Positions 1-64,000 of a DNA stretch of 64,000 nucleotides are shown here, piece after piece. Positions within the stretch are counted from its first letter, which is position 1; the number at the start of each line of letters is the position of its first letter. Source of the stretch: Pseudomonadota bacterium (lineage in GTDB: Bacteria; Myxococcota_A; UBA796; GCA-2862545). Location: positions 62,001 to 126,000 of the forward strand of contig CANNIZ010000001.1 in the NCBI GenBank assembly GCA_947505245.1. Reading direction: 5' to 3'. Below the pieces are notes generated by a model. It was not told the DNA's origin. It saw only the letters and a list, made by a program, of their open reading frames with translations, and searched no databases. The position numbers were made by a program, and so were the translations under genes.

Positions 1-1209
1 CTGCTCGGGTGAGAACGGCTTCTTCAGCACGGGACGATCCCCGAGGTCGATGCCGCGCTGCACGAGCCGCTCGGCGCTGTGCCCGGTCATGAACAGCAAC
101 GGCACCCCTGGGCGCGCGCGACCGAGCGCGGTGGCCACGTACGTCCCGGGCTCGCCGGGCAGGACGAGGTCGATGATCAGCAGGTCGATGAAGCCCGCGT
201 ACGCGTCCGCGAGCTTCAGCGCGGACGGGCCGTCTTCCGCGAGCAGCACCTGGTAGCCGGCGTCTCCGAGCACGAGGGCGACGATCTTCCGCATCGTCGG
301 GTCGTCTTCGGTCACCAGCACCGTCCGCGGCCGCGCGATCGCGCCCATTCCAGTGGGCTCCGCGGCGTGCACGCGCCGACGCCCCCCGAGCGGCGCCGTC
401 CCCGCCGGTACGGGGGAAAGCGACGGTCGCACCGCGACGAGGCGCTCCGCGAGGGCCGCCACGGAGGGCACGCGGTCCGCGACAGCGAACGCGAGCGCGT
501 GTTGCAGCGCGGGGACGAGCGGCTCGGGCACGCCGGCGAGCAGCCTGGGATCGCGATCCCACGTGAACAGGTCGGTCTCGGTGCGGTCGGTGAGCAGCGC
601 GTGCAGAGTGGCGCCGAGCGCGTACACGTCGGACCGCACGTCCACGTGAGCGGGGTCGCGCCGCTGCTCGGGCGACATGTACGCGAACGTGCCGAGCACC
701 GTGCCGGTTCGCGTGAGCGACGCCTCGTCGGGGGCCAGGAACTTCGCGATGCCGAAGTCGGCCACCTTGCAGCGCCCGTTCGCGTCGATCAGCACGTTCT
801 CGGGCTTCAAATCGCGGTGGACGATGCCCTGTTCATGAGCCGCCTGCACGCCCGCGCAGATCTCGAGCAGCACGTCCACCGCGAGCCGCGGCGGCATCGG
901 GCCGTTGCGCGCAACCCAGTCGGCCAGGCTTCCACCTTCGGCCAGCTCCATCACCATGTACGCGGCGCCCTCCTGACCCACGGCCACCACGCGGATCACG
1001 TTCGGGTGCTGCAACGCGAGCAGCGCCCGAGACTCCGCCTCGAACCGCGCCCGCACCGCCCGACGCCGCGCAAACGCGCTGTCCAGCACCTTCACGGCGT
1101 AGGTCTTCCCCGCCTCGTCGCGCGCCCGGTACACCTCGGCCATGCCACCCTTCGCGAGGAGGGCCTCGAGCGTGTAGGCGCCGAGCGTGACCGGGAGCTG
1201 CAGCGTCAC
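1..1209 (-). CDS. Ser/Thr protein kinase fused to a receiver domain (partial, C-terminus outside window)
   Basis: Reading the minus strand from GTG 1209 gives 403 codons without a stop to the window edge. The N-terminus is a Hanks-type kinase: a glycine-loop region [13 protein letters not shown], an AVKV lysine motif, [16 protein letters not shown] and YMSPEQ. After a short linker comes a CheY-like receiver ([12 protein letters not shown], phosphoacceptor Asp in [10 protein letters not shown], Lys in LKKPFSP near the edge). A Ser/Thr kinase carrying a receiver could link Ser/Thr phosphorylation to two-component signalling; its input is unknown. The start overlaps the stop of the upstream Hpt gene by 4 nt (GTGA), so the two are probably translationally coupled. 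The kinase looks catalytically complete. The total length cannot be given because the gene is cut. Confidence 0.9.
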
Positions 1210-1478
1210 GAAACCACCTCGCGAAGAGCGGCGATCGCCACCTGAACGTCCGACGCGTCGCCGCCGTCGAGCAGCAGATCTTCGACGCGCCCCGCCGCCG
1301 CGCTCACCGCGCCGAGCCCACACGAGCCCGCGGTGCCGTGGATTCGATGCGCCACCCCCGCGGCGACGTCGGGTTTTCCGCCCTGAAAGGCGAGCGACAG
1401 CTCGTCGAGCAACGCAGGCAGCCCCGCGAGGTAGTGCCGACGCACCGCAGCCATCTCAGCGTCGAAATCCGTGCCCAT
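1206..1478 (-). CDS. Hpt (histidine phosphotransfer) domain protein
   Basis: This 90-residue protein starts at ATG 1478 (MGTDFDAEMA) and is almost entirely one helical Hpt domain. The motif VAHRIHGTAGSCG holds the likely phosphoacceptor His44; in typical Hpt proteins this site reads AHxLKGSA. Such proteins relay phosphate between receiver domains. Its stop overlaps the GTG of the downstream kinase-receiver gene by 4 nt, and it is divergent from a receiver/histidine-kinase pair 40 bp away, so a multistep phosphorelay among these four products is plausible. No DNA-binding or enzymatic domain is present. A longer in-frame extension upstream runs antisense through the histidine kinase gene and is not believed. 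Confidence 0.85.
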   Translation of the reverse strand: MGTDFDAEMAAVRRHYLAGLPALLDELSLAFQGGKPDVAAGVAHRIHGTAGSCGLGAVSAAAGRVEDLLLDGGDASDVQVAIAALREVVS

Positions 1479-1518
1479 GGGAAGAAGCGTTGTATCGTCG
1501 GGCCCCAGGGAGGGCCAC

Positions 1519-1896
1519 GTGGGCATCCGCAAGGTGCTCGTCGTCGACGACGAACCCGACATCCGGCGCGTGATCGCCCTCTCACTCGCGCACTTCGCGG
1601 GCTGGCAGGTCGTGCAGGCCGCGTCCGGCGAAGAAGCGCTCGCCCTCGCCGGCGCTGAGCAGCCCGACGTCGTGCTGCTCGACGTCACCATGCCGGGAAT
1701 GGACGGCCGCCAGACCCTCGCTGCGTTGCGCGCAGATCCCCGCACCGCCAACATCCCCGTCGTATTCGCCACCGCCAGGGTGCGCCCGAACGACGTCGAC
1801 GAGTGGAGGACCCTCGGCGCGCGCGGCCACATCGCGAAGCCGTTCGACCCCACCACGATCGCGCGGCAGATCAGCGCCCTCGTCGGTGTGAAGTGA
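1519..1896 (+). CDS. Single-domain response regulator (receiver only)
   Basis: The 125-residue product is a stand-alone CheY-like receiver: acidic pocket VLVVDDEP, phosphoacceptor Asp55 in VVLLDVTMPG, the conserved Thr/Ala in FATARV and the Lys in IAKPFD. GTG 1519 is preferred over the upstream ATG 1471 because AGGGAGG (1507-1513) sits 5 nt before it and the receiver fold begins at residue 4. There is no output domain, so it probably acts through protein contacts or as a phosphate carrier. Its stop overlaps the start of the histidine kinase gene by 4 nt (GTGA), which makes that kinase its likely partner. Confidence 0.85.
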   Translation: MGIRKVLVVDDEPDIRRVIALSLAHFAGWQVVQAASGEEALALAGAEQPDVVLLDVTMPGMDGRQTLAALRADPRTANIPVVFATARVRPNDVDEWRTLGARGHIAKPFDPTTIARQISALVGVK

Positions 1897-3263
1897 AGTT
1901 TCGGCGCCTCCCGTTCGCGATCGCGATGGGGTTCTCGCTCGTCATCGGCGCCGAGCTGATGGTTGCAACGACGTGGTGGGTGGAGACGGAGCGGATCGCG
2001 AACGATGTCGAACGCCTGCAAGATCACGACGAAGTGAAACAGGACACCCTCGCGTCCGTCGTCGCGCTGCGCCAGACGTTCGTGATCGGGCTTTGTATCG
2101 CCGCCGCGTTCCAAGCGGGCGTCGGGATCTGGCTCACCCAGGCGATCGCGCCGATCCTCGAGGGGCTCGACGCCGCCGCCGCGCGCGAGCGGTCGAGCCG
2201 CCGCGAGCTCATCGCCGTCGAGAGCCTCGCGAACACCATCGTCGAGCGCCTCGCCGACGGCGTCGTCGCGGTGGACAACACAGGCCGCATCACGCTGTGG
2301 AACGAAGCCGCGCACGAGCTCGCGGGCGTCGATAAACACGGCGATACGCTCGCGGCGCACGGCTGGTACCGCCTGGACCGCGTCACACCCGTGGCGCCCG
2401 ACGAACTGCCGCTCGTTCGCGCCGTGCGCGGCGAGTCCGCCGAGCCGGTCGAGCTGTTCCGGTTCACCGCGAAGCAGCCGCGCGGCGTGTACGTCGCGAT
2501 CTCCGCGCACGCGCTCCGCGACGAGCGCGGCGAGATCACCGGCGCGGTGGCCGTGTTCCAGGACCTCTCGCACCGCCACGAGCTCGACCGGCTGAAGGAC
2601 GAGCTCGTGGCCACCGTGTCGCACGAGCTCCGCACGCCGCTCACCGCCATCCGCGGCAGCCTCGGCCTGCTCGAGGCCGGCGCCGCCGGGCCGCTCCCCG
2701 AGCCGACGCGCGACCTCGTCGCGATGGCGCGCAGCAACTCCGAGCGCATGATCCGCCTGGTGAACGACCTGCTCGACCTTTCAAAGCTCGACGCCGGACG
2801 GCTCACGCTGCGCAAAGGCCTCCACGCGGCACACGACCTCTGCGCGTCCGCGGTCGCCGGCCTGTCGGGTGCGCCGGGCGTCGAACGCGTCGTCGTGGAC
2901 GCCGCAGTGGCGCTCCCGTCCCTCACCGTCGACGGCGATCGCGTGGTGCAGGTCCTGGTCAACTTCCTGTCCAACGCGCTGAAGGTGTCGCCTCCCGACG
3001 CTCCGATCGCGCTGCGCGCCCGGCAGGTCGCCAGCGCGCTGCGGTTCGAGGTCACCGACCGCGGGCCCGGCATCCCGGCCGCGCAGGCCGCGCGGCTGTT
3101 CGAGCGGTTTGCGCAGGTCGAAGGGGCCGACGTTTCGCGCCTCGGCACCGGGCTGGGCCTCGCGATCTGCCGCGGGCTCGTCGAACAACACGGCGGGCGA
3201 ATCGGCGTGGACAGCACGCCCGGCGATGGCGCCACCTTCTGGTTCGAGCTTCCGGTATCCTGA
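1893..3263 (+). CDS. Membrane PAS-domain sensor histidine kinase
   Basis: The 456-residue product starts at GTG 1893, overlapping the receiver stop. It has two N-terminal membrane helices (about residues 8-27 and 60-80), a helical linker and a PAS domain (about 110-225; ADGVVAVDNTGRITLWN). The HisKA domain has H-box TVSHELRTPLTAIRG with phosphoacceptor His244. The HATPase domain shows N-box NFLSNALK, G1 DRGPGIP and G2 GTGLGLAI. All catalytic boxes are intact. It would autophosphorylate at the inner membrane in response to a signal seen by the short periplasmic loop or the PAS pocket, and pass phosphate to the adjacent receiver and perhaps the Hpt protein. The gene is followed after 13 nt by an FHA protein gene. 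Confidence 0.92.
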   Translation: MKFRRLPFAIAMGFSLVIGAELMVATTWWVETERIANDVERLQDHDEVKQDTLASVVALRQTFVIGLCIAAAFQAGVGIWLTQAIAPILEGLDAAAARERSSRRELIAVESLANTIVERLADGVVAVDNTGRITLWNEAAHELAGVDKHGDTLAAHGWYRLDRVTPVAPDELPLVRAVRGESAEPVELFRFTAKQPRGVYVAISAHALRDERGEITGAVAVFQDLSHRHELDRLKDELVATVSHELRTPLTAIRGSLGLLEAGAAGPLPEPTRDLVAMARSNSERMIRLVNDLLDLSKLDAGRLTLRKGLHAAHDLCASAVAGLSGAPGVERVVVDAAVALPSLTVDGDRVVQVLVNFLSNALKVSPPDAPIALRARQVASALRFEVTDRGPGIPAAQAARLFERFAQVEGADVSRLGTGLGLAICRGLVEQHGGRIGVDSTPGDGATFWFELPVS

Positions 3264-3276
3264 CGGCGGAGGCGAG

Positions 3277-4248
3277 TTGCCCGCGATCTCGTTCGAACTC
3301 GAAGGCACGCCCCGGCTGTCCCGCGTCCTCGGCCCCGCGCCGCTGCGCGTCGGCCGGGAGCCTGGGAACGACCTCGTGATCAACGAGGACTCCGTGTCGC
3401 GGTTCCACGCCGTGTTGTGGGCCGAAGGTGACGAGGTGTCGGTCCACGACCTCGGCTCGATCAACGGCACCCACGTCAACGGCCAGCGGATCACCGCGCC
3501 CCATCGCGTGCGCGTCGGCGATCGCGTGCGGTTCGGCGACCGGTTCGAGGTGCTCGTCGAGGCCGGCCGCGCGGCGCGGCGCACCGTGCGCTACGCCGTC
3601 GGGATCGAGGGCACGAACGCGTCGTTCCCCGTCGTGGCCGACCGCTTCTACATCGGCTCAGACGAGGACGCCGATCTCTCCCTCCCCGACGTCGAAGGCC
3701 TCGTGCTCATCCTCGACGGCGGGGAGCTGTGGCTCGCGCACGGCGACGTGGAGCGCAAGCTTGAGCCCGGGGAGCGGTTCGTCGCCGGGGCCCAGACGCT
3801 GTTCGTGATCGCCGAGCCCACCTCGAGCGCGGTCACGATGCAACCGTCGGACCGCGCGATGTGCGCGCTCACGCTCGACCTTCACGAGGGCGGCGAGGTC
3901 GACGCGACGCTCTCAGAGCGGGAGACCGGTCGAAAGCTCGCGCTCGGCATCGGCATTCGCGCGACGCTGTTTTTCGTGCTCGGAGGCCGGTTGCTCGCCG
4001 ATCGCGAGGCCGGCAAGGAGTCCCCGGGCTGGTGCGACGACGCCCTGCTGAAGAGCGCGTTGTGGGGAAAGAAGGGCGACGACAACAAGTTCAACGTGCT
4101 GCTACACCGGCTGCGGGCGGATCTCCGCAAGGCGCAGCTCGACCCCTGGGTGATCGAGCGCCGCGACCGCCGCGTGCGCGCGCGCCTCGGCCGCGTCACC
4201 TGGACGCCTGCTTGCGCTGAGGCCTTCCAGCGGCTCGTTCAGGGCTGA
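3277..4248 (+). CDS. FHA domain protein with C-terminal winged-helix-like domain
   Basis: The start chosen is TTG 3277, with GGAGG at 3268-3272; no ATG/GTG lies nearby before the fold begins. The 323-residue product has an FHA domain (residues about 15-90: LRVGREPGNDLVI, SRFHAVLW, SINGTHVNG) that would bind phosphothreonine. A second, degenerate FHA-like segment follows (about 105-180). The C-terminal ~100 residues (LLKSALWGKKGDDNKFNVLLHRLRADLRK) resemble the winged-helix output domain of OmpR-type regulators. It may therefore read Ser/Thr kinase activity and act on DNA, consistent with the receiver-bearing kinase across the island. The DNA-binding assignment is by pattern only. Its end overlaps the convergent tetR-type gene by 10 bp. 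Confidence 0.75.
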   Translation: MPAISFELEGTPRLSRVLGPAPLRVGREPGNDLVINEDSVSRFHAVLWAEGDEVSVHDLGSINGTHVNGQRITAPHRVRVGDRVRFGDRFEVLVEAGRAARRTVRYAVGIEGTNASFPVVADRFYIGSDEDADLSLPDVEGLVLILDGGELWLAHGDVERKLEPGERFVAGAQTLFVIAEPTSSAVTMQPSDRAMCALTLDLHEGGEVDATLSERETGRKLALGIGIRATLFFVLGGRLLADREAGKESPGWCDDALLKSALWGKKGDDNKFNVLLHRLRADLRKAQLDPWVIERRDRRVRARLGRVTWTPACAEAFQRLVQG

Positions 4249-4853
4249 TCGCCCTGGAGTGAGGCCATCACCACCTCGGCGGTGAACCCCATTAATTCGG
4301 CGGCCTCCTCCGGCGTCACCGCGTCGGGGTCGTAACGGCGCAGCACGCGCGACCCATAGGAGACTGCAAGCAGCAGCAGCGCGAGCTTGCGGCGATCCGG
4401 GTGCCCCACCTTGTCGAACCGCCCGAGCAGCGTCTCGAGCGAGCCGACCGCGGCGCGCAGCTGCGGGCGGATCAGCCCCAACAGGTCGCTGTCCCCGCCA
4501 AGCGCCTCGGCCCAAACGCGATCGAGCGCGCGCCACCGCGCGTCCAGGTGGTACTGGAGCTCGCCGTCGCGCAGATGCGCAACGAGCGCCTCCGGCGACG
4601 TCTCGTCCTCGAACCACCGCGTCTGCGCGTCGATGCGGGACACCACCTCGCGGAACAGCAGCGCCTTGGTGTGGAAGTGGTGGTACACGAGCGGCTCGCT
4701 GTACCCGGCGTCCGCGGCGATATCAGCGATGCGCGCTCCCCCGTAGCCGTGCGCCGAGAACCGCTTCAGCGCGGCGTCGAGGATCGCCTCGCGGGCGCGG
4801 TCCGCGTCGCGTGGGGTCGCAGGCTTCTTGCGAGCTTTTTTTGACGCGGCCAC
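4239..4853 (-). CDS. TetR/AcrR family transcriptional regulator
   Basis: This 204-residue product has an N-terminal helix-turn-helix (AREAILDAALKRFSAHGYGGARIADIAADAGYSEPLVYHHFHTK), typical of TetR repressors, and a variable helical ligand domain. The start is set at GTG 4853 because GGAG lies 5 nt upstream. A longer reading to TTG 4916 would put the operators and promoter inside the coding region. It is divergent from a lipoprotein gene, and two identical-looking palindromes lie between them, so it most likely represses that gene and itself. The ligand is unknown. The Lys/Arg-rich N-terminal arm (SKKARKKPATPRDADR) precedes the HTH and may contact DNA. Confidence 0.88.
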   Translation of the reverse strand: MAASKKARKKPATPRDADRAREAILDAALKRFSAHGYGGARIADIAADAGYSEPLVYHHFHTKALLFREVVSRIDAQTRWFEDETSPEALVAHLRDGELQYHLDARWRALDRVWAEALGGDSDLLGLIRPQLRAAVGSLETLLGRFDKVGHPDRRKLALLLLAVSYGSRVLRRYDPDAVTPEEAAELMGFTAEVVMASLQGDQP

Positions 4854-4863
4854 ACGAACTCCA

Positions 4864-4892
4864 ATGACACTCGATTTAGCTGAGTATATACT
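4864..4892 (+). promoter_or_regulatory. Sigma70-like promoter of the lipoprotein gene
   Basis: A -35-like ATGACA (4864-4869; 5 of 6 to TTGACA) is followed by a 17-bp spacer and a -10-like TATACT (4887-4892; 5 of 6 to TATAAT). This is unusually AT-rich for this genome and points to the gene starting at 4936. Because the -10 lies in a palindrome, a -10-like TATACT also reads on the minus strand (4888-4883), facing the tetR-type gene, though its -35 is poor. Confidence 0.6.
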
Positions 4893-4915
4893 CAGTTCAG
4901 CTGAGTCGTTACTCA
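4881..4915. promoter_or_regulatory. Tandem palindromic TetR-type operators
   Basis: Two copies of TGAGT-N4-ACTCA occur at 4881-4894 (spacer ATAT, perfect 14-bp palindrome) and 4902-4915 (spacer CGTT). Their centres are 21 bp apart, about two helical turns, so two dimers could bind the same face. The first covers the -10 box. Position and symmetry fit autoregulation by the adjacent TetR protein; this is inference, with no binding data. Confidence 0.65.
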
Positions 4916-4935
4916 ACTAAACCCCTGGAGCCCTG

Positions 4936-6048
4936 ATGCGCCCTCGCAACGCAGCCCGCCTGGTCCCGTTCGTCCTCGCCGCCGCCTGCACGGGCGGGGA
5001 CACCGATTCCGACACCGATTCCGACACCACCGTCCCCCTGCCGGTCGGCGTTCAGTGGTTCGACGAGGTGCGCCCGGTGGACGTCACGCCTGACGGCCAC
5101 ACCGTCCTGGTGCAGGTCACGACGTCGATCGAAGGCGAGGTTCGCCTGTTGGACACCGCGAGCGGCGCGATGACCTTCGCGACCACCCTCGGTGATGCCG
5201 GAAAGAACATGGCGACCGGGTTGTCGGCCGACCTCGCGGTCTCCGCCCTGCATGCCGTCCCCGTCGAGGCCGGCGTCTGGCGCGAATCCACCGACTGGGT
5301 CGACCTCGCGTCGCCGTTTACGGGCTGCGATCAGGACAACGGCGGCGCGTTCGACGTGAGCGACGACGGCTCCGTGGTCGTCGGCCTGATGTGGGACGGG
5401 TGCGCCCCGCTCGCGTTCCGCGCGGCGTCCGGTGATGTGCAGATCCTCGAGACCCTCGGCGAGCCCTTCGACGGCAGCCCGACCCACGCGACCAACCGCG
5501 CCACGGTGGTGTCCGGAGACGGCCAGATCAGCGCCGGCTTCGCTTCCAACGGCGTACTCGACCGCACGCCAGCGCGCTGGACGGCGGACGGCCAGGGCGT
5601 CCTCCTCGACCCCACGAACCAGGACGCCCCGGGCGAGGTCGTCTCGATCAGCGCGGACGGGAGGGTCCTGGGTGTGATGCGCGGCGCGGATGGCGCCGCA
5701 TGGACGGAGGCCGGCGGGTTCGTCGACCTCGGCCGGCCCGACACCGCGATGCCCGCCGATCCCGTGTACCCGAACGCGATGACCGCCGACGGGGCCGCGA
5801 TCTTCGGGGCCGTGGGCAGCGACTTCTTCACCGTCCCGGTGGCGTTCGTGTGGACGGCGACCGACGGCAGCCGCGCCTTGCAGCCGCTCGTCGAGGCGGC
5901 GGGGATCGACGTCCCCGAGGGCTGGGTCCTCACCAACGTGCTGAGCGTCTCCGACGACGGCACCACCCTCGCCGGCCTCGCCTACGACGCCGACTTCGCG
6001 CCCAAGATGTTCGTCCTCACCGTTCCAGCCACCACGTTCGGTCGCTGA
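4936..6048 (+). CDS. HAF-repeat-like beta-propeller lipoprotein
   Basis: The 370-residue product begins with a signal peptide and lipobox LAAAC (Cys near residue 17), followed by a Thr/Asp linker (DTDSDTDSDT). The rest carries repeated short units of the type SDDGSVVVG, SGDGQISAG, SADGRVLG, TADGAAIFG and SDDGTTLAG. These resemble the HAF-type extracellular repeats that build beta-propellers. It is presumably an outer-membrane or surface lipoprotein of unknown ligand. ATG 4936 has TGGAG upstream and lies 21 bp after the second operator, so this is the likely target of the divergent TetR regulator. No catalytic motif is visible. Confidence 0.75.
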   Translation: MRPRNAARLVPFVLAAACTGGDTDSDTDSDTTVPLPVGVQWFDEVRPVDVTPDGHTVLVQVTTSIEGEVRLLDTASGAMTFATTLGDAGKNMATGLSADLAVSALHAVPVEAGVWRESTDWVDLASPFTGCDQDNGGAFDVSDDGSVVVGLMWDGCAPLAFRAASGDVQILETLGEPFDGSPTHATNRATVVSGDGQISAGFASNGVLDRTPARWTADGQGVLLDPTNQDAPGEVVSISADGRVLGVMRGADGAAWTEAGGFVDLGRPDTAMPADPVYPNAMTADGAAIFGAVGSDFFTVPVAFVWTATDGSRALQPLVEAAGIDVPEGWVLTNVLSVSDDGTTLAGLAYDADFAPKMFVLTVPATTFGR

Positions 6049-6097
6049 GGGTAGAGTCGCGCCGAGGTCGAATGTCCCCGTCCGCCATGGCCCGTCT

Positions 6098-6514
6098 GTG
6101 AAGGCCCTGATCACGCCCCTCGGGGTGCTGTACCTCGCGGTGGGCTTCGTGAACGGCTGCGTCGCCCTGTTCCTCTTGCTGGACGCCCTGTTCCCAGCGC
6201 TCATCGGCGTGGTGGCCGTCAACGGCGCGTCCAAGGGCGAGGAGGGCGCGCTGCAGGCGATGGTGCTGATGTTCGGCACCAGCGCGGCCGTAGGTCTGTT
6301 CGCGCTCGTGTTCGCCGCGCTAGGGCTCGCCTACCTCGTCGACGGCATCGGCCTGATCGCGCGGAAGCCGTGGGCGCGGTGGCTCGGCATCGGCCTCGCC
6401 GTGCCGCTCATGTTCGCGTGTATGCCGGTCGGAATGGTGTTCGGCCTCCTCGGCCTGCTCACGCTGCTGCTGCCCGACGGCGCCGAGGCGTTCGCGCCTG
6501 CAGATGGGCAATAG
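6098..6514 (+). CDS. Small four-helix membrane protein
   Basis: This 138-residue product starts at GTG 6098 and is strongly hydrophobic. It has about four predicted membrane helices (residues about 7-28, 33-45 or 55-82, 85-105 and 106-128), with positively charged RKPWARW between the last helices. No family motif is recognised. It lies 49 bp downstream of the HAF-repeat lipoprotein gene on the same strand and could be co-transcribed. The function is unknown. The ~100 bp after it contain no other gene. Confidence 0.6.
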   Translation: MKALITPLGVLYLAVGFVNGCVALFLLLDALFPALIGVVAVNGASKGEEGALQAMVLMFGTSAAVGLFALVFAALGLAYLVDGIGLIARKPWARWLGIGLAVPLMFACMPVGMVFGLLGLLTLLLPDGAEAFAPADGQ

Positions 6515-6622
6515 CTGCAGTTGTTCGACCCTGAGGCACACGCGAAGCGAAAGATTGTGCAAACATACCACCAACGCGGCGCGACCTACGCCGTCGACTG
6601 TCCGCACCCGGTGAGGTGACAC

Positions 6623-7246
6623 GTGTTCGTCAGCCTGGTCCTCCTCGTCACCGTGACCCACGCGGCGGTTTGCGATCCCGACAGGATGTGTCGCCCATTG
6701 CAGGCGGTGTCGTGCGATACCGAAGCGGCTCCAGACCAGCCGAACTCCTGTGCGCTCATCAAGCCCTGGACCGTGGGCGAAGTGCCCGACGACAAGGTCC
6801 GCTATCGCTTCGTCTGCGCCACAAAACTCGACTATGGAACCCGTAACCACTACTGCAAGGTCGGCGAACCCAAGCCGGTGGCCGCCCACGCCGCGCAATT
6901 GAGCCGGGAGTTCGCGCAGGGCAAGGCGCCCACGGACTACTCCACGTTGGCGCCGCCGCCCCCGACGATGGATGTCGACGCGGCGCGCTGCGAAAACGAG
7001 ACAGCGTGTTCGAGCCGCGAGACCTACCAAACCTGCGAAAAGGCCCCATGCGCGGTCAACGCCGATCCCAGCGTGCTCGCGCGCAAGGTCTGCGAGCGAG
7101 GTGACTTCACCGCCTGGTGCGTCAAGACGCCCGACGAAAATCCTGCTTCGACGGGCTGCCTGTGCGGCCACGGGTCACCCGCCGAAGGCGGGCTCGGCGT
7201 CCTGCTGCTGTTGCTCGTCGCCCGCATCCGCCGCAAACACGGCTGA
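6623..7246 (+). CDS. Cys-rich secreted protein with MYXO-CTERM-type tail
   Basis: The 207-residue product starts at GTG 6623 with GAGGTG just upstream. It has a cleavable-looking signal peptide (MFVSLVLLVTVTHA) and at least a dozen Cys residues through the body. The C-terminus reads TGCLCGHGSPAEGG followed by a hydrophobic helix LGVLLLLLVARI and RRKHG, the layout of the MYXO-CTERM sorting signal (Cys motif, helix, basic end). Proteins with this tail are thought to be processed by a myxosortase and anchored to the cell surface. No enzymatic domain is recognised; the paired Cys suggest a disulfide-stabilised extracellular fold. Confidence 0.7.
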   Translation: MFVSLVLLVTVTHAAVCDPDRMCRPLQAVSCDTEAAPDQPNSCALIKPWTVGEVPDDKVRYRFVCATKLDYGTRNHYCKVGEPKPVAAHAAQLSREFAQGKAPTDYSTLAPPPPTMDVDAARCENETACSSRETYQTCEKAPCAVNADPSVLARKVCERGDFTAWCVKTPDENPASTGCLCGHGSPAEGGLGVLLLLLVARIRRKHG

Positions 7247-7291
7247 ACGTCGCCGCGTTACGCGGGCCCAAGCTCTGCTGTCGGAGGTCTC

Positions 7292-8476
7292 ATGTCGCAA
7301 CTTCGCCCCGCCGTCTTCCTCGCCACCACGGGCCTGCTCACCGCCTGCCCGCCCGGCGGCGACTCCGGCGAGACAGACACGAACACCGGCACCCCCGGTC
7401 CGGCCCTCGTGGCGCTCGCCGCGGGCGGGAATTCCACCTGCGCCGTGCTCGCGGACGGCACCGCGCGGTGCTGGGGCGACAACCGCGTCGGCCAGCTGGG
7501 TGACGGCACCACCACCTCGAGCGTCACGCCGGTCGCGGTCTCGGGTCTCTCCGACGCGATCGCCATCTCCACCGGCTACGAATTCTCGTGCGCCATCCAC
7601 TCCGGCGGCAGCGTGTCGTGCTGGGGTGCGGGCGGCAACGGCCACCTCGGGAACGGCGCCTCGAACGACTCGTCCGTACCTGTGGACGTGACGGGGCTCA
7701 CCGGAGCGGTCGAGATCCGCGTCGGCTTCACCACCGCGTGCGCGCTGCGCGACGACGGCACCGTGTGGTGCTGGGGCCGCGGCGGCGAGCTCGGAAACAG
7801 CACCGACACGAACGACTCGAACGTCCCCGTCCAGGTCCCCGGGCTCACCAACGTCGAGCACCTCGCGGGCGCCAGCCACGGCGGCACCTCGATGAGCTCG
7901 CACACCTGCGGCGTCCGCACGGACGGCTCCGCGTTCTGCTGGGGCCTGAATTCGGACGGCCAGAACGGCGACGGCACGCAGGACAGCGAGCGCAGCCCGG
8001 TCGAGGTGAGCGGCATCGACGACGCCACCGCGATCGCCGCGGGCATGACACACGCGTGCGCCGTCCGCCCCGGTGGAACGGAGTGTTGGGGCGCCAGCCA
8101 GCTCGTCGGGGACGGCACCGTGGAGCGGCGGTTTACGCCCGTACCGATCGCGTCCACGGTCGCGTTCGTGGAGCTGACGGCCGGCTTCGAGCACACCTGC
8201 GGCCGAACCGACGCGGGTGACCTTTGGTGCTGGGGCCGCAACGGCGGCGGGCAGATCGGAGACGCCCAGGAGCTCACGACGAGCGACGTGCGGCTCGAGC
8301 CCGTGAAGGCCGCGGTCTCGGGGATTCAGCTCGTCGCGGCCGGCATGACGCACACCTGCGCCACCGACGACAACGACGTGACGTGGTGCTGGGGCCGCAA
8401 CGAGTACGGCGAGATCGGCTCGGGAACGCCGGGTTCGAGCGCGCGTTCCAGCGTCCCCGCCGCGGTCGTGTGGTAG
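7292..8476 (+). CDS. RCC1-repeat beta-propeller lipoprotein
   Basis: ATG 7292 follows GGAGG. The 394-residue product has a lipoprotein signal with lipobox LLTAC and a short Glu/Thr/Asp linker. It then has about seven RCC1-like blades with the recurring pattern CAV..DGTARCWGDN..GQLGDGTT (CWG occurs in every blade). RCC1 propellers serve as binding platforms in many surface proteins of Myxococcota. It lacks a MYXO-CTERM tail, so anchoring is by lipid. Its 3' end is 13 bp from the convergent DUF2063 gene. The ligand is unknown. Confidence 0.85.
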   Translation: MSQLRPAVFLATTGLLTACPPGGDSGETDTNTGTPGPALVALAAGGNSTCAVLADGTARCWGDNRVGQLGDGTTTSSVTPVAVSGLSDAIAISTGYEFSCAIHSGGSVSCWGAGGNGHLGNGASNDSSVPVDVTGLTGAVEIRVGFTTACALRDDGTVWCWGRGGELGNSTDTNDSNVPVQVPGLTNVEHLAGASHGGTSMSSHTCGVRTDGSAFCWGLNSDGQNGDGTQDSERSPVEVSGIDDATAIAAGMTHACAVRPGGTECWGASQLVGDGTVERRFTPVPIASTVAFVELTAGFEHTCGRTDAGDLWCWGRNGGGQIGDAQELTTSDVRLEPVKAAVSGIQLVAAGMTHTCATDDNDVTWCWGRNEYGEIGSGTPGSSARSSVPAAVVW

Positions 8477-8489
8477 TCCGCCGCCCCCG

Positions 8490-9230
8490 TCAGGGCGCGA
8501 TCTGAACCAGGCCTCGCTCGACGAACGACGCGAACCACGCCGACAACCGGCCCGCGGCGCGCTCCGGCTCGGCCGCGACGGCGGCGGTCACCGCGTCCGC
8601 GAGGGTGCCTCCCCGGGCGACCACCCCGAGCGCGGCAAACGCGCCGGGCTCGAGCTCCACGTGGCGCATCGCGCGGTCCACCCGGTACACGGCGACGAGG
8701 AACGTCCCGGCCACCACGGCGGGCTGCGCGCCGCCAAGGCTCCACACCGAGCGCGTGCGCTGGACCGAGGTGGTGAGCGCGAGCAGCTGGACGTGCGGCT
8801 GCAGCGCGAGCCTGAGTGAGCCGGTGAGGGCGTCCGCAAGCTGCTCCGGGCGGGGCGTCTGCCCGTCCGCCCCGAGGAACCCGCTCATCACAGCGTGATC
8901 AAGCCGCGCCATCTCGCTGTGCTCCACCGGCGCGCCGTGCGACGCGAGCCAGTCGGCGAAGCCGTCGGCGATCCGCCCGAGCGACCAGTGGCCGGGCGGG
9001 TGTGCGTCGAGGAACGCCCACACCACAGCCTCCCCAGCGTCCCCGGCCAGGGCGAGGTAGCCGGGAACCTCCTCGGCGAACGCGTCCCACAGGCGCAGCC
9101 GATACTGCTCGGCGTAGATGGCGATCTGCTCCTCACCGGTCAACGTCGCGCTGCCCGCGAACAGGTCGCCCGACAGCGGCTTAGCACCGCGGATCATCGC
9201 CACCATCTCGGCCTGCCACGTCGGGTTCAT
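8490..9230 (-). CDS. DUF2063-family partner protein of an MNIO RiPP enzyme (HvfC/BufC/MbnC-like)
   Basis: The 246-residue product begins MNPTWQAEMV at ATG 9230, overlapping the stop of the upstream DUF692 gene by 4 nt (ATGA). The N-terminal half has the DUF2063 pattern (EQIAIYAEQYRLRLWDAFAEEVPGYLALAGD, FLDAHPPGHWSLGRIADGFADWL). DUF2063 proteins are the obligate partners that present the precursor leader to MNIO enzymes in the HvfABC, bufferin and related systems. The C-terminal ~100 residues are a more variable partner domain. Gene order precursor-MNIO-DUF2063 on one strand supports this role. In-frame sequence upstream of ATG 9230 is inside the DUF692 gene and is not used. Confidence 0.85.
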   Translation of the reverse strand: MNPTWQAEMVAMIRGAKPLSGDLFAGSATLTGEEQIAIYAEQYRLRLWDAFAEEVPGYLALAGDAGEAVVWAFLDAHPPGHWSLGRIADGFADWLASHGAPVEHSEMARLDHAVMSGFLGADGQTPRPEQLADALTGSLRLALQPHVQLLALTTSVQRTRSVWSLGGAQPAVVAGTFLVAVYRVDRAMRHVELEPGAFAALGVVARGGTLADAVTAAVAAEPERAAGRLSAWFASFVERGLVQIAP

Positions 9231-10054
9231 GCGAGGGCCTCTGCGCGCAACCGCCGCGCCAGGGCCGCCTCTTCCTGCAGCCGCGCGAACGAGGGGAGCT
9301 GGTCGTCCCATTCGATCAGGGTGCTCACGCTCCCGATGCGGTGGATCACCCGCTGGTACAGCGCCCACACCTCGTCGCACACGGGCCCGTCGTGGGTGTC
9401 CAGTCGGTACTTCGCCTTCACCGAGTGCCCGGCGAGGTGGATTTGAACCACGCGATCAGCGGGCACCGCGTCCAGGTACGTGTGCGCGTCAAACCCGTGA
9501 TTCATCGCGCTCACGTACACGTTGTTCACGTCGAGCAACACGCCGCAGTCCGCGCGCTCCACCACGTCCGCGAGGAACTCCCACTCGGGCATCACGCTCG
9601 CCTTGTACGTGAGGTACGACGACGCGTTCTCGATCGCGAACGGCCGCCCCAGCGTGTCCTGGACGCGCTTCACGCGCTCGACGACGTGATCCGCCATGGC
9701 CCGCGTGTACGGCAGCGGCAGCAGATCGTGCACGCGGACGTCCGCCGTGCCCGTGAAACACAGGTGGTCCGACACCCACGGCGCGTCGAGCCGGTCCGCG
9801 AGCCGCTTCAGCCGCGCGAGGTGGTCCGCGTCATGGGCGCCCCCGAGCGACAGGCCCACGCCATGCGGCACGACGGGGTACTGCGCGCGCAGCCGGTCGA
9901 GGAAGTACAGCGGCGAGCCGCCGTCCACCATGAAGTTCTCGGCGATGACCTCGAACCAATCCATCGCGGGACGGCCTTCGACGACCTCGGCGAAGTGCGG
10001 CCGGCGAAATCCGACCCCGATGCCGAGGTCCGGGACGTGAAAGCGAGACACCAT
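9227..10054 (-). CDS. MNIO (DUF692) multinuclear iron peptide-modifying enzyme, HvfB/BufB-like
   Basis: The 275-residue product is a full-length DUF692 TIM-barrel enzyme. It has FEVIAENFMV near the start, H64, SDHLCF (H97), PFAIENASSYL (E142), LLDVNNVYVSAMNHGFD (D175, H186) and IHLAGH (H206, H210) then DTHDGPV (D219, H221, D222). These His, Asp and Glu positions match the metal-ligand pattern of multinuclear non-heme iron oxidative enzymes. Known members convert Cys of RiPP precursors to oxazolone-thioamide or thiooxazole groups that bind copper. The substrate here is probably the Cys-rich protein encoded 51 bp upstream. It overlaps the DUF2063 gene by 4 nt. The exact chemistry cannot be read from sequence. 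Confidence 0.9.
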   Translation of the reverse strand: MVSRFHVPDLGIGVGFRRPHFAEVVEGRPAMDWFEVIAENFMVDGGSPLYFLDRLRAQYPVVPHGVGLSLGGAHDADHLARLKRLADRLDAPWVSDHLCFTGTADVRVHDLLPLPYTRAMADHVVERVKRVQDTLGRPFAIENASSYLTYKASVMPEWEFLADVVERADCGVLLDVNNVYVSAMNHGFDAHTYLDAVPADRVVQIHLAGHSVKAKYRLDTHDGPVCDEVWALYQRVIHRIGSVSTLIEWDDQLPSFARLQEEAALARRLRAEALA

Positions 10055-10105
10055 GACGCGCCTGTAACCGCTGCGTCCCGTTGGGGGCGCTCACGGCCAC
10101 CACGA

Positions 10106-10432
10106 CTACATCGAGGACTTGCAGCCGCCCTTGCCCTTGCAGCTGTTCTTTCCCTTGCAGCCGCCGTCGCCGCTGCCACAGCCGCCCTGGCCCTTGCACT
10201 CGTTCAGGCCCTTGCACTCGTGCGCAGCAGGCGCGGCAGCCTGGACCCCCTCGGTGGCAGCGGGCGTCGCAGCGGCGGGGTCCGCCGGGGTTGCAGCCGG
10301 GGTTGCAGCCGGCGACACGACAGCGGCAGGCTCCGTGGGAGTCGCCTCACCACCACCACACGCCGTGAGCGAACCCGCGAACAAACCCGCCAAAGCCGTA
10401 CCGACCAGCGCGGCCTTCGTGTCAACCGTCAT
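10106..10432 (-). CDS. Cys-rich lipoprotein RiPP precursor (HvfA/bufferin-like)
   Basis: This 108-residue product starts at ATG 10432, with GGAGGT a few bases upstream. It has a signal peptide ending in lipobox LTAC (Cys25), an Ala/Pro/Thr linker (residues 30-70) and a Gly/Lys-rich core. Six Cys sit at residues 73, 79, 85, 92, 98 and 104, spaced 6-6-7-6-6, in motifs ECKG, NECKGQGGC and NSCKGKGGC. Such repeats, directly before DUF692 and DUF2063 genes, mark a secreted RiPP whose Cys are modified to bind copper or another metal. The lipobox suggests it stays attached to the cell envelope, unlike soluble bufferins. The 73 bp upstream contain an ACGTACGT palindrome (10489-10496) and a weak promoter-like pair, TTGTAG, 18 bp, TAGGCT. 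Confidence 0.85.
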   Translation of the reverse strand: MTVDTKAALVGTALAGLFAGSLTACGGGEATPTEPAAVVSPAATPAATPADPAAATPAATEGVQAAAPAAHECKGLNECKGQGGCGSGDGGCKGKNSCKGKGGCKSSM

Positions 10433-10505
10433 CGATTACCTCCAGAGTGGGCAATAGCCTACTCCCTGGAGCTCGTCTCCTACAACTGACGTACGTTACA
10501 GCGGC

Positions 10506-11120
10506 CTAACGAACGGCCTTCACGTCTTCGGGGAGCACGATCCCATCGGCGTTGCCCCACGAGTTGCGCTCGAACGTCAACGCGCAGGCGAGGTCGTAGT
10601 CCGAGAGGGCGGCCTGGGAAGGCATCGCGCCGTTGTAGTCGACGCCCTGGACGTTGATTGGACCGGAGAGGCCCTTCACCGCGATGGTCGCGTGGTTCTT
10701 CGCGTCTCCGTAGAACGCCCCCGAGCCTGCCAGCGGGGGGAACGTGCCGGGGATTCCCTTGCCTTCGGCGCCGTGGCACGCGCCGCAGACCTTGCCGTAC
10801 ACGTCTGCGCCGTGCGCCATGAGCGACGCCTGATCGGTCTTGGTCTCGTCCACCGTCGCTTCGACAACTGCTGGGAACGCCGACTTGGGCGGCGTGTACT
10901 TGACCTTCACCACCGGGGAAGCGCAGTAGCGGTAGCCCGTCACGAAGCTCGTCAGGTAGCTCGGGCAGTTCCCCGAGACGCGGTTCGAGTACTGCGCGCT
11001 GATCTCCACCGCGTCGTGTTCGAACGGCCGGTTGCACGCGACCGCCGCGGCCAACAGCAGCGCAGGGAGCGCGACACGGGCGCTCGATGCGAGGGACTTG
11101 GAGCCAAACAAGGTAGGCAT
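10506..11120 (-). CDS. Mono-heme cytochrome c lipoprotein
   Basis: The start is ATG 11120 (MPTLFGSKSL); the longer frame upstream runs antisense to another gene. The 204-residue product has a lipoprotein signal (LLLAAAVAC, Cys about 31). A periplasmic domain carries one heme c motif, VCGACHG, and a downstream candidate Met ligand in NGAMPSQ. It has a segment with extra Cys pairs (GNCPSY, YRYCASP) before the heme domain. It lies 82 bp downstream of the cytochrome oxidase operon on the same strand and is likely an electron carrier to that oxidase. The start is only 28 bp from a divergent small membrane protein gene. Confidence 0.82.
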   Translation of the reverse strand: MPTLFGSKSLASSARVALPALLLAAAVACNRPFEHDAVEISAQYSNRVSGNCPSYLTSFVTGYRYCASPVVKVKYTPPKSAFPAVVEATVDETKTDQASLMAHGADVYGKVCGACHGAEGKGIPGTFPPLAGSGAFYGDAKNHATIAVKGLSGPINVQGVDYNGAMPSQAALSDYDLACALTFERNSWGNADGIVLPEDVKAVR

Positions 11121-11148
11121 GGGGCCTCGGAGTCGATAGGAGTCGGGG

Positions 11149-11328
11149 ATGGATTGGTTGCGCAGCCACCGCGCTCTGGTAGCTATCATCGTCGGCACCA
11201 CGCTAGCCGGAGCCCTCGGGGGTGCCTTGTTCTTCGGCGAATGGAGCCTGGCCCGTCGCATGGCCGCCGGCGCTGTGTTGGGCGCTGGCTCCGCGCTCAT
11301 ACTCACCGCCAATCGGCTGATTGCGTAG
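11149..11328 (+). CDS. Small two-helix membrane protein (59 aa), antisense to the end of the oxidase operon
   Basis: ATG 11149 follows AGGAG (11138-11142) with 6-nt spacing. The frame reads MDWLRSHRAL then two hydrophobic helices (residues about 9-30 and 38-56) and ends NRLIA at TAG 11328. The protein has positive-inside charges at the N-terminus and in the loop (LARRM), typical of a real membrane protein. It is divergent from the cytochrome c gene (28 bp apart). Its last 126 bp overlap, on the opposite strand, the low-complexity 3' end of the 11203-11502 gene. The function is unknown. Both frames look plausible, so the overlap may be genuine. Confidence 0.55.
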   Translation: MDWLRSHRALVAIIVGTTLAGALGGALFFGEWSLARRMAAGAVLGAGSALILTANRLIA

Positions 11329-11502
11329 CGGCTGTTTGACGGAGGCCTGCGAGAGAATTTCACTCCGCACGTAAAGCACCACGAGCCCGATGAACGTGAG
11401 CGGCAGCAGCGACAGGAACACCGTCGTGCCCGCGTACGCCGTGCGCGCCGCAGGTGAGACCGCGCCACAAACGGAACAGGCGAGCTCGATCGCGGGGATC
11501 AC
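11203..11502 (-). CDS. Small CxxC membrane protein at end of cytochrome oxidase operon
   Basis: GTG 11502 overlaps the stop of the subunit III-like gene by 4 nt. The 99-residue product has an N-terminal CSVCG motif (residues 9-13) and one or two hydrophobic segments (residues about 25-47). It ends in a polar tail rich in Gly, Gln and Glu that looks unstructured. Small proteins with a CxxC and a helix are often seen at the end of heme-copper oxidase operons, where a metal or assembly role has been suggested; no specific family is recognised. The coupling to the operon supports expression. The tail region is antisense to a small plus-strand gene. Confidence 0.6.
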   Translation of the reverse strand: MIPAIELACSVCGAVSPAARTAYAGTTVFLSLLPLTFIGLVVLYVRSEILSQASVKQPLRNQPIGGEYERGASAQHSAGGHATGQAPFAEEQGTPEGSG

Positions 11503-12089
11503 AGGTACACCCGCCAGTAAAGGACGGGCCACAGCGCCACCACGAAGTACCAGTACAGGCGCCCGGCCTGGAAGGCCTCGCGCCGGAGCGTGTTTCGACC
11601 CAGCCGAGCCACCATCCACACCACCGCGCCCAGGCCCACCAGCGCGTGCAACGCGTGCGCGCCGACGATCAGGTAGAAGAAGCCACCGTACGGCGTCGCG
11701 CGGAACGACAGGCCGTCGGCCAACAGCCGGGCCCATTCGACGCCCTGGAACACGACAAAGAACGTGCCGGCGGCGAGCGAGCCCAACAGCGCCTTGAACG
11801 ACGTGTCGACCTTGCCGTCGTCGTAGAGCCGGCCGGCGTACCGCATCGCTACGCCGCTCCCCAGCAACACCAGCGTGTTGAACGCCGTCGATTCGAGGGG
11901 CAACACGGGCTGGCCGGGAGGTGGCCACTCGACCATGTTCGCCCGACCGATCGCGTGGGCGCTGATGAACGCGGCGAACATCATCAGCTCGGCGCCGACG
12001 AACAGGAGCACCGCGAGCACGGCGTTCGGCACTGCGGGCTGCCGCTCTTCGCGTGCGACCGGCAGGTCAGGGCTGCCCACCGCCATCAT
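11499..12089 (-). CDS. Heme-copper oxidase subunit III family protein (second copy)
   Basis: The 196-residue product has five membrane helices and the subunit III pattern: LFVGAELMMFAAFISAHAIGR, FNTLVLLGSGVAMRYA, FVVFQGVEWARLL, YLIVGAHALHALVGLGAVVWM and WYFVVALWPVLYWRVYL. It is related to, but clearly different from, the subunit III gene at 12541. Such a second short subunit III is common in caa3-type clusters of Myxococcota. ATG 12089 overlaps the subunit IV stop by one base (TGATG). It acts in the inner membrane as part of the terminal oxidase. Confidence 0.85.
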   Translation of the reverse strand: MMAVGSPDLPVAREERQPAVPNAVLAVLLFVGAELMMFAAFISAHAIGRANMVEWPPPGQPVLPLESTAFNTLVLLGSGVAMRYAGRLYDDGKVDTSFKALLGSLAAGTFFVVFQGVEWARLLADGLSFRATPYGGFFYLIVGAHALHALVGLGAVVWMVARLGRNTLRREAFQAGRLYWYFVVALWPVLYWRVYL

Positions 12090-12532
12090 CAGTGGACCTC
12101 GGCGGCCGGTGCGGGCTCGTGCTCGCCCCCGCCGTGCTCGGCGCCAGCCGCGAGACCGCGCGCCACCTCGGCCTTGGCAGCGACGTTCTCCCAGCGCGTG
12201 CCCTCGTGCTTCATCACGTCAGGCGACACGGCAGCGAAGAACAACACCATGAACACCACGCTGGTGATCAGCGCGTACCAGATGATCGGCTTCTCGGTGT
12301 CCAGGTGCATGAAGTACTTGATCACGATGCCGGCCTTCACGAACGCGATGCCGAACGCCGTGATCAGCGTGATGATCTTGATCCCGAGCATCGGGCCCGT
12401 GACCGACACGACGAGCAAGACACAAAGCACCCCCCAGATCTTCACGTAATGCGAAGGCGGGTGGATGTGCTCGTGGTGACCGCCGCCGGCGCCGTGGTCA
12501 TGACCGTGATCGTGAGTCGCTTCCGCAGACAT
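12089..12532 (-). CDS. ctaF: Cytochrome c oxidase subunit IV
   Basis: The start is put at ATG 12532, because an AGGA ribosome site stands about 7 nt before it; ATG 12538 is only one or two bases from that site. The 147-residue product has a His-rich N-terminus (HDHGHDHGAGGGHHEHIHP) that could bind metal. Three helices follow with the bacterial subunit IV motif VKAGIVIKYFMHL. The C-terminus has an extra soluble tail rich in Glu, Ala and His (about 40 residues). Subunit IV stabilises subunits I to III. It lies 8 nt after the subunit III stop and is coupled to the next gene by one base. Confidence 0.85.
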   Translation of the reverse strand: MSAEATHDHGHDHGAGGGHHEHIHPPSHYVKIWGVLCVLLVVSVTGPMLGIKIITLITAFGIAFVKAGIVIKYFMHLDTEKPIIWYALITSVVFMVLFFAAVSPDVMKHEGTRWENVAAKAEVARGLAAGAEHGGGEHEPAPAAEVH

Positions 12533-12540
12533 GGGCATTC

Positions 12541-13119
12541 CTACTTGGCGATGTAGAGGAGGGGGAACAGAAAGATCCAGACAAGGTCGACGAAGTGCCA
12601 GTAGAGGCCTACGTTTTCGACCCGGTGCAAGTCGCGGCCAGCGTACGCGTCCTTCGCGACGAACGCCATGATGATGGCGCCGACGATGACGTGGCTCGCG
12701 TGAATGCCGGCGGCCGTGTAGTAGAACGCCCAGAAGCCGTTCGTCCAGGGCACGAAGCCTTCTTCGATCTCGCCGTGCCACTCGTAAGCTTTGAAGCAAA
12801 GGAACAGGCAGGCGCCAGCGATGGTGGCGAGCAGAAACTTCGCAGCCTTCTTGCCGTCACCGGTCTGCGCCGCCTGGTGCGCGAGCACCGCCGTGAGGCT
12901 CGACGACAACAGCACGAGCGTGTTCGTGGCGCCGATCGCGGTCTGCGTGTGGACCGCATAATTGGCCCATTCCGGGTGACCGAGGCGATGCATCAGGTAG
13001 GAAGCGAGCACGCCGCCGAAGATGACGATCTCCGACACGAGCAGCCACCACACGGCCAGCTTGGCCGTGGGGATGCCCGTTGCGCTGCGCGTATTTGCGA
13101 TTGGACGAAAGGCTGCCAT
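12541..13119 (-). CDS. ctaE: Cytochrome c oxidase subunit III
   Basis: The 192-residue, five-helix protein has the classical short subunit III pattern: LAVWWLLVSEIVIFGGVLASYLM, NTLVLLSSSLTAVLA, LFLCFKAYEWHGEIEEG, YYTAAGIHASHVIVGAIIM and GLYWHFVDLVWIFLFPLLYI. The last block (YWHFVD, WIFLFP) is diagnostic. It lacks the first two helices of long subunit III proteins, as usual in bacterial caa3/ba-type enzymes. It begins 9 nt after the subunit I stop. It is an integral part of the oxidase and helps sustain proton uptake. Confidence 0.93.
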   Translation of the reverse strand: MAAFRPIANTRSATGIPTAKLAVWWLLVSEIVIFGGVLASYLMHRLGHPEWANYAVHTQTAIGATNTLVLLSSSLTAVLAHQAAQTGDGKKAAKFLLATIAGACLFLCFKAYEWHGEIEEGFVPWTNGFWAFYYTAAGIHASHVIVGAIIMAFVAKDAYAGRDLHRVENVGLYWHFVDLVWIFLFPLLYIAK

Positions 13120-13128
13120 GGGTGATTC

Positions 13129-14841
13129 CTACGACTGCTGGTTCTGGGGCCAGAAGTCGTCTTCACGACCCGGCACCGAGTATTCGTACGGGCCCCGGTA
13201 CACCGTGGGCATGTTGTCGGGAGGCCAGTTTCCGTGGCCAGGCGGGTTCTCGGGCGTCGTCCACTCGAGGGTGGTCGCCTTCCACGGGTTCGTACCCGAG
13301 ATCGGCCCGAAGAACATGCTGTAGAACGTGTTGTAGATGAAGATGAACTGGAACGCGATCAGCACCAGCAGAGCGACCGTGGCGAGGATGCGCAGGTTCT
13401 GCAGGTCCGGCGTCGCGAGCTCGGGGAAGTTGTTGTAGTTGTAGATGCGGCGGTGATCGCCACCGAGGCCCGTCGCGAACAGCGGAAGGAAGATGAAGTT
13501 GAACGAGATCATCGTGCCGAAGAAGTGAATCTTCCCGAGCGTCTCGTTCATCATCCGGCCGAACATCTTCGGGAACCAGTACGTGAACCCGGTGAACGTC
13601 CCGATGAACGCGATCGGGAAGAACGTGTAGTGGAAGTGCGCGACCACGAAGTACGTGTCGTGGAAGTAGATGTCCGCGCCCGACGCGCCCAGGTAGATGC
13701 CCGTCACGCCGCCGATGAGGAAGGCGAAGATGAAGCCGAGCGCCCACAACATCGGCACCGTGTAGCGGATCGAACCGCCGTACAGCGTCGCGATGTAGAG
13801 GAACACCATCTCCGCGATGGGGATCGAGATGAGCACGGTGGTGATGGTGAACACGTTCGCCATGCGCGGATCGATACCGGCGACGAACTGGTGATGCGCC
13901 CACACGAAGAACGAGAGCACGCCCGTGCCGATCGTCGTGTACAAGACGGTGTCGTAGGCGAACAGCTTCTTGCGCGCGAACACCGGGATGACCTCGGCGC
14001 ACATGCCCGTGGCAGGCAGCAGCACGACGTACACTTCCGGGTGACCGAAGAACCAGAACAGGTGCTGCCAGAGGATCGGGTCACCGCCCCGGCGGGGATC
14101 GAAGAAGTTCGTACCGAGGTTCTGGTCGAACAGCAGCATGATCGCGCCCGCGACGAGCGGACCGACCGACGCCATGAACAGGATGGACGCGATGCAGATC
14201 ATCCATACGATCATTGGAACGTCGTTCCACTTCATGCCCGGCGCGCGGCCGTTCATGGCGGTGACGATGAAGTTGATGCCGCCGAGCAGGAACGCCGCGA
14301 ACTCGAGCGCGACAGCGATCAGCCACATCGACGAGCCCATCGGGGTCAGGCTGTACCGCGCGTCGGCAGAGAGCGGCGGGTAGGCCGTCCAGGCGCCGCC
14401 GAACGCGCCGCCTGGGACGAACCAGGACGCGATGAGGACGACGGCCGACACGAGGAATATCTGGTACGAAAGCCGGTTCAGGCGCGGAAACGCCATGTCG
14501 TCCGCGCCGATCAGCAGCGGGATCAGGAAATTGCCGAACGCCGCGATCAACACGGGCATGGCGACCCAGAAGATCATGACGGTGCCGTGCTGCGTGATGG
14601 CCGCGTTGTACTCCATCGGCGACACGCGGCCGAAGAACGGCACGCTCATGTTCGGGAACGCGAGCTGCATCCGGAACACATACGCGTAGAAGCCACCGAA
14701 CAACGCCATGAACATACCGGTAAACATGTACTGTTTGCCGATGTATTTGTGGTCCGTCGGGAAGATGTACTTCTCGATGAACGACATCTCGTGGTGGTGG
14801 GCGTCGTGCGCGCCGTGGTCGTGATCGTGAGCGACGGACAT
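13129..14841 (-). CDS. ctaD: Cytochrome c oxidase subunit I
   Basis: The 570-residue catalytic subunit carries all heme-copper ligands: HGTVMIFW (heme a), WFFGHPEVYVVLLPATG (CuB His and the cross-linked Tyr), WAHHQF (CuB His pair) and VAHFHYT (heme a3/heme a His). It has 12 or more helices. ATG 14841 is chosen because AGGA lies 7 nt before it; ATG 14847 sits right on the ribosome site. The N-terminus is His-rich (HDHDHGAHDAHHHEM). It reduces O2 to water and pumps protons in the inner membrane. Upstream in the operon, 170 bp separate it from ctaC, filled mainly by a 40-bp tandem repeat. Confidence 0.96.
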   Translation of the reverse strand: MSVAHDHDHGAHDAHHHEMSFIEKYIFPTDHKYIGKQYMFTGMFMALFGGFYAYVFRMQLAFPNMSVPFFGRVSPMEYNAAITQHGTVMIFWVAMPVLIAAFGNFLIPLLIGADDMAFPRLNRLSYQIFLVSAVVLIASWFVPGGAFGGAWTAYPPLSADARYSLTPMGSSMWLIAVALEFAAFLLGGINFIVTAMNGRAPGMKWNDVPMIVWMICIASILFMASVGPLVAGAIMLLFDQNLGTNFFDPRRGGDPILWQHLFWFFGHPEVYVVLLPATGMCAEVIPVFARKKLFAYDTVLYTTIGTGVLSFFVWAHHQFVAGIDPRMANVFTITTVLISIPIAEMVFLYIATLYGGSIRYTVPMLWALGFIFAFLIGGVTGIYLGASGADIYFHDTYFVVAHFHYTFFPIAFIGTFTGFTYWFPKMFGRMMNETLGKIHFFGTMISFNFIFLPLFATGLGGDHRRIYNYNNFPELATPDLQNLRILATVALLVLIAFQFIFIYNTFYSMFFGPISGTNPWKATTLEWTTPENPPGHGNWPPDNMPTVYRGPYEYSVPGREDDFWPQNQQS

Positions 14842-14860
14842 CAGCATTCCTGGGCAAGCG

Positions 14861-15000
14861 AAGCGCGCAGCGAGCGCAGCGAGCGTAGTGTCTTGGAGCG
14901 AAGCGCGCAGCGAGCGCAGCGAGCGTAGTGTCTTGGAGCGAAGCGCGCAGCGAGCGCAGCGAGCGTAGTGTCTTGGAGCGAGGCGCGCAGCGAGCGCAGC
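14861..15000. repeat. 40-bp tandem repeat inside the cytochrome oxidase operon (3.5 copies)
   Basis: Units at 14861-14900, 14901-14940 and 14941-14980 are identical. A half unit follows at 14981-15000 with one change (aggcgcg for aagcgcg). Each unit starts aagcgcgcagcgagcgcagc and ends tcttggagcg, and is internally repetitive (gcagcgagc). It fills the ctaC-ctaD gap of an otherwise tightly packed operon. No ORF is needed to explain it. It could form GC-rich structure in the mRNA between ctaC and ctaD. Confidence 0.9.
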
Positions 15001-15011
15001 CGAGCGAAGCG

Positions 15012-15677
15012 TTATTTGGGCGTGTTTGCCGTGATCCAGGCGAGATGATCTTCGTCGGACTCGACGTAGATGCGTCCCGCCATCAGGCCGTGGCCGATGC
15101 CGCACATCTCGGCGCACTGCAGGTCATAGACGCCCGCCTGGGTCGCCTCGAACCACGCCGTGATTACGCGCCCGGGGACGATGTCCTGCTTCAGGCGGAA
15201 CACCGGGATCGAGAAGTTGTGCAGCACGTCCCGCGACTCGAGCTTGGCGTGGACGACCTTGTTGACGGGTACGTGCAGGCCGTCGACCGTCTTGATGTCG
15301 TCCGCGGTGTCGAGGATGCCGTCTGCACCGGGGTGCTGAAAGCTCCACGCCCACTGCTGGCCGACGACGCGAACGACCTCTTGCGGCTCCGGAAGGTTCT
15401 GTTTGACGTTGTACCAGACCTTGATGGCGCCGACGATGACGAACAGGTCCATGAAGATGATGAGGTAGTGGGGGTACGTGATCCACCGGAGCAGCTCTGG
15501 CTCGTGACCCGTCACGTACAGGGCCTTGACGCCTTCCTGAGCGCGGTACCGCCACAGCAACCAGAAGAACATCACGTTCGTCGCCAGGTACCAGAACCCG
15601 ACGATCGCCGTGATCATCATCACGAGGTTGTCGACGTCGCTTGCGAACGTGGAAAGAGCGGGCTGAAACAGATTCAT
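15012..15677 (-). CDS. ctaC: Cytochrome c oxidase subunit II (CuA protein)
   Basis: The 221-residue product has two N-terminal helices (about residues 14-42 and 70-90) and a cupredoxin domain. The CuA site is complete: DVLHNFSIP for the first His, then CAEMCGIGHGLM for the two Cys, the Glu, the second His and the Met. VGQQWAWSFQHP is the conserved aromatic electron-entry patch. It has no fused cytochrome c domain; separate cytochrome c lipoproteins lie at both ends of the cluster. ATG 15677 is 7 nt after the stop of the 38-codon gene. It accepts electrons from cytochrome c at the periplasmic face. Confidence 0.95.
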   Translation of the reverse strand: MNLFQPALSTFASDVDNLVMMITAIVGFWYLATNVMFFWLLWRYRAQEGVKALYVTGHEPELLRWITYPHYLIIFMDLFVIVGAIKVWYNVKQNLPEPQEVVRVVGQQWAWSFQHPGADGILDTADDIKTVDGLHVPVNKVVHAKLESRDVLHNFSIPVFRLKQDIVPGRVITAWFEATQAGVYDLQCAEMCGIGHGLMAGRIYVESDEDHLAWITANTPK

Positions 15678-15684
15678 TTCGAGC

Positions 15685-15801
15685 TCACGACATGAACGCG
15701 ACGATGAACGCCGCCGAGATGAACAACAACGATCCCACCATGGTCACGATGAACACCTTCTTCGCGATCGCCTCTCCGGCATCGGACTGCGCTTCGGACA
15801 T
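15685..15801 (-). CDS. 38-residue single-helix protein in the oxidase operon
   Basis: ATG 15801 follows AGGA with about 8-nt spacing, 9 nt after the stop of the diheme cytochrome gene. Its stop lies 7 nt before ctaC. The product reads MSEAQSDAGEAIAKK followed by one hydrophobic helix (residues about 16-37) and ends AFMS. Its tight position and clean topology support a real gene. It may be a small accessory subunit or assembly factor of the oxidase; no family is recognised at this length. Confidence 0.6.
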   Translation of the reverse strand: MSEAQSDAGEAIAKKVFIVTMVGSLLFISAAFIVAFMS

Positions 15802-15810
15802 GTTGTCTTC

Positions 15811-16476
15811 CTACTTGCCGAGGGTCTGGATGTGGGCGATCACGTTGTTGATCGCGTCTTCGTCTGCCAGCGTGCGGGCCATCGGCGCCATCGTGGCGCC
15901 CGTCTTGTCGAGCGGATTCGCTCCGCGCACGCCATCCTTGAACTTGTGGATCTGCCTGGCGAGGTACCAATCCTGCTGCTTGGTGAGCGGCGGCGCCCCC
16001 AGCGCCTCGGAGCCGGTGCCATCCGCCTGGTGACACGCGCTGCAGACCCCGAACGACACCTTGCCCTTTTCGGCGTCTCCCTTCAGCGTCGGCGCAGGCC
16101 GTGCTGCAGGCAGCGCTGCGATGTAGCCGGCGACGGCCGCGATCTGGCCATCCGTCTGCAGCGCGGCCGCCATCGGCCGCATGCGCAGGCCTTCGATGTC
16201 ATCGAAGTGCGCGCCCCGGGCGCCATCGCGAAACTTGTGTACTTCGGCGGTGATGTACCAGGCGGGCAGGCTCGCGATGGACGGCGCCCCGATGTTCTCC
16301 TGACCGGCCGCGTTCGCGCCGTGGCAAGGAGCACAATAATCCTCGAACAACGCCAGCCCCTCGTCAGGGCTGCCGGCCGCCGGTGTAGACATACACGACG
16401 TGAGCGACGCCCCGATCGCGGCGATCGCCGCTACCAATAGGATCGCACCACCGTGACTCGTCACGTCAACCCGCAT
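15811..16476 (-). CDS. Diheme cytochrome c lipoprotein
   Basis: The 221-residue product has a lipoprotein signal (SLTSC, Cys about 28) and two tandem cytochrome c domains with heme motifs CAPCHGA and CSACHQA. Each is followed by a matching HKFRDGARG / HKFKDGVRG segment and a Met-containing MRPMA / MAPMA ligand region. This internal duplication resembles cytochrome c4-type proteins. ATG 16476 has GGGGGAGG just upstream. It is the first gene of the oxidase operon and probably delivers electrons to the CuA centre. It would sit on the outer face of the inner membrane or be exported to the outer membrane; the sequence does not decide. Confidence 0.88.
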   Translation of the reverse strand: MRVDVTSHGGAILLVAAIAAIGASLTSCMSTPAAGSPDEGLALFEDYCAPCHGANAAGQENIGAPSIASLPAWYITAEVHKFRDGARGAHFDDIEGLRMRPMAAALQTDGQIAAVAGYIAALPAARPAPTLKGDAEKGKVSFGVCSACHQADGTGSEALGAPPLTKQQDWYLARQIHKFKDGVRGANPLDKTGATMAPMARTLADEDAINNVIAHIQTLGK

Positions 16477-16541
16477 GAAGCCTCCCCCGCTGCGAGCGGG
16501 TACAAGAGCGGGCTACGATAGTCCTTCGAGCGCTTGACGGC

Positions 16542-16568
16542 CATCCGTCGGATGCAACATCCGGTTGC
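16542..16568. promoter_or_regulatory. Adjacent palindromes upstream of the oxidase operon
   Basis: CATCCG-T-CGGATG (16542-16554) runs into GCAAC-ATCCG-GTTGC (16554-16568). They lie 65-90 bp upstream of the first operon gene (start 16476) and 29 bp past the stop of the gene at 16597. A further hairpin CCCGC-TGCGA-GCGGG sits nearer the start (about 16486-16500). They could be operator sites; no known regulator motif is recognised. Confidence 0.3.
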
Positions 16569-16596
16569 AGATCGCGTGGATGGGCGGCAAACCGAC

Positions 16597-16785
16597 CTAA
16601 CGACGCGCGATGGGCGCGGGCGTCTCGCGGATCTCAGTCGTGACAAGATCCAGCAGCGCGGTGGACAGCTGAATGATCTCTTCGTGGGACAGCCCTTCGG
16701 CGCGAAGTGTGCGGTAGAAGCTCTTCGCGAGGACTTTGTGGCGGTTGCGATGAAGATCGGACGCGGAAGATTGGGCAGAGGCCAT
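16597..16785 (-). CDS. Small conserved-looking protein (62 aa), unknown
   Basis: ATG 16785 begins MASAQSSASDLHRNRHKVLAK; GGAG lies about 10 nt upstream. The product is predicted to be helical, with a basic N-terminal part (RNRHKVLAKSFYRTLR) and an amphipathic block (GLSHEEIIQLSTALLDLVTTEIRE). It has no signal peptide or membrane helix. The reading frame extends further upstream but with composition unlike coding sequence. No function is assigned. It lies between the TPR gene and the oxidase operon, same strand. Confidence 0.5.
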   Translation of the reverse strand: MASAQSSASDLHRNRHKVLAKSFYRTLRAEGLSHEEIIQLSTALLDLVTTEIRETPAPIARR

Positions 16786-16950
16786 CACGTTCAGGCTCCG
16801 GGGTAGGACGCTTTCATCCAAGCAACTTCCGTGCCCATCGTCCACCGACGCATTCGCGGCGTTCGCCCGCTTGGAGCACGTCCATTGCCCGTCGGGTGCG
16901 ACGCCGCGTACGCACTCGCTGCGTAGCGGCCTGCGCACCTCGATCGTGCA

Positions 16951-19218
16951 TCACTTCTTGACCGGGACCGCCTTCTTCTTTGCCATGGACAAGAACGTCC
17001 CGATGTTCGGAATCTCGGGGTTCAGCTTTTGCGCCTTGGTCAGGTCGCGCACGGCGTCGTCGTACTCTTTCCGGTAGTAGTACGCGATTCCGCGCTGGCA
17101 GAACGCATAGGCGTGGTTCGGGTCGAGCTCGATCGCCCCGTTGAAGTAGTCGATCGCCTTCCGGTAGTCCTTGCGGTTGTAGAACAACTCGCCGATGGCC
17201 ACCTGCGGATCGGGGTTCTTCGGGTCGAGGTCTTCGGCGACGGTGAAGTCGCTCATCGCCCGCGCGTAGTCCGCCTGCGCCAGGTAGATGAGCCCGCGCG
17301 CAAGATGCGCCTGCAGGTGGTCGGGGTCGAGGTCGAGCAGGTCGGAGTAGGCCGCGATCGCCGCGTCCATGTCGTTGGCTTCCTTGGCATCCATCGCCTT
17401 TTCCATCAGGGCGGCGAGCACGGCGCGATCGGGGCCCTGCGGCTCTTGAGGCGGAGGTGCCACGGCTGGCGTCGGAGCTGCATCTTCTTCCTCTGCTTCC
17501 TCTTCCTCCTCCTCTTCTTCTTCCTCCTCCTCCTCGTATTCCTCGACCGCGAGCGAGAAGCCGTCGCCCTCGGGCACGTCGCCCTCGGCTTCGCCCATCT
17601 CCAGCGGCTCTTCTTCTTCCTCAAAGCCGAGCACCTTGCTGGCCTGGCCTGGCTTTGCGCCGAGCTGCACTGCGGCAGATCGGGGCTTCTTGTCCGTGCC
17701 GTCACGGATCGTGGGCAGCGGCGCGCCACCGATCGGCCTCCGGGCGCCCGCCGCAGCGGCCGCGGCCGCTGGCGTCGCCTTGCCAATCCCCACTGCGGCG
17801 GCCCCCTTGCCGATGCCAACCGACGCGCCCGCGCGAGCGCCCGCGCCAGCAACGACAGCGGCGCCCGCTGGCCGCGCCCCCGCGATCGTCGGCGCAGGCG
17901 CGACCTTCGCCCCACCGATCGTCGGAGACGCCGCCACCCTTGGCCCCCCGACGGCGACCGGCGCAACAGGCCTGGCGGCCCCGATCGTCGGCGCGACGGC
18001 CGCCTTCGGAGCGACGGCCGCTACAGGCCGCGCGGGACCCGGGTCTGTCGGGACGGCGGTGGCCGCGCGCAAAGGAATCGCGCCCGGATTCGTCAATTCA
18101 TCCGCTTCGAAATCACCCAGGCCCGAGGTTGCCTTGACGACCACACCCCGACCGGACGGCTTGTCCGCGGCGTCTTCTTCGAACATCTCCACTTCGTCGT
18201 CGACCATGTGCGCGTCAGGGGCGATGTCGAACGTGTCCTGCATGGCGGGACCACGGGAAGAAGAGCGCTTGGCGGGTGCTCGCGCCTTTGCCTGTTCGAG
18301 GGCCGCCCGCACGTCGTGCGTCACGGGCTTGATCTGAGTGTCGTCTTCGACGTCGTCGTCGGACGAGGCGGCAAGGAGCGGGGCGTCTTCGTCCACAAAC
18401 GAAGGACGACGAGCCGTTTCGGGCTGGGGCGTCGGGTCGTCTTCTTCGGGCAGGTCGCCGGGGCCGCCCTGAGGCTCGGGCTCGGGCTCGGGCTCGAGTT
18501 CGGCCTCGAGTTCGAGCTCGGCCTCGGGCTCCTCGTCTTCCTCGGGCTCGACGTCGGGCTCGGGAGCGGCTGCGGGAGCGGGCTCGTCGAAGGACACGTA
18601 CGACGGCTCGGATTTTGAACCCCCGCCGAGCGCGCCAAAATCGGGCAGGTCGGGCGCGCCAAAGTCTACGAGGGACGAGTCACCGCCGCCAAAATCGGGC
18701 AGGTCGTTGGTGCCAAAGTCTGGCATGGGTGCCGCACCCCCGCCAAAATCGACCATCGCTGGCGCGGTCGCGGCAGGCGCCGGCGTCAGGTACGAGGGCG
18801 TCTCCTCGGGCGCCGGCGTCAGGTACGAGGGCGTCTCGTCGGTCGCGAGGGGCTGAGAGAGGTCGGCCGCACCTTCGGGGCCTTCGTCGTGGGCGAGTTC
18901 TTCGCGCACGGCCGCGCGAGGCGCGGGGCGCGGGGCCGACGCGGGGACACCGGGGTGCTCGGAGCGCGTCACCGTCGCGCTGAGGAGCTCCTCGGTATCT
19001 TCGTCGCGGGAGATCAGCGGCCCGACGGTGGTTGGGACGCGGCCCACCGCCGCCAGCGTGTCGCGCGTGTATTGGGCGGCGATCCGCACCATGCGGCCCC
19101 GCGAGGCCGGCGACATGTCGGCCGCAGCGATGCGGATCTCGTTTTCCCACGCACTCAGGACCTGCAGCAGGTCCATCACGTTTACGGTTTCTTCAGGGTT
19201 GGACACGTCCGGCCTCAC
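16951..19218 (-). CDS. Large TPR protein with acidic/proline-rich low-complexity middle
   Basis: GTG 19218 overlaps the stop of the coiled-coil gene by 4 nt. Of 755 residues, about 1-75 form a helical N-terminal domain. About 100-600 are low complexity: repeats such as ETPSYLTPAP and LPDFGGGDSS, long Glu runs (EEYEEEEEEEEEEEEE), and Ala/Pro/Val stretches. The C-terminal ~150 residues hold three to four TPR units (AAIAAYSDLLDLDPDHLQAHLARGLIYL, PQVAIGELFYNRKDYRKAIDYFNGAIELDPNHAYAFCQRGIAYY). It is probably a cytoplasmic scaffold, as no signal peptide is seen. The layout recalls gliding/signalling scaffold proteins of myxobacteria, but no orthologue is claimed. Confidence 0.7.
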   Translation of the reverse strand: MRPDVSNPEETVNVMDLLQVLSAWENEIRIAAADMSPASRGRMVRIAAQYTRDTLAAVGRVPTTVGPLISRDEDTEELLSATVTRSEHPGVPASAPRPAPRAAVREELAHDEGPEGAADLSQPLATDETPSYLTPAPEETPSYLTPAPAATAPAMVDFGGGAAPMPDFGTNDLPDFGGGDSSLVDFGAPDLPDFGALGGGSKSEPSYVSFDEPAPAAAPEPDVEPEEDEEPEAELELEAELEPEPEPEPQGGPGDLPEEDDPTPQPETARRPSFVDEDAPLLAASSDDDVEDDTQIKPVTHDVRAALEQAKARAPAKRSSSRGPAMQDTFDIAPDAHMVDDEVEMFEEDAADKPSGRGVVVKATSGLGDFEADELTNPGAIPLRAATAVPTDPGPARPVAAVAPKAAVAPTIGAARPVAPVAVGGPRVAASPTIGGAKVAPAPTIAGARPAGAAVVAGAGARAGASVGIGKGAAAVGIGKATPAAAAAAAGARRPIGGAPLPTIRDGTDKKPRSAAVQLGAKPGQASKVLGFEEEEEPLEMGEAEGDVPEGDGFSLAVEEYEEEEEEEEEEEEEAEEEDAAPTPAVAPPPQEPQGPDRAVLAALMEKAMDAKEANDMDAAIAAYSDLLDLDPDHLQAHLARGLIYLAQADYARAMSDFTVAEDLDPKNPDPQVAIGELFYNRKDYRKAIDYFNGAIELDPNHAYAFCQRGIAYYYRKEYDDAVRDLTKAQKLNPEIPNIGTFLSMAKKKAVPVKK

Positions 19219-19535
19219 TTACCGCGCAAGGCGGCCGCGACCTTCGCGAGATCGTCCGTGAGCGCTTCTTGCTGCTTGCGAATGCGGTTTGCCGCGTCGT
19301 GCAGGCTCTCGACCTTCTGAAGGATCTCGAGCTTCTGGCTGGTGGATTTTGCGGTCGCGAGATCGGCCTCGACCTTCTGGGCGAGCGCCTCGTGCCGCTC
19401 GATGTCGTGTTGCGCGGACGCGATCTGAATCGACACCTCGCGTACAGCTTCGATCCGGCCGAGCAGCTCGCCGAGCCTCTCCTCGAGGATGGAGTTGACC
19501 TCCTGTTGGACGGCGTCGAGGCGATTTTCGGACAT
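19215..19535 (-). CDS. Coiled-coil protein (106 aa)
   Basis: ATG 19535 (MSENRLDAVQ) is the better start; the in-frame upstream ATG adds an unlikely 13-residue extension. The product is almost wholly heptad-repeat helix (SILEERLGELLGRIEAVREVSIQIASAQHDIERHEALAQKVEADL...) without signal or membrane segment. It is coupled by GTGA to the large TPR gene, so the two products probably interact. The function is unknown. Confidence 0.65.
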   Translation of the reverse strand: MSENRLDAVQQEVNSILEERLGELLGRIEAVREVSIQIASAQHDIERHEALAQKVEADLATAKSTSQKLEILQKVESLHDAANRIRKQQEALTDDLAKVAAALRGK

Positions 19536-19580
19536 CCAGGGTCTCCAGTTCGAAGGTGAACGCGAGCCTAGCACACGACG

Positions 19581-21149
19581 CTACGGCCACACGACCTTGC
19601 CATCCACGATCGTGCCGACGGCCCGCCAATGCGCGCCTTCGTGGCGCCAGAGCGTGAGGTCGGCCGCGCGGCCTTCTGCGATCTCGCCGAGGTGGTCGTC
19701 TTCGTGCACAGCGTACGCCGCGCCGGAGGTGAACGCCGTCACGGCTTCGTCGAACGTGAGCCTCTGATCGGGGTACCAGCCCCCTGGCGGCTGCTCCGCC
19801 TGGTCCTGCCGGGTGGTGGCCGACCACAACCCGAGCGCGGGGTCGACCGATTCGACAGGGAAATCGCTCCCAAACGCGAGGTGGGCGTTTGCGTCGAGCA
19901 GGGTGCGCCACGTGTACGCCCACCGCACGCGCTCGGGACCGAGGCGCGCCTCGGCCCAGGGCATGTCGGACGTCGCGTGGGTTGGCTGCATCGACGCGAT
20001 GACGCCGAGACCCGCGAACCGAGCGACGTCGTCGGGGTGGATGACCTGGGCGTGCTCGACGCGCAAACGGACGTCTGCCTTTTCCGGGTGGGCAGCGCGC
20101 GCGGCCTCGAACGCGTCGAGCGCGTTTCGGACGCCTTGATCACCGATGCCGTGGATCGCGACCGCGCCCCCAGCGCCGAGCGCTCGTTCGGCGAGCGCCT
20201 TCAGATCCGTCGCCGAAGAGACCGCGAGCCCGGTGCGATCGGGTTCGTCGGCGTACGGAGCGGTCAGCAACGCGCCACGTGACCCGAGGGCGCCGTCGGC
20301 GTAGGCCTTCACGCCCACGACCGCGAGGTGGTCTCCGCGCCAGGGACCCGACGCGTACAGGCGTTCCGCGGCCTTCGACGCGGGGTCGAGGTAGACCCAG
20401 ATGCGGATCGGCAGCTTGCCGGCCTGATCGAGTCGCTCGTAGACCGCGAGCACGTCGTCGCTGGTGCCCATGTCGTGTACGCCCGTCAGGCCCACCGCGC
20501 GGATCGCGTCGATCGCCTTGACGACGCGGCGCTTGCGCTCTTCAGGGGTTGGGTCGGGGATCTTCACGAGGTCGACGGCGTTGTCGATCAGCACGCCCGT
20601 GGGCGCGCCGGCGGCGTCGCGCACGATGCGTCCCCCGACGGGATCGGGCGTGTCCTTGGTGATCCCCGCGGCCGCGAGGGCGTCGGAAGACAGCCAGATC
20701 GCGTGCCCGTCGACGCGGGTGAGCGCGATCGGACGGCCGAGCGCGAGCGCGTCGAGATCGGTCGCAAGCGGCCAACCACCGGCAGGAGCGTCGGTCCAAT
20801 CGTTCTGGTCCCAGCCACGTCCGGTGAGCCACCCCTCCCCCGGCGCCGCGCTCTTCGTGCGTGCGAGGGTGTCCGCGTACGACGGGGAGCCCATGAGATC
20901 GAGCGACAGCAGCGCCTTGCCGAGGCCCTCGACGTGGCCATGGGCGTCGACGAAGCCGGCGGTGACGAGATCCGCCGGCAAGCCGCCGATCGCCCCCTGG
21001 GAGGACCCCAGCGCCGCGATCTTGCCGGAGCGCACCTCGAGCCGCATCGGCGGGCCGCCCGGCGAGAGCGGTGCTTCGATCACGAGGTCAGGAGGGGGCT
21101 GAGCGGGAGCCGGAGCGGGCGGTTCGGCACACCCGAACAGCCAGATCAT
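19581..21149 (-). CDS. Amidohydrolase family 3 protein (YtcJ-like), probable lipoprotein
   Basis: The 522-residue product has the metal-binding FVDAHGHV motif, a conserved VGVKAYADGALGSRGALL block, AIHGIGDQ, RVEHAQVI and FGSDFPVE, all typical of amidohydrolase family 3. It begins MIWLFGCAEPP, a very short signal with a Cys at residue 7 that could be a minimal lipobox (LFGC) followed by a Pro linker. ATG 21149 overlaps the gpmI stop by 4 nt (ATGA). The substrate is unknown; relatives hydrolyse N-acyl or amide bonds. The position behind gpmI gives no metabolic hint. Confidence 0.85.
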   Translation of the reverse strand: MIWLFGCAEPPAPAPAQPPPDLVIEAPLSPGGPPMRLEVRSGKIAALGSSQGAIGGLPADLVTAGFVDAHGHVEGLGKALLSLDLMGSPSYADTLARTKSAAPGEGWLTGRGWDQNDWTDAPAGGWPLATDLDALALGRPIALTRVDGHAIWLSSDALAAAGITKDTPDPVGGRIVRDAAGAPTGVLIDNAVDLVKIPDPTPEERKRRVVKAIDAIRAVGLTGVHDMGTSDDVLAVYERLDQAGKLPIRIWVYLDPASKAAERLYASGPWRGDHLAVVGVKAYADGALGSRGALLTAPYADEPDRTGLAVSSATDLKALAERALGAGGAVAIHGIGDQGVRNALDAFEAARAAHPEKADVRLRVEHAQVIHPDDVARFAGLGVIASMQPTHATSDMPWAEARLGPERVRWAYTWRTLLDANAHLAFGSDFPVESVDPALGLWSATTRQDQAEQPPGGWYPDQRLTFDEAVTAFTSGAAYAVHEDDHLGEIAEGRAADLTLWRHEGAHWRAVGTIVDGKVVWP

Positions 21150-22741
21150 CGCGCCACGACCAGGGACGGCAGGTAGTCGTTAGGGACCGCGACGCCGCAA
21201 CAAGTGAGGATCGTGGCGCCGATCGACGCGATGCCCGGCTTGGGGAGATCGCGGCGGACATCGAGGGAACCGGTCGAATCGACGACGATGAACGGCACGG
21301 GGTGGAGCGTGTGCGACGTGCGCGGCTTCGGCGAGCCGTCCTTCTCGCGCTGCACCTTGTTCTTCTCGCGTTGCCACATCTCGTCGGCGTTTCCGTGATC
21401 GGCGGTGACGAACAGGAGGCCGCCGGCTTCGCGGACGGCGCGCTCGATGCGGCCGAGTTGGAGGTCGACACACTCGACGGCGAGCCGCGTTGCGACGAGA
21501 TCGCCGGTGTGGCCGACCATGTCGCCGTTCGCGAAATTCAGGCGGATGTGATCGTAGGAGCCCGTGCCGATCGCCGCAATCACCGCGTCCGCGACCTCGG
21601 CGACCTTCATCCACGGGCGCTGATCGAACGGGACCACGTCGGACAACACGCACACGTAGTCCTCGAGCGCGTCGTCGATCTTTCCGGACCGGTTGCCGTT
21701 GAAGAAGTACGTCACGTGGCCGAATTTCTGCGTCTCGCTGCACGCGAACGTGCGCTTCTTCGCGGCCGCGAGGTGCAGCCCGACGGTCGAGTCGATGACC
21801 GGCGGCGCGACGAGGAACCGCTTCGGGACGAACAGATCGCCGTCGTACTGCATCATGCCCGCGTAGGTGACCGCCGGGCGCGGCCCGCGCGCGAACTTGT
21901 TGAACGGCTCCTCCTCGAACGCGCGGGTGATCTCGATCGCGCGGTCGCCGCGGAAGTTGAACAGCAGCACCGCGTCGCCGTCGACGATCTTACCGATTGG
22001 ACCGGTGTCGTCGGCGATCACGAACGCAGGCAAACGCTGGTCGTCCATGCGCGCATCTTCCGCGTAGAGCGTCTCGATCGCCTGCGACGCGCTCGCGAAC
22101 GCCCTCCCCTGCCCGTTCACGTGGCACGCCCACCCGCGCGCGACCATCGACCAGTCGGCTTCGTAGCGGTCCATCGTGATGTTCATCCGGCCGCCACCGG
22201 AGCCGATCCGGTAGTCGCGCCCGTCGCTCGACAGCGCCGCGAGCTTCTGTTCGAGCGGGCGGACGAACGTGAGCGCGCTTCGACCTGCGACGTCACGACC
22301 GTCCGTCAGCACGTGTACGCGCAGCCGTCTGACGCCGTCTTTTGCGGCGTGGTCGATCAGCGCGTTGAGGTGGTCCACGTGGCTGTGGACGTTGCCGTCG
22401 CTGACGAGTCCGAGCAGGTGCAGCGTGTTCCCACGCACGAGGTCCTTCCACACGTCGGTGGTGAACGCGGAGCCGTCGGCGATGGCGCGATTTACGAGCT
22501 TGGCGCCCTGGTCGAACACGCGGCCGGCGCCCATCGCGTTGTGGCCGACCTCGGAATTTCCCATGTCGTCGTCGGACGGCAGGCCTACCGCGGTGCCGTG
22601 GGCCCGCAGCGCGAGCCACGGGCAGGTCGCGAGCAGGCGCGTCAGGTTCGGGGTGCGCGCGGTCGCGACGCCGTCGTCGGGGCCGTCCAGGCCTAGGCCC
22701 ACGCCGTCGAGGATACACAGGACCACGGGCTTGTTCGACAT
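21146..22741 (-). CDS. gpmI: 2,3-bisphosphoglycerate-independent phosphoglycerate mutase
   Basis: The 531-residue enzyme has the alkaline-phosphatase superfamily metal sites: CILDGVGLG, the phosphoserine loop DDMGNSEVGHNAMGAGR, RVHVLTDGRDV, FNFRGDRAIEITRAF, and NFANGDMVGHTGD with TADHGNADEM. It interconverts 3- and 2-phosphoglycerate in glycolysis, using two Mn ions and a Ser intermediate. ATG 22741 (MSNKPVVLC) follows GGGAG; the upstream in-frame TTG is not needed. Length matches the family. It is coupled to the amidohydrolase gene by ATGA overlap. All catalytic residues seem present. Confidence 0.96.
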   Translation of the reverse strand: MSNKPVVLCILDGVGLGLDGPDDGVATARTPNLTRLLATCPWLALRAHGTAVGLPSDDDMGNSEVGHNAMGAGRVFDQGAKLVNRAIADGSAFTTDVWKDLVRGNTLHLLGLVSDGNVHSHVDHLNALIDHAAKDGVRRLRVHVLTDGRDVAGRSALTFVRPLEQKLAALSSDGRDYRIGSGGGRMNITMDRYEADWSMVARGWACHVNGQGRAFASASQAIETLYAEDARMDDQRLPAFVIADDTGPIGKIVDGDAVLLFNFRGDRAIEITRAFEEEPFNKFARGPRPAVTYAGMMQYDGDLFVPKRFLVAPPVIDSTVGLHLAAAKKRTFACSETQKFGHVTYFFNGNRSGKIDDALEDYVCVLSDVVPFDQRPWMKVAEVADAVIAAIGTGSYDHIRLNFANGDMVGHTGDLVATRLAVECVDLQLGRIERAVREAGGLLFVTADHGNADEMWQREKNKVQREKDGSPKPRTSHTLHPVPFIVVDSTGSLDVRRDLPKPGIASIGATILTCCGVAVPNDYLPSLVVAR

Positions 22742-22782
22742 CGCCACTCCCAATCGAGAGCGGCGATGCTAACACCCGGCGA

Positions 22783-23601
22783 TCACTCTGCGGCGAGCGC
22801 GGCGATCTCCTCGGCCGTGAGGCGGCGATCCCACATCGTCACCTCGTCGAAGTCGGCGGCGAACTGCGCGTCTCCGCCGCAGCCGATGTAGGCGTTGCCG
22901 GTGCCCGTCTGAATATTGTCGGGGAACGTCCCGGTCGTCATCGTCGCGACGCCATTCACGTAGTAGGCGCCTCCGTTCGTGGTGTCGAACACGAACGCGT
23001 GGTGCGTCCAAACGCCCTCGGGGATCGCGACTACGGCGCTGATAAAGTACGGCACGAGCGAAGGTGTGCCCGAGTACACCTCGGTGGTCCACGAGCCGCT
23101 CGACCAGTACGCCTGGTACGAGCCGCCGCCGTGGCCGCCGAGGGTCTGTCGCGCACCGTTCACGAACGCGCTCTGCGGGCGCACCCAAGCCGCCCACGTC
23201 ATCGCGCCGGAGGCGCCGTTGTTCGTGTAGGGACCGAACTGCATGCACGCGCCCGCGGCGCCCGCCATGCCGGCGACGCCGTTGCGATCGGTGATGAACG
23301 CAGGAGTGCCCGACGTGAGCTGGAGGTTCGCAGGGCCAGAGTCCGCCGCAGTCCCGTCGAGCCGGAACCGGTAAACCACGCCCGTTGCGTAGGGGTCGAC
23401 GCCGGGATCGGTGTCGACGTTCGTGTCGGTGTCCGCGTCGGTGTCCGCGTCGGTGTCCGCGTCGGTGTCCGCGTCGGTGTCCGCGTCGGTGTCCGCGTCG
23501 GTGTCCGCGTCGGTGTCGCTGTCCGCGACACCCGTTTCTGTCTCGCCACCACCATGACACGCGAACAACGCCGACAACAGCATCACGAATCCGTACTTCA
23601 T
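22783..23601 (-). CDS. LamG-like (concanavalin A fold) lipoprotein
   Basis: The start is ATG 23601 (MKYGFVMLLSALFACHGGG), giving a clean lipoprotein signal with Cys at residue 15. An Asp/Thr/Ala linker of perfect (DTDA) repeats follows (about residues 25-65). The body is a LamG/pentraxin-like jelly roll: RFRLDGTAADSG, MTWAAWVRPQSAFV, GVWTHHAFVFDTTNGGAYYVNGVA, AYIGCGGDAQFAADFDEVTMWDRRLTAEEIAAL. Such domains bind carbohydrates or proteins at the surface. It is monocistronic, 41 bp downstream of the gpmI start. Confidence 0.82.
   Translation of the reverse strand: MKYGFVMLLSALFACHGGGETETGVADSDTDADTDADTDADTDADTDADTDADTDADTDTNVDTDPGVDPYATGVVYRFRLDGTAADSGPANLQLTSGTPAFITDRNGVAGMAGAAGACMQFGPYTNNGASGAMTWAAWVRPQSAFVNGARQTLGGHGGGSYQAYWSSGSWTTEVYSGTPSLVPYFISAVVAIPEGVWTHHAFVFDTTNGGAYYVNGVATMTTGTFPDNIQTGTGNAYIGCGGDAQFAADFDEVTMWDRRLTAEEIAALAAE
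23429..23512. repeat. Seven perfect 12-bp repeats in the lipoprotein linker
   Basis: The unit GTGTCCGCGTCG is repeated seven times without error, with degenerate copies on both sides. On the coding (minus) strand it encodes repeats of Asp-Ala-Asp-Thr. The perfect identity at DNA level suggests recent expansion by slippage. Because the unit is a multiple of three, copy-number change alters linker length without breaking the frame. Confidence 0.95.
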
Positions 23602-23686
23602 TCGACCTCCGCTGCGCGGATAAGGCCCATCGGACGCGTCTGCAACCACGACGCCGCGCAAGTCGTCGCCGCGTTATGGCTTACCG

Positions 23687-24286
23687 ATGCTCGTCTGGTT
23701 GCTCGCGTGTGCCGATCCACGAATCGAGTCGGTGACGCCGCTCGACGTCGCCGCGGGCGACGCTGTGATCGTTCGCGGCCGTGACCTGGAGGGCGCTTGC
23801 ACGGCCGAGCTCGCCGACACCGGCGGCGCGATCGTGACCCTCGCCACGCGGCCCACGGACGGTACGGTCGTCGAAGAGGTGTGCTCGCTGCGCATTCCAC
23901 GCGATCTCCGGCCCGGGCGGTTTGTCGTCACCGTGCACGTCGGCGAGCTCACCCGCACATTGCCCGACGGGATCACCGTCGGTCGCCCCCGCGAGGAGGA
24001 GGCGTGTACGGGGCGATTCACGTCGAACACGCAGGTCTCGGTGCCGCGCGGCGAGGTGGCGATCGAGCGGTTCTTTCCTGACGGCTTTCGCGACACCGTT
24101 CGCGTCGCCATCCCCGACATCGACCGGGTCGAGTACGAGGAGACCGGCCCGTGTGGCGCCGTGTTCCTGCGCGATCGCGACGGGGGACGCGTGTTGTACC
24201 TCGACGGTACGCCGCCCCTCGAGGAGCGCGCGAAGACGCTCGCGCGAACGATTGATCGGCCGCTCGTCCGCGTCACGGGCTCCTGA
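23687..24286 (+). CDS. IPT/TIG-domain lipoprotein
   Basis: The 199-residue product begins MLVWLLACADPRIESVTP: a minimal lipoprotein signal with Cys at residue 8. It is followed by an IPT/TIG-type immunoglobulin fold (VTPLDVAAGDAVIVRGRDL, CSLRIPRDLRPGRFVVTVHVGELTRTL). The C-terminal 90 residues (CTGRFTSNTQVSV...ERFFPDGFRDTVRVAIPDI) form an unrecognised beta-rich domain. It is divergent from the LamG lipoprotein gene. The function is unknown; a surface role is inferred from the lipobox. Confidence 0.65.
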   Translation: MLVWLLACADPRIESVTPLDVAAGDAVIVRGRDLEGACTAELADTGGAIVTLATRPTDGTVVEEVCSLRIPRDLRPGRFVVTVHVGELTRTLPDGITVGRPREEEACTGRFTSNTQVSVPRGEVAIERFFPDGFRDTVRVAIPDIDRVEYEETGPCGAVFLRDRDGGRVLYLDGTPPLEERAKTLARTIDRPLVRVTGS

Positions 24287-24292
24287 GCGGGG

Positions 24293-24451
24293 CTATTCGT
24301 TCGGCGGCCCGTCGATGGGATCGTCCATCGGAGCCGGCTCGTCGGTGGGAGGTGCCTCGTCGGGCCACCGCCCGCTGCTGGCGCGCATCAGAAACCACGC
24401 GACGGCGAGCGTGACGGGCAGACCGAACACGACCCACAGCTCCCAGTTCAC
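24293..24451 (-). CDS. Small single-helix membrane protein (52 aa)
   Basis: GTG 24451 lies 9 nt after the aminotransferase stop. The product reads MNWELWVVFGLPVTLAVAWFLM, one membrane helix, then RASSGRWPDEAPPTDEP and an acidic, Pro-rich tail ending at TAG 24293. No strong ribosome site is seen, so translation may depend on coupling to the upstream gene. A short helix with an acidic tail resembles many small inner-membrane accessory proteins. The function is unknown. Confidence 0.5.
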   Translation of the reverse strand: MNWELWVVFGLPVTLAVAWFLMRASSGRWPDEAPPTDEPAPMDDPIDGPPNE

Positions 24452-24460
24452 GTGTTCACG

Positions 24461-26212
24461 TCAAACATGGATCGGCATGGTGTGGGGGATGTGCGCCGCG
24501 CCGGCGGCCTCAGCGACCACCTCGCCGGGCAGCGGGAACCACCGCAGCGCCTCGGCGTCTTCTGGCAGAGGCTCGTCCACCACGTGCAGGCCCGCGTACT
24601 CGGCGGCGACGCCGTTGACGATGAGCTGGGCGTCGTTGAGGTAGCTGGCGAGCGCCCACTCGGGTTCGATCGCACTTCGGCTGCGGTACTCGAGCTTGCC
24701 CGAGCGGTACGTGACATCCGACAGGCGCAGCGCCGCGTCCGCGTGGCCGCCGCGGTGTCTCCACTGGCCGGAGTGAAGGTTGAACGTGTAGTGTGGCAGC
24801 AGCTTCCAACCGTGCTCAGCGACGAATTCGATCGCTTCAAGAAGGTATTGGAACACCGTCTCGCTGATGAAGTAATTGAAGTTCACCCGGACCCAGCCGG
24901 GCTTGATGCCCTCGTGACCGGCGACGATCGCGCAGCCGAAGGTGCGGCTGGTGGGGAGGTCGATGCCGAGCAGGCGGTGGCCGTAGGGGCCCGCGCACGA
25001 GCAGCCGCCGCGGGCCTGGATGCCGAACAGATCGTTCAGCAGCGCGACGACGAAGTTGTGGTGCAGGTAGCCCTCGCCGTGGCGGACGACGAAGCTCACG
25101 ATGGAGAGGCGCCACAACGTGGGGTTGCCGAGGATGCGCAGGTTCGGGTGCTTCTGCCAGCGATCGATGGCGCGCCGGATGTAGTGCTCCTCGCGCTCGC
25201 GGATGAGCTCGGTGCCGACGGCGTCCTTGAGCTGGAACACGAGGCCGGCGCGGATGGACTCGATGATCGCCGGCGTGCCGCCTTCTTCGCGGTGCACGGG
25301 GTCTTCGAGGTAGCGGTGCTCGACCGGGTTCACAAACGCGACGGTGCCGCCGCCCGGCATGGCGGGGACACGGTTCTTGAACAGGGAGCGCTTCGCGACG
25401 AGCACGCCGGGCGTGCCGGGGCCGCCGATGAACTTGTGCGGGGACATGAAGATCGCGTCTTTGTACGCGAGGTGCCCGTCGGGGCCTTCCTCGTGCATGT
25501 TCATCTCGATCTTCACGTACGGGCCTGCGGCAGCGAAGTCCCAGAACGCGAGCGCGCCGTGTTTGTGCAGCAGGGCGGACAGCTGCCCGGTGCGGCTGCC
25601 GATACCCGTGACGTTGCTCGCGGCCGAGAAGCTGCCGATCTTGAGCGGGCGATCCTTGTACTCGATCAAGGCGCGCTCGAGCGATTCGAGGTCCGCGCGG
25701 CCGTCGGCGTCTTCTTCGATCGTGACGACGTCGCAGATCGACTCCCGCCAGGGAAGCTCGTTGCTGTGGTGCTCGTACGGGCCGATGAACACGACGGGGC
25801 GCTGGTCGGCGGGGATCTGGTCCTTGAACTTCCACTTGGCGTCGAGGTCGGCCGGGATGCGCAGGTTCAGCACGTCCACGAGCTTGTTGATGGCGCTGGT
25901 GGCGCCCGAGCCGGTGAAGATCACGACGTCATCGGGGCCGCCGCCCACCGCGCGGCGGATGATCTCGCGCGCGTCTTCGCGGAACCGCGTCGTCTGGCGG
26001 CCCGTGCCGGACGTCTCTGTGTGCGTATTCGCGTACAGCGGCATCACCTCGTGCCGGATGAAGTCTTCGATGAACGAAAGGCTGCGCCCGGACGCGGTGT
26101 AGTCGGCGTACGTGACGCGACGCGGGCCGTACGGACCGTCGATGACGCGGTCATCCCCGATGATGGACGTGCGGACGGTCTCGATCAGGCGGAGGCGTGA
26201 TTCGTCGAACAT
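24461..26212 (-). CDS. Class V aminotransferase / cysteine desulfurase-like PLP enzyme
   Basis: ATG 26212 (MFDESRLRLIE) follows GAGGT. The 583-residue product has the fold-type I pattern of SufS/CsdA-like enzymes: TYADYTASGRSLSFIEDFI, IFTGSGATSAINKLV, PYEHHSNELPWRE, FWDFAAAGPYVKIEMN and the PLP lysine in FMSPHKFIGGPGTPGVL. It is about 170 residues longer than SufS. The C-terminal part (ISETVFQYLLEAIEFVAEHGWKLLPHYTF...) forms an added region ending in ALRWFPLPGEV. A Cys-rich GGCSCAGPYGH lies late in the catalytic part. The substrate is unknown; it need not be a housekeeping desulfurase. It is divergent from a small gene 43 bp away. Confidence 0.85.
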   Translation of the reverse strand: MFDESRLRLIETVRTSIIGDDRVIDGPYGPRRVTYADYTASGRSLSFIEDFIRHEVMPLYANTHTETSGTGRQTTRFREDAREIIRRAVGGGPDDVVIFTGSGATSAINKLVDVLNLRIPADLDAKWKFKDQIPADQRPVVFIGPYEHHSNELPWRESICDVVTIEEDADGRADLESLERALIEYKDRPLKIGSFSAASNVTGIGSRTGQLSALLHKHGALAFWDFAAAGPYVKIEMNMHEEGPDGHLAYKDAIFMSPHKFIGGPGTPGVLVAKRSLFKNRVPAMPGGGTVAFVNPVEHRYLEDPVHREEGGTPAIIESIRAGLVFQLKDAVGTELIREREEHYIRRAIDRWQKHPNLRILGNPTLWRLSIVSFVVRHGEGYLHHNFVVALLNDLFGIQARGGCSCAGPYGHRLLGIDLPTSRTFGCAIVAGHEGIKPGWVRVNFNYFISETVFQYLLEAIEFVAEHGWKLLPHYTFNLHSGQWRHRGGHADAALRLSDVTYRSGKLEYRSRSAIEPEWALASYLNDAQLIVNGVAAEYAGLHVVDEPLPEDAEALRWFPLPGEVVAEAAGAAHIPHTMPIHV

Positions 26213-26255
26213 GGGGAAGTCTACCTCGCGCGGGCCCGAGCGGATAGCCGAGCAC

Positions 26256-26510
26256 ATGCCCAGCCCCGTCACCCTCGCCTACTGCCACCGGTTGATCCCG
26301 CGCCTCGTCGCCGACGGCAAGCTGCTGCTCGTCCCCGGAGCGTCGATCCCGGAGGTCGCGGACGCCGTCGCAGAGGGACTGTCCGGGCTGCACCAACACG
26401 CCGGACTCATCTCGAACACGATCAAGGCGCTGGTCGCTTCACCGCTCGTGGACGAGCTGTTCATCGAAGACGAAGAGCTGCAGCACGTGGTGAACTCGCT
26501 GCGGCAGTAG
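26256..26510 (+). CDS. Small protein of unknown function (84 aa)
   Basis: ATG 26256 begins MPSPVTLAYCHRLIPRLV; the in-frame extension upstream overlaps the divergent aminotransferase start region and is rejected. The product is a mixed alpha/beta soluble protein (ADGKLLLVPGASIPEVADAVAEGL, FIEDEELQHVVNSLRQ). No signal, helix or known motif is seen. The divergent position 43 bp from the aminotransferase gene suggests a shared promoter region. Confidence 0.5.
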   Translation: MPSPVTLAYCHRLIPRLVADGKLLLVPGASIPEVADAVAEGLSGLHQHAGLISNTIKALVASPLVDELFIEDEELQHVVNSLRQ

Positions 26511-26868
26511 GGGACGGGTCAAGGGCTCGCCATTCCACGTCGATCGGAGTCAAAGCGCCTCGAATCCGCGAAGCGCGACCCGACTGGGCGAGATCGCGCG
26601 AACTTGTCGGCGTTCGTTCGTGGCGGTGGCGGCGGTGTGACGTGATCGCGCGGATTCGACAGCGATTGACCGCGCGATGCGTGGACTCAGGGTGCATTGA
26701 CCGGCGTTGGGGCGAACGCCCATTGGCCGACGCGGCAGCGAAGATCCCGCGCGCGCGTCGATTCTGAGGATAAGCTCCACCATCCACGGAGTCCCCCTGC
26801 CCGCCTCGGTCCGCTCCCCCGCCCCCCTCTCCTCCGCCCCCTCGGCCGCTGTCCGCACCCTTCCCCTC
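26511..26868. other. Non-coding gap with a long-spaced 11-bp inverted repeat
   Basis: No convincing gene lies here. TCGAATCCGCG (26560-26570) and its reverse complement CGCGGATTCGA (26649-26659) flank 78 bp and could form a stem or a regulatory element. A pyrimidine-rich stretch (about 26800-26865) precedes the gene at 26869. An in-frame upstream extension of that gene, from 26707, crosses the second part of the gap but has poor coding character. Confidence 0.4.
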
Positions 26869-27477
26869 GTGAAGTGGGCGACGCGCCTGTGCGGCGGAAC
26901 CGTGTGCCTCTCCGGCACGCTCGACCGCGCGGTCGGCCCGATCCCCGCCGGTCCCGCGGTGGTGGTGTTCGACTTTATCGGCGGCCACGAGCCCCGCATC
27001 GCGCGCATGCGCATCGGCGACCGCGAAGTGCCGGTTCAGCACGCGGTGGACACGCTCGTCGCCGTCGTCGATGCGCTGCACGACGCCACGCTCGACGCGA
27101 CCGCGACGCCCGACGGCGACCTGCTCGTGCGCCTGGCGCTCGGCGTCGAGGTGGTGATCCCCGCGTCGACGAAGCTGCGCGTCCACGGCGCCGCGATCGG
27201 GTCTCCGACCGAGCCCGTGCTCGACCGGTCGCTCGTGCTCGAATTCGATGGCGACGGGCTGAAGCTCTCGCACGAGGTGCGGTGGGTCGCGCGCCTCGCT
27301 CAGATCCGCCTCGGCCGCGCCGCGCTCCACCCCGACGGCGCCGTCGCGCTCGAGGCCCGCGCGTCATCGCGCACCGGGGACCTCGCGCTCAAGATGCCGC
27401 TTCACAGCGCGGCGTCGCACCTGACCGAGCTGGTGCGACGGTCCCCGAAGGTGCGCAGCTTCCTGCGCAAGAAGTAG
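26869..27477 (+). CDS. Unknown soluble protein (about 202 aa)
   Basis: GTG 26869 gives VKWATRLCGGTVCLSGTLDR. The start is uncertain because no ribosome site is visible and the frame is open back to 26707. The protein looks mostly beta (GPAVVVFDFIGGHEPRIARMRIGDREVPVQHAVDTLVAVVDALHDATL, LLVRLALGVEVVIPASTKLRVHG). It ends in a basic helix (LTELVRRSPKVRSFLRKK). No signal peptide or recognised domain is present. The 3' end is 3 bp from the convergent lipoprotein gene. The function is unknown. Confidence 0.55.
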   Translation: MKWATRLCGGTVCLSGTLDRAVGPIPAGPAVVVFDFIGGHEPRIARMRIGDREVPVQHAVDTLVAVVDALHDATLDATATPDGDLLVRLALGVEVVIPASTKLRVHGAAIGSPTEPVLDRSLVLEFDGDGLKLSHEVRWVARLAQIRLGRAALHPDGAVALEARASSRTGDLALKMPLHSAASHLTELVRRSPKVRSFLRKK

Positions 27478-27480
27478 CGA

Positions 27481-28272
27481 CTACGGGGCCTGGAACAGCA
27501 CGAGCGTGGTGAGGATCGGCAGCGAGCCGCCCTCGATCGAGGTGCCGTCCGCGCTCACGGCGACCTCACCCGCCGGCAGCCAGGTGTACAGGTCAGGACC
27601 CGAGGCCGCGAACGCGACGAGCGCGGTGTTCGCGGGAAGACCGAAGGTGTTGTCGATCCGGAACGGGAGACCCGACGTGGAGAACGCCTCGAACGGCGCG
27701 AAATAGTAGGCCGCCACAAGCGCCCCGTGTGCGGCGTCAACCTCGATCGGCAACACCTGCGCCACCGGGACCTGGGTGGACGCGATGGTGGTGCCGAGAT
27801 CTTCGAAGATCGCAGGCTCGAGCGTGTCGACCCCGACCGTGAGGAAGAACCCCGGCCCGACCTCGATCTCGTCGGCGACAGCAGGGATGGTGACGGTGGT
27901 CTCGGCGTGGAACAGCGTGACGTCCACCGTGCGCGTCTCGTTCTCGGCGACGGCGAGCGGCACGATCGCGTCGAGCAGCGCGCTCTCCTCGCGGACGTAG
28001 AACGACCCGACCTGCGCGGTCACCAGTGTGGAGTAGTGCCCCTGAGCGTCCGTCTCGGTCGTCGCACACACGCCGCGGCAGAAATTCACCCGCGCGCCAG
28101 CGACGGGCGCGCCAGCGTCGTCGATGACGGTGCCCTCGAGGGTGCCCTGGGGGCCCGGATCGTCCGTCTCGGTGTCGACCGTGTCGACCGTGTCGGTTTC
28201 ACCGCTCGTGTCGGTCTCGGCGGGGGTACCGGTGCAAGCGGCGAGGGAAAACACAAGGAACGTGACGTGCAT
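27481..28272 (-). CDS. Lipoprotein with carboxypeptidase-regulatory-like domain
   Basis: ATG 28272 (MHVTFLVFSLAACTGTP) gives a lipoprotein signal with Cys at residue 13 and a Thr/Asp linker (ETDTSGETDTVDTVDTETDD). Residues about 40-120 are a CarboxypepD_reg-type beta-sandwich (GTLEGTVIDDAGAPVAGARVNFC, TETDAQGHYSTLVTAQVGSFYVREE). The rest is an unassigned beta-rich domain. The 263-residue protein is probably surface exposed. Its start is 45 bp from the divergent aat gene. The reading frame continues upstream but that part is antisense to aat. Confidence 0.72.
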   Translation of the reverse strand: MHVTFLVFSLAACTGTPAETDTSGETDTVDTVDTETDDPGPQGTLEGTVIDDAGAPVAGARVNFCRGVCATTETDAQGHYSTLVTAQVGSFYVREESALLDAIVPLAVAENETRTVDVTLFHAETTVTIPAVADEIEVGPGFFLTVGVDTLEPAIFEDLGTTIASTQVPVAQVLPIEVDAAHGALVAAYYFAPFEAFSTSGLPFRIDNTFGLPANTALVAFAASGPDLYTWLPAGEVAVSADGTSIEGGSLPILTTLVLFQAP

Positions 28273-28317
28273 GGCAGGCTCCGTGGACCGCTTGGCTATA
28301 CACTGAGGCGCTGCGAC

Positions 28318-29043
28318 ATGCCCGTTTACCGGATCCCCACCGCGCTCGTGTTCCCCGATCCCGCCGATGCGGAGGCCTCCGGCCTGCTCGGCGTGGGGGG
28401 TGATCTCTCGCCGGAGCGAATGCTGCTCGGGTATTCGAGCGGGATATTTCCGTGGTTCAACGAAGACAACCCGATCCTGTGGTGGTCGCCCGACCCGCGG
28501 ATGGTGCTGTTCACCGAAGAGCTCCACGTGCCGCGAAGCCTCGCGAAGATCGTGCGGCGCAACGAGTACGAGATCCGGCTCGACACCGCGTTCACCGAGG
28601 TGGTGCGGCACTGCGGCGAGACGAAGCGGCCGCACCAGGACGGGACGTGGATCACGCAGGGAATGGCAGGCGCGTACACGAAGCTGTTCGAGCTCGGCTT
28701 CGCGCATTCGGTCGAGGCGTGGCAGGACGGGGCGCTCGTTGGCGGGCTTTACGGCGTGGCCGTGGGGCGGTTCTTCTCGGGCGAGTCGATGTTCGCGCAC
28801 CAGCCGGACGCGTCGAAGGTCGCGTTCGTGCACCTCGCCACGCAGCTGCGGCGCTGGGGATTTCCGCTCATCGACTGCCAGGTACACACCGCGCACCTCG
28901 ACCGGTTCGGCGCCCGCGAGATCCCACGCGAAGACTACCTCCCGCGGCTCGGTCCGCTGGTGACGGCACCGCAGAAGCCCGGGCCATGGACGTTCGACCC
29001 GAACCTGCGCGACGGCGTCAGGGTGTGCCCGCCGGGGTCGTAG
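28318..29043 (+). CDS. aat: Leucyl/phenylalanyl-tRNA--protein transferase
   Basis: The 241-residue product shows the family signature throughout: FPDPADAEASGLLGVGGDLSPERMLLGYSSGIFPWF, ILWWSPDPRMVLF, TWITQGMAGAYTKLFELGFAHSVEAWQDGALVGGLYGVAVGRFFSGESMF, and FPLIDCQVHTAHLDRFGAREIPR. The enzyme attaches Leu or Phe from tRNA to N-terminal Lys/Arg, creating N-degrons for ClpS/ClpAP. ATG 28318 is the natural start (MPVYRIPTA), and length matches the family. The 3' end overlaps the convergent MFS gene by 26 bp. Confidence 0.96.
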   Translation: MPVYRIPTALVFPDPADAEASGLLGVGGDLSPERMLLGYSSGIFPWFNEDNPILWWSPDPRMVLFTEELHVPRSLAKIVRRNEYEIRLDTAFTEVVRHCGETKRPHQDGTWITQGMAGAYTKLFELGFAHSVEAWQDGALVGGLYGVAVGRFFSGESMFAHQPDASKVAFVHLATQLRRWGFPLIDCQVHTAHLDRFGAREIPREDYLPRLGPLVTAPQKPGPWTFDPNLRDGVRVCPPGS

Positions 29044-30235
29044 GCCAGGGCGCTACGATCCGCAGCAGCAGCAGTCCGGGGATGGCCATGACCATGCAGA
29101 ACAGGAAGTAGCCCTCCCAGCCGAGGGCCTTCTCGACGTAGCCCATGGGCATCGCGAGCACGGTGTTGGACATGCCCATGACCGCGGTGAGCAGCGCGTA
29201 CTGCGTGGCGGTGTACCGGCGGTCCGTCTGGGCCGCCATGTACGCGGCGTAAGCCGAGCCGGACGCGCCGACGACGAACATCTCGGTGACGATGGCGAAC
29301 ACGAGCAGGACGTGGCTCTTGCCGTAGTGGGCGAGCAGCGCGAAGTTACCGATCGACAGCGCCTGCAGGACGCCGAGGATCCACAACGCGCGGTTGGTGC
29401 CGATCTTCAGCGTGATCGTGCCGCCGGCGAGGCCGCCGACCACGAGCGAAAGCAGCCCGACGCCCTTCGCGATCGCGGAGATCTCGGTCTTGTCGAACTT
29501 GAGCTCCTGCAGGTAGAAGTTCATCGTGAGCGAGTTGGCGAGGTTGTCGCCGAGCTTGTACGCGAGCACGAACGCGAGCACCGTCCACACGCCCTTGCGC
29601 GACAGGAACTCCTTCAGCGGCTCGACGACGGCGTCCCGGAACGACGCTGGCGCCGCGACCTCGATCTCCGGGTTGGGGCCGAAGAACGTCGCCAAGGCGC
29701 CCACGACGGTGAGCGCGCCGAGGCCCGCGTACACCACCGGCCACGGCACCGTCGACGACGCGGCGAGCGCGATGGCGCCCGCCATGATCATGCCGGCGCG
29801 GTACCCGAGGATGTACAAGCTGGTGCCGAGCGCCAACTCCTCTTCGGGCAACGACTCCCGCCGGTACGCGTCCACGACGATGTCCTGGGACGCCGCCGCG
29901 AACGTGATCGCGAACGCGACGAGGCCGAACATGAACGGGTGGGTGTCCGGACGCGTGAGCCCGATCGCCGCGAGCAGCAGCCCGAGCGCGCCCTGGGTGA
30001 CGATCATCCAGCCGCGGCGCCGTCCGAGAAACGGCGGCACGTACCGGTCCATGACCGGCGACCACAGGAACTTCAGCGTGTACGGCAGGCGCACGATCGA
30101 GAACAGGCCGATCGACTCGGTGCCGACGTGCGCGTCGGTGAGCCACGCCTTGAGCGTGCTGTCGGTCGCGGGGTTCGGCAGGCCACACGAGAAGCCATGC
30201 AGCGTGGTGACGACGATGCGGCGAGCGCGGCTCAT
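29018..30235 (-). CDS. MFS transporter, AmpG-like
   Basis: The 405-residue product has about 12 membrane helices. It also has the AmpG-type layout GFSCGLPNPATDSTLKAWLTDAHV, LKFLWSPVMDRYVPPFLGRRRGW, ASQDIVVDAYRRESLPEEE and AYKLGDNLANSLTMNFYL. AmpG carries GlcNAc-anhydroMurNAc peptides into the cytoplasm during cell-wall recycling; whether this paralogue has that substrate is not certain. ATG 30235 overlaps the upstream acetyltransferase stop by 4 nt, so it belongs to the ZIP-GNAT-MFS operon. Confidence 0.85.
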   Translation of the reverse strand: MSRARRIVVTTLHGFSCGLPNPATDSTLKAWLTDAHVGTESIGLFSIVRLPYTLKFLWSPVMDRYVPPFLGRRRGWMIVTQGALGLLLAAIGLTRPDTHPFMFGLVAFAITFAAASQDIVVDAYRRESLPEEELALGTSLYILGYRAGMIMAGAIALAASSTVPWPVVYAGLGALTVVGALATFFGPNPEIEVAAPASFRDAVVEPLKEFLSRKGVWTVLAFVLAYKLGDNLANSLTMNFYLQELKFDKTEISAIAKGVGLLSLVVGGLAGGTITLKIGTNRALWILGVLQALSIGNFALLAHYGKSHVLLVFAIVTEMFVVGASGSAYAAYMAAQTDRRYTATQYALLTAVMGMSNTVLAMPMGYVEKALGWEGYFLFCMVMAIPGLLLLRIVAPWPTTPAGTP

Positions 30236-31257
30236 GCGGCGTCGCCGGGAGCGAACGCGTGCGGCAGGTCCGACAGGGCGCGGATCGCCTCGTCCGTGAG
30301 ACCCTTCCAGCCCGCCCACACGTCGAGCGCGGGCGCCGGGACGAGCTTGTGAACGGGCCCGCGCAACCCGTCCCGAAACACCGGCCGCAGCGGGGAGCGG
30401 TAGTCCGTGAACACGATGCCGTGCGCGACCCGGTGCTCGTGCAAGGCGGCGCTGACGAGCCTGGCGAGGGCCTCTGGCGTCTCCCACCACAGGTTCGCGA
30501 GCACGAGGTGGCGGTTCGGACGCGTCGCGAACAGGGGTGTCAGCTGCCGAAGCAGCGGAGAGGCTGCGCGCAGCAGACCGCCGCGAACGCCCGGCATCGC
30601 GGTGATGTCCACGCTCGTGAGACGGCCCGTGAGGGAGGCGACGATCCGTCCGTCGACGCGCAACACGCGGGTGTCGTCCGGCGAGAGCGACCCTCGAAAG
30701 TCGGTGCCGAGCACGTGCCCGGACCACCGCTCGGCGAGCAGGCCTGCGACGTGGTCGACCTCGGACGCCTCGAGCGGACCAAAACCTTCACACCCGCGCG
30801 GCCGCAGCGAACCCACGGGGAGGGCCACACAGGCCGCGATCGGCGCGTAGCCGACGCCGATCTGCACCCGCTGGGACGGTTCGTTGTCGCGCTCGACGAT
30901 GCCGTAGCAGACGACCGGACCTTCGGCCTCGTCCACGAACAGGCGCTTCACCTCGGCCGCCAGCTGCGCGCCCACCCCCTGCCCGCGGGTGTCCGGCGCG
31001 ACCGACAACGCCGCGCGGTACCACGCCGTCACGTCCTGCCCGGCGAGCTGGATGGGATGGGGCACGAGCGCGTACGTTCCGACGGTGCGATCACCGTCGC
31101 GGGCGACGAGGAACGCGCCCCCGAGCCGCTGCCAGCGCGCGACGACGTCGGGCCAATTCGTGCGCCGGAACGCAAGTCCGCGGTTGCCGAACACGGTCTT
31201 GTCGAGCAGCTCGACGTAGGCTGCATCCGGCGCCTGGAGGCGCTCGACGGTGATCAC
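30232..31257 (-). CDS. GNAT-family N-acetyltransferase-like protein
   Basis: GTG 31257 overlaps the stop of the upstream ZIP-like gene by 4 nt. The 341-residue product carries a GNAT fold in its first half. The acetyl-CoA loop VAPDTRGQGVGAQLAAEVKRLF follows the strand AWYRAALSV. The second half (ALPVGSLRPRGCEGF to the end) resembles a second, degenerate acyltransferase domain of the FemX/GNAT-like type (RNHLVLANLWWET, AHGIVFTDYRSPL). The substrate is unknown. The further upstream extension of the frame is antisense or overlapping and Arg-rich, so it is not used. Confidence 0.75.
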   Translation of the reverse strand: MITVERLQAPDAAYVELLDKTVFGNRGLAFRRTNWPDVVARWQRLGGAFLVARDGDRTVGTYALVPHPIQLAGQDVTAWYRAALSVAPDTRGQGVGAQLAAEVKRLFVDEAEGPVVCYGIVERDNEPSQRVQIGVGYAPIAACVALPVGSLRPRGCEGFGPLEASEVDHVAGLLAERWSGHVLGTDFRGSLSPDDTRVLRVDGRIVASLTGRLTSVDITAMPGVRGGLLRAASPLLRQLTPLFATRPNRHLVLANLWWETPEALARLVSAALHEHRVAHGIVFTDYRSPLRPVFRDGLRGPVHKLVPAPALDVWAGWKGLTDEAIRALSDLPHAFAPGDAA

Positions 31258-31913
31258 GAATCGGCGCCGTCGTGCGGGTGAAGGTGCTCGTCGTGCACGT
31301 GACCGTGCCCGAGCACGTGCAGGAGCGTGCCGCCGACGAGACACTGGAACGCCGCCAACACCGAGCCCGCCGACTCGGGAAGCAGGTGCGCCCCGCCGAA
31401 GAAGCCGCCGACCGTCGCGAGCGCCGCGAGCACGAGGACACCGACGCCGGCGGCGTCATTCGCGACCGCGCGGGACCCCCGCCACGCAATCACCCCCACC
31501 GGGACGGTGTGGAGCACGATCGCGAGCGGGAGCCACGGCTCCTTGGCGTGTTCGAGGGCCATGCCGTCGATCAACGAGTGCACGACGAGCCCCACCGCGG
31601 CGAACACGACCACGACCGTCTCGCGCGCGCCGGTGAGGCCGGGGAGGCGCTCGAACACGAGCGGGAGCACCCAGCCGAGCGCGAGCATCGCGGGCGCGAG
31701 CAGACCCACCGTCTCCCAGCCCTCGGGGAGGATATGCAGCAGCACGATCGCCCCGACCAGCGCGCGCACGATGAGGTCGACGACGCTCGCCGCGCGCGGC
31801 GCGTGCGCAACCGCGCGATCCAGCAGCGGCGCGCTCATCAGCGCCACGAGGCTCGACAGCAGACCGACCAGGGCGTCCTCCCGCGCGTCGCTTAGCACGA
31901 TAGACTGGCGCAT
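31254..31913 (-). CDS. ZIP-like metal transporter family membrane protein
   Basis: The 219-residue product has about seven helices and His motifs in ZIP-like positions: LLHILPEGWETVG, VVHSLIDGMALEHA and IVLHTVPVGVIAW. It ends in a cytosolic-type His-rich tail (HVLGHGHVHDEHLHPHDGADS). These suggest divalent metal (Zn or similar) transport. The sequence is shorter and more divergent than classic ZIP proteins. The start ATG 31913 physically overlaps the ATG of the divergent gene (31912), and no ribosome site is seen for either. It is the first gene of a three-gene operon. Confidence 0.65.
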   Translation of the reverse strand: MRQSIVLSDAREDALVGLLSSLVALMSAPLLDRAVAHAPRAASVVDLIVRALVGAIVLLHILPEGWETVGLLAPAMLALGWVLPLVFERLPGLTGARETVVVVFAAVGLVVHSLIDGMALEHAKEPWLPLAIVLHTVPVGVIAWRGSRAVANDAAGVGVLVLAALATVGGFFGGAHLLPESAGSVLAAFQCLVGGTLLHVLGHGHVHDEHLHPHDGADS

Positions 31914-34065
31914 GTGGTGGATGGCCGTCTCGCTCGCCCTCGCTCACCAGCCGCACGCCGTACTGGTCGACGTCGCGCGCTCGCCCGACGGTTCGATGCT
32001 GGCGATCCTCGACCCCCACGACACGAGCCAGATCGTCACGAGCGACGACGGGCGCCACTTCGCGTTCACCGGGGGCGAGGCCGCCGACGAGGACCTGACC
32101 GCCGCCGCGTTCGTCGACGGAACGTGGGTGCTCGGCGACGCGAAAGGCGGGGTATGGACGTCCATCGATCGGCGCGGCTGGACGCGCACGGCCGACCTCG
32201 GCACGCCGATCACAAGCTTCGACGGCGCGTCTTCGCTGCTCGTGGCGACGAAAGCCGGCCTGTGGTCCGGTTCGCCGGGCGCGCTCGTCGTCGAGGCCGC
32301 GGAGACGGGCTTCGTCGACGCCGCGTGGGGCCCCAACGGGCGCATCGCCGTGGCCGGCGACGGCCGGGTGTGGTCGGCGCGGCCTGCGACGACGCTGATC
32401 GCGCTCGCGCCGCTGCCCGAGCAGGCAAGAGCGCTGTCGGCGGCCCTCGCCGATGTACCGTACGCCGGTTCGGATAAGGGCGTGTTCCGGTTCGACGGAA
32501 GCTGGCGGCGGTGCGGCGCCCTGCCCGTCGAAGACACCGGACCGTACGCGAACGCCGTGCACCTGCTCGTCGCCGACGGGGACGCGCTGCTCGCCGCCAC
32601 CGGGGCCGAAGCGCTGTTCGTTTCGACCGACGCGTGCGCGACCTGGCAGCGGAAATTCACCGGTGACGTCGTGGTCGTGGGCGGGATCGGGTACGCGACG
32701 GACGCCGCCGACGCGTTCGTGTGGGCCGATCGCGACGGCGACGTGCTGCGCGTCGCCGGGTTCGACGGCCTCGCGATCTCGGGCGATGGCGGGGCGACCT
32801 GGGACCACCCCGACCTGCTGCCGGCCGACTACAGCCGCGGGATCTCGCTCGGGGCGAATCGGCTTTACCTGGGCGAATACGCTGGCGGCGTCGCGTTCAG
32901 CGACGACGGCGCGGTGTGGGGCTCGTCGGGGACCGGGCTCACCGGGCTGCACGGGAACGACCTCGCCGCCGGCCCGGGGGACGACGAGGTGTGGCACGTG
33001 ACCGACCTCGTCGCGCACCGCTCGGTCGACGGAGGAAAGACCTGGACCGCGCTCGAGGCGCCGATGGAGCGCGCGCGCGAGGTGCGCGTCCTCGACGACG
33101 GGGTGTGGATCCTCGGCGGCGACGAACACGGCGACACGCCGGGATCGCGGATCGCCGTGACGACCGACGGCGGCGGCACGTGGGCGACGGACGACGCGTA
33201 TGCCGCCGGCGCCGGTGAGAACGCGATCCTCGACCTGTTCGACGCGCGCCTGGGCGGCGACGACGTGCGCGTCGCGCTGCTGCAGAAGCCCGCAGGGTTG
33301 GTCGTGCGACGCAGCGATTGGACCGCGACTCCTACGTTCCCGGGCTTCGCGTCGGGTGCCGTGGCGTGGCCTCCGCGGGACGCGACCCGGCTCGTGCTCG
33401 CGACGACCGAGGTGGTGCTGCTCTCCGATGACGGCGGCGCGAGCTTCGTCCCCGCGACCCAGCCGCCCGAGGGCCACGCGCGCGCGCTGCTGCAGGACGA
33501 CGACGGCGGGCTCGTGCTCGTCGATCGCGCGGGCCGCACCTGGGCGTCCGACGACGGCGGCGACACCTGGGTCCGCGTGGATGCGGGCCTGCTGCCCGCG
33601 GCCGTCCACGACGCCACCGAGCTGCACGACGGCTTCGCGGTGGTCGCGACCACGACCGGCCCGTGGTGGACCGACGACGGCGGCGGGAACTGGAGCCCGG
33701 CGCCGCGGATGCAGCGGCTCGAGACCGACGGCTTTCACGTCGTGATCGACGGCTCAAACCTTCGGTTCTCGTTCTTCGGCGACGCGTTCCACGTGCTCGC
33801 ACCGGGCTCGATCACGCTCGAGGCCACGTCCGACGGCGCCCCGGTCGCGCTCGACGGGGAGCATCGCGCGACGCTCGAGACCGGATGGCACGACGTGGAG
33901 CTCACCACCGAGGACGTCACCCGCGTCGATGCGATCGAGTGTACGTCGCCGGGAGCGCCGATCCCGATGCCGCGCGCGTGCGGCTGCGATCATGGGTCTC
34001 GAAGCGGCGCCGGCGCCATGGTCGCGATCACGCTGCTGCTACTACGTCGGAAGACGGCACGTTGA
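31912..34065 (+). CDS. BNR/Asp-box beta-propeller surface protein with MYXO-CTERM tail
   Basis: The 717-residue product starts with a signal peptide (MWWMAVSLALAHQPHA). It contains many sialidase/VPS10-type Asp boxes: SDDGRHF, STDACATWQ, SGDGGATWD, SVDGGKTWT, TTDGGGTWA, SDDGGASF, SDDGGDTWV and TDDGGGNWS. These form one or two large beta-propellers. The C-terminus CGCDHGSRSGAGAMVAITLLLLRRKTAR is a clear MYXO-CTERM sorting signal. It is probably displayed on the cell surface; the ligand is unknown. ATG 31912 is likely; ATG 31921 is an alternative that gives the same signal peptide. Confidence 0.85.
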   Translation: MWWMAVSLALAHQPHAVLVDVARSPDGSMLAILDPHDTSQIVTSDDGRHFAFTGGEAADEDLTAAAFVDGTWVLGDAKGGVWTSIDRRGWTRTADLGTPITSFDGASSLLVATKAGLWSGSPGALVVEAAETGFVDAAWGPNGRIAVAGDGRVWSARPATTLIALAPLPEQARALSAALADVPYAGSDKGVFRFDGSWRRCGALPVEDTGPYANAVHLLVADGDALLAATGAEALFVSTDACATWQRKFTGDVVVVGGIGYATDAADAFVWADRDGDVLRVAGFDGLAISGDGGATWDHPDLLPADYSRGISLGANRLYLGEYAGGVAFSDDGAVWGSSGTGLTGLHGNDLAAGPGDDEVWHVTDLVAHRSVDGGKTWTALEAPMERAREVRVLDDGVWILGGDEHGDTPGSRIAVTTDGGGTWATDDAYAAGAGENAILDLFDARLGGDDVRVALLQKPAGLVVRRSDWTATPTFPGFASGAVAWPPRDATRLVLATTEVVLLSDDGGASFVPATQPPEGHARALLQDDDGGLVLVDRAGRTWASDDGGDTWVRVDAGLLPAAVHDATELHDGFAVVATTTGPWWTDDGGGNWSPAPRMQRLETDGFHVVIDGSNLRFSFFGDAFHVLAPGSITLEATSDGAPVALDGEHRATLETGWHDVELTTEDVTRVDAIECTSPGAPIPMPRACGCDHGSRSGAGAMVAITLLLLRRKTAR

Positions 34066-34105
34066 CATGCGAACCGGGTCGCCCTACCCTTGGAGAGGAG
34101 AGCCC

Positions 34106-34306
34106 ATGCGAGCGCTTGGCACCCTCGAATTCACCCAACGCGACGACGGCGTGTTCGAGCTGCGGCGCAGCGTGCGCGGGGACGCGCTCGCCCTGTTCGG
34201 TGTGCTTGGGCCGACGGCCCCGTTGAGCGTGCGCCAGATGGACGAGGGCATCGAAAAGGCCCTCGCAGCCGACGTGCAGTCCGAGCCGCCGTTCTTCGCG
34301 CCCTGA
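34106..34306 (+). CDS. Small soluble protein (66 aa), unknown
   Basis: ATG 34106 (MRALGTLEFTQRDDG) follows AGGAG with good spacing, 40 bp after the propeller gene. The product appears soluble with two beta strands and a helix (FELRRSVRGDALALFGVLGPTAPLSVRQMDEGIEKALAAD). No motif is recognised. The strong ribosome site argues that it is real. Its end is 14 bp from the convergent DUF6165 gene. Confidence 0.6.
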   Translation: MRALGTLEFTQRDDGVFELRRSVRGDALALFGVLGPTAPLSVRQMDEGIEKALAADVQSEPPFFAP

Positions 34307-34320
34307 TCGTCCGATCAGGC

Positions 34321-34707
34321 CTACGAGCGGCCGTCCGCGTACCACTTCACCTCGGTGATCGGCGAGCCGAGCGCGTCGTTGATGTGCCGCTTCAACACGG
34401 CACGCTCGTCGTTGAGCACGTACACGCTGCGCGCCCGCGCGACGAACTCGGCGCCGAAGTCCTGATGCCGCTCGTCCTCGCGGAGCGCGTCTTCGACGTC
34501 CCACAACGCGGCGTTCACGGCGCACAGCCGCTCCCACGAAGGCAACAGCTCCATCGCCGGGAGCTGCTCGGCGCGCCACGCCTCCCGCAGCGCGTCCAGC
34601 TCGGTGCGGACGAGCGACAGGCGCTGGGGGTCAGCCACGAAGCGCTCTTTCAAGAGCAGGATCGTGACCCGATCGACCACGTCACCGTACGCCGCCTCGA
34701 CCTTCAT
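34321..34707 (-). CDS. DUF6165 family protein
   Basis: The 128-residue product (MKVEAAYGDVVDRVTILLLKERFVADP...LVRTELDAL...WERLCAVNAALWDVEDALREDERHQDFGAEFVARARSVYVLNDERAVLKRHINDALGS) matches the DUF6165 pattern that I know from memory. The features are an N-terminal strand plus VDR(I/V)TIL, helical pairs, and ARSVY-NDERA-KR-IN. These proteins are soluble and often occur near glycan or sulfotransferase genes, but no such genes are seen here. The function is unknown. Confidence 0.75.
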   Translation of the reverse strand: MKVEAAYGDVVDRVTILLLKERFVADPQRLSLVRTELDALREAWRAEQLPAMELLPSWERLCAVNAALWDVEDALREDERHQDFGAEFVARARSVYVLNDERAVLKRHINDALGSPITEVKWYADGRS

Positions 34708-34752
34708 GGAACAACCCCTCCACTCGGGGGTAGCATGCGGACGGGAGGTTCA

Positions 34753-35865
34753 GTGACCGAAGCCCGCCCTTTTGCCCTCGCGGTGGCCCTCGCGCTCAGC
34801 GTGGGCTGCAGCATGCCGGCGCCCACGGAATCGCAGCAGGACGGACTGCGCACGCTGCACAACGACTGGACGAGCGACGGCGACGGCTTCGTCACGTTTG
34901 ACCTCGACGTGGGTTCCGAGACGTCGATGCTCGTGACGATCGACGCGGAGTCACCGTACCTGGCGTACGTGAAGAACCTGTACGGGCCGGACGGCAACGT
35001 CGTGGTCGACGGTGAGGCGTGGGCGCAGTCGGATCAGTCGCTCGTCGGTGGGGTGTACATCGACGTGGTGTCGAGCCTTGGCTGGCCGCTGTTGTCGGCC
35101 GACACGTTGGCGCCGGGCACGTGGAGCGTGGAGGTCGGCGTGACCGACGTGGAAGGCTTCTACGTCAGCGGCGCGAACGTAGCGTTCGACGCGCAGCTCA
35201 AGACCGATGATGACCTGTCCGGCGGCGTGATGGGCGCCGACATCGTCTACGTCGGGCCCGTGATCCAGGACGTCGCGGCGCGGACCGCGGTCGAGGAGGC
35301 GGTGGGCCACTGGCAGGACCTCTACGCGAGCGTCGGGATCTCGCTCGAACCAGAATATTGGGAGCTCGACGGCCCCGCGACGATGGCGGCCCCCGGAGAC
35401 GGCAACGCCGCCGACTACATCGCGATCGCCGAGCAGACCAACTTCCGCAACGTCAACGTCGTGATCGTCGAGGACATCGACAGCTCGCTCGGCCAGGTGT
35501 ACGGCATCGCCGGCGGCATCCCCGGCGCGCTCGTCGCCACCGAGTCGAGCGCTGTGGCGGTGAGCGTACTCGTCAACGCGGGGCCCGACCTCGTGTTCTC
35601 CGAAGAGGACGTGCGCCTGCTCGGGGAGACGATGGCGCACGAGACGGGCCATTTTACGGGCCTGTCGCACCCCGTCGAGGGGACGATGGACCACTGGGAC
35701 GCGCTCGACGACACGCCCGACTGCGGTTCCACCAACGCGTGCGAGTCCGCGCTCGGCTCCAACTTGATGTTCCCCTACCCCGTCTGTGACGGCGCCTGTA
35801 CGCCCCAAGACGAGCTCACCAATCAACAGGGCGGGATCACCAACCGCTACGTCGGCGTGGAGTGA
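34753..35865 (+). CDS. Metzincin-type zinc metalloprotease lipoprotein
   Basis: GTG 34753 follows GGGAGG (34743-34748); the in-frame ATG 34735 is an alternative. The 370-residue product has a lipoprotein signal (ALALSVGC) and an N-terminal beta-domain (about residues 30-150). The C-terminal protease domain has the extended zinc motif HETGHFTGLSH (HExxHxxGxxH) and a possible Met-turn SNLMFPYP. Cys pairs surround the C-terminal region. It is presumably an outer-surface peptidase of the metzincin clan; the substrate is unknown. It is coupled to the downstream 135-residue gene. Confidence 0.82.
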   Translation: MTEARPFALAVALALSVGCSMPAPTESQQDGLRTLHNDWTSDGDGFVTFDLDVGSETSMLVTIDAESPYLAYVKNLYGPDGNVVVDGEAWAQSDQSLVGGVYIDVVSSLGWPLLSADTLAPGTWSVEVGVTDVEGFYVSGANVAFDAQLKTDDDLSGGVMGADIVYVGPVIQDVAARTAVEEAVGHWQDLYASVGISLEPEYWELDGPATMAAPGDGNAADYIAIAEQTNFRNVNVVIVEDIDSSLGQVYGIAGGIPGALVATESSAVAVSVLVNAGPDLVFSEEDVRLLGETMAHETGHFTGLSHPVEGTMDHWDALDDTPDCGSTNACESALGSNLMFPYPVCDGACTPQDELTNQQGGITNRYVGVE

Positions 35866-36269
35866 TGATGTTGCACGAAGCCCTGTACCAGCTGCTCGCG
35901 TCCCGTGACGGCGTCACCTGTGAGTCGCTGTGGGCGGCGGGTCCCCACGACGCGGTACGCGACGAGCTGATCGCGTTCGCCGCCACCGACAGGCCCCCGT
36001 GGGCGCCGATCACCGCCGCGAAGTGCGTCGCGCGAGCGGCCGACGACGACGTCGCCTGGACGGCTGTGCAGGCGTGGATGGTCGATCCGGCCCGCCCAGG
36101 GCTCGCGGTCGCCGCGCTCGACGGGCTCGACGTGATCGGCGAGGTGCGCGCCGTGGCGCTGGCCGACCTCGCCGCAGCGCGGATCGACACGGACGCTCGG
36201 TTCGCGCCGCTCGGACGCTCCCGGCTGGAAGACAGCGCGCGACCCGCCGTACGGGCGAAGGTCCCGTAA
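35862..36269 (+). CDS. Small helical repeat-like protein (HEAT-like), unknown
   Basis: Starts GTG 35862, ATG 35865 and ATG 35868 are all possible; the stop of the metalloprotease (35863-35865) overlaps them. GGAG lies just upstream, favouring the ATGs. The product of about 135 residues is Ala-rich and helical (AAKCVARAADDDVAWTAVQAWMVDPARPGLAVAALDGL), like short HEAT/armadillo units. No signal peptide is seen, so it stays in the cytoplasm while its operon partner is exported. The function is unknown. Confidence 0.55.
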   Translation: MMMLHEALYQLLASRDGVTCESLWAAGPHDAVRDELIAFAATDRPPWAPITAAKCVARAADDDVAWTAVQAWMVDPARPGLAVAALDGLDVIGEVRAVALADLAAARIDTDARFAPLGRSRLEDSARPAVRAKVP

Positions 36270-36317
36270 GCACGCCTCGAGCGGCTCCTCCGCTCCATCG
36301 TCCTGTACGACCCGCGG

Positions 36318-36914
36318 TTAGCGCGCCGTCTCGTCGGGCAGCCACCAGCCGCCCATCCCGAGTTCGACAGCGTCGAACGGCTGCGCGCGGATGTGGTCGT
36401 CGCCCACGAACGTCTGAAGAACCGCGTACACACCGCCTTGGAGGTGCCGGACCTCGAGCATGCGCTTCTGCAGGTCGACGAGCCACAACCAGGGGACGCC
36501 GGCGGCAGCGTACTCAGCGGGCTTGACGACGTAGTCGCGCCGCGTATTGGCCCAGCCGGGCGACACGACCTCGCAGATCCAGTCGGGAGGAATCGTCATC
36601 GCCGCGACCCGAGGCAGGCTCGCCACTCGCGCCTGCCGCCAGCCCGCGAGGTCGGGCGCCGCTACGACAGAGGTCGGTTCGGTCTTGCCCAGGTGCAGCT
36701 CCGGCTCCCGCAGGAACAGCCAACCGCCGGGACCGCCTCGATCCCGCATGAAGGGGCCCTCCAATTCGTAGGCGATGCCGCCCTCGACGGCTGAGTGCTC
36801 CACCGCGGGACGGGGAAACAGATGCAACTCGCCGCCGAGGATCTCGGCCGTCATGCCCTCAGGAGCGTTCAGCACGTCCTGGTAGGTCGCGACCTTGCGT
36901 GCTGGATCTCCCAT
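36318..36914 (-). CDS. Uma2-family (DUF820) PD-(D/E)XK-type protein
   Basis: The 198-residue product matches Uma2/DUF820: MTAEILGGELHLFPRPAVEHSAVEGGIAYEL, TSVVAAPDLAGWR, PPDWICEVVSPGWANTRRDYVVKPAEYAAAGVPWLWLVDLQKRMLEV. The E-V-V and D-K-Y.AGV.YW blocks of the restriction-like fold are present, though the usual K in the KxxxY motif reads KPAEYAAAGV. ATG 36914 follows GGAGGG. These proteins are common in multicellular bacteria; their biological role is unresolved. Confidence 0.88.
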   Translation of the reverse strand: MGDPARKVATYQDVLNAPEGMTAEILGGELHLFPRPAVEHSAVEGGIAYELEGPFMRDRGGPGGWLFLREPELHLGKTEPTSVVAAPDLAGWRQARVASLPRVAAMTIPPDWICEVVSPGWANTRRDYVVKPAEYAAAGVPWLWLVDLQKRMLEVRHLQGGVYAVLQTFVGDDHIRAQPFDAVELGMGGWWLPDETAR

Positions 36915-36932
36915 TGAGCTATCCCTCCACAG

Positions 36933-39764
36933 CTAAAGACGCCCTTCGAGCGAGACGAACAGCGTGCGACCCGGCTGCGGCACCGCGTCCATCGCGAGAT
37001 CGACGCCACCTGGGTGCCACACCTTCCAGTCGAGGGTGTTGCGCACGCCCACGGCGTAGCTCACCGGCACCGCCTGCAGCTCACCTGACATCGTGACGTC
37101 CCACAGCAGACTCCACGGCGTGTGATCGCCGTGCTCCGTCAGGCGCGGCGAGCCGGCGCGCAGCCGCGTCGCGATCGTCGAGACGCCGGAGACGACGGGC
37201 GCCGCGGCCTTTACCCCGATCAGGTGCGTCGGCGAGTTCGTGAGCGGGTCGCCGTCTTTGAGCGAGCCCTCGCGCGCGACCGCGATCGAGTGCTGCGCGG
37301 CGAGCATGGTGCCGCGCTGCCAGTCGCGCCGCAGCTCGTATTCGCCGCCCGCGACCCGCACCTTCGCGTCGGTGTTCGCGTACACGATCAGCCCGGCGGC
37401 GTCTTCGGTGGTGTCGATCAGCTGGGAGATCTCGTTGTAGTAGGCGGACGCGGTGAGCACGGTCACATCGTCGAACCGGTGGCTCGCCTCGAGCTCGGCC
37501 GTGCGCACGCTCTCCGGCGACAGCGACGCGGGCTGCACCTGCGTGATTCCGCCGTCGTTGTAGTTCAGCTCGAACGGGCTCGGGGCGCGGTAGGCCGTGC
37601 CGACCAGCAGCTTCACGACGTCGTTCTCGCTCGGCTTGAGGACGAACGCGAGCCGGGGGTTGAACGCGCCGGTGTCAGACAACGTGAACCGGTCGTAGCG
37701 GCCTCCGAGGCTCACCGCGAGCACGTCCTTCGCGTGGGCCTCAACGACCGCATACCCCGAGTACGCCTGCTGCGTGGGCGTCGCGTCCAGGTACACGCCG
37801 TCGATGTTGTCGGCGGACGTGAGCTTGGCGACCACGTTGAACCGCGCCTCCGCACCCACCGTCGCAGTCACGGCCTTGGACGGCGTCCACACGAACCGCG
37901 GCTCCACACCCGTCCACGCGCCGGTCCAGCGATCGTGTACGACGGTGCCGTCGTCGTACGGGAACTGCCCGCCAAACGCGTACCGATCCGCGTAGGCGCG
38001 CGCGTACAGCCGCGCGGTCTCGCCGAACTTCGGCTCCCAGCGCACCTCGGCGAACGAGCGGTAGTCGTCGCTCGTCGCGCGCGGGTCGCCTGGCACCGTC
38101 TCGTAGGCGCCGGTGGGGATCCGCTTCATTCGCCCGTTGTGGTACGCCTGCACCGTGACGTCGCCGGCCCAGGCCTTCGCGGTGATCTGCCCGGAAGCGC
38201 TGCCGTCGGCGCCGCGCACCCAGCCGTCGCTGCCCGCGGACGCGTCCTCGAACACGGGGAACCAGTAATCAGCTCCCTGCCCGACCGAACCCGCGACAGA
38301 CAGCTGCCCGCCGCGATCCGCGTCCCCGACGCGCGCCCCGGTGCGCCACCGCAACATCCGCGCGCCTTCCGCGGACATGCGCAGCGACGCCTTCGGTGCC
38401 TGCTCACCCTCCGAGGTGACGACGTTGATTACGCCGAAGAACGCGTTGCTGCCGTACAGCGCGGACCCTGGACCGCGCACGATCTCGATCCGCTCCACCT
38501 CGGACAGGTCGGCCGAGAGATCGGTGCTCACGTAGCTCGCGCCGACCTGATCGTCGTTGAGCGTGTGCCCGTCCCAAGTGGACAACACGCGGTTTCCATA
38601 GTCGCCGAGCCGGCCGAACCCCCGCAGGCCGAGCGACTCGTAGGTGAGATCGTTCGTGGTGTACACGCCGCGCGACGCGGCGACCGCGTCCGCGACCGTC
38701 TCATACCCGAAGGCGCGGATCTCCTGGCGGCTGATGATCGACACGCTCGCAGGCGCGTCTTCCACGGCCTGGGTGGTACGACTCGCAGCGGTGACCTCCT
38801 GGACGCTGCGCAGGCGCACGTCGAGCGTGACCTCGCCGCGCTCCTTGACCTCGACGGAAGACTCCCATGGACGGAAGCCCTGGAGCGTGACATTCACCGT
38901 GTGGGCGCCGACCGCGAGGTCGAGCACCGCCGGGGTGAAGCCCGCGGTCGCGCCGTCCACGTCGATACGCGCGTCGCGCTCGAGCGCGTTTACGACGAGG
39001 CGACCGGTGAGCAGGTCGAGCTCGGCGACCGTGCTGCTCGCGTCGGTCGCGTCGACGTCGGCGACGATCCGCTTCGTCTCGCGACCGGCCGCGGACACGA
39101 CGAGCACGTGCGGGCCTGGCGGCAGCGCGAGGTCTGCCGGCACCGTGCCGATCACCGCGGACTGCTCGTCATCGACCCGGATCGACGCGCCGACCGTGCC
39201 GTCCACGTGCAGCTTCCCGAGGATCGGCTCGAGCGTGACGTCCGCGGTGTCGAACCCGCCGATCGCCGCCGTGACGCGCGTCTCGACCGGGACGTGGCCC
39301 TCCTTCTCGACGATGATGACGTGCTCGCCAGGCGGGAGCGCGAGGGTTCGCGGCGTCGACGCGCGCGCGCCGAGGTTCTTGCGGTCGACGTACACGGTTG
39401 CGCCGGGGGGATCGGACTCCACCCGCACGAGCGCGACCTTGCCGAGGATCGCGGTGATCGCTGCCTCGCCCACGGCCCGCCGCTGGGGATCAGGCTCCAG
39501 CGCGACGTAGTCCGCGTAGTAGCGGTACGCCTGTTGGTAGTCGCCGAGCTTTTCCCACGTGAGCGCGATGTTGCGCATCACGTTGCGGTTCGGCACGAGC
39601 CGGTTCGACAACATCAGGTGCTCGAGCGCCTCCCGGTAATCGCCGGCCTTGTAGGACTCGACACCGTGACGAAAGTGAACGTCTGCCTCGACGGACAGGT
39701 CGGTCACCGGCGCGTCATCTTGGGCGAACGCCACCGCTGCGATCAGCGGGAGTGCAGGGATCAT
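36933..39764 (-). CDS. TPR-PEGA-TonB-dependent receptor fusion
   Basis: The 943-residue product has a signal peptide (MIPALPLIAAVAFAQ) and about two TPR units (HGVESYKAGDYREALEHLML, IALTWEKLGDYQQAYRYYADYVALEP). Three to four PEGA/carboxypeptidase-like beta repeats follow (VRVESDPPGATVYVDRKNLG, LHVDGTVGASIRVD, LVVNALERDARIDVDG, TVNVTLQGFRPWESSVEV). Then comes a full TonB receptor: plug (ASVSIISRQEIRAFGYETVADAVAASRGVYTT, VERIEIVRGPGSALYGSNAFFGVINVVT) and a 22-strand-type barrel ending in LFVSLEGRL. The N-terminal additions would lie in the periplasm. It sits 4 bp downstream of a PEGA-bearing Ser/Thr kinase gene, suggesting linked function. The transported substrate is unknown. Confidence 0.85.
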   Translation of the reverse strand: MIPALPLIAAVAFAQDDAPVTDLSVEADVHFRHGVESYKAGDYREALEHLMLSNRLVPNRNVMRNIALTWEKLGDYQQAYRYYADYVALEPDPQRRAVGEAAITAILGKVALVRVESDPPGATVYVDRKNLGARASTPRTLALPPGEHVIIVEKEGHVPVETRVTAAIGGFDTADVTLEPILGKLHVDGTVGASIRVDDEQSAVIGTVPADLALPPGPHVLVVSAAGRETKRIVADVDATDASSTVAELDLLTGRLVVNALERDARIDVDGATAGFTPAVLDLAVGAHTVNVTLQGFRPWESSVEVKERGEVTLDVRLRSVQEVTAASRTTQAVEDAPASVSIISRQEIRAFGYETVADAVAASRGVYTTNDLTYESLGLRGFGRLGDYGNRVLSTWDGHTLNDDQVGASYVSTDLSADLSEVERIEIVRGPGSALYGSNAFFGVINVVTSEGEQAPKASLRMSAEGARMLRWRTGARVGDADRGGQLSVAGSVGQGADYWFPVFEDASAGSDGWVRGADGSASGQITAKAWAGDVTVQAYHNGRMKRIPTGAYETVPGDPRATSDDYRSFAEVRWEPKFGETARLYARAYADRYAFGGQFPYDDGTVVHDRWTGAWTGVEPRFVWTPSKAVTATVGAEARFNVVAKLTSADNIDGVYLDATPTQQAYSGYAVVEAHAKDVLAVSLGGRYDRFTLSDTGAFNPRLAFVLKPSENDVVKLLVGTAYRAPSPFELNYNDGGITQVQPASLSPESVRTAELEASHRFDDVTVLTASAYYNEISQLIDTTEDAAGLIVYANTDAKVRVAGGEYELRRDWQRGTMLAAQHSIAVAREGSLKDGDPLTNSPTHLIGVKAAAPVVSGVSTIATRLRAGSPRLTEHGDHTPWSLLWDVTMSGELQAVPVSYAVGVRNTLDWKVWHPGGVDLAMDAVPQPGRTLFVSLEGRL

Positions 39765-39768
39765 CGCG

Positions 39769-41244
39769 TCAGCGCTCCATCATCAGGTCGTCCGACGCCG
39801 GCGTGGCGGCGACGGGCTTCACGGGCGCCGCTTTGGACGAAGCCTTTGGGACCACCTTCGGCGCGAGCGCGACGTGCTGGCGCGTGTCCGCCTCGATCGC
39901 CCCGAGGGAGACCTTCGATGGCTCGAACCCGTCGAGCCGCACGTCCAGAACGCGGGGATCCGACGTCGCGCCGAGCGTCCAGTCGAGCGTCAATGGCGTT
40001 GAGCCGAGCGCGTTTTCGCCGTCGTACACCGTCGCACCCGAGGGTTCGGACGTGATCGTCATCTTTGGGACGACCGCCGCGATCGGCGCCGCAGCCACCG
40101 GCGCGACGGCGGGAATTTTCGACGGAACAACCTCGACGTTCGGCGACGTCGAGGCCACACCAACGCCGACCCCGAGCGCCGCGAGGCCGAGAAACCCACC
40201 CGCGACCAGCGACACGACGAGCACGAGCACAGCGCCCACCGCGAGCACCGGGATCATTCGGCTCTCCGCCTCTTTGGGCTCTGGAGGCGGCGCGACCGGG
40301 ATGCGCTTCTTCGACATCGTCGGCGACGTCGGGCCGCCCTCGAGCTCGCCGAGCACGCCACGGATCGCGGTCTTCAGCTCCTCCATCGACTGGTAGCGAT
40401 CGGCCTGCTCCTTCTCCATGCACTTGCGGACGATCTCCTCGACCTGCGGCGGCACGTTGAGCCCGCCGCGCTCCGCGAGCGACGGCAGCGGCGAGGACAG
40501 GTGCGCCATCAGGATCTGCACCTGCGTCGCCGCCGTGAACGGCTCGGTGCCGGCGAGCAGGAAGAACAGCACCGCCCCGAGGCTGTACACGTCGGTTCGT
40601 ACGTCTACCGCGGTGCCGTGGCGGATCTGTTCGGGCGCCATGAACTTCGGCGAGCCGAGCATCGTCTGATCGTCCGTCAGGTCCAGCCGATCCGGGTCCG
40701 GTTCGATCAGCTTCGCGATGCCGAAGTCGAGGATCTTCACCGTCTCGCCTTCCGATGAGCCGCCGACCATGATGTTCGCGGGCTTCAGATCGCGGTGCAC
40801 GATGCCGATCGAGTGGGCCTCGTGCAGCGCGCGCGCACACTCGTAGATGACCTTGAGCGCGTGACTCGGCGCGAAAGCCCCGGTCGCCTTCACCACGCGG
40901 GCGAGGTTGTGGCCCTCCACGTACTCCATCGCCATGAAATAGTGCTGCTCGTCGTCGGCGAAGCCATAGTCGTACAGCGTCACGGTGTTCGGGTGCTTGA
41001 GCTTGCCGAGCGTCGCAGCTTCGAGCGAGAACCGCTGCTCGAACATCGGGTCGCGTTCTTTCTGGGCGAGCAACATCTTGAGCGCGACGATGCGCCCGAG
41101 GCCGACCTGTTCGGCCTTGTAGATCACGCCCATGCCGCCCTTCGCGAGCACCTCCCGCACGGCGTATTTGCCGGCGATGGTGCGACCGATGTTGGGATCG
41201 AGGCCGGCGACGGACAGGTGGGCTCCCTTGACGGATGGTACCAC
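39769..41244 (-). CDS. Transmembrane Ser/Thr protein kinase with periplasmic PEGA domain
   Basis: The 491-residue product has an intact Hanks kinase (AKGGMGVIYKAEQ, VALKMLL with Lys56, [31 protein letters not shown]). It then has a linker, one membrane helix (about residues 335-365) and a PEGA domain (MTITSEPSGATVYDGENALGSTPLTLDW). The GTG 41244 start lacks a ribosome site; AAGGGAG stands just before an in-frame CTG (10th codon), which is a possible real start. The operon with the TPR-PEGA receptor suggests it responds to envelope or transport status. The domain order matches PknB-like sensors, with PEGA in place of PASTA. Confidence 0.88.
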   Translation of the reverse strand: MVPSVKGAHLSVAGLDPNIGRTIAGKYAVREVLAKGGMGVIYKAEQVGLGRIVALKMLLAQKERDPMFEQRFSLEAATLGKLKHPNTVTLYDYGFADDEQHYFMAMEYVEGHNLARVVKATGAFAPSHALKVIYECARALHEAHSIGIVHRDLKPANIMVGGSSEGETVKILDFGIAKLIEPDPDRLDLTDDQTMLGSPKFMAPEQIRHGTAVDVRTDVYSLGAVLFFLLAGTEPFTAATQVQILMAHLSSPLPSLAERGGLNVPPQVEEIVRKCMEKEQADRYQSMEELKTAIRGVLGELEGGPTSPTMSKKRIPVAPPPEPKEAESRMIPVLAVGAVLVLVVSLVAGGFLGLAALGVGVGVASTSPNVEVVPSKIPAVAPVAAAPIAAVVPKMTITSEPSGATVYDGENALGSTPLTLDWTLGATSDPRVLDVRLDGFEPSKVSLGAIEADTRQHVALAPKVVPKASSKAAPVKPVAATPASDDLMMER

Positions 41245-41271
41245 GGTGTTCGAGGCGCGTTATGCGCGCCA

Positions 41272-41808
41272 ATGCTGCCCGTCGGTACGCCTCTCCCTCG
41301 ACTGCACGCCCGGCCCGTTTCCGGCCGCACCGTGGACGCTCAGACCCTCGGCGCCGCGCACCCCCTCGCGCTCGTGTTCCTTCGACACGCCGGCAGCAGC
41401 TGCACGCGCGCGTCCCTGTCCGCGCTCGACGCCGCGTGGGACGACCTCGAGCGGCGCCAGGTCGCGATGGTCGCGGTGATCGAGGGGACCTCGCGCGCAG
41501 CGTACGACGTGGTGCCGCGGCTGAAGGTGCGGTTCCCGGTCGTCCACGATGCCGACGGGCAGTTCTACGACGCGTTCGACGTCGGGCGGGACGCCGGGCT
41601 CGTGCGCACGCTGGCGGATCCCCGCTCCGTCGGGCGGTGGCTGGCGACGGTGGCGCGCGCCGGACACGGAGCCCTGGGCGGGCCGATCGATCGGCGGTGC
41701 GCGGCGTACGTCGCGCACGGCGGCGTGATCACCTGGGCCTGGCAGGGGCGCACGGTCGTCGAGGGGCTCCCGATCGAGGCGCTGGTCGGGGCTACTGCGC
41801 GCCCGTAA
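41272..41808 (+). CDS. Peroxiredoxin/redoxin-like protein
   Basis: The 178-residue product starts at ATG 41272 (MLPVGTPLPRLHARPVSGRTV). It shows the AhpC/TSA-like thioredoxin fold (HPLALVFLRHAGSSCTRASLSALDAAWDDLERRQVAMVAVIEGT, FPVVHDADGQFYDAFDVG). The Cys in HAGSSCTRA occupies the usual redox region, but the classical PxxxTxxC peroxidatic motif is not exact, so activity is uncertain. A second Cys is in DRRCAAYV. It has no signal peptide. It is divergent from the kinase gene (27 bp between starts) and overlaps the convergent lipoprotein gene by 17 bp. Confidence 0.65.
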   Translation: MLPVGTPLPRLHARPVSGRTVDAQTLGAAHPLALVFLRHAGSSCTRASLSALDAAWDDLERRQVAMVAVIEGTSRAAYDVVPRLKVRFPVVHDADGQFYDAFDVGRDAGLVRTLADPRSVGRWLATVARAGHGALGGPIDRRCAAYVAHGGVITWAWQGRTVVEGLPIEALVGATARP

Positions 41809-42550
41809 CGACGAGCTTCACCTTCTGGTGCCACTCCGAAGGAGCGCCGTCGAGCGCCATGTCCCACGCCCAGACGCGCGTGTCGCCCGGCGCCATCGGA
41901 CGGGTCTGGTCTTCCGTCGCCGGCATCGCCCACGTGGGCGACACGAGCGCGTAGTCCTTGGTCTGCAGGACGGAGCCGTCATCCGCGAGGAGCGCCAGCT
42001 GGACGCCCACGTAGGTGAACGTCTTGTCGCCGCCGTTGGTGATGGGCGCGCGCACGCCCCAGCCGTTGAGCGGCCCCTTGGGGTCTTCGGCGAGGTTGAC
42101 CTGCAACACGGAGGCCTCACCGATGCTCAATTTGCCGTACTCGGCGACGAAGATGCCGCCGTTGGCGCGGGTGAGGTGCTTCGCGGTTCCGGCCGGCCAC
42201 TCCGCGACGAACTTCTTCCAGCCGTCGAGCGTGTTCTCGGCGTCAGCGGCTGCGAACGCGAGGTCTTCCTTCAGGACCTTCCCCTCCTTCGCGTGTTTGC
42301 CCTCCGGGAACTTGCCGAAGTAAAGGTCCCACGTAGCGATCGTCGCTTCGGCCTTGGCCTTTTCGAAGTACAGCTCCTCGAGACGAACGTCGATCTGCGG
42401 CTTGTAGAACGTCTCGGGGTCGGCCGCGAGGAAGCCCTCGTAGGCTTCGATGGTGTCCGCGGCCTGGACCTGGGTGAAATCCGGCCCCGCGCTACACGCG
42501 ACGAGCAGCGCCAGCGCGGCGGGCACAAAAAACAGCGACGAAACACGCAT
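41792..42550 (-). CDS. Lipoprotein of unknown function with TPR-like helices
   Basis: The start is ATG 42550 (MRVSSLFFVPAALALLVACSAGP), giving a standard lipobox LVAC. The first half is helical and TPR-like (TIEAYEGFLAADPETFYKPQIDVRLEELYFEKAKAEATIATWDLYFGKFPEG). The second half is a beta domain (GWGVRAPITNGGDKTFTYVGVQLALLADDGSVLQTKDYAL, RVWAWDMALD), similar in outline to FxLYD-type domains. The 252-residue protein is anchored in the envelope. It is divergent from a TonB receptor gene (38 bp between starts). Confidence 0.65.
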   Translation of the reverse strand: MRVSSLFFVPAALALLVACSAGPDFTQVQAADTIEAYEGFLAADPETFYKPQIDVRLEELYFEKAKAEATIATWDLYFGKFPEGKHAKEGKVLKEDLAFAAADAENTLDGWKKFVAEWPAGTAKHLTRANGGIFVAEYGKLSIGEASVLQVNLAEDPKGPLNGWGVRAPITNGGDKTFTYVGVQLALLADDGSVLQTKDYALVSPTWAMPATEDQTRPMAPGDTRVWAWDMALDGAPSEWHQKVKLVVTGAQ

Positions 42551-42588
42551 GAGAGCCTCCGGTTCCGTCCACCGGGTAACATGCGGCG

Positions 42589-44700
42589 ATGTTCGGTGTG
42601 TTCGCGTCCGCCCAAGCGCAGGAGCCCGCTCCCGCGGGCCCTGTCCTCGTCGAGCCCGTGCTCGTCGGCTGCGCCGTGCCACCGCTGGTTGGACCGGGCC
42701 GCGCCGAAGTGCTGCTGTCACTGGACGTTGCAGGCGCGGTGACCGCGGTCGCAGCGCGCTCGGAGCCGTCCGCGTACCTGGACGCGCTCGTCGCGGCCGC
42801 CTCGACCTGCAGGTTCTCCCCCGCGACGGAAGACGGCGTACCGGTGCCGGTCGACGTGCCGCTCACGTGGGAGTGGGCTGCACCTCCGCCACCTCCCAAG
42901 CAGGTCCCAGGGCCCCCCGACGAGGCCGTCGGGACCTACGTGACGCCCCCCGAGCCGGGCACGCGGTACCTCGTCGGAGAGGCCGTGTTTCGCGCGATGC
43001 CGGGGACCATGGGCGACCCGGTGCGCGCCCTGCACGTGCTGCCCGGCGTCGCCCGGACGCCGCTCGAAGCTGGCTGGTTGCTCGTGCGCGGCGGAGATCC
43101 CGCCGACACGGCCGCGTTCGTCGACGGCGTGCGCGTGCCCCTGCTGTTCCACATGGGCGGCCTCACGTCGGTGCTCGACCCCGACCTCGTCGGCAGCGTC
43201 GCGCTGCTGCCCGGCGCGTTCCCGGCCGCCTACGGGGGCGCCACCGCGGCCGTCGTCGATCTCCAATCGCGCCGGGTAGACGGCGTACCGCGGGCCGTCG
43301 GGGGGCTGAACCTCGCGTGGGCCCACGCGTACGCCGAGGCGCCCCTCGCTGGTGGGGGCTTCGCACTCGCGGTGCGGCGATCGTGGCTCGACGCGGTGCT
43401 GGCGCTCGTGGTCGGCCAGGACGGCGCCAAGGCGGCTCCCCGCTTCTGGGACGGCTCCGCGCGCTGGGACCGCGACCACGTCGGCGTGATGGGCCTCGCC
43501 GTGTCCGACTCGATCGACGTCGCCGAGGCGGGCGGCACGAACGCGACCACGATCACGCAGCGGTTCGCGCAGGTGCAGGGGCGCGTCGAAGCCGACGTCG
43601 CTGGCGGAACGTTTGCGGTGCGCCCGTGGGTGGGCACCGAGGCGCGCACGATCGACGCGACCGGGCGCCAGGAGACCGAGCAGATGCGGTTCCCCGGCGC
43701 GCGCGTCGAGTGGTCGAACGACGCCGTCCGCTTCGGCCTGGACGGCGAGTACCGCGCCTACACGATCGATCGGGACGGCACCGCGCGCAGCGGCACCCTC
43801 GCGCACGCCGACCCGTACCTGCAGGTCGCCACCGGAGACGACGTCCGGGTCGACCTTGGCGGACGCCTCGACACGCTGTTCGTCGCAGGTCAGCTTCCGC
43901 GCTTCGCGCCGTCCCCCCGCGGGGCGCTCGCGGTGCGGCTCGGCGGCGGGTTCACGACGAGCCTCGACGCCGCCGTGCTGCACCACGCCCCGCCGGAGTT
44001 GTTGCTGATCGGGCACCCGGAGGGCCCGTACCTGCCGCTCGAGGAGGCGAAGCACGTCGGCGCTGCACTGCGGTACAAGTCCGACGACGTGAGCGGCGTG
44101 TTCGAGGTGTGGCAGCGCGACACGCACGACCTCACCGGGTGGGAGCGCGACGGCTCGCTCGGCGACCTGCTCGCGCGCGCGCGCGGCGGCGACCTCGACG
44201 TCACCTACGAACACGACGCCACGACGCTGCGGCTCGGCGTGACGCTGATGCGCTCGCTGCGCCGCGAAGAGACCGGCGACGCGTGGGAGCCGAGCCGCTA
44301 CGAGCAGCCCGTGTTCGTGCAGGTTCTCGGTGCGCGCGCTGTCGGCGACTGGCTGTTCTCCGCGCGGTTCCGCGCCGCGAGCGGGTTCCCGATCGACGCG
44401 CTCACCGACCCGACCGCGTTCGACATCCTCACCCAGTCCGACGTCGACCTCACGCCCTACCTCGGGGGCAAGGCGCCTCCGTTCCTATCGGGCGACCTGC
44501 GCGCCGCGCGCACGTGGACGCTGCGCAACGCTGAGGTCGAGGCGTTCCTCGACGTGCAGAACGTGAACGACCGCCGCGTCCCCGAGCCCGCGATCAACGG
44601 CATCGACGAGCGAAACTCGGTGTACGCGCTCGGGTTGCCGATCCTGCCGATCTTCGGCGTGGAGACGCGCTGGGAGAAGAAGCGGCCCGCCGCACCGTGA
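42589..44700 (+). CDS. TonB-dependent receptor with N-terminal TonB-C-like domain
   Basis: The 703-residue product begins with a short signal-like segment. It then has a domain resembling the TonB C-terminal fold (GCAVPPLVGPGRAEVLLSLDVAGAVTAVAARSEPSAYLDALVAAASTCRFSPA) and a Pro-rich linker. A receptor plug follows (MPGTMGDPVRALHVLPGVARTPLEAGWLLVRGGDPADTAAFVDGVRVPLLFHMGGLTSVLDPDLVGSVALLPGAFPAAYGG), then an outer-membrane barrel. The C-terminal strand is weak (FGVETRWEKKRPAAP). Carrying a TonB-like domain in place of a plain TonB box is unusual but occurs in Myxococcota. No siderophore synthesis genes are nearby. The ATG 42589 has no strong ribosome site. Confidence 0.78.
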   Translation: MFGVFASAQAQEPAPAGPVLVEPVLVGCAVPPLVGPGRAEVLLSLDVAGAVTAVAARSEPSAYLDALVAAASTCRFSPATEDGVPVPVDVPLTWEWAAPPPPPKQVPGPPDEAVGTYVTPPEPGTRYLVGEAVFRAMPGTMGDPVRALHVLPGVARTPLEAGWLLVRGGDPADTAAFVDGVRVPLLFHMGGLTSVLDPDLVGSVALLPGAFPAAYGGATAAVVDLQSRRVDGVPRAVGGLNLAWAHAYAEAPLAGGGFALAVRRSWLDAVLALVVGQDGAKAAPRFWDGSARWDRDHVGVMGLAVSDSIDVAEAGGTNATTITQRFAQVQGRVEADVAGGTFAVRPWVGTEARTIDATGRQETEQMRFPGARVEWSNDAVRFGLDGEYRAYTIDRDGTARSGTLAHADPYLQVATGDDVRVDLGGRLDTLFVAGQLPRFAPSPRGALAVRLGGGFTTSLDAAVLHHAPPELLLIGHPEGPYLPLEEAKHVGAALRYKSDDVSGVFEVWQRDTHDLTGWERDGSLGDLLARARGGDLDVTYEHDATTLRLGVTLMRSLRREETGDAWEPSRYEQPVFVQVLGARAVGDWLFSARFRAASGFPIDALTDPTAFDILTQSDVDLTPYLGGKAPPFLSGDLRAARTWTLRNAEVEAFLDVQNVNDRRVPEPAINGIDERNSVYALGLPILPIFGVETRWEKKRPAAP

Positions 44701-44769
44701 CAGCCGAGTCGCGATCCGGACGCCGCTTTCGCGGCCAGATCTGCTAAGGTAGGGGTTCAAACGCCCTCG

Positions 44770-44802
44770 CCAGGGTCGGCACGCCGCTTGCGTAGACCCT
44801 GG
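44770..44802 (+). promoter_or_regulatory. 5' UTR inverted repeat before the Ig-like paralogue cluster
   Basis: CCAGGGTC (44770-44777) and GACCCTGG (44795-44802) form a perfect 8-bp stem with a 17-nt loop. It ends about 7 bp before the ribosome site (GGAGG) of the gene at 44818. It could be a leader hairpin or an operator. No riboswitch class is recognised. Confidence 0.35.
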
Positions 44803-44817
44803 CCATCGGAGGTCCTC

Positions 44818-45639
44818 ATGGTGTCCCTGTTCCTCGCCGCTGCGTTCGCTCAAGACGGTTCTGAAGCCGCGGACATGGCGTGTATGCCGCTGCAGATCTC
44901 GCAGACGATCCCCGCCAACGACGCGGTCGACGTGCCGGTGGACACCACCTTCGCGCTCGTGTTCGACGGCAACTGCGGCGGCTCGACGGCGTGGACGTTC
45001 CAGATCGTCGACCCTTCGGACGATGCGGTGCTGGCCACCACGGAATGGACGTGGGACGGCGCGGTCCCCTCGCTGGCGACGTTCGACCCCGAGGCCGACC
45101 TCCCGGCGAACACCGCCCTCGTCCTGAGCGCCACCGGCGCCGACGGCTACTACTTCGGCGACGTCTCCGTGGCGTTCACCACCGGCTCGGGCACCGTTCA
45201 GGGCCTCACCGGCGCGTTGACCGCCGAGGTCACGTCCGCCACGTGGTACCGCGAGTCCAGCCAGGCCGAGGTCGCCGTCGCCGTCACGCCCGCCACCGAC
45301 CCCGACGGGCTGTCGCTGGTTCACATCGTGGGCGGGAACACGCAGCAGTTCGTGAACGCCGCGGACGTGGCGAGCTACACCCCCTCGATCTTCTTCAGCC
45401 AGGCCGCCGAGCCCGACGAGCTTTGCGTGGACGTGAGCCAGATCGACGGCGCCGGGCGCGAGTCCGACCCGGTCACCGCCTGCGGCGCGGCCGACATCGT
45501 CGGTGGGCCGCTCGGCGGCGGCCTGGGCTGCGGGGGCAGCGGCAACCCGCCGATGGCCACCACCCAGGTCGAGCCCGCCTCCGCCGCCCTGCTGCTCGGC
45601 GGTATCGGGTTCCTGCTCCGCCGCCGAAGCCGTCGTTGA
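44818..45639 (+). CDS. Ig-like surface protein with C-terminal sorting tail (paralogue 1)
   Basis: ATG 44818 follows GGAGG. The 273-residue product has a signal peptide (MVSLFLAAAFAQ). A Big_5-like Ig domain has the hallmark IPANDAVDVPVDTTFALVFDGNCGGS, and a second beta domain follows. The tail is GGGLGCGGSGNPP, a helix (ASAALLLGGIGFLLRR) and RSRR. It is the first of three adjacent homologues that share VPVDVQPT-type, FDGxCG and ANT/ALVLSA motifs. It is likely processed and anchored at the surface. Its stop overlaps the next gene's TTG start (TTGA). Confidence 0.75.
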   Translation: MVSLFLAAAFAQDGSEAADMACMPLQISQTIPANDAVDVPVDTTFALVFDGNCGGSTAWTFQIVDPSDDAVLATTEWTWDGAVPSLATFDPEADLPANTALVLSATGADGYYFGDVSVAFTTGSGTVQGLTGALTAEVTSATWYRESSQAEVAVAVTPATDPDGLSLVHIVGGNTQQFVNAADVASYTPSIFFSQAAEPDELCVDVSQIDGAGRESDPVTACGAADIVGGPLGGGLGCGGSGNPPMATTQVEPASAALLLGGIGFLLRRRSRR

Positions 45640-46424
45640 TCGCGCTCGTCGCGGCCGCAGCGCTCGCACAGGACACCGGCGCCGGTGACCGCGCGTGGGC
45701 GCCGGACACGGGCGGCGGCTGCTCGCCGGTGGTGGTCACCGAGTCGCTGCCGGCCGCAGGCGCCACCAACGTGCCCGTGGACGTCCAGCCGACGCTGGTG
45801 TTCGACGGCCAGTGCGGCTCGTTCTCGTACGTGATCGACGTCACCAACCCGCTCACCAGCGAGGTCCTCGCGACCGCGGACTGGACCGCGACCACGCTGC
45901 CCGCGATCGCTACGCTCGTCCCATCGGCTCCGCTCCCGTTCGACACGGACCTGATCCTGTCGGCCAATTCAACGGACGGCTCCACCTACGCCATCGCGAC
46001 CGTGCCGTTCCACACCGCCGCTGCCGTGATCCCGCCGCTCGATGGCGTGCTCGTCGTCGACGTGATCGACGCGTCGTACGTCGAAGGGGAAGTCGCGGAC
46101 CAGCTCACCGCCACGGTCCGCGTCACCCCGATCACCGACCCCGCCGACCTCTCGCTCGTGCAGATCACCGGCGCGGACGGCACGATCTGGAGGTCCCCCG
46201 CGGAGCTCGCCGATCCCCTGACGTTCACGTGGCTGGGAACCGCGACGGAGCAGGTGTGCTTCGAGGCCGTCCAGCTCGACGGCCGGGGCGGCGAGATCGG
46301 ACCCGCGCGCGACTGCGCCACGCTCGAGCTCACCGAGCCCGCGGGGTGCGGTTGCGACGGCACCCGGGCGCCGATCGGCCTCGGCGCCGTCGCCGTGTTG
46401 TTCCTCGCTCGCCGTCGTCGTTAG
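45636..46424 (+). CDS. Ig-like surface protein with MYXO-CTERM tail (paralogue 2)
   Basis: TTG 45636 overlaps the stop of paralogue 1 and gives a signal peptide (LIALVAAAALAQ); no other start precedes the conserved region. The 262-residue product has the Ig-like segment AAGATNVPVDVQPTLVFDGQCGSF, a second domain (DGVLVVDVIDASYVEGEVADQLTATVRVTPITDP) and a Cys-containing block (EQVCFEAVQLDGRGGEIGPARDC). The exact MYXO-CTERM is GCGCDGTRAPIGLGAVAVLFLARRRR. It is closely similar to paralogue 3 (shared VCFEAVQ.DGRGG.IGPARDC), so they arose by duplication. Confidence 0.75.
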   Translation: MIALVAAAALAQDTGAGDRAWAPDTGGGCSPVVVTESLPAAGATNVPVDVQPTLVFDGQCGSFSYVIDVTNPLTSEVLATADWTATTLPAIATLVPSAPLPFDTDLILSANSTDGSTYAIATVPFHTAAAVIPPLDGVLVVDVIDASYVEGEVADQLTATVRVTPITDPADLSLVQITGADGTIWRSPAELADPLTFTWLGTATEQVCFEAVQLDGRGGEIGPARDCATLELTEPAGCGCDGTRAPIGLGAVAVLFLARRRR

Positions 46425-46432
46425 GAGTCTCC

Positions 46433-47233
46433 ATGTTGCCTCTGCTGCTCCTCCCGATGCCCCTCGCTCACGCGGTGCCCGCGATGCCACCCGACACCGG
46501 CTCTGGCGTCGCCGACACGGCGTCGGACTGCATCGGCGTGAGCGTGACCGACACAGCACCCGACGCAGGTGCGGTCAACGTGCCGGTGGACGTGCGCCCG
46601 ACGATCACGTTCGACGGCGGCTGCGGCGTGATCAACCTCACGATCGCGCTCACCAACCCCGCGACGAACGAGGTGCTCGCGTCGATGCCGTACACGCTGC
46701 CCGCGACGTTGCCGGCGACCGTGACGCTCGTGCCTCCCGAACCGCTTCCGTTCGGCACCGACCTCGTGTTGTCGGCGAGCGACAACTACTACGGCCTGTA
46801 CACCTCCGTGCCGTTCACCACGGCGGAGGCGGTGATCCCGCCGCTGCACGGCACGCTCGCGGTGGAGGTGATCGACGCCTCGTTCGTGCAGGGCCTCGTG
46901 TCCGACGAGCTGTCCGCCACGGTCCGCGTCACCGCGATCGACGACCCGTCCGGGCTCTCCCACGTGGAGCTGTCCGGCCCGAACGGCGACGGCACCTACG
47001 ATCCCACCGCGCTCGGCGAGCCGCTCGTCCTGCAGTGGACCGGTACCGCGCCGGCCGAGGTGTGCTTCGAGGCCGTGCAGGTGGACGGTCGCGGTGGGCA
47101 GATCGGCCCGGCCCGGGACTGCCTGGCGCTCGACCTCCCCGAAGACGTCGGCTGCGGTTGCGACGGCACCGGCGCCCCGATCGGCCTGGGCGCCGTCGGG
47201 CTGCTGCTGCTCGCCCGCCGCCGTCGGGGCTGA
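46433..47233 (+). CDS. Ig-like surface protein with MYXO-CTERM tail (paralogue 3)
   Basis: ATG 46433 follows AGGAG, 8 bp after paralogue 2. The 266-residue product has a signal peptide (MLPLLLLPMPLAHA), an Ig-like domain (DAGAVNVPVDVRPTITFDGGCGVI), a second domain (HGTLAVEVIDASFVQGLVSDELSATVRVTAIDDP) and EVCFEAVQVDGRGGQIGPARDC. The tail is GCGCDGTGAPIGLGAVGLLLLARRRRG. The three genes form one operon. The matched Cys pairs suggest conserved disulfides. The function is unknown; a surface adhesin or structural layer is possible. Confidence 0.78.
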   Translation: MLPLLLLPMPLAHAVPAMPPDTGSGVADTASDCIGVSVTDTAPDAGAVNVPVDVRPTITFDGGCGVINLTIALTNPATNEVLASMPYTLPATLPATVTLVPPEPLPFGTDLVLSASDNYYGLYTSVPFTTAEAVIPPLHGTLAVEVIDASFVQGLVSDELSATVRVTAIDDPSGLSHVELSGPNGDGTYDPTALGEPLVLQWTGTAPAEVCFEAVQVDGRGGQIGPARDCLALDLPEDVGCGCDGTGAPIGLGAVGLLLLARRRRG

Positions 47234-47326
47234 ATACGTCCGGAGTTTTCGGCCTGCGCTGGCCGGAACTCGCGCTTGCGGCGCCGTTCGACTTGAAGTC
47301 CGCGGGACATGATCCGATGCCAGGGC

Positions 47327-47551
47327 ATGTCTACCAACTACCAGACCAGCGGCATCTCCAACGCGGCCTCCTCGATGTCCGACTTCGCCAGTGCGGTCGC
47401 CCGCGCCAGCCAGCCGAACCGGCCCGCCGGGAGCCTGAACCTCGAAAGCACGGTTGTTGGACTGGTTTCGGCCCACGCCGCGTTCGACCTCAGCGTCGGC
47501 GCCACCCGCCGGAGCGACGAAGCGCTCGCAGCGCTGATCCGGATGCTCTGA
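47327..47551 (+). CDS. Small protein resembling a minimal flagellar rod/hook-type protein
   Basis: ATG 47327 gives 74 residues (MSTNYQTSGISNAASSMSDF...); ATG 47309 adds six. The N-terminus is Ser/Asn-rich. The C-terminus LNLESTVVGLVSAHAAFDLSVGATRRSDEALAALIRML has the pattern of the C-terminal helix of axial flagellar proteins (V.L..AQ.AFE.N...I...DEML..L). The long central region of FlgB/FlgC/FlgE is absent. No other flagellar gene is in the window. It may be a remnant, or a short stand-alone family. The assignment is inference from pattern. Confidence 0.45.
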   Translation: MSTNYQTSGISNAASSMSDFASAVARASQPNRPAGSLNLESTVVGLVSAHAAFDLSVGATRRSDEALAALIRML

Positions 47552-47613
47552 ACGGCCGGGTGGTAGAGTCGCGCAGGCGCCTCCATTCCACGCCCCGTTC
47601 GCGAGGGTCGCAC

Positions 47614-48210
47614 GTGATCCGAACCCGCCAGGTGCTGTGTTCTGCCCCCGCCATCGCGCTGATCAGCTCGCTGCTCGCCTGTGCCCATCCGGTGCCGAGC
47701 ACGTCGCCACCTCCGCCTGCGAGCGACGCGCCACCTGCGAGCGGCGCCCCGGAGACCACCTTGCCGATCATCGATTTCTTCACGCTCAAGACCCGCGAGT
47801 CCTACGACATGGACGCCGCCCGCGCGTCAACGACCCCCGACACGATCACGTTCCGCGTCGCAGCGCCGACGCGTGAAGGAGACGTCGTCACCTTCGTCGG
47901 GCTCCTCGAGAACACGGCTGACACGCCGGCGACGCTCACGTACTTCGCGTCGGGGGCGCTCGGGTTCCACGCGCGCCCGGTGTACGAGGCTGCGCAAGCC
48001 AAGCCTCCACCGCCGGGGATGCCCCGGATGCCACCGCCCGTGCCGCCGCCACCGATTCTCGTCGACATCCCGGCGAACACCGCAGTCCGCCTCACGACGT
48101 CCGTGGCGTTGAACCTGTACGACTGGAACCCCGGCGTCCCCCGGGAGATCGACTGGGAGCTCGCGCTTTGGAACGAGCCCAAGCCCCACGGGCGCGTGCC
48201 CGTCCCGTAG
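47614..48210 (+). CDS. Lipoprotein of unknown function
   Basis: GTG 47614 follows GAGGG. The 198-residue product has a lipoprotein signal (APAIALISSLLACAHP) and a Pro/Ala/Ser linker. A beta-sandwich follows (ITFRVAAPTREGDVVTFVGLLENTADTPATLTYFASGALGFHARPVYEAAQ), with a Pro-rich loop (PPPPGMPRMPPPVPPPP) and NTAVRLTTSVALNLYDWNPG. The fold resembles small Ig-like envelope domains. No family is recognised. It stands alone, 72 bp upstream of the OPT transporter gene. Confidence 0.6.
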   Translation: MIRTRQVLCSAPAIALISSLLACAHPVPSTSPPPPASDAPPASGAPETTLPIIDFFTLKTRESYDMDAARASTTPDTITFRVAAPTREGDVVTFVGLLENTADTPATLTYFASGALGFHARPVYEAAQAKPPPPGMPRMPPPVPPPPILVDIPANTAVRLTTSVALNLYDWNPGVPREIDWELALWNEPKPHGRVPVP

Positions 48211-48282
48211 ACCGCGCGGTTCGCGGAGGGCATCGTCCCGTCCGTCTGGATGGGATAACCGGCGGTTCGAACCGGAGTCGCC

Positions 48283-50367
48283 GTGCCCATCCAGCAGCTG
48301 AATGACGAGCAGGTCCGCACCTGGACGCGCGAACAGAAAGATCGCTGGTGGCTCGAGAACATCTACCGCGGCGACATGCCGCAGCTCACGCTCCGCGCGG
48401 GCGCGACGGGGTTCTTCCTCGGCGGCTTCCTTTCGGCGACGAACCTGTACGTCGGCGCGAAGACGGGCTGGTCGCTCGGTGTGGGCGTCACGAGCGTGAT
48501 CCTGGCGTTCGCGGCGTTCCGGGTGCTGCGCGAGTTCAAGATCGGAAAGCCGTTCACGATCCTCGAGAACAACGCGGTGCAGTCGGTGGCGACGGCGGCC
48601 GGGTACATGACGGCCCCGCTGGTGTCGAGCCTTACGGCGTTCATGGTGATGACCAACCACGTGCTGCCCTGGTGGCAGATGTTCGGCTGGAACGTGGTGA
48701 TCAGCATCCTCGGCGTGCTGATGGCGTTCCCGATGAAGCGCCGGTTCGTGAACGACGAGCAGCAGCCGTTCCCCGAGGGCCGCGCGTGCGCCGTCGTGCT
48801 CGACTCGCTGTACCCCGACGCACCTCCGGGCGGGTCGAACTCGGTCGGCGTGGTTCAGGCCGCGCCCGACGCGCATCACGTCTGGCTCGGCGAGCTCAAG
48901 GCGAAGGCCCTGTTCGGCGCCGCCGGCATCGCCGCTCTGATCGAGTTCCTCAAGGTCGAGTCGTTCCACGTCCTGCTCCAGAACCGGCTGTACGGCGCCC
49001 TCGCGCACGCGTGGGGCGGTGTGGGCGTCGCCGAAGACAAGGTGCTCCACCTGCCCGAGCACCTGCTCGGCTGGTACTGGCCGCTCGCAGAGCGCATCAA
49101 GGGCCTGCCGTACGGCATCATGGGCACCGACGTGCGGCAGCTCGCCATCGACCCGACGCTCGACGTCACGATGTTCGGCGCCGGCGGCCTCACCGGAACG
49201 CGCGTCGCGAACAGCCTGCTGCTCGGCGCCCTGTTCAACTGGGCGTTCCTGGCGCCGCTGATGATCTCCATCGGCGAGATCGCGCCCAAGGCAGACGGCA
49301 CGTTCGGCCGCGGCTACCTGCTCAACAGCTGGTGCCTGTGGTGGGGCGTGGCGATCATGGTCACCGGCTCGCTCACGAGCCTGTTCGGCAAACCCGAGCT
49401 GATCATCGGCGCCGTGAAGGGAATGTTCGGCCAGAAGACCACCGGCCCCGACCCCGTCGCGGACATCGAATTGCCGCTGTGGATCAGCTACCTCGGCATG
49501 CCGATCGTCGGCGGCGTCGCGGTCGCGCTCAACTACTGGTGGTTCGGCATCAACCCGCTGCTCGGCGCGCTCGCGATCCCGATGATCCTGGTGTTGACGC
49601 TGATCGCGGCGAACGCGACGGCGCTGACGAGCACGACACCCACGGGCAGCCTGTCGAAGATCACGCAGTTCACGTTCGGAGCGCTGGCGCCCTCGCACCC
49701 CGCCACAAACCTGATCACCGCCGGCATGACGTCGGAGGCCGCGAGCAACGCGAGCAACCTGCTCATGGACATCAAGCCCGGCTACATGCTCGGCGCGAAG
49801 CCGCGGCAGCAGGCCGTCGGGCACATCCTCGGCATCTTCTCCGGCGGTCTCGCGTCCACCGTGTTGTTCTTCGTGCTGTTCCTGCCGAAGTACGACGCCA
49901 CGCTGCCGCTCGGGCCGCAGGTGACGAAGGACTACCCGTTCCCATCGGTCGACCTGTGGATCGGCGTCGCCAAGCTGATCGAGAGCGGCGCCACGCATCT
50001 GCAGACGTCGGCGCTGATCGCGATGGGCGTGGCAGCAGTCGTCGGCGTGGTGCTCGAGTCCGCGCGCATCTGGTCGAAGGGCAAGTTCCCGCTGTCGCCC
50101 GTCGCGATCGGGCTCGGCGTCGTGATCCCCGTCGACTCTACGCTCATGATGTGGGCGGGCGCCGTGTTCTTCTGGTTCATGGAGAGGCGCTATTCGACGC
50201 GCGACGAGAAGTCCCTCGGCAACGGGCTGTGGGCGCAGAGCGTCGAGCCGATCGCCGCCGGGCTGGTCGCGGGGGCCGCACTCACCGGCATCTTGGGGCA
50301 GGTGATCAAGGTGTTCGTGCTCGACTGGCTGTGGATGCTGCCGGCGGCCGCCGAGGCCGTGAAGTAG
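48283..50367 (+). CDS. OPT-family oligopeptide/metal-chelate transporter
   Basis: The 694-residue product has about 14-16 membrane helices and the OPT pattern: MPQLTLRAGATGFFLGGFLSATNLYVGAKTGW, ENNAVQSVATAAGYM, NDEQQPFPEGRACAVVLDSLY, GYLLNSWCLWWGVA and GIVGGVAV-type segments. OPT proteins import peptides, siderophore-like chelates or related compounds with protons. GTG 48283 begins MPIQQLNDEQV. Its stop codon is the first base region of a dispersed inverted-repeat element. Substrate specificity cannot be read from sequence. Confidence 0.9.
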   Translation: MPIQQLNDEQVRTWTREQKDRWWLENIYRGDMPQLTLRAGATGFFLGGFLSATNLYVGAKTGWSLGVGVTSVILAFAAFRVLREFKIGKPFTILENNAVQSVATAAGYMTAPLVSSLTAFMVMTNHVLPWWQMFGWNVVISILGVLMAFPMKRRFVNDEQQPFPEGRACAVVLDSLYPDAPPGGSNSVGVVQAAPDAHHVWLGELKAKALFGAAGIAALIEFLKVESFHVLLQNRLYGALAHAWGGVGVAEDKVLHLPEHLLGWYWPLAERIKGLPYGIMGTDVRQLAIDPTLDVTMFGAGGLTGTRVANSLLLGALFNWAFLAPLMISIGEIAPKADGTFGRGYLLNSWCLWWGVAIMVTGSLTSLFGKPELIIGAVKGMFGQKTTGPDPVADIELPLWISYLGMPIVGGVAVALNYWWFGINPLLGALAIPMILVLTLIAANATALTSTTPTGSLSKITQFTFGALAPSHPATNLITAGMTSEAASNASNLLMDIKPGYMLGAKPRQQAVGHILGIFSGGLASTVLFFVLFLPKYDATLPLGPQVTKDYPFPSVDLWIGVAKLIESGATHLQTSALIAMGVAAVVGVVLESARIWSKGKFPLSPVAIGLGVVIPVDSTLMMWAGAVFFWFMERRYSTRDEKSLGNGLWAQSVEPIAAGLVAGAALTGILGQVIKVFVLDWLWMLPAAAEAVK

Positions 50368-50561
50368 CCAGCCCCTCTGAATTTCGCGATTCGTGGAGCC
50401 AGCCCCTTCGAGTTTCGCATAAAGGCCAATCCGAGGAGAGCCAGCGCCCCGTGCTGCGCGAGAGTTGGCGTTGACTCGTGCGGGGTCGGGGTGCCACGGC
50501 GGGAAAACGAAATTCGACGGGGCTGGCTCCGCCGCGCGCGAAATTCAGCAGGGCTGGCTCC
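50366..50561. repeat. Inverted-repeat element, copy 1 (two forward and two reverse subrepeats)
   Basis: A ~24-bp subrepeat (AGCCAGCCCC, three variable bases, GArTTTCG) occurs forward at 50366-50390 and 50396-50420. It occurs as reverse complement at 50508-50530 and 50537-50561. Outer pairs with outer and inner with inner, so the transcript could fold into a long interrupted hairpin with an ~87-nt head. The first subrepeat begins inside the TAG stop of the OPT gene. The same layout recurs at 56271-56467. No transposase or RAYT gene is in the window. Confidence 0.85.
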
Positions 50562-50595
50562 TCGGAAGGGCCTGCGCGAGGGGGCCGGAGCGGTT

Positions 50596-50640
50596 GCGCC
50601 CGCAGGGCGCAAGTCCCCGCCGCCTCGGCGGGACCGAGGC
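50596..50640. terminator. Back-to-back GC hairpins between convergent genes
   Basis: Perfect stems GCGCCC-GCA-GGGCGC (50596-50610) and CCCGCCG-CCT-CGGCGGG (50616-50632) lie here. An alternative is GCCTCGG-CGGGA-CCGAGGC (50622-50640). They lie between the ends of the OPT gene and the convergent hydrolase gene and could end transcription from both sides. There is no U-tract, so this is a structural guess. Confidence 0.4.
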
Positions 50641-50697
50641 GAAGCCGAGCCGCGCAGGACGCCGACCCGAGCGCCAGCGAGGGGCGCGCCCAAAGAC

Positions 50698-51534
50698 CTA
50701 CTTCGCGGCGTCCAGGAACGCGGCGTACGCGGCCCGCGCGCCAGGGTCCACGAGCGGCAGCGTCTCGCCGTGGCCGAGACCCGCGACCTCGACGTACTGG
50801 ACGTGCTCGAACATCGTCGCGAGCGCGCGGCCGTGCTCGACGGGGATGGTCTGGTCGCGGTCGGCGTGCATCACGAGCACCGGGCAGTGGATCTTGGGCG
50901 CCCGTTCCCGGGTAAGAAAGGGGTGTTTTAGCAGCACCCCCGCCGGGTAGATGTAGAACCTGCCCTGGGCGACGTCGAGGATCGACGTGAACGTGGACTC
51001 GAGGACGAGGGCGCGCGGACCGACCTCAGCGGCGAGCATCGCGGCGACGCCTCCGCCGAGGCTCTTGCCGTGGATGACGATGTGTTCCTTCGGGATGCCG
51101 AGCGCCTGCGTGTACGCCCACGCCGCGCGCGCGTCCCGCCCGAGGCCGTCTTCGGACGGGGTGACCATCTCGCTGCCCGGGTAGCCGCGGTACGCGATGA
51201 CGACGACGTCCCAGCCGCGGTCGACGAGCCAGTCCTGGAGCGGCACGCGGTCCGCCACGGTCTCGGCGTTGCCGTGGAAGAACACGACGGCGCGCTCGCC
51301 GAGGGCCCGCCGGTGCCACCCGTAGATCGCGACGCCGTCGTCGGCGCGCACGGTGAACGTCTCGGCGCCGACGTCCTTCGCGACGGCCGCGAGCCGCGAC
51401 GACTCGACCGTCGGAGCCGGGAAGATCATCAGCTCCTGCAAGCCCCACAACAGCGCACCCACGGCGAAATAGACGAGGAAAGCGACAACTGCCGCGTGAC
51501 GCGCGAGGCGTCTTAGCGGCGACGCCGAATCCAC
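50698..51534 (-). CDS. Membrane-anchored alpha/beta hydrolase
   Basis: GTG 51534 overlaps the end of the lamin-tail gene by 22 bp. The 278-residue product has one N-terminal membrane helix (HAAVVAFLVYFAVGALLWGL) and an alpha/beta hydrolase domain: oxyanion region VFFHGNAET, nucleophile motif GKSLGGG, acid in MHADRDQTIP and His in GLGHGET. It is of the YfhR/BEM46 type. The catalytic domain probably faces the periplasm, with the helix as anchor. The substrate is unknown. Confidence 0.82.
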   Translation of the reverse strand: MDSASPLRRLARHAAVVAFLVYFAVGALLWGLQELMIFPAPTVESSRLAAVAKDVGAETFTVRADDGVAIYGWHRRALGERAVVFFHGNAETVADRVPLQDWLVDRGWDVVVIAYRGYPGSEMVTPSEDGLGRDARAAWAYTQALGIPKEHIVIHGKSLGGGVAAMLAAEVGPRALVLESTFTSILDVAQGRFYIYPAGVLLKHPFLTRERAPKIHCPVLVMHADRDQTIPVEHGRALATMFEHVQYVEVAGLGHGETLPLVDPGARAAYAAFLDAAK

Positions 51535-54395
51535 AGGAGCGCCCCGAGCAACAAGGTGAGGCTCGCGCCGTTCGGCGTCGTGTTGCACCGCCCCCCGCTG
51601 CTGCCAGGACCACCCGAGTCGGCCGGACCGCCGCTGCTGCGGCAACAACCGCCGCTCGGCCCGCCGCCCGTGTCGGTGTCTTCGTAGGTGGGCTGGAAGT
51701 TCGTCGCGCCGGGCGTCGGCGAGCCGTCGAGGAACCAGTCCGCGCCGACGTTGTCGTCCACGCCGTCTTCCACGCGCGCCATCCCGTACTTCGACGGGGG
51801 GTCGCCGTAAGTCTCGCCCGGCGCGTTGCCGAGGTCGTCGGACATGCCGTCTTCGTTGGAGGGACCGTACACGACGGTGTCGACCTTCGCGCCTTCGCAG
51901 TCGTACAACACGAGCGCGTCGCCGCGGTCGCCGCCGCCGATGCTGAAGTCCGCGGGGATGTCCGCCTCGGGCACCAGGGTGCCGCCGATCACGAGGAAGC
52001 CGGAGGCTCCGACCGTGGCGCCGCCGGGGAACAGCACGTCCGGCGACCCGTAGTCGGTGTTGCGCGTGGCCGTGGTGATGTACCAGCCGGACACGGACAC
52101 CGGGTCGCCCGAGCTGTTGTAGAGCTCGATCCACTCGCGATCCGCGTCCGCGCCGTCCGGATCGGGGATGAACTCGTTGATCACGACGGTGCCTTCGGAG
52201 GGCGTACACACGACGGGCTCGAAGTCCGGGTTGGCCGCGCCGGGCGTGGGCGACAGCTGCACCGCGAAGTCCTGGCGGCAATCGCCGGTGTCGTAGCCGT
52301 CCTGGACGCGCTGCAGGGACTGGTTCTCGCCCGCGGCGGGCGCGACGGACAGCGCGGGATCATGGCTGTCGTCGTTGATGCCGTCGAGGTTCACGCCGCC
52401 GTACGCCACCGTGTCCACGGGGTAGCCCTTGCAGTCGGACAGCCGCACGCCGTCGCCGTCGCTGCCCGAGCCGAGGTCGAAGCCGCCGACCGGCACGTCC
52501 ACTCCTGCAACGTTCGCCCCGCCGACGAGGTACCAGTCGCCCGGGGCGATGGTGGCGGTGGGGAGCGTGGCCTCGTCGCCCCACGAAGCGCCCGTGCGGA
52601 CCTGGATCTTCCAGCCCGTGACGGTCTCGGGCGCGGTACCGGCGTTGTAGATCTCGATCCAGTCGAGGCCGACCTGGCTGTCCGTACCGGGCGGGTTGAC
52701 GAGGAACTCGTTGACCTTGAGGCGCGAGGCGCCGGCACCGCAGTCCTGCGCGGGCGTGTCGTTGCCGAGGCCGGGCGTGGGGTACGGGGCGATCTCGAAG
52801 TCCACGCCGCACTGGTTCGTGTCGAGCCCGTCGTTGTGCCGCGCGAGCGCCTGCCCGGAGCCCGCCTTCGGCGCCATGCTCACCGCCGGCGCCTTCGTGT
52901 CGTCCACGAGGCCATCGCTGTTCGGCTGCCCGTACACGACCGTGTCGATCACCGCGCCCGAGCAGTCTTCGAGGCGCACGCCGTCCGCGTTCGACGACGC
53001 GTTGCCGAGGCTCAGCGCCCCGGTCACGTCCGCGAACGTCAAAGCCGTGCCGCCGACGACCAGGAACCCGCCCGCGGCGAGCGTGGTGCCCGGCGGCAGG
53101 GTGACGTCCGGGCTGAACGTGGACGTGCCGGCCGCGACCTTCCAGCCGGAGAGATCGGCCGAGGCGCCCGTGGCGTTGTACAGCTCGATCCACTCGACGC
53201 CCGAGTCCGTCCCCTGGGGATCGGGCATCAGCTCGTTGATCTTGATCGCGAACCCTACGTTTTCGCACTTTCCGGTGCCGGTATCGATCGGGCCGGGATC
53301 GTTGGCGGCCTTCGGCGTAGGCGTGTTGTCCAGCGCGAAGTCCGCCGCCGAGAGGTTCGTGTCGACGCCGTCCGACGTGCGCGCGAGGCTCTGGCCGTCC
53401 GGCGGGGAGCCCGGCGCCATCGACGTCGCCGCCGCCTTGCTGTCATCGATCAGGTTGTCGCTGTTTGGCGTGCCATAGACGACGCTGTCGCGCACCGCGC
53501 CGGTGCAGTCGACGAGGCGCAGACCGTCCGCGTTGCTGCCTGCGTTTCCGAGCTCGAGCGAGGTGGCGCCGGAGCCGTTGCCCGCGTCGACGTCCTTGCC
53601 GACCACGTTCGTCTCGCCAACGAGCAGGTAGCCCTGCGATGGGATGGACGTGTTCGCGGGCAGCGACAGGATGTGGCTGTCGTACGCGCTCGTGCCCATC
53701 TGCAGCTGCCAACCCGACACGTCCGCCGTGGTGCCGCCGGCGTTGTACAGCTCGATCCACTCGCTGCCGGCGTCCGTTCCGGTGGGGTTCGCCATGAATT
53801 CGTTGATCTTCACGGTCCCGGCGGTCGAGCATACGACAGGCGCCGGGTTGGCGGCGCCGAACGTGGCGGTTGCGAGGTCCTTGAAGTCCGCGCCGGACAG
53901 GTTCGTGTCCACGCCATTCGGCTGGCGCGCGAGCACGTGACCCTCGACCGGGAAAGGCGCCAGGCTCGTCGCCGTCGCCTTGCTGTCGTCGATCCAGCTG
54001 TCCGAGTTGGGTGTGCCGTAGACGACCGTGTCCTGCACGACCCCGGTGTTGTTCACGAGGCGCACGGCGTCCGCGCTCGACGCGTTGCCCATCGCGAGCG
54101 TGGGGTTGGAAACAAACGTCGCGCCGGCGACGTTCACGTCGCCAACGGTCACGTAGCCGCCGGCCGGGATGGACGAGCTCGCGGGAAACGTGTACGCCGC
54201 CGAGAACTTCGAGGTTCCGTCCTCGATCTTCCAGCCGGAGATGTCCACCGAGGACGAGCCCGTGTTGTGGAGCTCGAGCCATTCGAAGCCCGTGTCCGTC
54301 CCCGTGGGGTTCGGTGAAAGCTCGTTGATCACGACCGCGGCCTGCGCAGACACGGGCGCGAACAGGGCGACGGCAGACAACAGGCGAGGGATCAT
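51513..54395 (-). CDS. Surface protein with five lamin-tail domains and MYXO-CTERM tail
   Basis: ATG 54395 follows GGAGGAG. The 960-residue product has a signal peptide (LLSAVALFAPVSAQA) and five LTD domains, each starting (V/I)(V/K)INE(F/L)xxxPxGTDxxxEW(I/L)EL(Y/H)N and followed by (V/I)SGW. Between them are blocks with GDxDxxD-like spacing and DTVVYGxPNSD. The C-terminus has a Gly/Ser/Cys-rich stretch (GGCCRSSGG) and CNTTPNGASLTLLLGALLWIRRRR, a MYXO-CTERM signal. LTD repeats are frequent in secreted nucleases and adhesins; no nuclease domain is seen here. It is probably a long, stalk-like surface protein. Confidence 0.88.
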   Translation of the reverse strand: MIPRLLSAVALFAPVSAQAAVVINELSPNPTGTDTGFEWLELHNTGSSSVDISGWKIEDGTSKFSAAYTFPASSSIPAGGYVTVGDVNVAGATFVSNPTLAMGNASSADAVRLVNNTGVVQDTVVYGTPNSDSWIDDSKATATSLAPFPVEGHVLARQPNGVDTNLSGADFKDLATATFGAANPAPVVCSTAGTVKINEFMANPTGTDAGSEWIELYNAGGTTADVSGWQLQMGTSAYDSHILSLPANTSIPSQGYLLVGETNVVGKDVDAGNGSGATSLELGNAGSNADGLRLVDCTGAVRDSVVYGTPNSDNLIDDSKAAATSMAPGSPPDGQSLARTSDGVDTNLSAADFALDNTPTPKAANDPGPIDTGTGKCENVGFAIKINELMPDPQGTDSGVEWIELYNATGASADLSGWKVAAGTSTFSPDVTLPPGTTLAAGGFLVVGGTALTFADVTGALSLGNASSNADGVRLEDCSGAVIDTVVYGQPNSDGLVDDTKAPAVSMAPKAGSGQALARHNDGLDTNQCGVDFEIAPYPTPGLGNDTPAQDCGAGASRLKVNEFLVNPPGTDSQVGLDWIEIYNAGTAPETVTGWKIQVRTGASWGDEATLPTATIAPGDWYLVGGANVAGVDVPVGGFDLGSGSDGDGVRLSDCKGYPVDTVAYGGVNLDGINDDSHDPALSVAPAAGENQSLQRVQDGYDTGDCRQDFAVQLSPTPGAANPDFEPVVCTPSEGTVVINEFIPDPDGADADREWIELYNSSGDPVSVSGWYITTATRNTDYGSPDVLFPGGATVGASGFLVIGGTLVPEADIPADFSIGGGDRGDALVLYDCEGAKVDTVVYGPSNEDGMSDDLGNAPGETYGDPPSKYGMARVEDGVDDNVGADWFLDGSPTPGATNFQPTYEDTDTGGGPSGGCCRSSGGPADSGGPGSSGGRCNTTPNGASLTLLLGALLWIRRRR

Positions 54396-54430
54396 CGGGC
54401 TCCTCCGAGCGCCCAGGATAGCCTGGAACC

Positions 54431-55414
54431 ATGATCAAGGTCGACGCGCTTACGAAGGTCTACCGCGTGCCCCAAAAAGAGCCCGGGTTCTGGGGCTCGG
54501 TGAAGTCCCTGTACGCGCGCGAATACAAGGATGTACGCGCCGTTGACGGCGTCACGTTCCAGGTCGAGGCCGGCGAGCGCGTCGGGTTCCTCGGCCCGAA
54601 CGGCGCCGGAAAGACGACGACGCTAAAGATGCTCACCGGGTTGCTGCATCCGACCTCGGGAACCTGCACCGTAGGCGGCTGGAAGCCGCAGGAGCGGAAC
54701 CCCGACTTCCTGCGCGCCATCACCCTGGTGATGGGTCAAAAGCAGCAATTGATGTGGGACCTTCCCTGTAGCGAGTCGTTCCTGCTCAACCGCGCTCTGT
54801 ACGACCTCGACAAGAAGCCGTTCGAGGAGACGCTGGCGGAATTGACCGAGCTGCTCGATCTGAAGCCGTTTCTCGACACTCCGGTGCGGAACCTCTCGCT
54901 GGGTCAACGCATGCGCGCCGAGCTCGCCGCCGCGCTGCTGCACCGGCCGAAGGTGTTGTTCCTCGACGAGCCGACGATCGGCATGGACGTCGAGGTTCAG
55001 GCCGTCCTGCGCAAATTCGTGCTCGACTACAACGCGCGAACCGGCGCGACGATCCTGCTCACCAGCCACGACATGGCCGACGTCGGCGCGATCGCGAAGC
55101 GCATCCTGCTCATCGACCAGGGCGTGGTGCGGTTCGATGGCTCGCTGGAGGAGCTCGCAAAGCGCTTCGGCGCTGGTCGGCGAATGGTGGTGCGCGGGCC
55201 CGCGACGGTGCTGACGCCGATGGGCTTCACCTCCGGCGACGAAGGGAAGATGGTCGCGACCGTGGCAGCCGAGCGCGTGAACGGGCTGCTCTCAGAGGTG
55301 TTGCAGGCGCTACCGAACTGCGAGGTCTCCATCGCCGATCCGCCGCTCGAAGACGTGCTCCGCACCGCGTTCGGCGACCTTCGGCCGAAGGCACCTGCCG
55401 AGGCCGCGCCGTGA
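54431..55414 (+). CDS. ABC transporter ATP-binding protein (ABC-2 type)
   Basis: The 327-residue product has Walker A GPNGAGKTTT, a Q-loop region (MGQKQQLMWDL), signature LSLGQRMRAELAAALLHRPKVLFLDEPTIGMD with Walker B, and the switch His in LLTSHDM. The C-terminal ~90 residues form the extra domain seen in DrrA-like exporters. It powers the two downstream permeases, which together match a DUF990-type ABC-2 exporter. It is divergent from the LTD gene (35 bp between starts). The exported compound is unknown. Confidence 0.93.
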   Translation: MIKVDALTKVYRVPQKEPGFWGSVKSLYAREYKDVRAVDGVTFQVEAGERVGFLGPNGAGKTTTLKMLTGLLHPTSGTCTVGGWKPQERNPDFLRAITLVMGQKQQLMWDLPCSESFLLNRALYDLDKKPFEETLAELTELLDLKPFLDTPVRNLSLGQRMRAELAAALLHRPKVLFLDEPTIGMDVEVQAVLRKFVLDYNARTGATILLTSHDMADVGAIAKRILLIDQGVVRFDGSLEELAKRFGAGRRMVVRGPATVLTPMGFTSGDEGKMVATVAAERVNGLLSEVLQALPNCEVSIADPPLEDVLRTAFGDLRPKAPAEAAP

Positions 55415-56211
55415 TCCTCGCGCACCTGAGGACCTTCCCGACGCTGTTTCGGATCAGCGTCGCGTCGCTCGTCGCGTACCGCGCCGAGATGGTGATCTGG
55501 ATCCTGTCGACGACGCTGCCGCTCGTGATGCTCGCGCTGTGGAACGCCGTGACGGCGGATGGACCGGTCGCGGGCTTCGATCAGAACGGCATGACGCGGT
55601 ACTTCGTGTGCACGCTGATCGTTCGGCAGCTCACCGGCGCGTGGATCCTTTGGGAGCTCAACTACGACATCCGCTCCGGCGCGCTGTCGCAGAAGCTGCT
55701 CAAGCCGATTCACCCGCTGTGGTATGCGGCGCTCACGATGGTCGGCGCCATGCCGTTCCGCATGCTCGTGCAGACCCCGCTGCTGCTCGCCGTCGTGTTG
55801 TGGCGGCCCGAGGCGTGGCGCACGCCGTCGCTCGCGGAAGTCAGCCTGTTCGTCGTCTCCGTCGCGCTCGCGTGGCTGCTTTCGTACCTGTCGCAGGCGT
55901 TCTTCGGCAGCCTCGCGTTCTTCATGGACCGCAGCATGGGCCTGTGGAGCGTGTGGTTCGCGCTGTGGATGTTGTTCTCGGGCTACATCGCGCCGCTCGG
56001 CGTGTTCCCCGCGTGGACCGCGACGGCGCTCAAGTGGTCGCCGTTCAACGCGCTGCTCGGCGTGCCGGTGCAGATCCTCGGCGGGTTCACGACGCCGCAC
56101 GACGCGGTGCCGCTCGTGCTCGCCCAGCTCGCGTGGGTCGTGGTCGCATGGGTCCTCGTCGCGTTCACCTGGCGCCGAGGACTGCAGAGCTATGGCGCGG
56201 TGGGCGCATGA
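55411..56211 (+). CDS. ABC-2 type permease 1 (DUF990-like)
   Basis: GTG 55411 overlaps the ATPase stop by 4 nt. The 266-residue product has six membrane helices and an ABC-2 layout: RISVASLVAYRAEMVIWILSTTLPLVMLALWNAV, LNYDIRSGALSQKLLKPIHPLWY, FFGSLAFFMDRSMGLWSVWFALWMLFSGYIAPLGVFP. The segment SGALSQKLLKPIHP matches a short conserved loop in permease 2 (QGTLDLWLLKPADA), as in heterodimeric exporters. Its stop overlaps an ATG (56208) that opens a bridging frame through the repeat element. Confidence 0.88.
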   Translation: MILAHLRTFPTLFRISVASLVAYRAEMVIWILSTTLPLVMLALWNAVTADGPVAGFDQNGMTRYFVCTLIVRQLTGAWILWELNYDIRSGALSQKLLKPIHPLWYAALTMVGAMPFRMLVQTPLLLAVVLWRPEAWRTPSLAEVSLFVVSVALAWLLSYLSQAFFGSLAFFMDRSMGLWSVWFALWMLFSGYIAPLGVFPAWTATALKWSPFNALLGVPVQILGGFTTPHDAVPLVLAQLAWVVVAWVLVAFTWRRGLQSYGAVGA

Positions 56212-56247
56212 TTCCCGCGCTGCGCGCTCCCCACCCCCTTCCCCCCA

Positions 56248-56272
56248 CCCCCTCCCCCGGGTGGGGAGGGGG
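56248..56272. other. C/G-tract hairpin before repeat copy 2
   Basis: CCCCCTCCCC (56248-56257) and GGGGAGGGGG (56263-56272) form a perfect 10-bp stem around CGGGT, directly abutting the repeat element. The G-rich strand could also form other structures. In the mRNA it lies 37 nt after the permease 1 stop, and GGGGAGGGGG resembles a ribosome site. Confidence 0.6.
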
Positions 56273-56467
56273 AGCCAGCCAGCGCGAGTTTCGCGATCTT
56301 CGAGGCCAGCCCCTCCGAGTTTCGCAGATCCCGTCCGACGGGATCGCCAGACGCGTCATCGAGCGCAGCGCAGACGCGCGAACGCCGGTTTTCGTAAACA
56401 CCTCCCGCGCTCAGCGAAATCCGAAGGGGCTCGCTCCCACGTCGGCGAAAGTCCGACCGGCTGGCTC
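56271..56467. repeat. Inverted-repeat element, copy 2
   Basis: Forward subrepeats lie at 56271-56298 and 56302-56330, and reverse ones at 56412-56437 and 56444-56467. The order, spacing (31 and 32 bp between neighbours) and total length (197 bp against 196 bp) match copy 1. The central part is unrelated in sequence to that of copy 1. The element ends 3 bp before the ATG of permease 2 and leaves that gene without a visible ribosome site. Confidence 0.85.
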
Positions 56468-56470
56468 GTC

Positions 56471-57244
56471 ATGAAGGTGCCGCTCGCGCTGATCCGCGCC
56501 TCGCTGATGGTCGCGCTGCAATACCGCGGCGACTTCGCGTTCGAGCTGCTCACCGGCGTGGTGCGCACGTTCGGGCGCGTGATGCCGCTCGTGCTGGTGT
56601 ACGGGCACACCACCTCGATCAGCGGCTGGACAGCGGACGAGGCGATGCTCGTGATGGGCTTCTTCCTTGTCATGACGGCGTTTCACGAGGGGCTCATGGA
56701 GCCGAACCTCGGCGAGGTCGTAGAGGCCGTGCGGCAGGGAACGTTGGATCTCTGGCTGCTGAAGCCGGCGGACGCGCAGCTGTTCGTTTCGATCCGCCGC
56801 GTCGATCCCGCCTACCTGTGGGACGTGTTCGCGGCGTTCGCCGTGCTCGGGCTCGCGACGTGGCGGGTCGGCGTGCCCGGCCCGCTCGACGTAATCGTCG
56901 CGTTTCTGCTGCTCGGCTGCGGGCTTTCGGCGATGTACGGCCTGTGGCTGCTCGCGATCTGCACGAGCTTCTGGTTCATCCGCGTCGACAACCTGAGGTT
57001 CCTGCTGCTCTCGATCGCCGACGCAGGTCGGTGGCCGGTGAGCGTGTTCTCAGGGTGGGCGCGCGTGTTGTTCGTCGCCGTGGTGCCCGTCGCGCTCGTG
57101 ACCACGTTCCCCGCCGAGGCGATGCGCGGCGCGTGGGGCTGGGAGCTGGTCGCGGTGGCCTTCACCGTGGCGGCCGCGTTCCTCGTCGTGTCGCGGCTCG
57201 CGTGGACGCGAGCCTTGGCGAGCTACACCTCGGCGTCGTCGTAG
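56471..57244 (+). CDS. ABC-2 type permease 2 (DUF990-like)
   Basis: ATG 56471 (MKVPLALIRASLMVALQYRGDFAFELLTGVV) starts a 257-residue, six-helix product with the same ABC-2 pattern as permease 1 (EVVEAVRQGTLDLWLLKPADAQLFVSIRRVDP, VTTFPAEAMRGAWGWELVAVAFTVAAAFLVV). It should pair with permease 1 and the ATPase. It is 259 bp from permease 1, with a repeat element between, whereas such genes normally overlap. No ribosome site precedes the ATG, so expression may rely on readthrough of ribosomes along the bridging frame. Confidence 0.88.
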   Translation: MKVPLALIRASLMVALQYRGDFAFELLTGVVRTFGRVMPLVLVYGHTTSISGWTADEAMLVMGFFLVMTAFHEGLMEPNLGEVVEAVRQGTLDLWLLKPADAQLFVSIRRVDPAYLWDVFAAFAVLGLATWRVGVPGPLDVIVAFLLLGCGLSAMYGLWLLAICTSFWFIRVDNLRFLLLSIADAGRWPVSVFSGWARVLFVAVVPVALVTTFPAEAMRGAWGWELVAVAFTVAAAFLVVSRLAWTRALASYTSASS

Positions 57245-57293
57245 ATTCCCGTCCGACGGTGATGGGTTAGACTCCCCCTTCAGGTGGACCCGC

Positions 57294-58766
57294 ATGGACC
57301 TCGCGCCCGGAACCGTCGTCGAACGCTACGTCGTCGAATCCAAGATCGGCGCCGGCGCGATGTCGACCAGCTACCGCGCGCGCCACCAGGTGCTCGACAC
57401 CATGCACGTGCTCACGGTCCCGAACCCCGAGCTGAAGGCCGTTCACCAGCGGTTTGTCGACGGCGCGCGGATCCAGGCGCGTCTGCGGCACCCGAACCTG
57501 ATCTCCGCCACGGACGTGCTGCAGATCGACGGCATCCCCGTGGTGGTGCAGGACTACGTGGACGGCCCCACGCTCGAGGCGTACGTCGAGTCACACGAGC
57601 TCGACACGGGGGGCATCGACGCGCTCGCGGGTGGACTGTTCGAGGGGCTGGCGTGGCTGCACCAGAACGGCGTGGCGCACCGCCACATCAAGCCGCGCAA
57701 CGTCGTCGTCGACCTTTCCGGGAAGGCCGCGCGCATCCGCCTCTCGGACTTCATGTTCGCCCGCGTATGGGGGGCCACCGTCGTCGAAGGCCGCAAGGGG
57801 CCGAAGGTGTTCGGCACGCCGAGCTACATGTCGCCCGAGCAGACCTTCGACAGCCGCGTCTCGGGACACAAGGCCGACCTGTGGGCCCTCGGCTGCGTGT
57901 TGTACTTCATCTGCACAGGCCACGTCGCGTTCGAAGGCCCCACCCAGGAGGCCACCTTCGAGCTTGTCCGCGCCGGTCGCTACGAGCCCGTCCACACCTA
58001 CGTACCCCTCGCGCCACAGCGGTGGGTCGACGCTTTGCAGATGTGCCTCGTCGACGATGACGCCGACCGCGGACCCACCGCCGAAGCGATCGCCGAGGCC
58101 TGGTTTGCAGGCGTCACCGAGCACCCCAGGCTTTCGAGCCGGGTCGCGCCCGTGGGCAAGGTGACGCTCGTATTCACAGACGTGCAGGGGTCCACTCGCC
58201 TGTGGGAGCGCGACGCGGACCTCGCCCGCAACTGCCTGCGCGCCCACGACGCCGTGATGCGCGCCGCGCTCAACCGCCACGGTGGATACGAGGTGAAGAC
58301 CGAAGGCGACGCGTTCATGGTCGCGTTCGGCGATCCGCTGCAGGCCATGCGGTTCTGCGTCGACGTCCAGCGCGGACTGTACGAGCAGCCGTGGGCCGAA
58401 GAGTTGCTCGCCATGCCGGACGGCTGCGTGGCGCCCGGCTTCCGCGGGCTCCGCGTACGCATGGGAATCCACACCGGCGAGCCCGAGCCGCGCTCCGCGG
58501 GAGGCGATCGCGTCGACTACTTCGGCCCCGCCGTCAACCGCGCCGCGCGGGTCAGCGGCGCCGGCCACGGCGGCCAGATCCTCGCGAGCGCAGAGACGTG
58601 GGACCTGATCGAAGACCGACTCGCCGCCGAGGAGGTCGTGATGCAGGAGCTCGGCGCGTACGGTCTCAAGGGCCTGGATGGCTGGCAGCAGCTCGTCCAG
58701 ATCCTTCCGCCCGAGTTCGCCGAGCGCGAGTTCCCGAAGGTGAAGGCCGAGCGCACGCTGCTCTAA
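57294..58766 (+). CDS. Pseudokinase fused to class III adenylate cyclase
   Basis: The 490-residue product has a kinase-like domain (about 10-275) and a class III cyclase (about 288-475). The kinase part keeps the Gly loop (IGAGAMSTSYRA), GTPSYMSPEQ and the W-ALG region. It lacks the ATP-binding Lys (VLTV in place of VAxK, 39-42) and has HRH in place of HRD (129-131); the DFG site reads DFM (152-154). It is therefore probably a pseudokinase. The cyclase is complete: metal Asp296 (VFTDVQGS) and Asp339 (EGDAF), purine-specific Lys335 and Asp408, and Asn415/Arg419. Lys and Asp at these sites favour ATP as substrate. ATG 57294 follows AGGTGG. Confidence 0.88.
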   Translation: MDLAPGTVVERYVVESKIGAGAMSTSYRARHQVLDTMHVLTVPNPELKAVHQRFVDGARIQARLRHPNLISATDVLQIDGIPVVVQDYVDGPTLEAYVESHELDTGGIDALAGGLFEGLAWLHQNGVAHRHIKPRNVVVDLSGKAARIRLSDFMFARVWGATVVEGRKGPKVFGTPSYMSPEQTFDSRVSGHKADLWALGCVLYFICTGHVAFEGPTQEATFELVRAGRYEPVHTYVPLAPQRWVDALQMCLVDDDADRGPTAEAIAEAWFAGVTEHPRLSSRVAPVGKVTLVFTDVQGSTRLWERDADLARNCLRAHDAVMRAALNRHGGYEVKTEGDAFMVAFGDPLQAMRFCVDVQRGLYEQPWAEELLAMPDGCVAPGFRGLRVRMGIHTGEPEPRSAGGDRVDYFGPAVNRAARVSGAGHGGQILASAETWDLIEDRLAAEEVVMQELGAYGLKGLDGWQQLVQILPPEFAEREFPKVKAERTLL

Positions 58767-59320
58767 CGAACCAGCGTCACCGCGAACGTGTTCGCGACCC
58801 GGAACGGCGCGGTGTGGACCGTGCCGACGGCGCTGACCTCGAGCGTGTAGGAGCCCGCGGGGAACGGCGCGCCCTCGGGGTTTCCGTAGTCCGACGGGCC
58901 CGTCCAGTTGCGGCCGTCCCACGCGAACGTCGCGTCGTGGCGCCCAGGAACGAGGGTGGTCGGGTCGGATCGGTCGGCGCAAAGACCGCTGTCGCACAGG
59001 CAATACCCCTGGTCGCCGCCGGACAGGCGCTCGAACACGATCAACCCGGAGGGCCCCGGTTGACCGCAATTTCCGCTGGTCTGCGAGTCCGGCACGATCT
59101 CCAGCGCCTCGCCGACCACCACCGTGTACGGGATCGACACACCCGCGGCGGCCTCGGCCAGCGTGAACGTCGCGCCGGTGCGCTCGAACACGATGCAAAC
59201 GCCATCGAGGTCGCTGTTGCCGGCCGGGCATGCCGTCGGCGCCGCGGTCTCCGCGAGCGAGTCGGGCGACGTGTCGCCGTGCGTGGGCGTGCACGCGAAG
59301 AGCAGGGAAAAAACGATCAC
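58763..59320 (-). CDS. Lipoprotein of unknown function (185 aa)
   Basis: GTG 59320 follows AAGGAGG and overlaps the upstream hydrolase stop by 4 nt. The product has a short lipoprotein signal (MIVFSLLFACTPTHG, Cys at residue 10) and a Ser/Thr/Asp linker. A Cys-containing beta-rich domain follows (CPAGNSDLDGVCIVFERTGATFTLAEAAAG, GYCLCDSGLCADRSDP). It ends in a FlgD-Ig-like hairpin (FPAGSYTLEVSAVGTVHTAPFRV). Eight Cys suggest disulfides. Its partner in the operon is an alpha/beta hydrolase. The function is unknown. The 3' end overlaps the convergent cyclase gene by 4 bp. Confidence 0.65.
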   Translation of the reverse strand: MIVFSLLFACTPTHGDTSPDSLAETAAPTACPAGNSDLDGVCIVFERTGATFTLAEAAAGVSIPYTVVVGEALEIVPDSQTSGNCGQPGPSGLIVFERLSGGDQGYCLCDSGLCADRSDPTTLVPGRHDATFAWDGRNWTGPSDYGNPEGAPFPAGSYTLEVSAVGTVHTAPFRVANTFAVTLVR

Positions 59321-60114
59321 TTCGCCTCCTTCAATACGCGGCGACCCAGCCAGGCGAACACGTCGTCGAACACCTGCTCCCAGCCCGGCTCGCCGAGCGT
59401 GAAGTGGCTGCGGCCGACGGTGGGCATCTTCTCGATCACCGCGCCCTTCTTGTACAGCGTGAAGTTCGTCGCGTTCATGATCGCGGTGACGGTGCGGTCC
59501 GCGTCGCCGGACACGATCAGCAACGGCCCGCGCTCCTTCGTGGCGAAGTCCGGTGTGACGAGGGCCGGCTTCGTCGCGGCCTCGAAGTACACCTTGCCGG
59601 GGCACGGCACGACGAGCGCGTCGTAGGTGGCATTCTGATCGGCGACCGGCAGCTGGTGCGTGAAGCACCACACCCAGTCCGCGAACGACATCGGGATCAC
59701 CTTCTTCCAGTGGCCCCAGGTGCCGATCACGGGCCAGGACGCCTTCACAGCACTCCACGACGGGACGACGCCCGCGGGTGGCGCGGGGTGGATCGCCACC
59801 GCTCCGCAGCCGATCCCGCGCGTGAGCAGCAGCTGCACGAACAAGCCGCCGAACGAGTGGCCGATCAGGATCGGCGGCCGCGGCAGCGCCTTCGCGATCG
59901 CCTCGTAATGAGCGACGATCTGTTCGATGCCCAGGTTCGCGAGCTCGGCGGGCGGGTGCCGGCGCAGCTCAGCGGGCACCCCGTCGAGGTGGGGCCACGA
60001 AGGCGCGTGGCATTCGTACCCGAGGGCCTCGGCGCGGGCCTTCCAGCCGTCCCAACAGCGGGCGTTCACCCAGGCACCGTGCACAAAAAGAATCGGAGGA
60101 CGTTCGTTCGGCAT
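59317..60114 (-). CDS. Alpha/beta hydrolase (esterase/lipase-like)
   Basis: ATG 60114 (MPNERPPILFVHGAW) is the natural start. The 265-residue product is a cytoplasmic alpha/beta hydrolase: oxyanion HGAW, nucleophile elbow ILIGHSFGG, acid in VSGDADRTV and catalytic His in VGRSHFTLGEPGW. The form resembles small esterases or haloperoxidase-like hydrolases. No signal peptide is seen. It is divergent from the deaminase-like gene (44 bp between starts) and coupled to the downstream lipoprotein gene. The substrate is unknown. Confidence 0.85.
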   Translation of the reverse strand: MPNERPPILFVHGAWVNARCWDGWKARAEALGYECHAPSWPHLDGVPAELRRHPPAELANLGIEQIVAHYEAIAKALPRPPILIGHSFGGLFVQLLLTRGIGCGAVAIHPAPPAGVVPSWSAVKASWPVIGTWGHWKKVIPMSFADWVWCFTHQLPVADQNATYDALVVPCPGKVYFEAATKPALVTPDFATKERGPLLIVSGDADRTVTAIMNATNFTLYKKGAVIEKMPTVGRSHFTLGEPGWEQVFDDVFAWLGRRVLKEAK

Positions 60115-60158
60115 GGGTTCGCCGTAACACCTGCGGTACAACGGCCACGGAGGCGGCG

Positions 60159-61337
60159 ATGTTGTTCCGCGATGTGTGGCTCGAAGGTGATCGCTGCGAT
60201 GTGCGTGCAGGCGAGACCGTGCGGGTGATCGGCCCCGCGGGCACGCTGACGCCCGATCCGGGTGAGGAGGTCCTCAAAGGCGGCACGCTCGCGCCTCCGT
60301 CAGCAGAGCCCCACGTGCACCTCGACGCCGCGCTGCTCGGCGCGCGCATGCCGAACAAGAGCGGCACGCTGCGCGAGGGCATCGCGAACTGGTCCGTGCT
60401 GCGCGAGGAGCTCACCGTCCCCGACGTGCTCGATCGCGCCGGTCAGGTGCTCGCCTGGTACGAGTCGTACGGCACGTTGCGCGTGCGCACCCACGTCGAC
60501 ACGGGGTCCCTCGACGCCGTGGGCGCGTTGCTCCACCTCCGCGAGCGCTGGCGAGGGCGCGTGGACGTTCAGATCGTCGCGTTCCCGCAGGAGGGCATCC
60601 TGCGCGCGAAGGGCCGCCGCGAGCGGTGGGAGGAGGCCGTTCGCATGGGCGTGGACGCCGTCGGCGCGATCCCGCACTTCGAGCGCACCACAGAAGAGGG
60701 CTGGAATTCGGTCCGTCTTGCGTTTGATCTGGCCGAGAAGACCGGCCTCAGGCTCGACTTCCACTGCGACGAGACCGACGACCCGAGCTCGCGCAACCTC
60801 GAGGTCGTGTGCGCCGAGACCATCGATCGCGGGCTCGCCGGGCGCGTCGTCGCCGGCCATTGCACGGCGATGCACAGCTACGAGAACCCGTACGCCGCGA
60901 AGGTCTGCGAGCTCGTCGCGACGTCCGGCGTGCAGGTGATCGCGAACCCGCTCGACAACGTCGTGCTCCAGGGCCGCTACGACGGCTACCCGCGGCGGCG
61001 CGGCATCACCCGCGTCGACCAGCTGTGGGCAGCCGGCGCGTCGGTCGGCATCGGGCACGACTCCGTGATGGACCCCTGGTATCGGCTCGGCACCGCGAAC
61101 CTCGTCGACGCCGCGTACATGCTCGTGCACGTCGCCCAGCTCACCAGCGAAGCCGAGATGCTGCGCGTGATGCGCACCTTGTGGACCGAGAACCACCGAC
61201 CGTTCGGCGCGGCGCCCGTGATCGAGGAGGGCGGCCCGGCGACGTTCGTTTGGTGGGCGGCCAGCGACCCGATCGAGGTCCTGCGCACCCGACAGAAGCC
61301 GCGCGTCTGGCGCGAGGGCCGAAGCGCCGGGCGATGA
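60159..61337 (+). CDS. Cytosine-deaminase-like amidohydrolase
   Basis: The 392-residue product follows the CodA-type pattern: metal site EPHVHLDAALL, LRVRTHVDTGS, DFHCDETDDPSSRNLEVV, RVVAGHCTAMHSY, NPLDNVVLQGRYDGYPRRRGITRVDQL and GIGHDSVMDPWYRLGTANL. CodA enzymes deaminate cytosine or related heterocycles with one divalent metal. The His-x-His, Glu/His and Asp ligands are all visible. The exact substrate (cytosine, isoguanine, creatinine or other) is not decided by these motifs. ATG 60159 begins MLFRDVWLEG. It stands alone, with the Cys-repeat lipoprotein 35 bp after it. Confidence 0.87.
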   Translation: MLFRDVWLEGDRCDVRAGETVRVIGPAGTLTPDPGEEVLKGGTLAPPSAEPHVHLDAALLGARMPNKSGTLREGIANWSVLREELTVPDVLDRAGQVLAWYESYGTLRVRTHVDTGSLDAVGALLHLRERWRGRVDVQIVAFPQEGILRAKGRRERWEEAVRMGVDAVGAIPHFERTTEEGWNSVRLAFDLAEKTGLRLDFHCDETDDPSSRNLEVVCAETIDRGLAGRVVAGHCTAMHSYENPYAAKVCELVATSGVQVIANPLDNVVLQGRYDGYPRRRGITRVDQLWAAGASVGIGHDSVMDPWYRLGTANLVDAAYMLVHVAQLTSEAEMLRVMRTLWTENHRPFGAAPVIEEGGPATFVWWAASDPIEVLRTRQKPRVWREGRSAGR

Positions 61338-61372
61338 CACCTGGGGTACACTGCGGTCCCCTGGAGGTACCG

Positions 61373-61810
61373 ATGCGTTGGATTGCCCTGTGTGCCGTAT
61401 TCGTGATCGGCTGTGGTTCTGCGAGCGCCTCGTCCGTGGGGACTCCCGACGCAGGGTCGCACGCCGTCGACGGCGCTCCGCAGGCCTCGTTCGAGAGCAG
61501 CTGGTTCTCCCACCTGTCGAGCAACGACTGCAAGGGCATCGCCAGCGGCGACAAGTCGTATTGCGACTCGAACGACTGCAAGGGCATCGCCAGCGGCGAC
61601 AAGTCCTATTGCGACAGCAACGACTGCAAGGGCGTGGCGAGCAAGGACAAGTCCTACTGCGACTCGAACTCCTGCAAGGCGTGGGCGTCCGGCGACAAGT
61701 CGTACTGCGACGACAACGACTGCAAGGGCGTCGCGTCCGGCGACAAGTCGTACTGCGACAGCAACGCGTGCAAGGCGATCGCGAGCAAGGACAAGTCGTA
61801 CTGCCCCTGA
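61373..61810 (+). CDS. Lipoprotein with six 16-residue Cys-Lys repeats
   Basis: ATG 61373 follows GGAGG. The 145-residue product has a lipobox (VIGC, Cys14), a short linker, and from residue 51 six tandem units of the type NDCKGIASGDKSYCDS. Every unit has two Cys ten residues apart (C53/C64, C69/C80, C85/C96, C101/C112, C117/C128, C133/C144). Each also carries Lys and Asp at fixed places. The 12 Cys could form disulfides or bind metal. The DCKG motif is reminiscent of the CKG core in the RiPP precursor at 10106, but no modifying enzyme is nearby. The function is unknown. Confidence 0.75.
   Translation: MRWIALCAVFVIGCGSASASSVGTPDAGSHAVDGAPQASFESSWFSHLSSNDCKGIASGDKSYCDSNDCKGIASGDKSYCDSNDCKGVASKDKSYCDSNSCKAWASGDKSYCDDNDCKGVASGDKSYCDSNACKAIASKDKSYCP
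61523..61807 (+). repeat. Six 48-bp tandem coding repeats
   Basis: The units start with aac(g/t)(a/c)ctgcaag and encode 16 residues each, the last one short by one residue. Units 1 and 2 are identical at protein level and nearly so in DNA. Later units vary (GVASK, KAWASG, KAIASK) while Cys, Lys and Tyr stay fixed. Conservation at the protein level argues for selection on the repeat. Confidence 0.9.
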
Positions 61811-61877
61811 TCGCGCGCGGTGCCAGGCGCCCCTGGATGGCCGGCGACGACGCTCCTTCGTGTGGTAATGTCGCCCG

Positions 61878-62447
61878 ATGTGGTGGCTCATCCTGCTCGC
61901 TTGCCCGGCTTCCAAGCCGGACTGTCCTTGCCTCGACGGCGTCGTCCCCGTCAGCGTGGTCATCGCGTCGCACGCGATCGCGCCGGGGGTGGCCCTCACG
62001 CCCTCCGACCTCCAGGTCGTGCAGATGGATCCCGCCTATGTCATCGACTCGGCCATGCGAGAACTCCCGCTGGTGATCGGGCGGGTGACGTCGGCGTCGA
62101 TCGTGGAGGGCGAGCCGATTCGAACGGAGCGCCTCGCGCCGCCCGCGACAGAGCCCGGGCCCGCCGCGCTGACGCCAGAAGGTGAGGTGGCGGTCGTCGT
62201 GGCCGAGATCGTCCACACGCCCGCGTCCGTGGGTGACTTCGTGGACGTGTGGAGGACGGCGCCCGCGCCGTGCCGGCTCGTCGTTCGTGCCAGCGTGGTC
62301 GGGCTGCGCGACGGCAACCTGGTCCTCGCCGTGCCGAAGGCGCTGTCCGATGCCGTCAGCGCAGGTCCGGTGGTGCTGGCCCTGCGACACGACCCGGACA
62401 CGCTGCAACCACCGATCGCCGCGCTCGATTGCGGAGCAGCACCATGA
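61878..62447 (+). CDS. SAF-domain (CpaB/FlgA-like) lipoprotein
   Basis: The 189-residue product begins MWWLILLACPAS, a minimal lipoprotein signal (Cys at residue 9). A SAF domain follows: VPVSVVIASHAIAPGVALTPSDLQVVQMDPAYV...VIGRVTSASIVEGEPIRTERLAP. The second half (VAVVVAEIVHTPASVGDFVDVWRTAPAPCRLVVRASVVGLRDGNLVLAVPKALSDAV) matches the RcpC/CpaB beta domain. CpaB proteins work in Flp/Tad pilus assembly, but no pilin, ATPase or secretin gene is near. It overlaps the next, homologous gene by 4 nt (ATGA). Confidence 0.72.
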   Translation: MWWLILLACPASKPDCPCLDGVVPVSVVIASHAIAPGVALTPSDLQVVQMDPAYVIDSAMRELPLVIGRVTSASIVEGEPIRTERLAPPATEPGPAALTPEGEVAVVVAEIVHTPASVGDFVDVWRTAPAPCRLVVRASVVGLRDGNLVLAVPKALSDAVSAGPVVLALRHDPDTLQPPIAALDCGAAP

Positions 62448-62968
62448 TCTTCACCATTTCCCTGGCCTTGGCCGCGCCTCCGGCGATCTGCCCCGAGTGC
62501 GAGACGCACACGGTCGTCGTCGCGGCCGCACCCTTGGAGCCGGGCCACCAGATCACCGAGGCCGACATCGTCGGCGTCAACATACCGGCGTCCTACTACG
62601 TAGGCGCCTTCGCAGACCCCGAGGAGGTCGTCGGGTCGATCGTCCAAGCCCGGATGTTTCCAAACGACCCGGTGTACCCCGCGCGCCTCGACGGCCTGAT
62701 CAGGGCCGAGGCCTCCTCCCTGGTCCCGTCGGGGATGGTGGGGCTCGCGATCGCGTCGCCAACTCCCCCGCTCATCGACATGTCCCGGATCGACCTGGTG
62801 CGCGGCGACTGCTTCATCGCCGAGGTCGTCCCCGTCCTCGTGCGCGGGGAGGTGACGCTGCTCATCGTCACTCCTGAGCAGGTGCCGAAGGTCCTCGCGT
62901 CGCCCTACACGCTGGGCGCCCGCGCCATCGATGACCTCGCGACGCACCCCGAGCGCGCCTGTCCCTAG
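62444..62968 (+). CDS. SAF-domain (CpaB/FlgA-like) secreted protein, second copy
   Basis: ATG 62444 overlaps the stop of the first SAF gene. The 174-residue product has a short signal peptide (MIFTISLALAAPPA) and a CPEC motif. The SAF domain is HTVVVAAAPLEPGHQITEADIVGVNIPASYYVGAFADPEEVVGSIVQARMFPNDPVYPARL, followed by a C-terminal beta domain (LVRGDCFIAEVVPVLVRGEVTLLIVTPEQVPKVLASPYTLGARAID). It is a diverged tandem duplicate of its neighbour. The lack of a lipobox suggests a soluble periplasmic partner of the lipidated copy. Confidence 0.7.
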   Translation: MIFTISLALAAPPAICPECETHTVVVAAAPLEPGHQITEADIVGVNIPASYYVGAFADPEEVVGSIVQARMFPNDPVYPARLDGLIRAEASSLVPSGMVGLAIASPTPPLIDMSRIDLVRGDCFIAEVVPVLVRGEVTLLIVTPEQVPKVLASPYTLGARAIDDLATHPERACP

Positions 62969-63056
62969 TCGTGTCGTACCGGCCCGCCGCGCGTCGATTC
63001 GACGCCGCGGAGGTGGACCGTGTCCCCGTGGCGGCCTGCCCGTCGCGAGCTTCGTC

Positions 63057-64000
63057 GTGGTAGCGCTCGCGCTCGTCGCGTGCGTCCAGACGCCCGCGTC
63101 CATTTTCTTGGGCCCACCAGACGACAAGCTCACGCACGACCTCACGCCGCTGTCTTTGCCGAGCGCCACCGTGATGAGCACGAGCGGTGGCTTCCTCGAG
63201 GACCCGCAAATCACCTGGACCGTGACGCCGACGTCGGTGGCACGCATCGACGGACACGACCTCGTGCCGCTCGCGGACGGCTCGGCCACGGTCGAGGCCC
63301 GGTGCGGCGACGCCCACACCTCCTTTGCGTTCGTGGTGTCCCTGCCCGACGCGATCGGGTTCCTTGAGGTGCCTGCCTACGTCGAGCTTGGCTCGCCGCC
63401 CGCGCGGGTGCAGGCGGTTGTTTCCGCCGATGGAGTTGCACTCGCAGACGCGCCGATCACCTGGACGTCCGAGACGCCCAGCGTCGCTACCGTCGACGCG
63501 GCGGGGCAGATCACGCCGCTCGCCGCGGGAACTGCGCGCATCAGCGCCCACAGCGGCCCGCTCACCGACACGTTCGAGGTCCCCGTTCACCTCTCCCAAG
63601 AACCTGACAACCGCGTGATCTCGCAGATCGGCGACGACTACCGGGTCGGCGTCCCGGAATGGAGGATGACGCTGCGGCCAGACCTTGCCGTGGCGGCTCC
63701 GCCCTCCACCGTCGCGGTAAAGCTGGTCGACGTGACCGAATCGTTCGATGGGGAACGCAAGGTCGTTCAGAAGAACGTCAGCCAGCTCAAATACTGCGTC
63801 GAAATGGCGGCGAAACAGAAGCCCGCGATCGCCGGCCAGATGACGCTTCGCGCCGACGTAGCGGCAGGTCGCGTCACGGTCGTCGAGGTCCTCCAAGACG
63901 GCATCGGCGTCGAAGAGCTCAGCCCATGTCTCGTGAGCAAAGTGAAGCGCTGGGCGTTCCCCCCCGAAGGGTCGGGACCCGTCACGTTTTCGGTGCAGGT
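63057..64000 (+). CDS. Big_2-type lipoprotein with TonB-like C-terminal domain (partial; possible frameshift near start)
   Basis: The frame from GTG 63057 gives MVALALVACVQTPAS, a short lipoprotein signal, and runs to the window edge (at least 314 residues). Two Big_2/Ig-like domains are seen (TVMSTSGGFLEDPQITWTVTPTSVARIDG, ADAPITWTSETPSVATVDAAGQITPLAAGTARISAHSG). Then comes an AgmX/TonB-type C-terminal segment (LKYCVEMAAKQKPAIAGQMTLRADVAAGRVTVVEVLQDGIGVEELSPCLVSKVKRWAFP). A much better start, GTG 63020 with GGAGGTGG upstream, reads MSPWRPARRE in another frame. A one-base change near 63050 would join it to FVVVALALVAC. Either a real frameshift, a sequencing error, or the later GTG start explains this. 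Confidence 0.7.
   Translation, partial: MVALALVACVQTPASIFLGPPDDKLTHDLTPLSLPSATVMSTSGGFLEDPQITWTVTPTSVARIDGHDLVPLADGSATVEARCGDAHTSFAFVVSLPDAIGFLEVPAYVELGSPPARVQAVVSADGVALADAPITWTSETPSVATVDAAGQITPLAAGTARISAHSGPLTDTFEVPVHLSQEPDNRVISQIGDDYRVGVPEWRMTLRPDLAVAAPPSTVAVKLVDVTESFDGERKVVQKNVSQLKYCVEMAAKQKPAIAGQMTLRADVAAGRVTVVEVLQDGIGVEELSPCLVSKVKRWAFPPEGSGPVTFSVQ

Follow-up and report, generated by a model that had tools for sequence, protein, structure and literature searches.

Based on gene order, family assignments, structure models and a comparison with related genomes, we propose that three neighbouring genes in the window (the whole 64,000-nucleotide stretch of DNA analysed here) probably form a bufferin-2-like RiPP operon of a myxobacterial subtype, which by analogy would yield a lipid-anchored periplasmic copper buffer with a thiooxazole core. 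The locus displays the gene order and protein families of such a system, intact catalytic residues in the maturase and a lipobox pattern in the precursor, and the subtype is conserved. A RiPP metallophore cassette with HvfABC/bufferin logic had been suggested in a preliminary description of this DNA, and this assignment is supported by a maturase that exceeds the BufB cut-off, by the DUF2063 partner and by the BufA2 match of the precursor.

Gene order, maturase and partner protein

ORF calling identifies a bufABC-like trio of precursor, MNIO enzyme and DUF2063 partner, read in that order, on the minus strand (Table 1), where three same-strand genes had been described before. The bufA-like and bufB-like genes are separated by 51 bp, and the bufB-like and bufC-like genes overlap by 4 bp. 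Bufferin clusters are recognised by the order precursor-MNIO-DUF2063 and by a partner of PME type 1, and both features are present here. As the same order of equivalents is found again in dozens of related genomes, and no other family is found next to them nearly as often, the trio is not a chance arrangement.

Table 1 Features of the bufABC-like locus and its flanks, in window coordinates.
Feature	Coordinates	Strand	Basis
RCC1-repeat, lipoprotein-like gene	7292..8476	+	
bufC-like DUF2063 partner (PME type 1), 246 aa, ATG start at 9230	8490..9230	-	PF09836, structure model
bufB-like MNIO maturase, 275 aa	9227..10054	-	NF050167, PF05114, structure model
bufA-like precursor, 108 aa	10106..10432	-	ORF; NF050166 Cu_RiPP_BufA2, E 3.3e-10, 40 bits (<60)
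Core, residues 73-104: two CKGxNxCKGxGGC units, six Cys	10121..10216	-	Sequence
Ala/Pro/Thr-rich linker, residues 26-72 (47 residues), no Lys/Arg	10217..10357	-	Sequence composition
Lipoprotein signal peptide, residues 1-25, lipobox L22-T23-A24-C25, +2 Gly	10358..10432	-	Pattern and hydrophobicity test
73-bp gap between oxidase operon and precursor; weak sigma70-like TTGTAG-N18-TAGGCT	10433..10505	-	Read from sequence; below scanner threshold
Oxidase operon	10506..16476	-	

The maturase is a full MNIO (DUF692) enzyme, as described earlier, matching PF05114 over its full length with 353 bits (cut-off 25). It passes the NF050167 MNIO_BufB model with 361.3 bits (cut-off 310) and falls short of the HvfB (243 bits, cut-off 360) and MbnB (52.8 bits, cut-off 325) models; those of ApyH and ChrH are not passed either. 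The AlphaFold2 model is a confident TIM barrel (pLDDT 94), the closest folds of which, according to a fold search, are 3BWW, iron-bound TglH and MbnB, and the corresponding catalytic motifs can be aligned with those of 3BWW. In a 74-row alignment, no substitution occurs at H64, E142, N143, D175, N177, H206, D219, E248 or D250, and conservation reaches at least 99% at H97 and H221, with most of the conserved catalytic residues located at or just past the ends of the barrel strands in the model. Since the candidate metal ligands, read from this alignment, are thus invariant or nearly so, the loss of ligands on structural modelling, which the preliminary description had named as an argument against its proposal, is not observed.

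We note that D250 occupies the alignment position of the proposed catalytic base. The position that follows the catalytic Asp is Phe in Lys-Cys maturases, which act on EGKCG substrates, and Asp in Cys-Lys maturases such as BufB2 (PMC13097082); D251 aligns with the latter Asp and corresponds to FonB Phe250. More than half of the members of the wider clade have Ala or Gly there instead, and a contact to the substrate Lys is therefore not a rule there.

The earlier assignment of the third gene to DUF2063 holds, with 35.1 bits against PF09836 (cut-off 27.2). A sequence search with this partner against the PDB returned nothing useful; its AlphaFold2 model (pLDDT 94) has TglI and NGO1945/3DEE as the closest folds in the fold search, the latter being the prototype MNIO partner, which combines DUF2063 with an RRE-type domain (PMC12452194).

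The host genome (5.5 Mb, 94.6% complete) contains a single MNIO gene and a single BufA2-type precursor. The assembly is a draft in 139 contigs, which leaves some room for a decaying locus, or for unmodified cysteines in a plain Cys-rich lipoprotein next to an inactive enzyme. We consider this highly improbable, however, as the catalytic residues are invariant, the genes are tightly spaced, the only MNIO gene of the genome is intact, and both core and signal peptide are conserved in relatives.

A lipidated, repeat-type precursor

The precursor has cysteines at positions 25 (lipobox), 73, 79, 85, 92, 98 and 104, and from Cys 73 to Cys 104 the 6-6-7-6-6 spacing given in the preliminary description is matched exactly. 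The BufA2 match covers residues 50-102 and profile positions 15-62 of 79, and remains under the curated equivalog cut-off of NF050166. Six conserved core cysteines are present, in agreement with the six (or twelve) of Buf2. The canonical C-terminal segment of BufA2, in which the sixth Cys lies 8-18 residues past the fifth, is absent from the precursor, where this residue is found at +6 in CKGKGGC. Judged from its sequence, the protein is best named a lipidated, repeat-type relative of BufA2. The ECKG/GGC motifs and the lipobox had initially been taken as a departure from bufferins, a view that does not stand: CKG motifs with six cysteines distinguish bufferin 2 (Buf_6/12Cys; the 'Cys-Lys' class, PMC13097082), EGKCG being the mark of the oxazolin/HvfA class, and lipoprotein signals have already been predicted in about 16% of Buf2 in the work describing the Buf1 and Buf2 bufferins and their clusters (PMC12452194). 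Such signals have also been noted in subsets of bufferins and oxazolins (PMC12636315).

The lipobox proposed earlier is recovered as LTA-C25 after a hydrophobic stretch, detection being based on sequence pattern and hydrophobicity, and the same analysis yields a Sec-type export signal of the lipoprotein type. Membrane tethering of the precursor, raised as a possibility before, is accordingly supported as probable by the lipobox pattern. The linker is of the Ala/Pro/Thr type described (96% A/P/T/E/V/G/S/D), yet spans the 47 residues between C25 and C73 rather than about 40. By eye, a stretch ALAGLxAGxLxAC recurs in lipidated close relatives whereas the sequence of the linker differs; for this reason a double role of the signal stretch, as export signal and as recognition leader for the RRE, would fit. 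At the +2 position, Gly is present in 11 of 16 lipidated relatives and Lys in none. Because Lys is often found at +2 in inner-membrane lipoproteins of M. xanthus (PMC3222651), the default sorting to the outer membrane appears likelier, with the reservation that the +2 rule is that of M. xanthus and may not be that of this host. Extracellular sorting via Ala at +7 (PMC3222651) is not claimed, as the window precursor has Thr at this position.

Close relatives of the maturase with a name are mostly from Myxococcales/Myxococcota assemblies, the best being 61-66% identical. MNIO enzymes are present in 42 of 58 related genomes, and a BufA2-type precursor in 72 of the 284 genomes sampled from the phylum. 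The precursors fall into two cleanly separated core types. The canonical core comprises C-x5-C-x5-C, then C-x5-C, with the last Cys 8-18 residues further on (GKGW...ECxxKGG), and in most cases follows a plain signal peptide; the repeat-type core, to which the window precursor belongs, is built from two or four CKGxNxCKGxGGC units. In a 74-row maturase tree, every repeat-type locus is placed in one branch (support 100/97) that includes no canonical locus. For eight rows of this branch no precursor was classified; two of these rows have cytochrome-fused variants. Of the 26 repeat-type precursors that could be assessed, 22 have a lipobox, as compared to 8 of 32 canonical ones (Fisher p 6e-6, a value that ignores relatedness and is based on core-type and lipobox labels assigned by hand from precursor lists). 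Hence, in the repeat-type clade a predicted lipobox with a linker is usually the rule.

Several variants were encountered among the relatives. Two class-level relatives, L115 (about 1155-1870) and L114 (about 1224-1915), have repeat-type precursors with at least 12 Cys and twin-arginine-like signals (MNRREFNKLMLAAAGG... and MNRRDFNKMMLAAASG..., respectively), which suggests that a bufferin-type peptide is exported there via Tat instead of Sec; in L115 the MNIO gene adjoins the precursor. Next to MNIO genes in L052 and L069, on the minus strand in both, are lipoprotein-like proteins that combine Asp/Thr-rich stretches and bufferin-like CxGxNSCKG/CxGxNxC motifs with a C-terminal CxxCH cytochrome c-like domain, and that by their motif content are bufferin-like/cytochrome fusions. 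The precursors of L030, L045 and L051 hold eight Cys in total, an additional Cys pair (GGCCTHKDRTQCPS-type) being located past the core, and L031 and L033 have two six-Cys cores per lipoprotein, with neighbouring Cys 31-42 residues apart over an Ala-rich spacer. Three Cys-Lys precursors are present in L009 (Methylophaga), two with and one without a lipobox.

Genomic surroundings and the question of function

The oxidase operon upstream on the same strand encodes a cytochrome c, COX2, COX1, COX3, COX4_pro, another COX3 and a cytochrome c lipoprotein, so that both subunit III, in two distinct versions, and cytochrome c are encoded twice. With its end only 73 bp before the precursor gene, read-through transcription is possible, and the modified lipopeptide could be imagined as a chaperone that supplies or stores copper for the adjacent cytochrome oxidase, instead of a detoxifying buffer. 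The adjacency reported in the preliminary description is real, but it is not conserved: an oxidase lies beside bufABC in none of 31 related-genome loci of at least 4 kb (several of them cut by contig ends), and among the named loci a subunit III gene (COX3) is near bufABC only in one planctomycete (L023). Moreover, six same-family genomes keep COX3 orthologues, 68-74% identical, on contigs other than that of bufABC, which makes the oxidase a weak pointer to function, and the adjacency was rejected as functional evidence. Since, in addition, characterised bufferins act in copper tolerance (PMC12452194), a role as an oxidase chaperone is quite unlikely.

Across the related loci no neighbours recur beyond bufABC, save for regional synteny in six same-family genomes. 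Menaquinone (futalosine-type)-like genes precede bufABC by 2-6 kb, in the same orientation, in L058, L059, L060, L064, L066 and L067, a neighbourhood that probably reflects regional synteny. In the window, the RCC1-repeat gene is convergent on the end of bufC.

Neither a copper regulator nor a copper-export gene recurs near the related loci. The lack of a recurring copper-specific neighbour would agree with a role of the modified core towards a different soft metal or in redox stress (zinc, mercury, gold, hypochlorite) instead of copper, as would the MerC fusions of some bufferins and their links to mercury loci (PMC12452194). Nevertheless, where thiooxazole peptides of this enzyme group have been characterised, they are linked to copper (PMC13097082, PMC12452194), and we regard the alternative as unlikely.

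The promoter scanner detected none in the 73-bp gap, and no supported regulatory element was found at the locus. A 15-bp imperfect dyad that overlaps with the ribosome-binding site just ahead of the precursor gene was dropped as unsupported, its RNA fold not being unusual (z -1.09). In a crude search, only 1 of 13 relatives had a strong dyad at the corresponding position; this search missed the imperfect dyad of the window itself and failed its shuffle control.

Proposed pathway and relation to known systems

From characterised relatives, we infer thiooxazole formation, copper binding, lipidation, location and function of the window precursor, as follows. In the cytoplasm, the DUF2063/RRE partner would present the precursor to the MNIO enzyme, which would convert the CKG-type cysteines to 5-thiooxazoles by four-electron oxidation. 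For Buf2 this modification is known indirectly, through the same mass loss per Cys and a band at 305 nm (PMC12452194). The modified precursor would then be exported by Sec as a prolipoprotein, acylated at C25 and cleaved, and, with Gly and not Lys at +2, most likely be delivered to the outer membrane. There, the flexible Ala/Pro linker would keep the six-Cys metal-binding core off the membrane, in the periplasm, where it is predicted to buffer excess copper. That an MNIO-modified precursor can enter the lipoprotein pathway has precedent in DybA, which is lipidated in this manner in E. coli (PMC12636315).

A more far-reaching interpretation, which we put forward only tentatively, is that of a permanently lipid-anchored and modular myxobacterial thiooxazole subclass with its own maturase clade, assembled from 13-residue CKGxNxCKGxGGC units in sets of two or four, that would act as a surface or vesicle copper sponge as opposed to a soluble periplasmic buffer. 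The anchor would then probably be in the outer membrane, and the peptide perhaps shed in vesicles or shared between cells. Thiooxazole copper buffering as wider biology is already known; what bufferins gain is a coherent subtype that is predicted to be lipid-tethered and is built from repeats, with an enzyme clade to match. The subtype could also serve as a compact system to show whether one and the same bufferin peptide is both lipid-anchored and modified in its core, and where in the envelope such copper buffers work.

Among known systems, methanobactin (MbnABC) shares the MNIO fold and the copper-peptide logic; it has, however, a leader-type precursor without export signal and MbnC as the partner, and the window maturase fails the MbnB model. 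The RiPP-lipoprotein hybrids DybA and NedA (PMC12636315) have in common with our locus a lipobox on an MNIO-modified precursor, but DybA belongs to the ChrH type (CPACGMG motif, macrocycle) and NedA has a CxxxxC motif, both unlike the window precursor. In the searchable full-text literature we found no described bufferin from Myxococcota, the myxobacterial passages of PMC12636315, the single paper returned, relating to the ChrH group, and the repeat-type myxobacterial clade may lie inside published bufferin similarity networks. The Lys-Cys, Cys-Lys and DUF2282 classes have been united as 5-thiooxazole captophorins (PMC13097082). Of these, the Lys-Cys captophorins with EGKCG motifs (oxazolin/HvfABC, fontiphorin, gonophorin) share an MNIO enzyme with a DUF2063 partner, a Cys-rich precursor and the link to copper; compared to oxazolin/HvfABC, the window precursor is without EGKCG repeats, and the maturase is below the HvfB cut-off and has Asp251 where Lys-Cys maturases have Phe. 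Agreement is closest with bufferin 2 (BufA2B2C2; NF050166/NF050167; Cys-Lys captophorins), which shares the gene order, an MNIO enzyme over the BufB cut-off, the DUF2063-RRE partner, six Cys with CKGxNxCKG motifs and an export signal. In bufferin 2 the second half ends in CKGxGW(8-18)C, whereas in the window precursor it ends in CKGxGGC; the locus differs further by a precursor under the BufA2 cut-off, a lipobox with a 47-residue linker and a maturase in its own myxobacterial clade. It is thus most likely a lineage-specific version of the described bufferin family and not a new kind of system.
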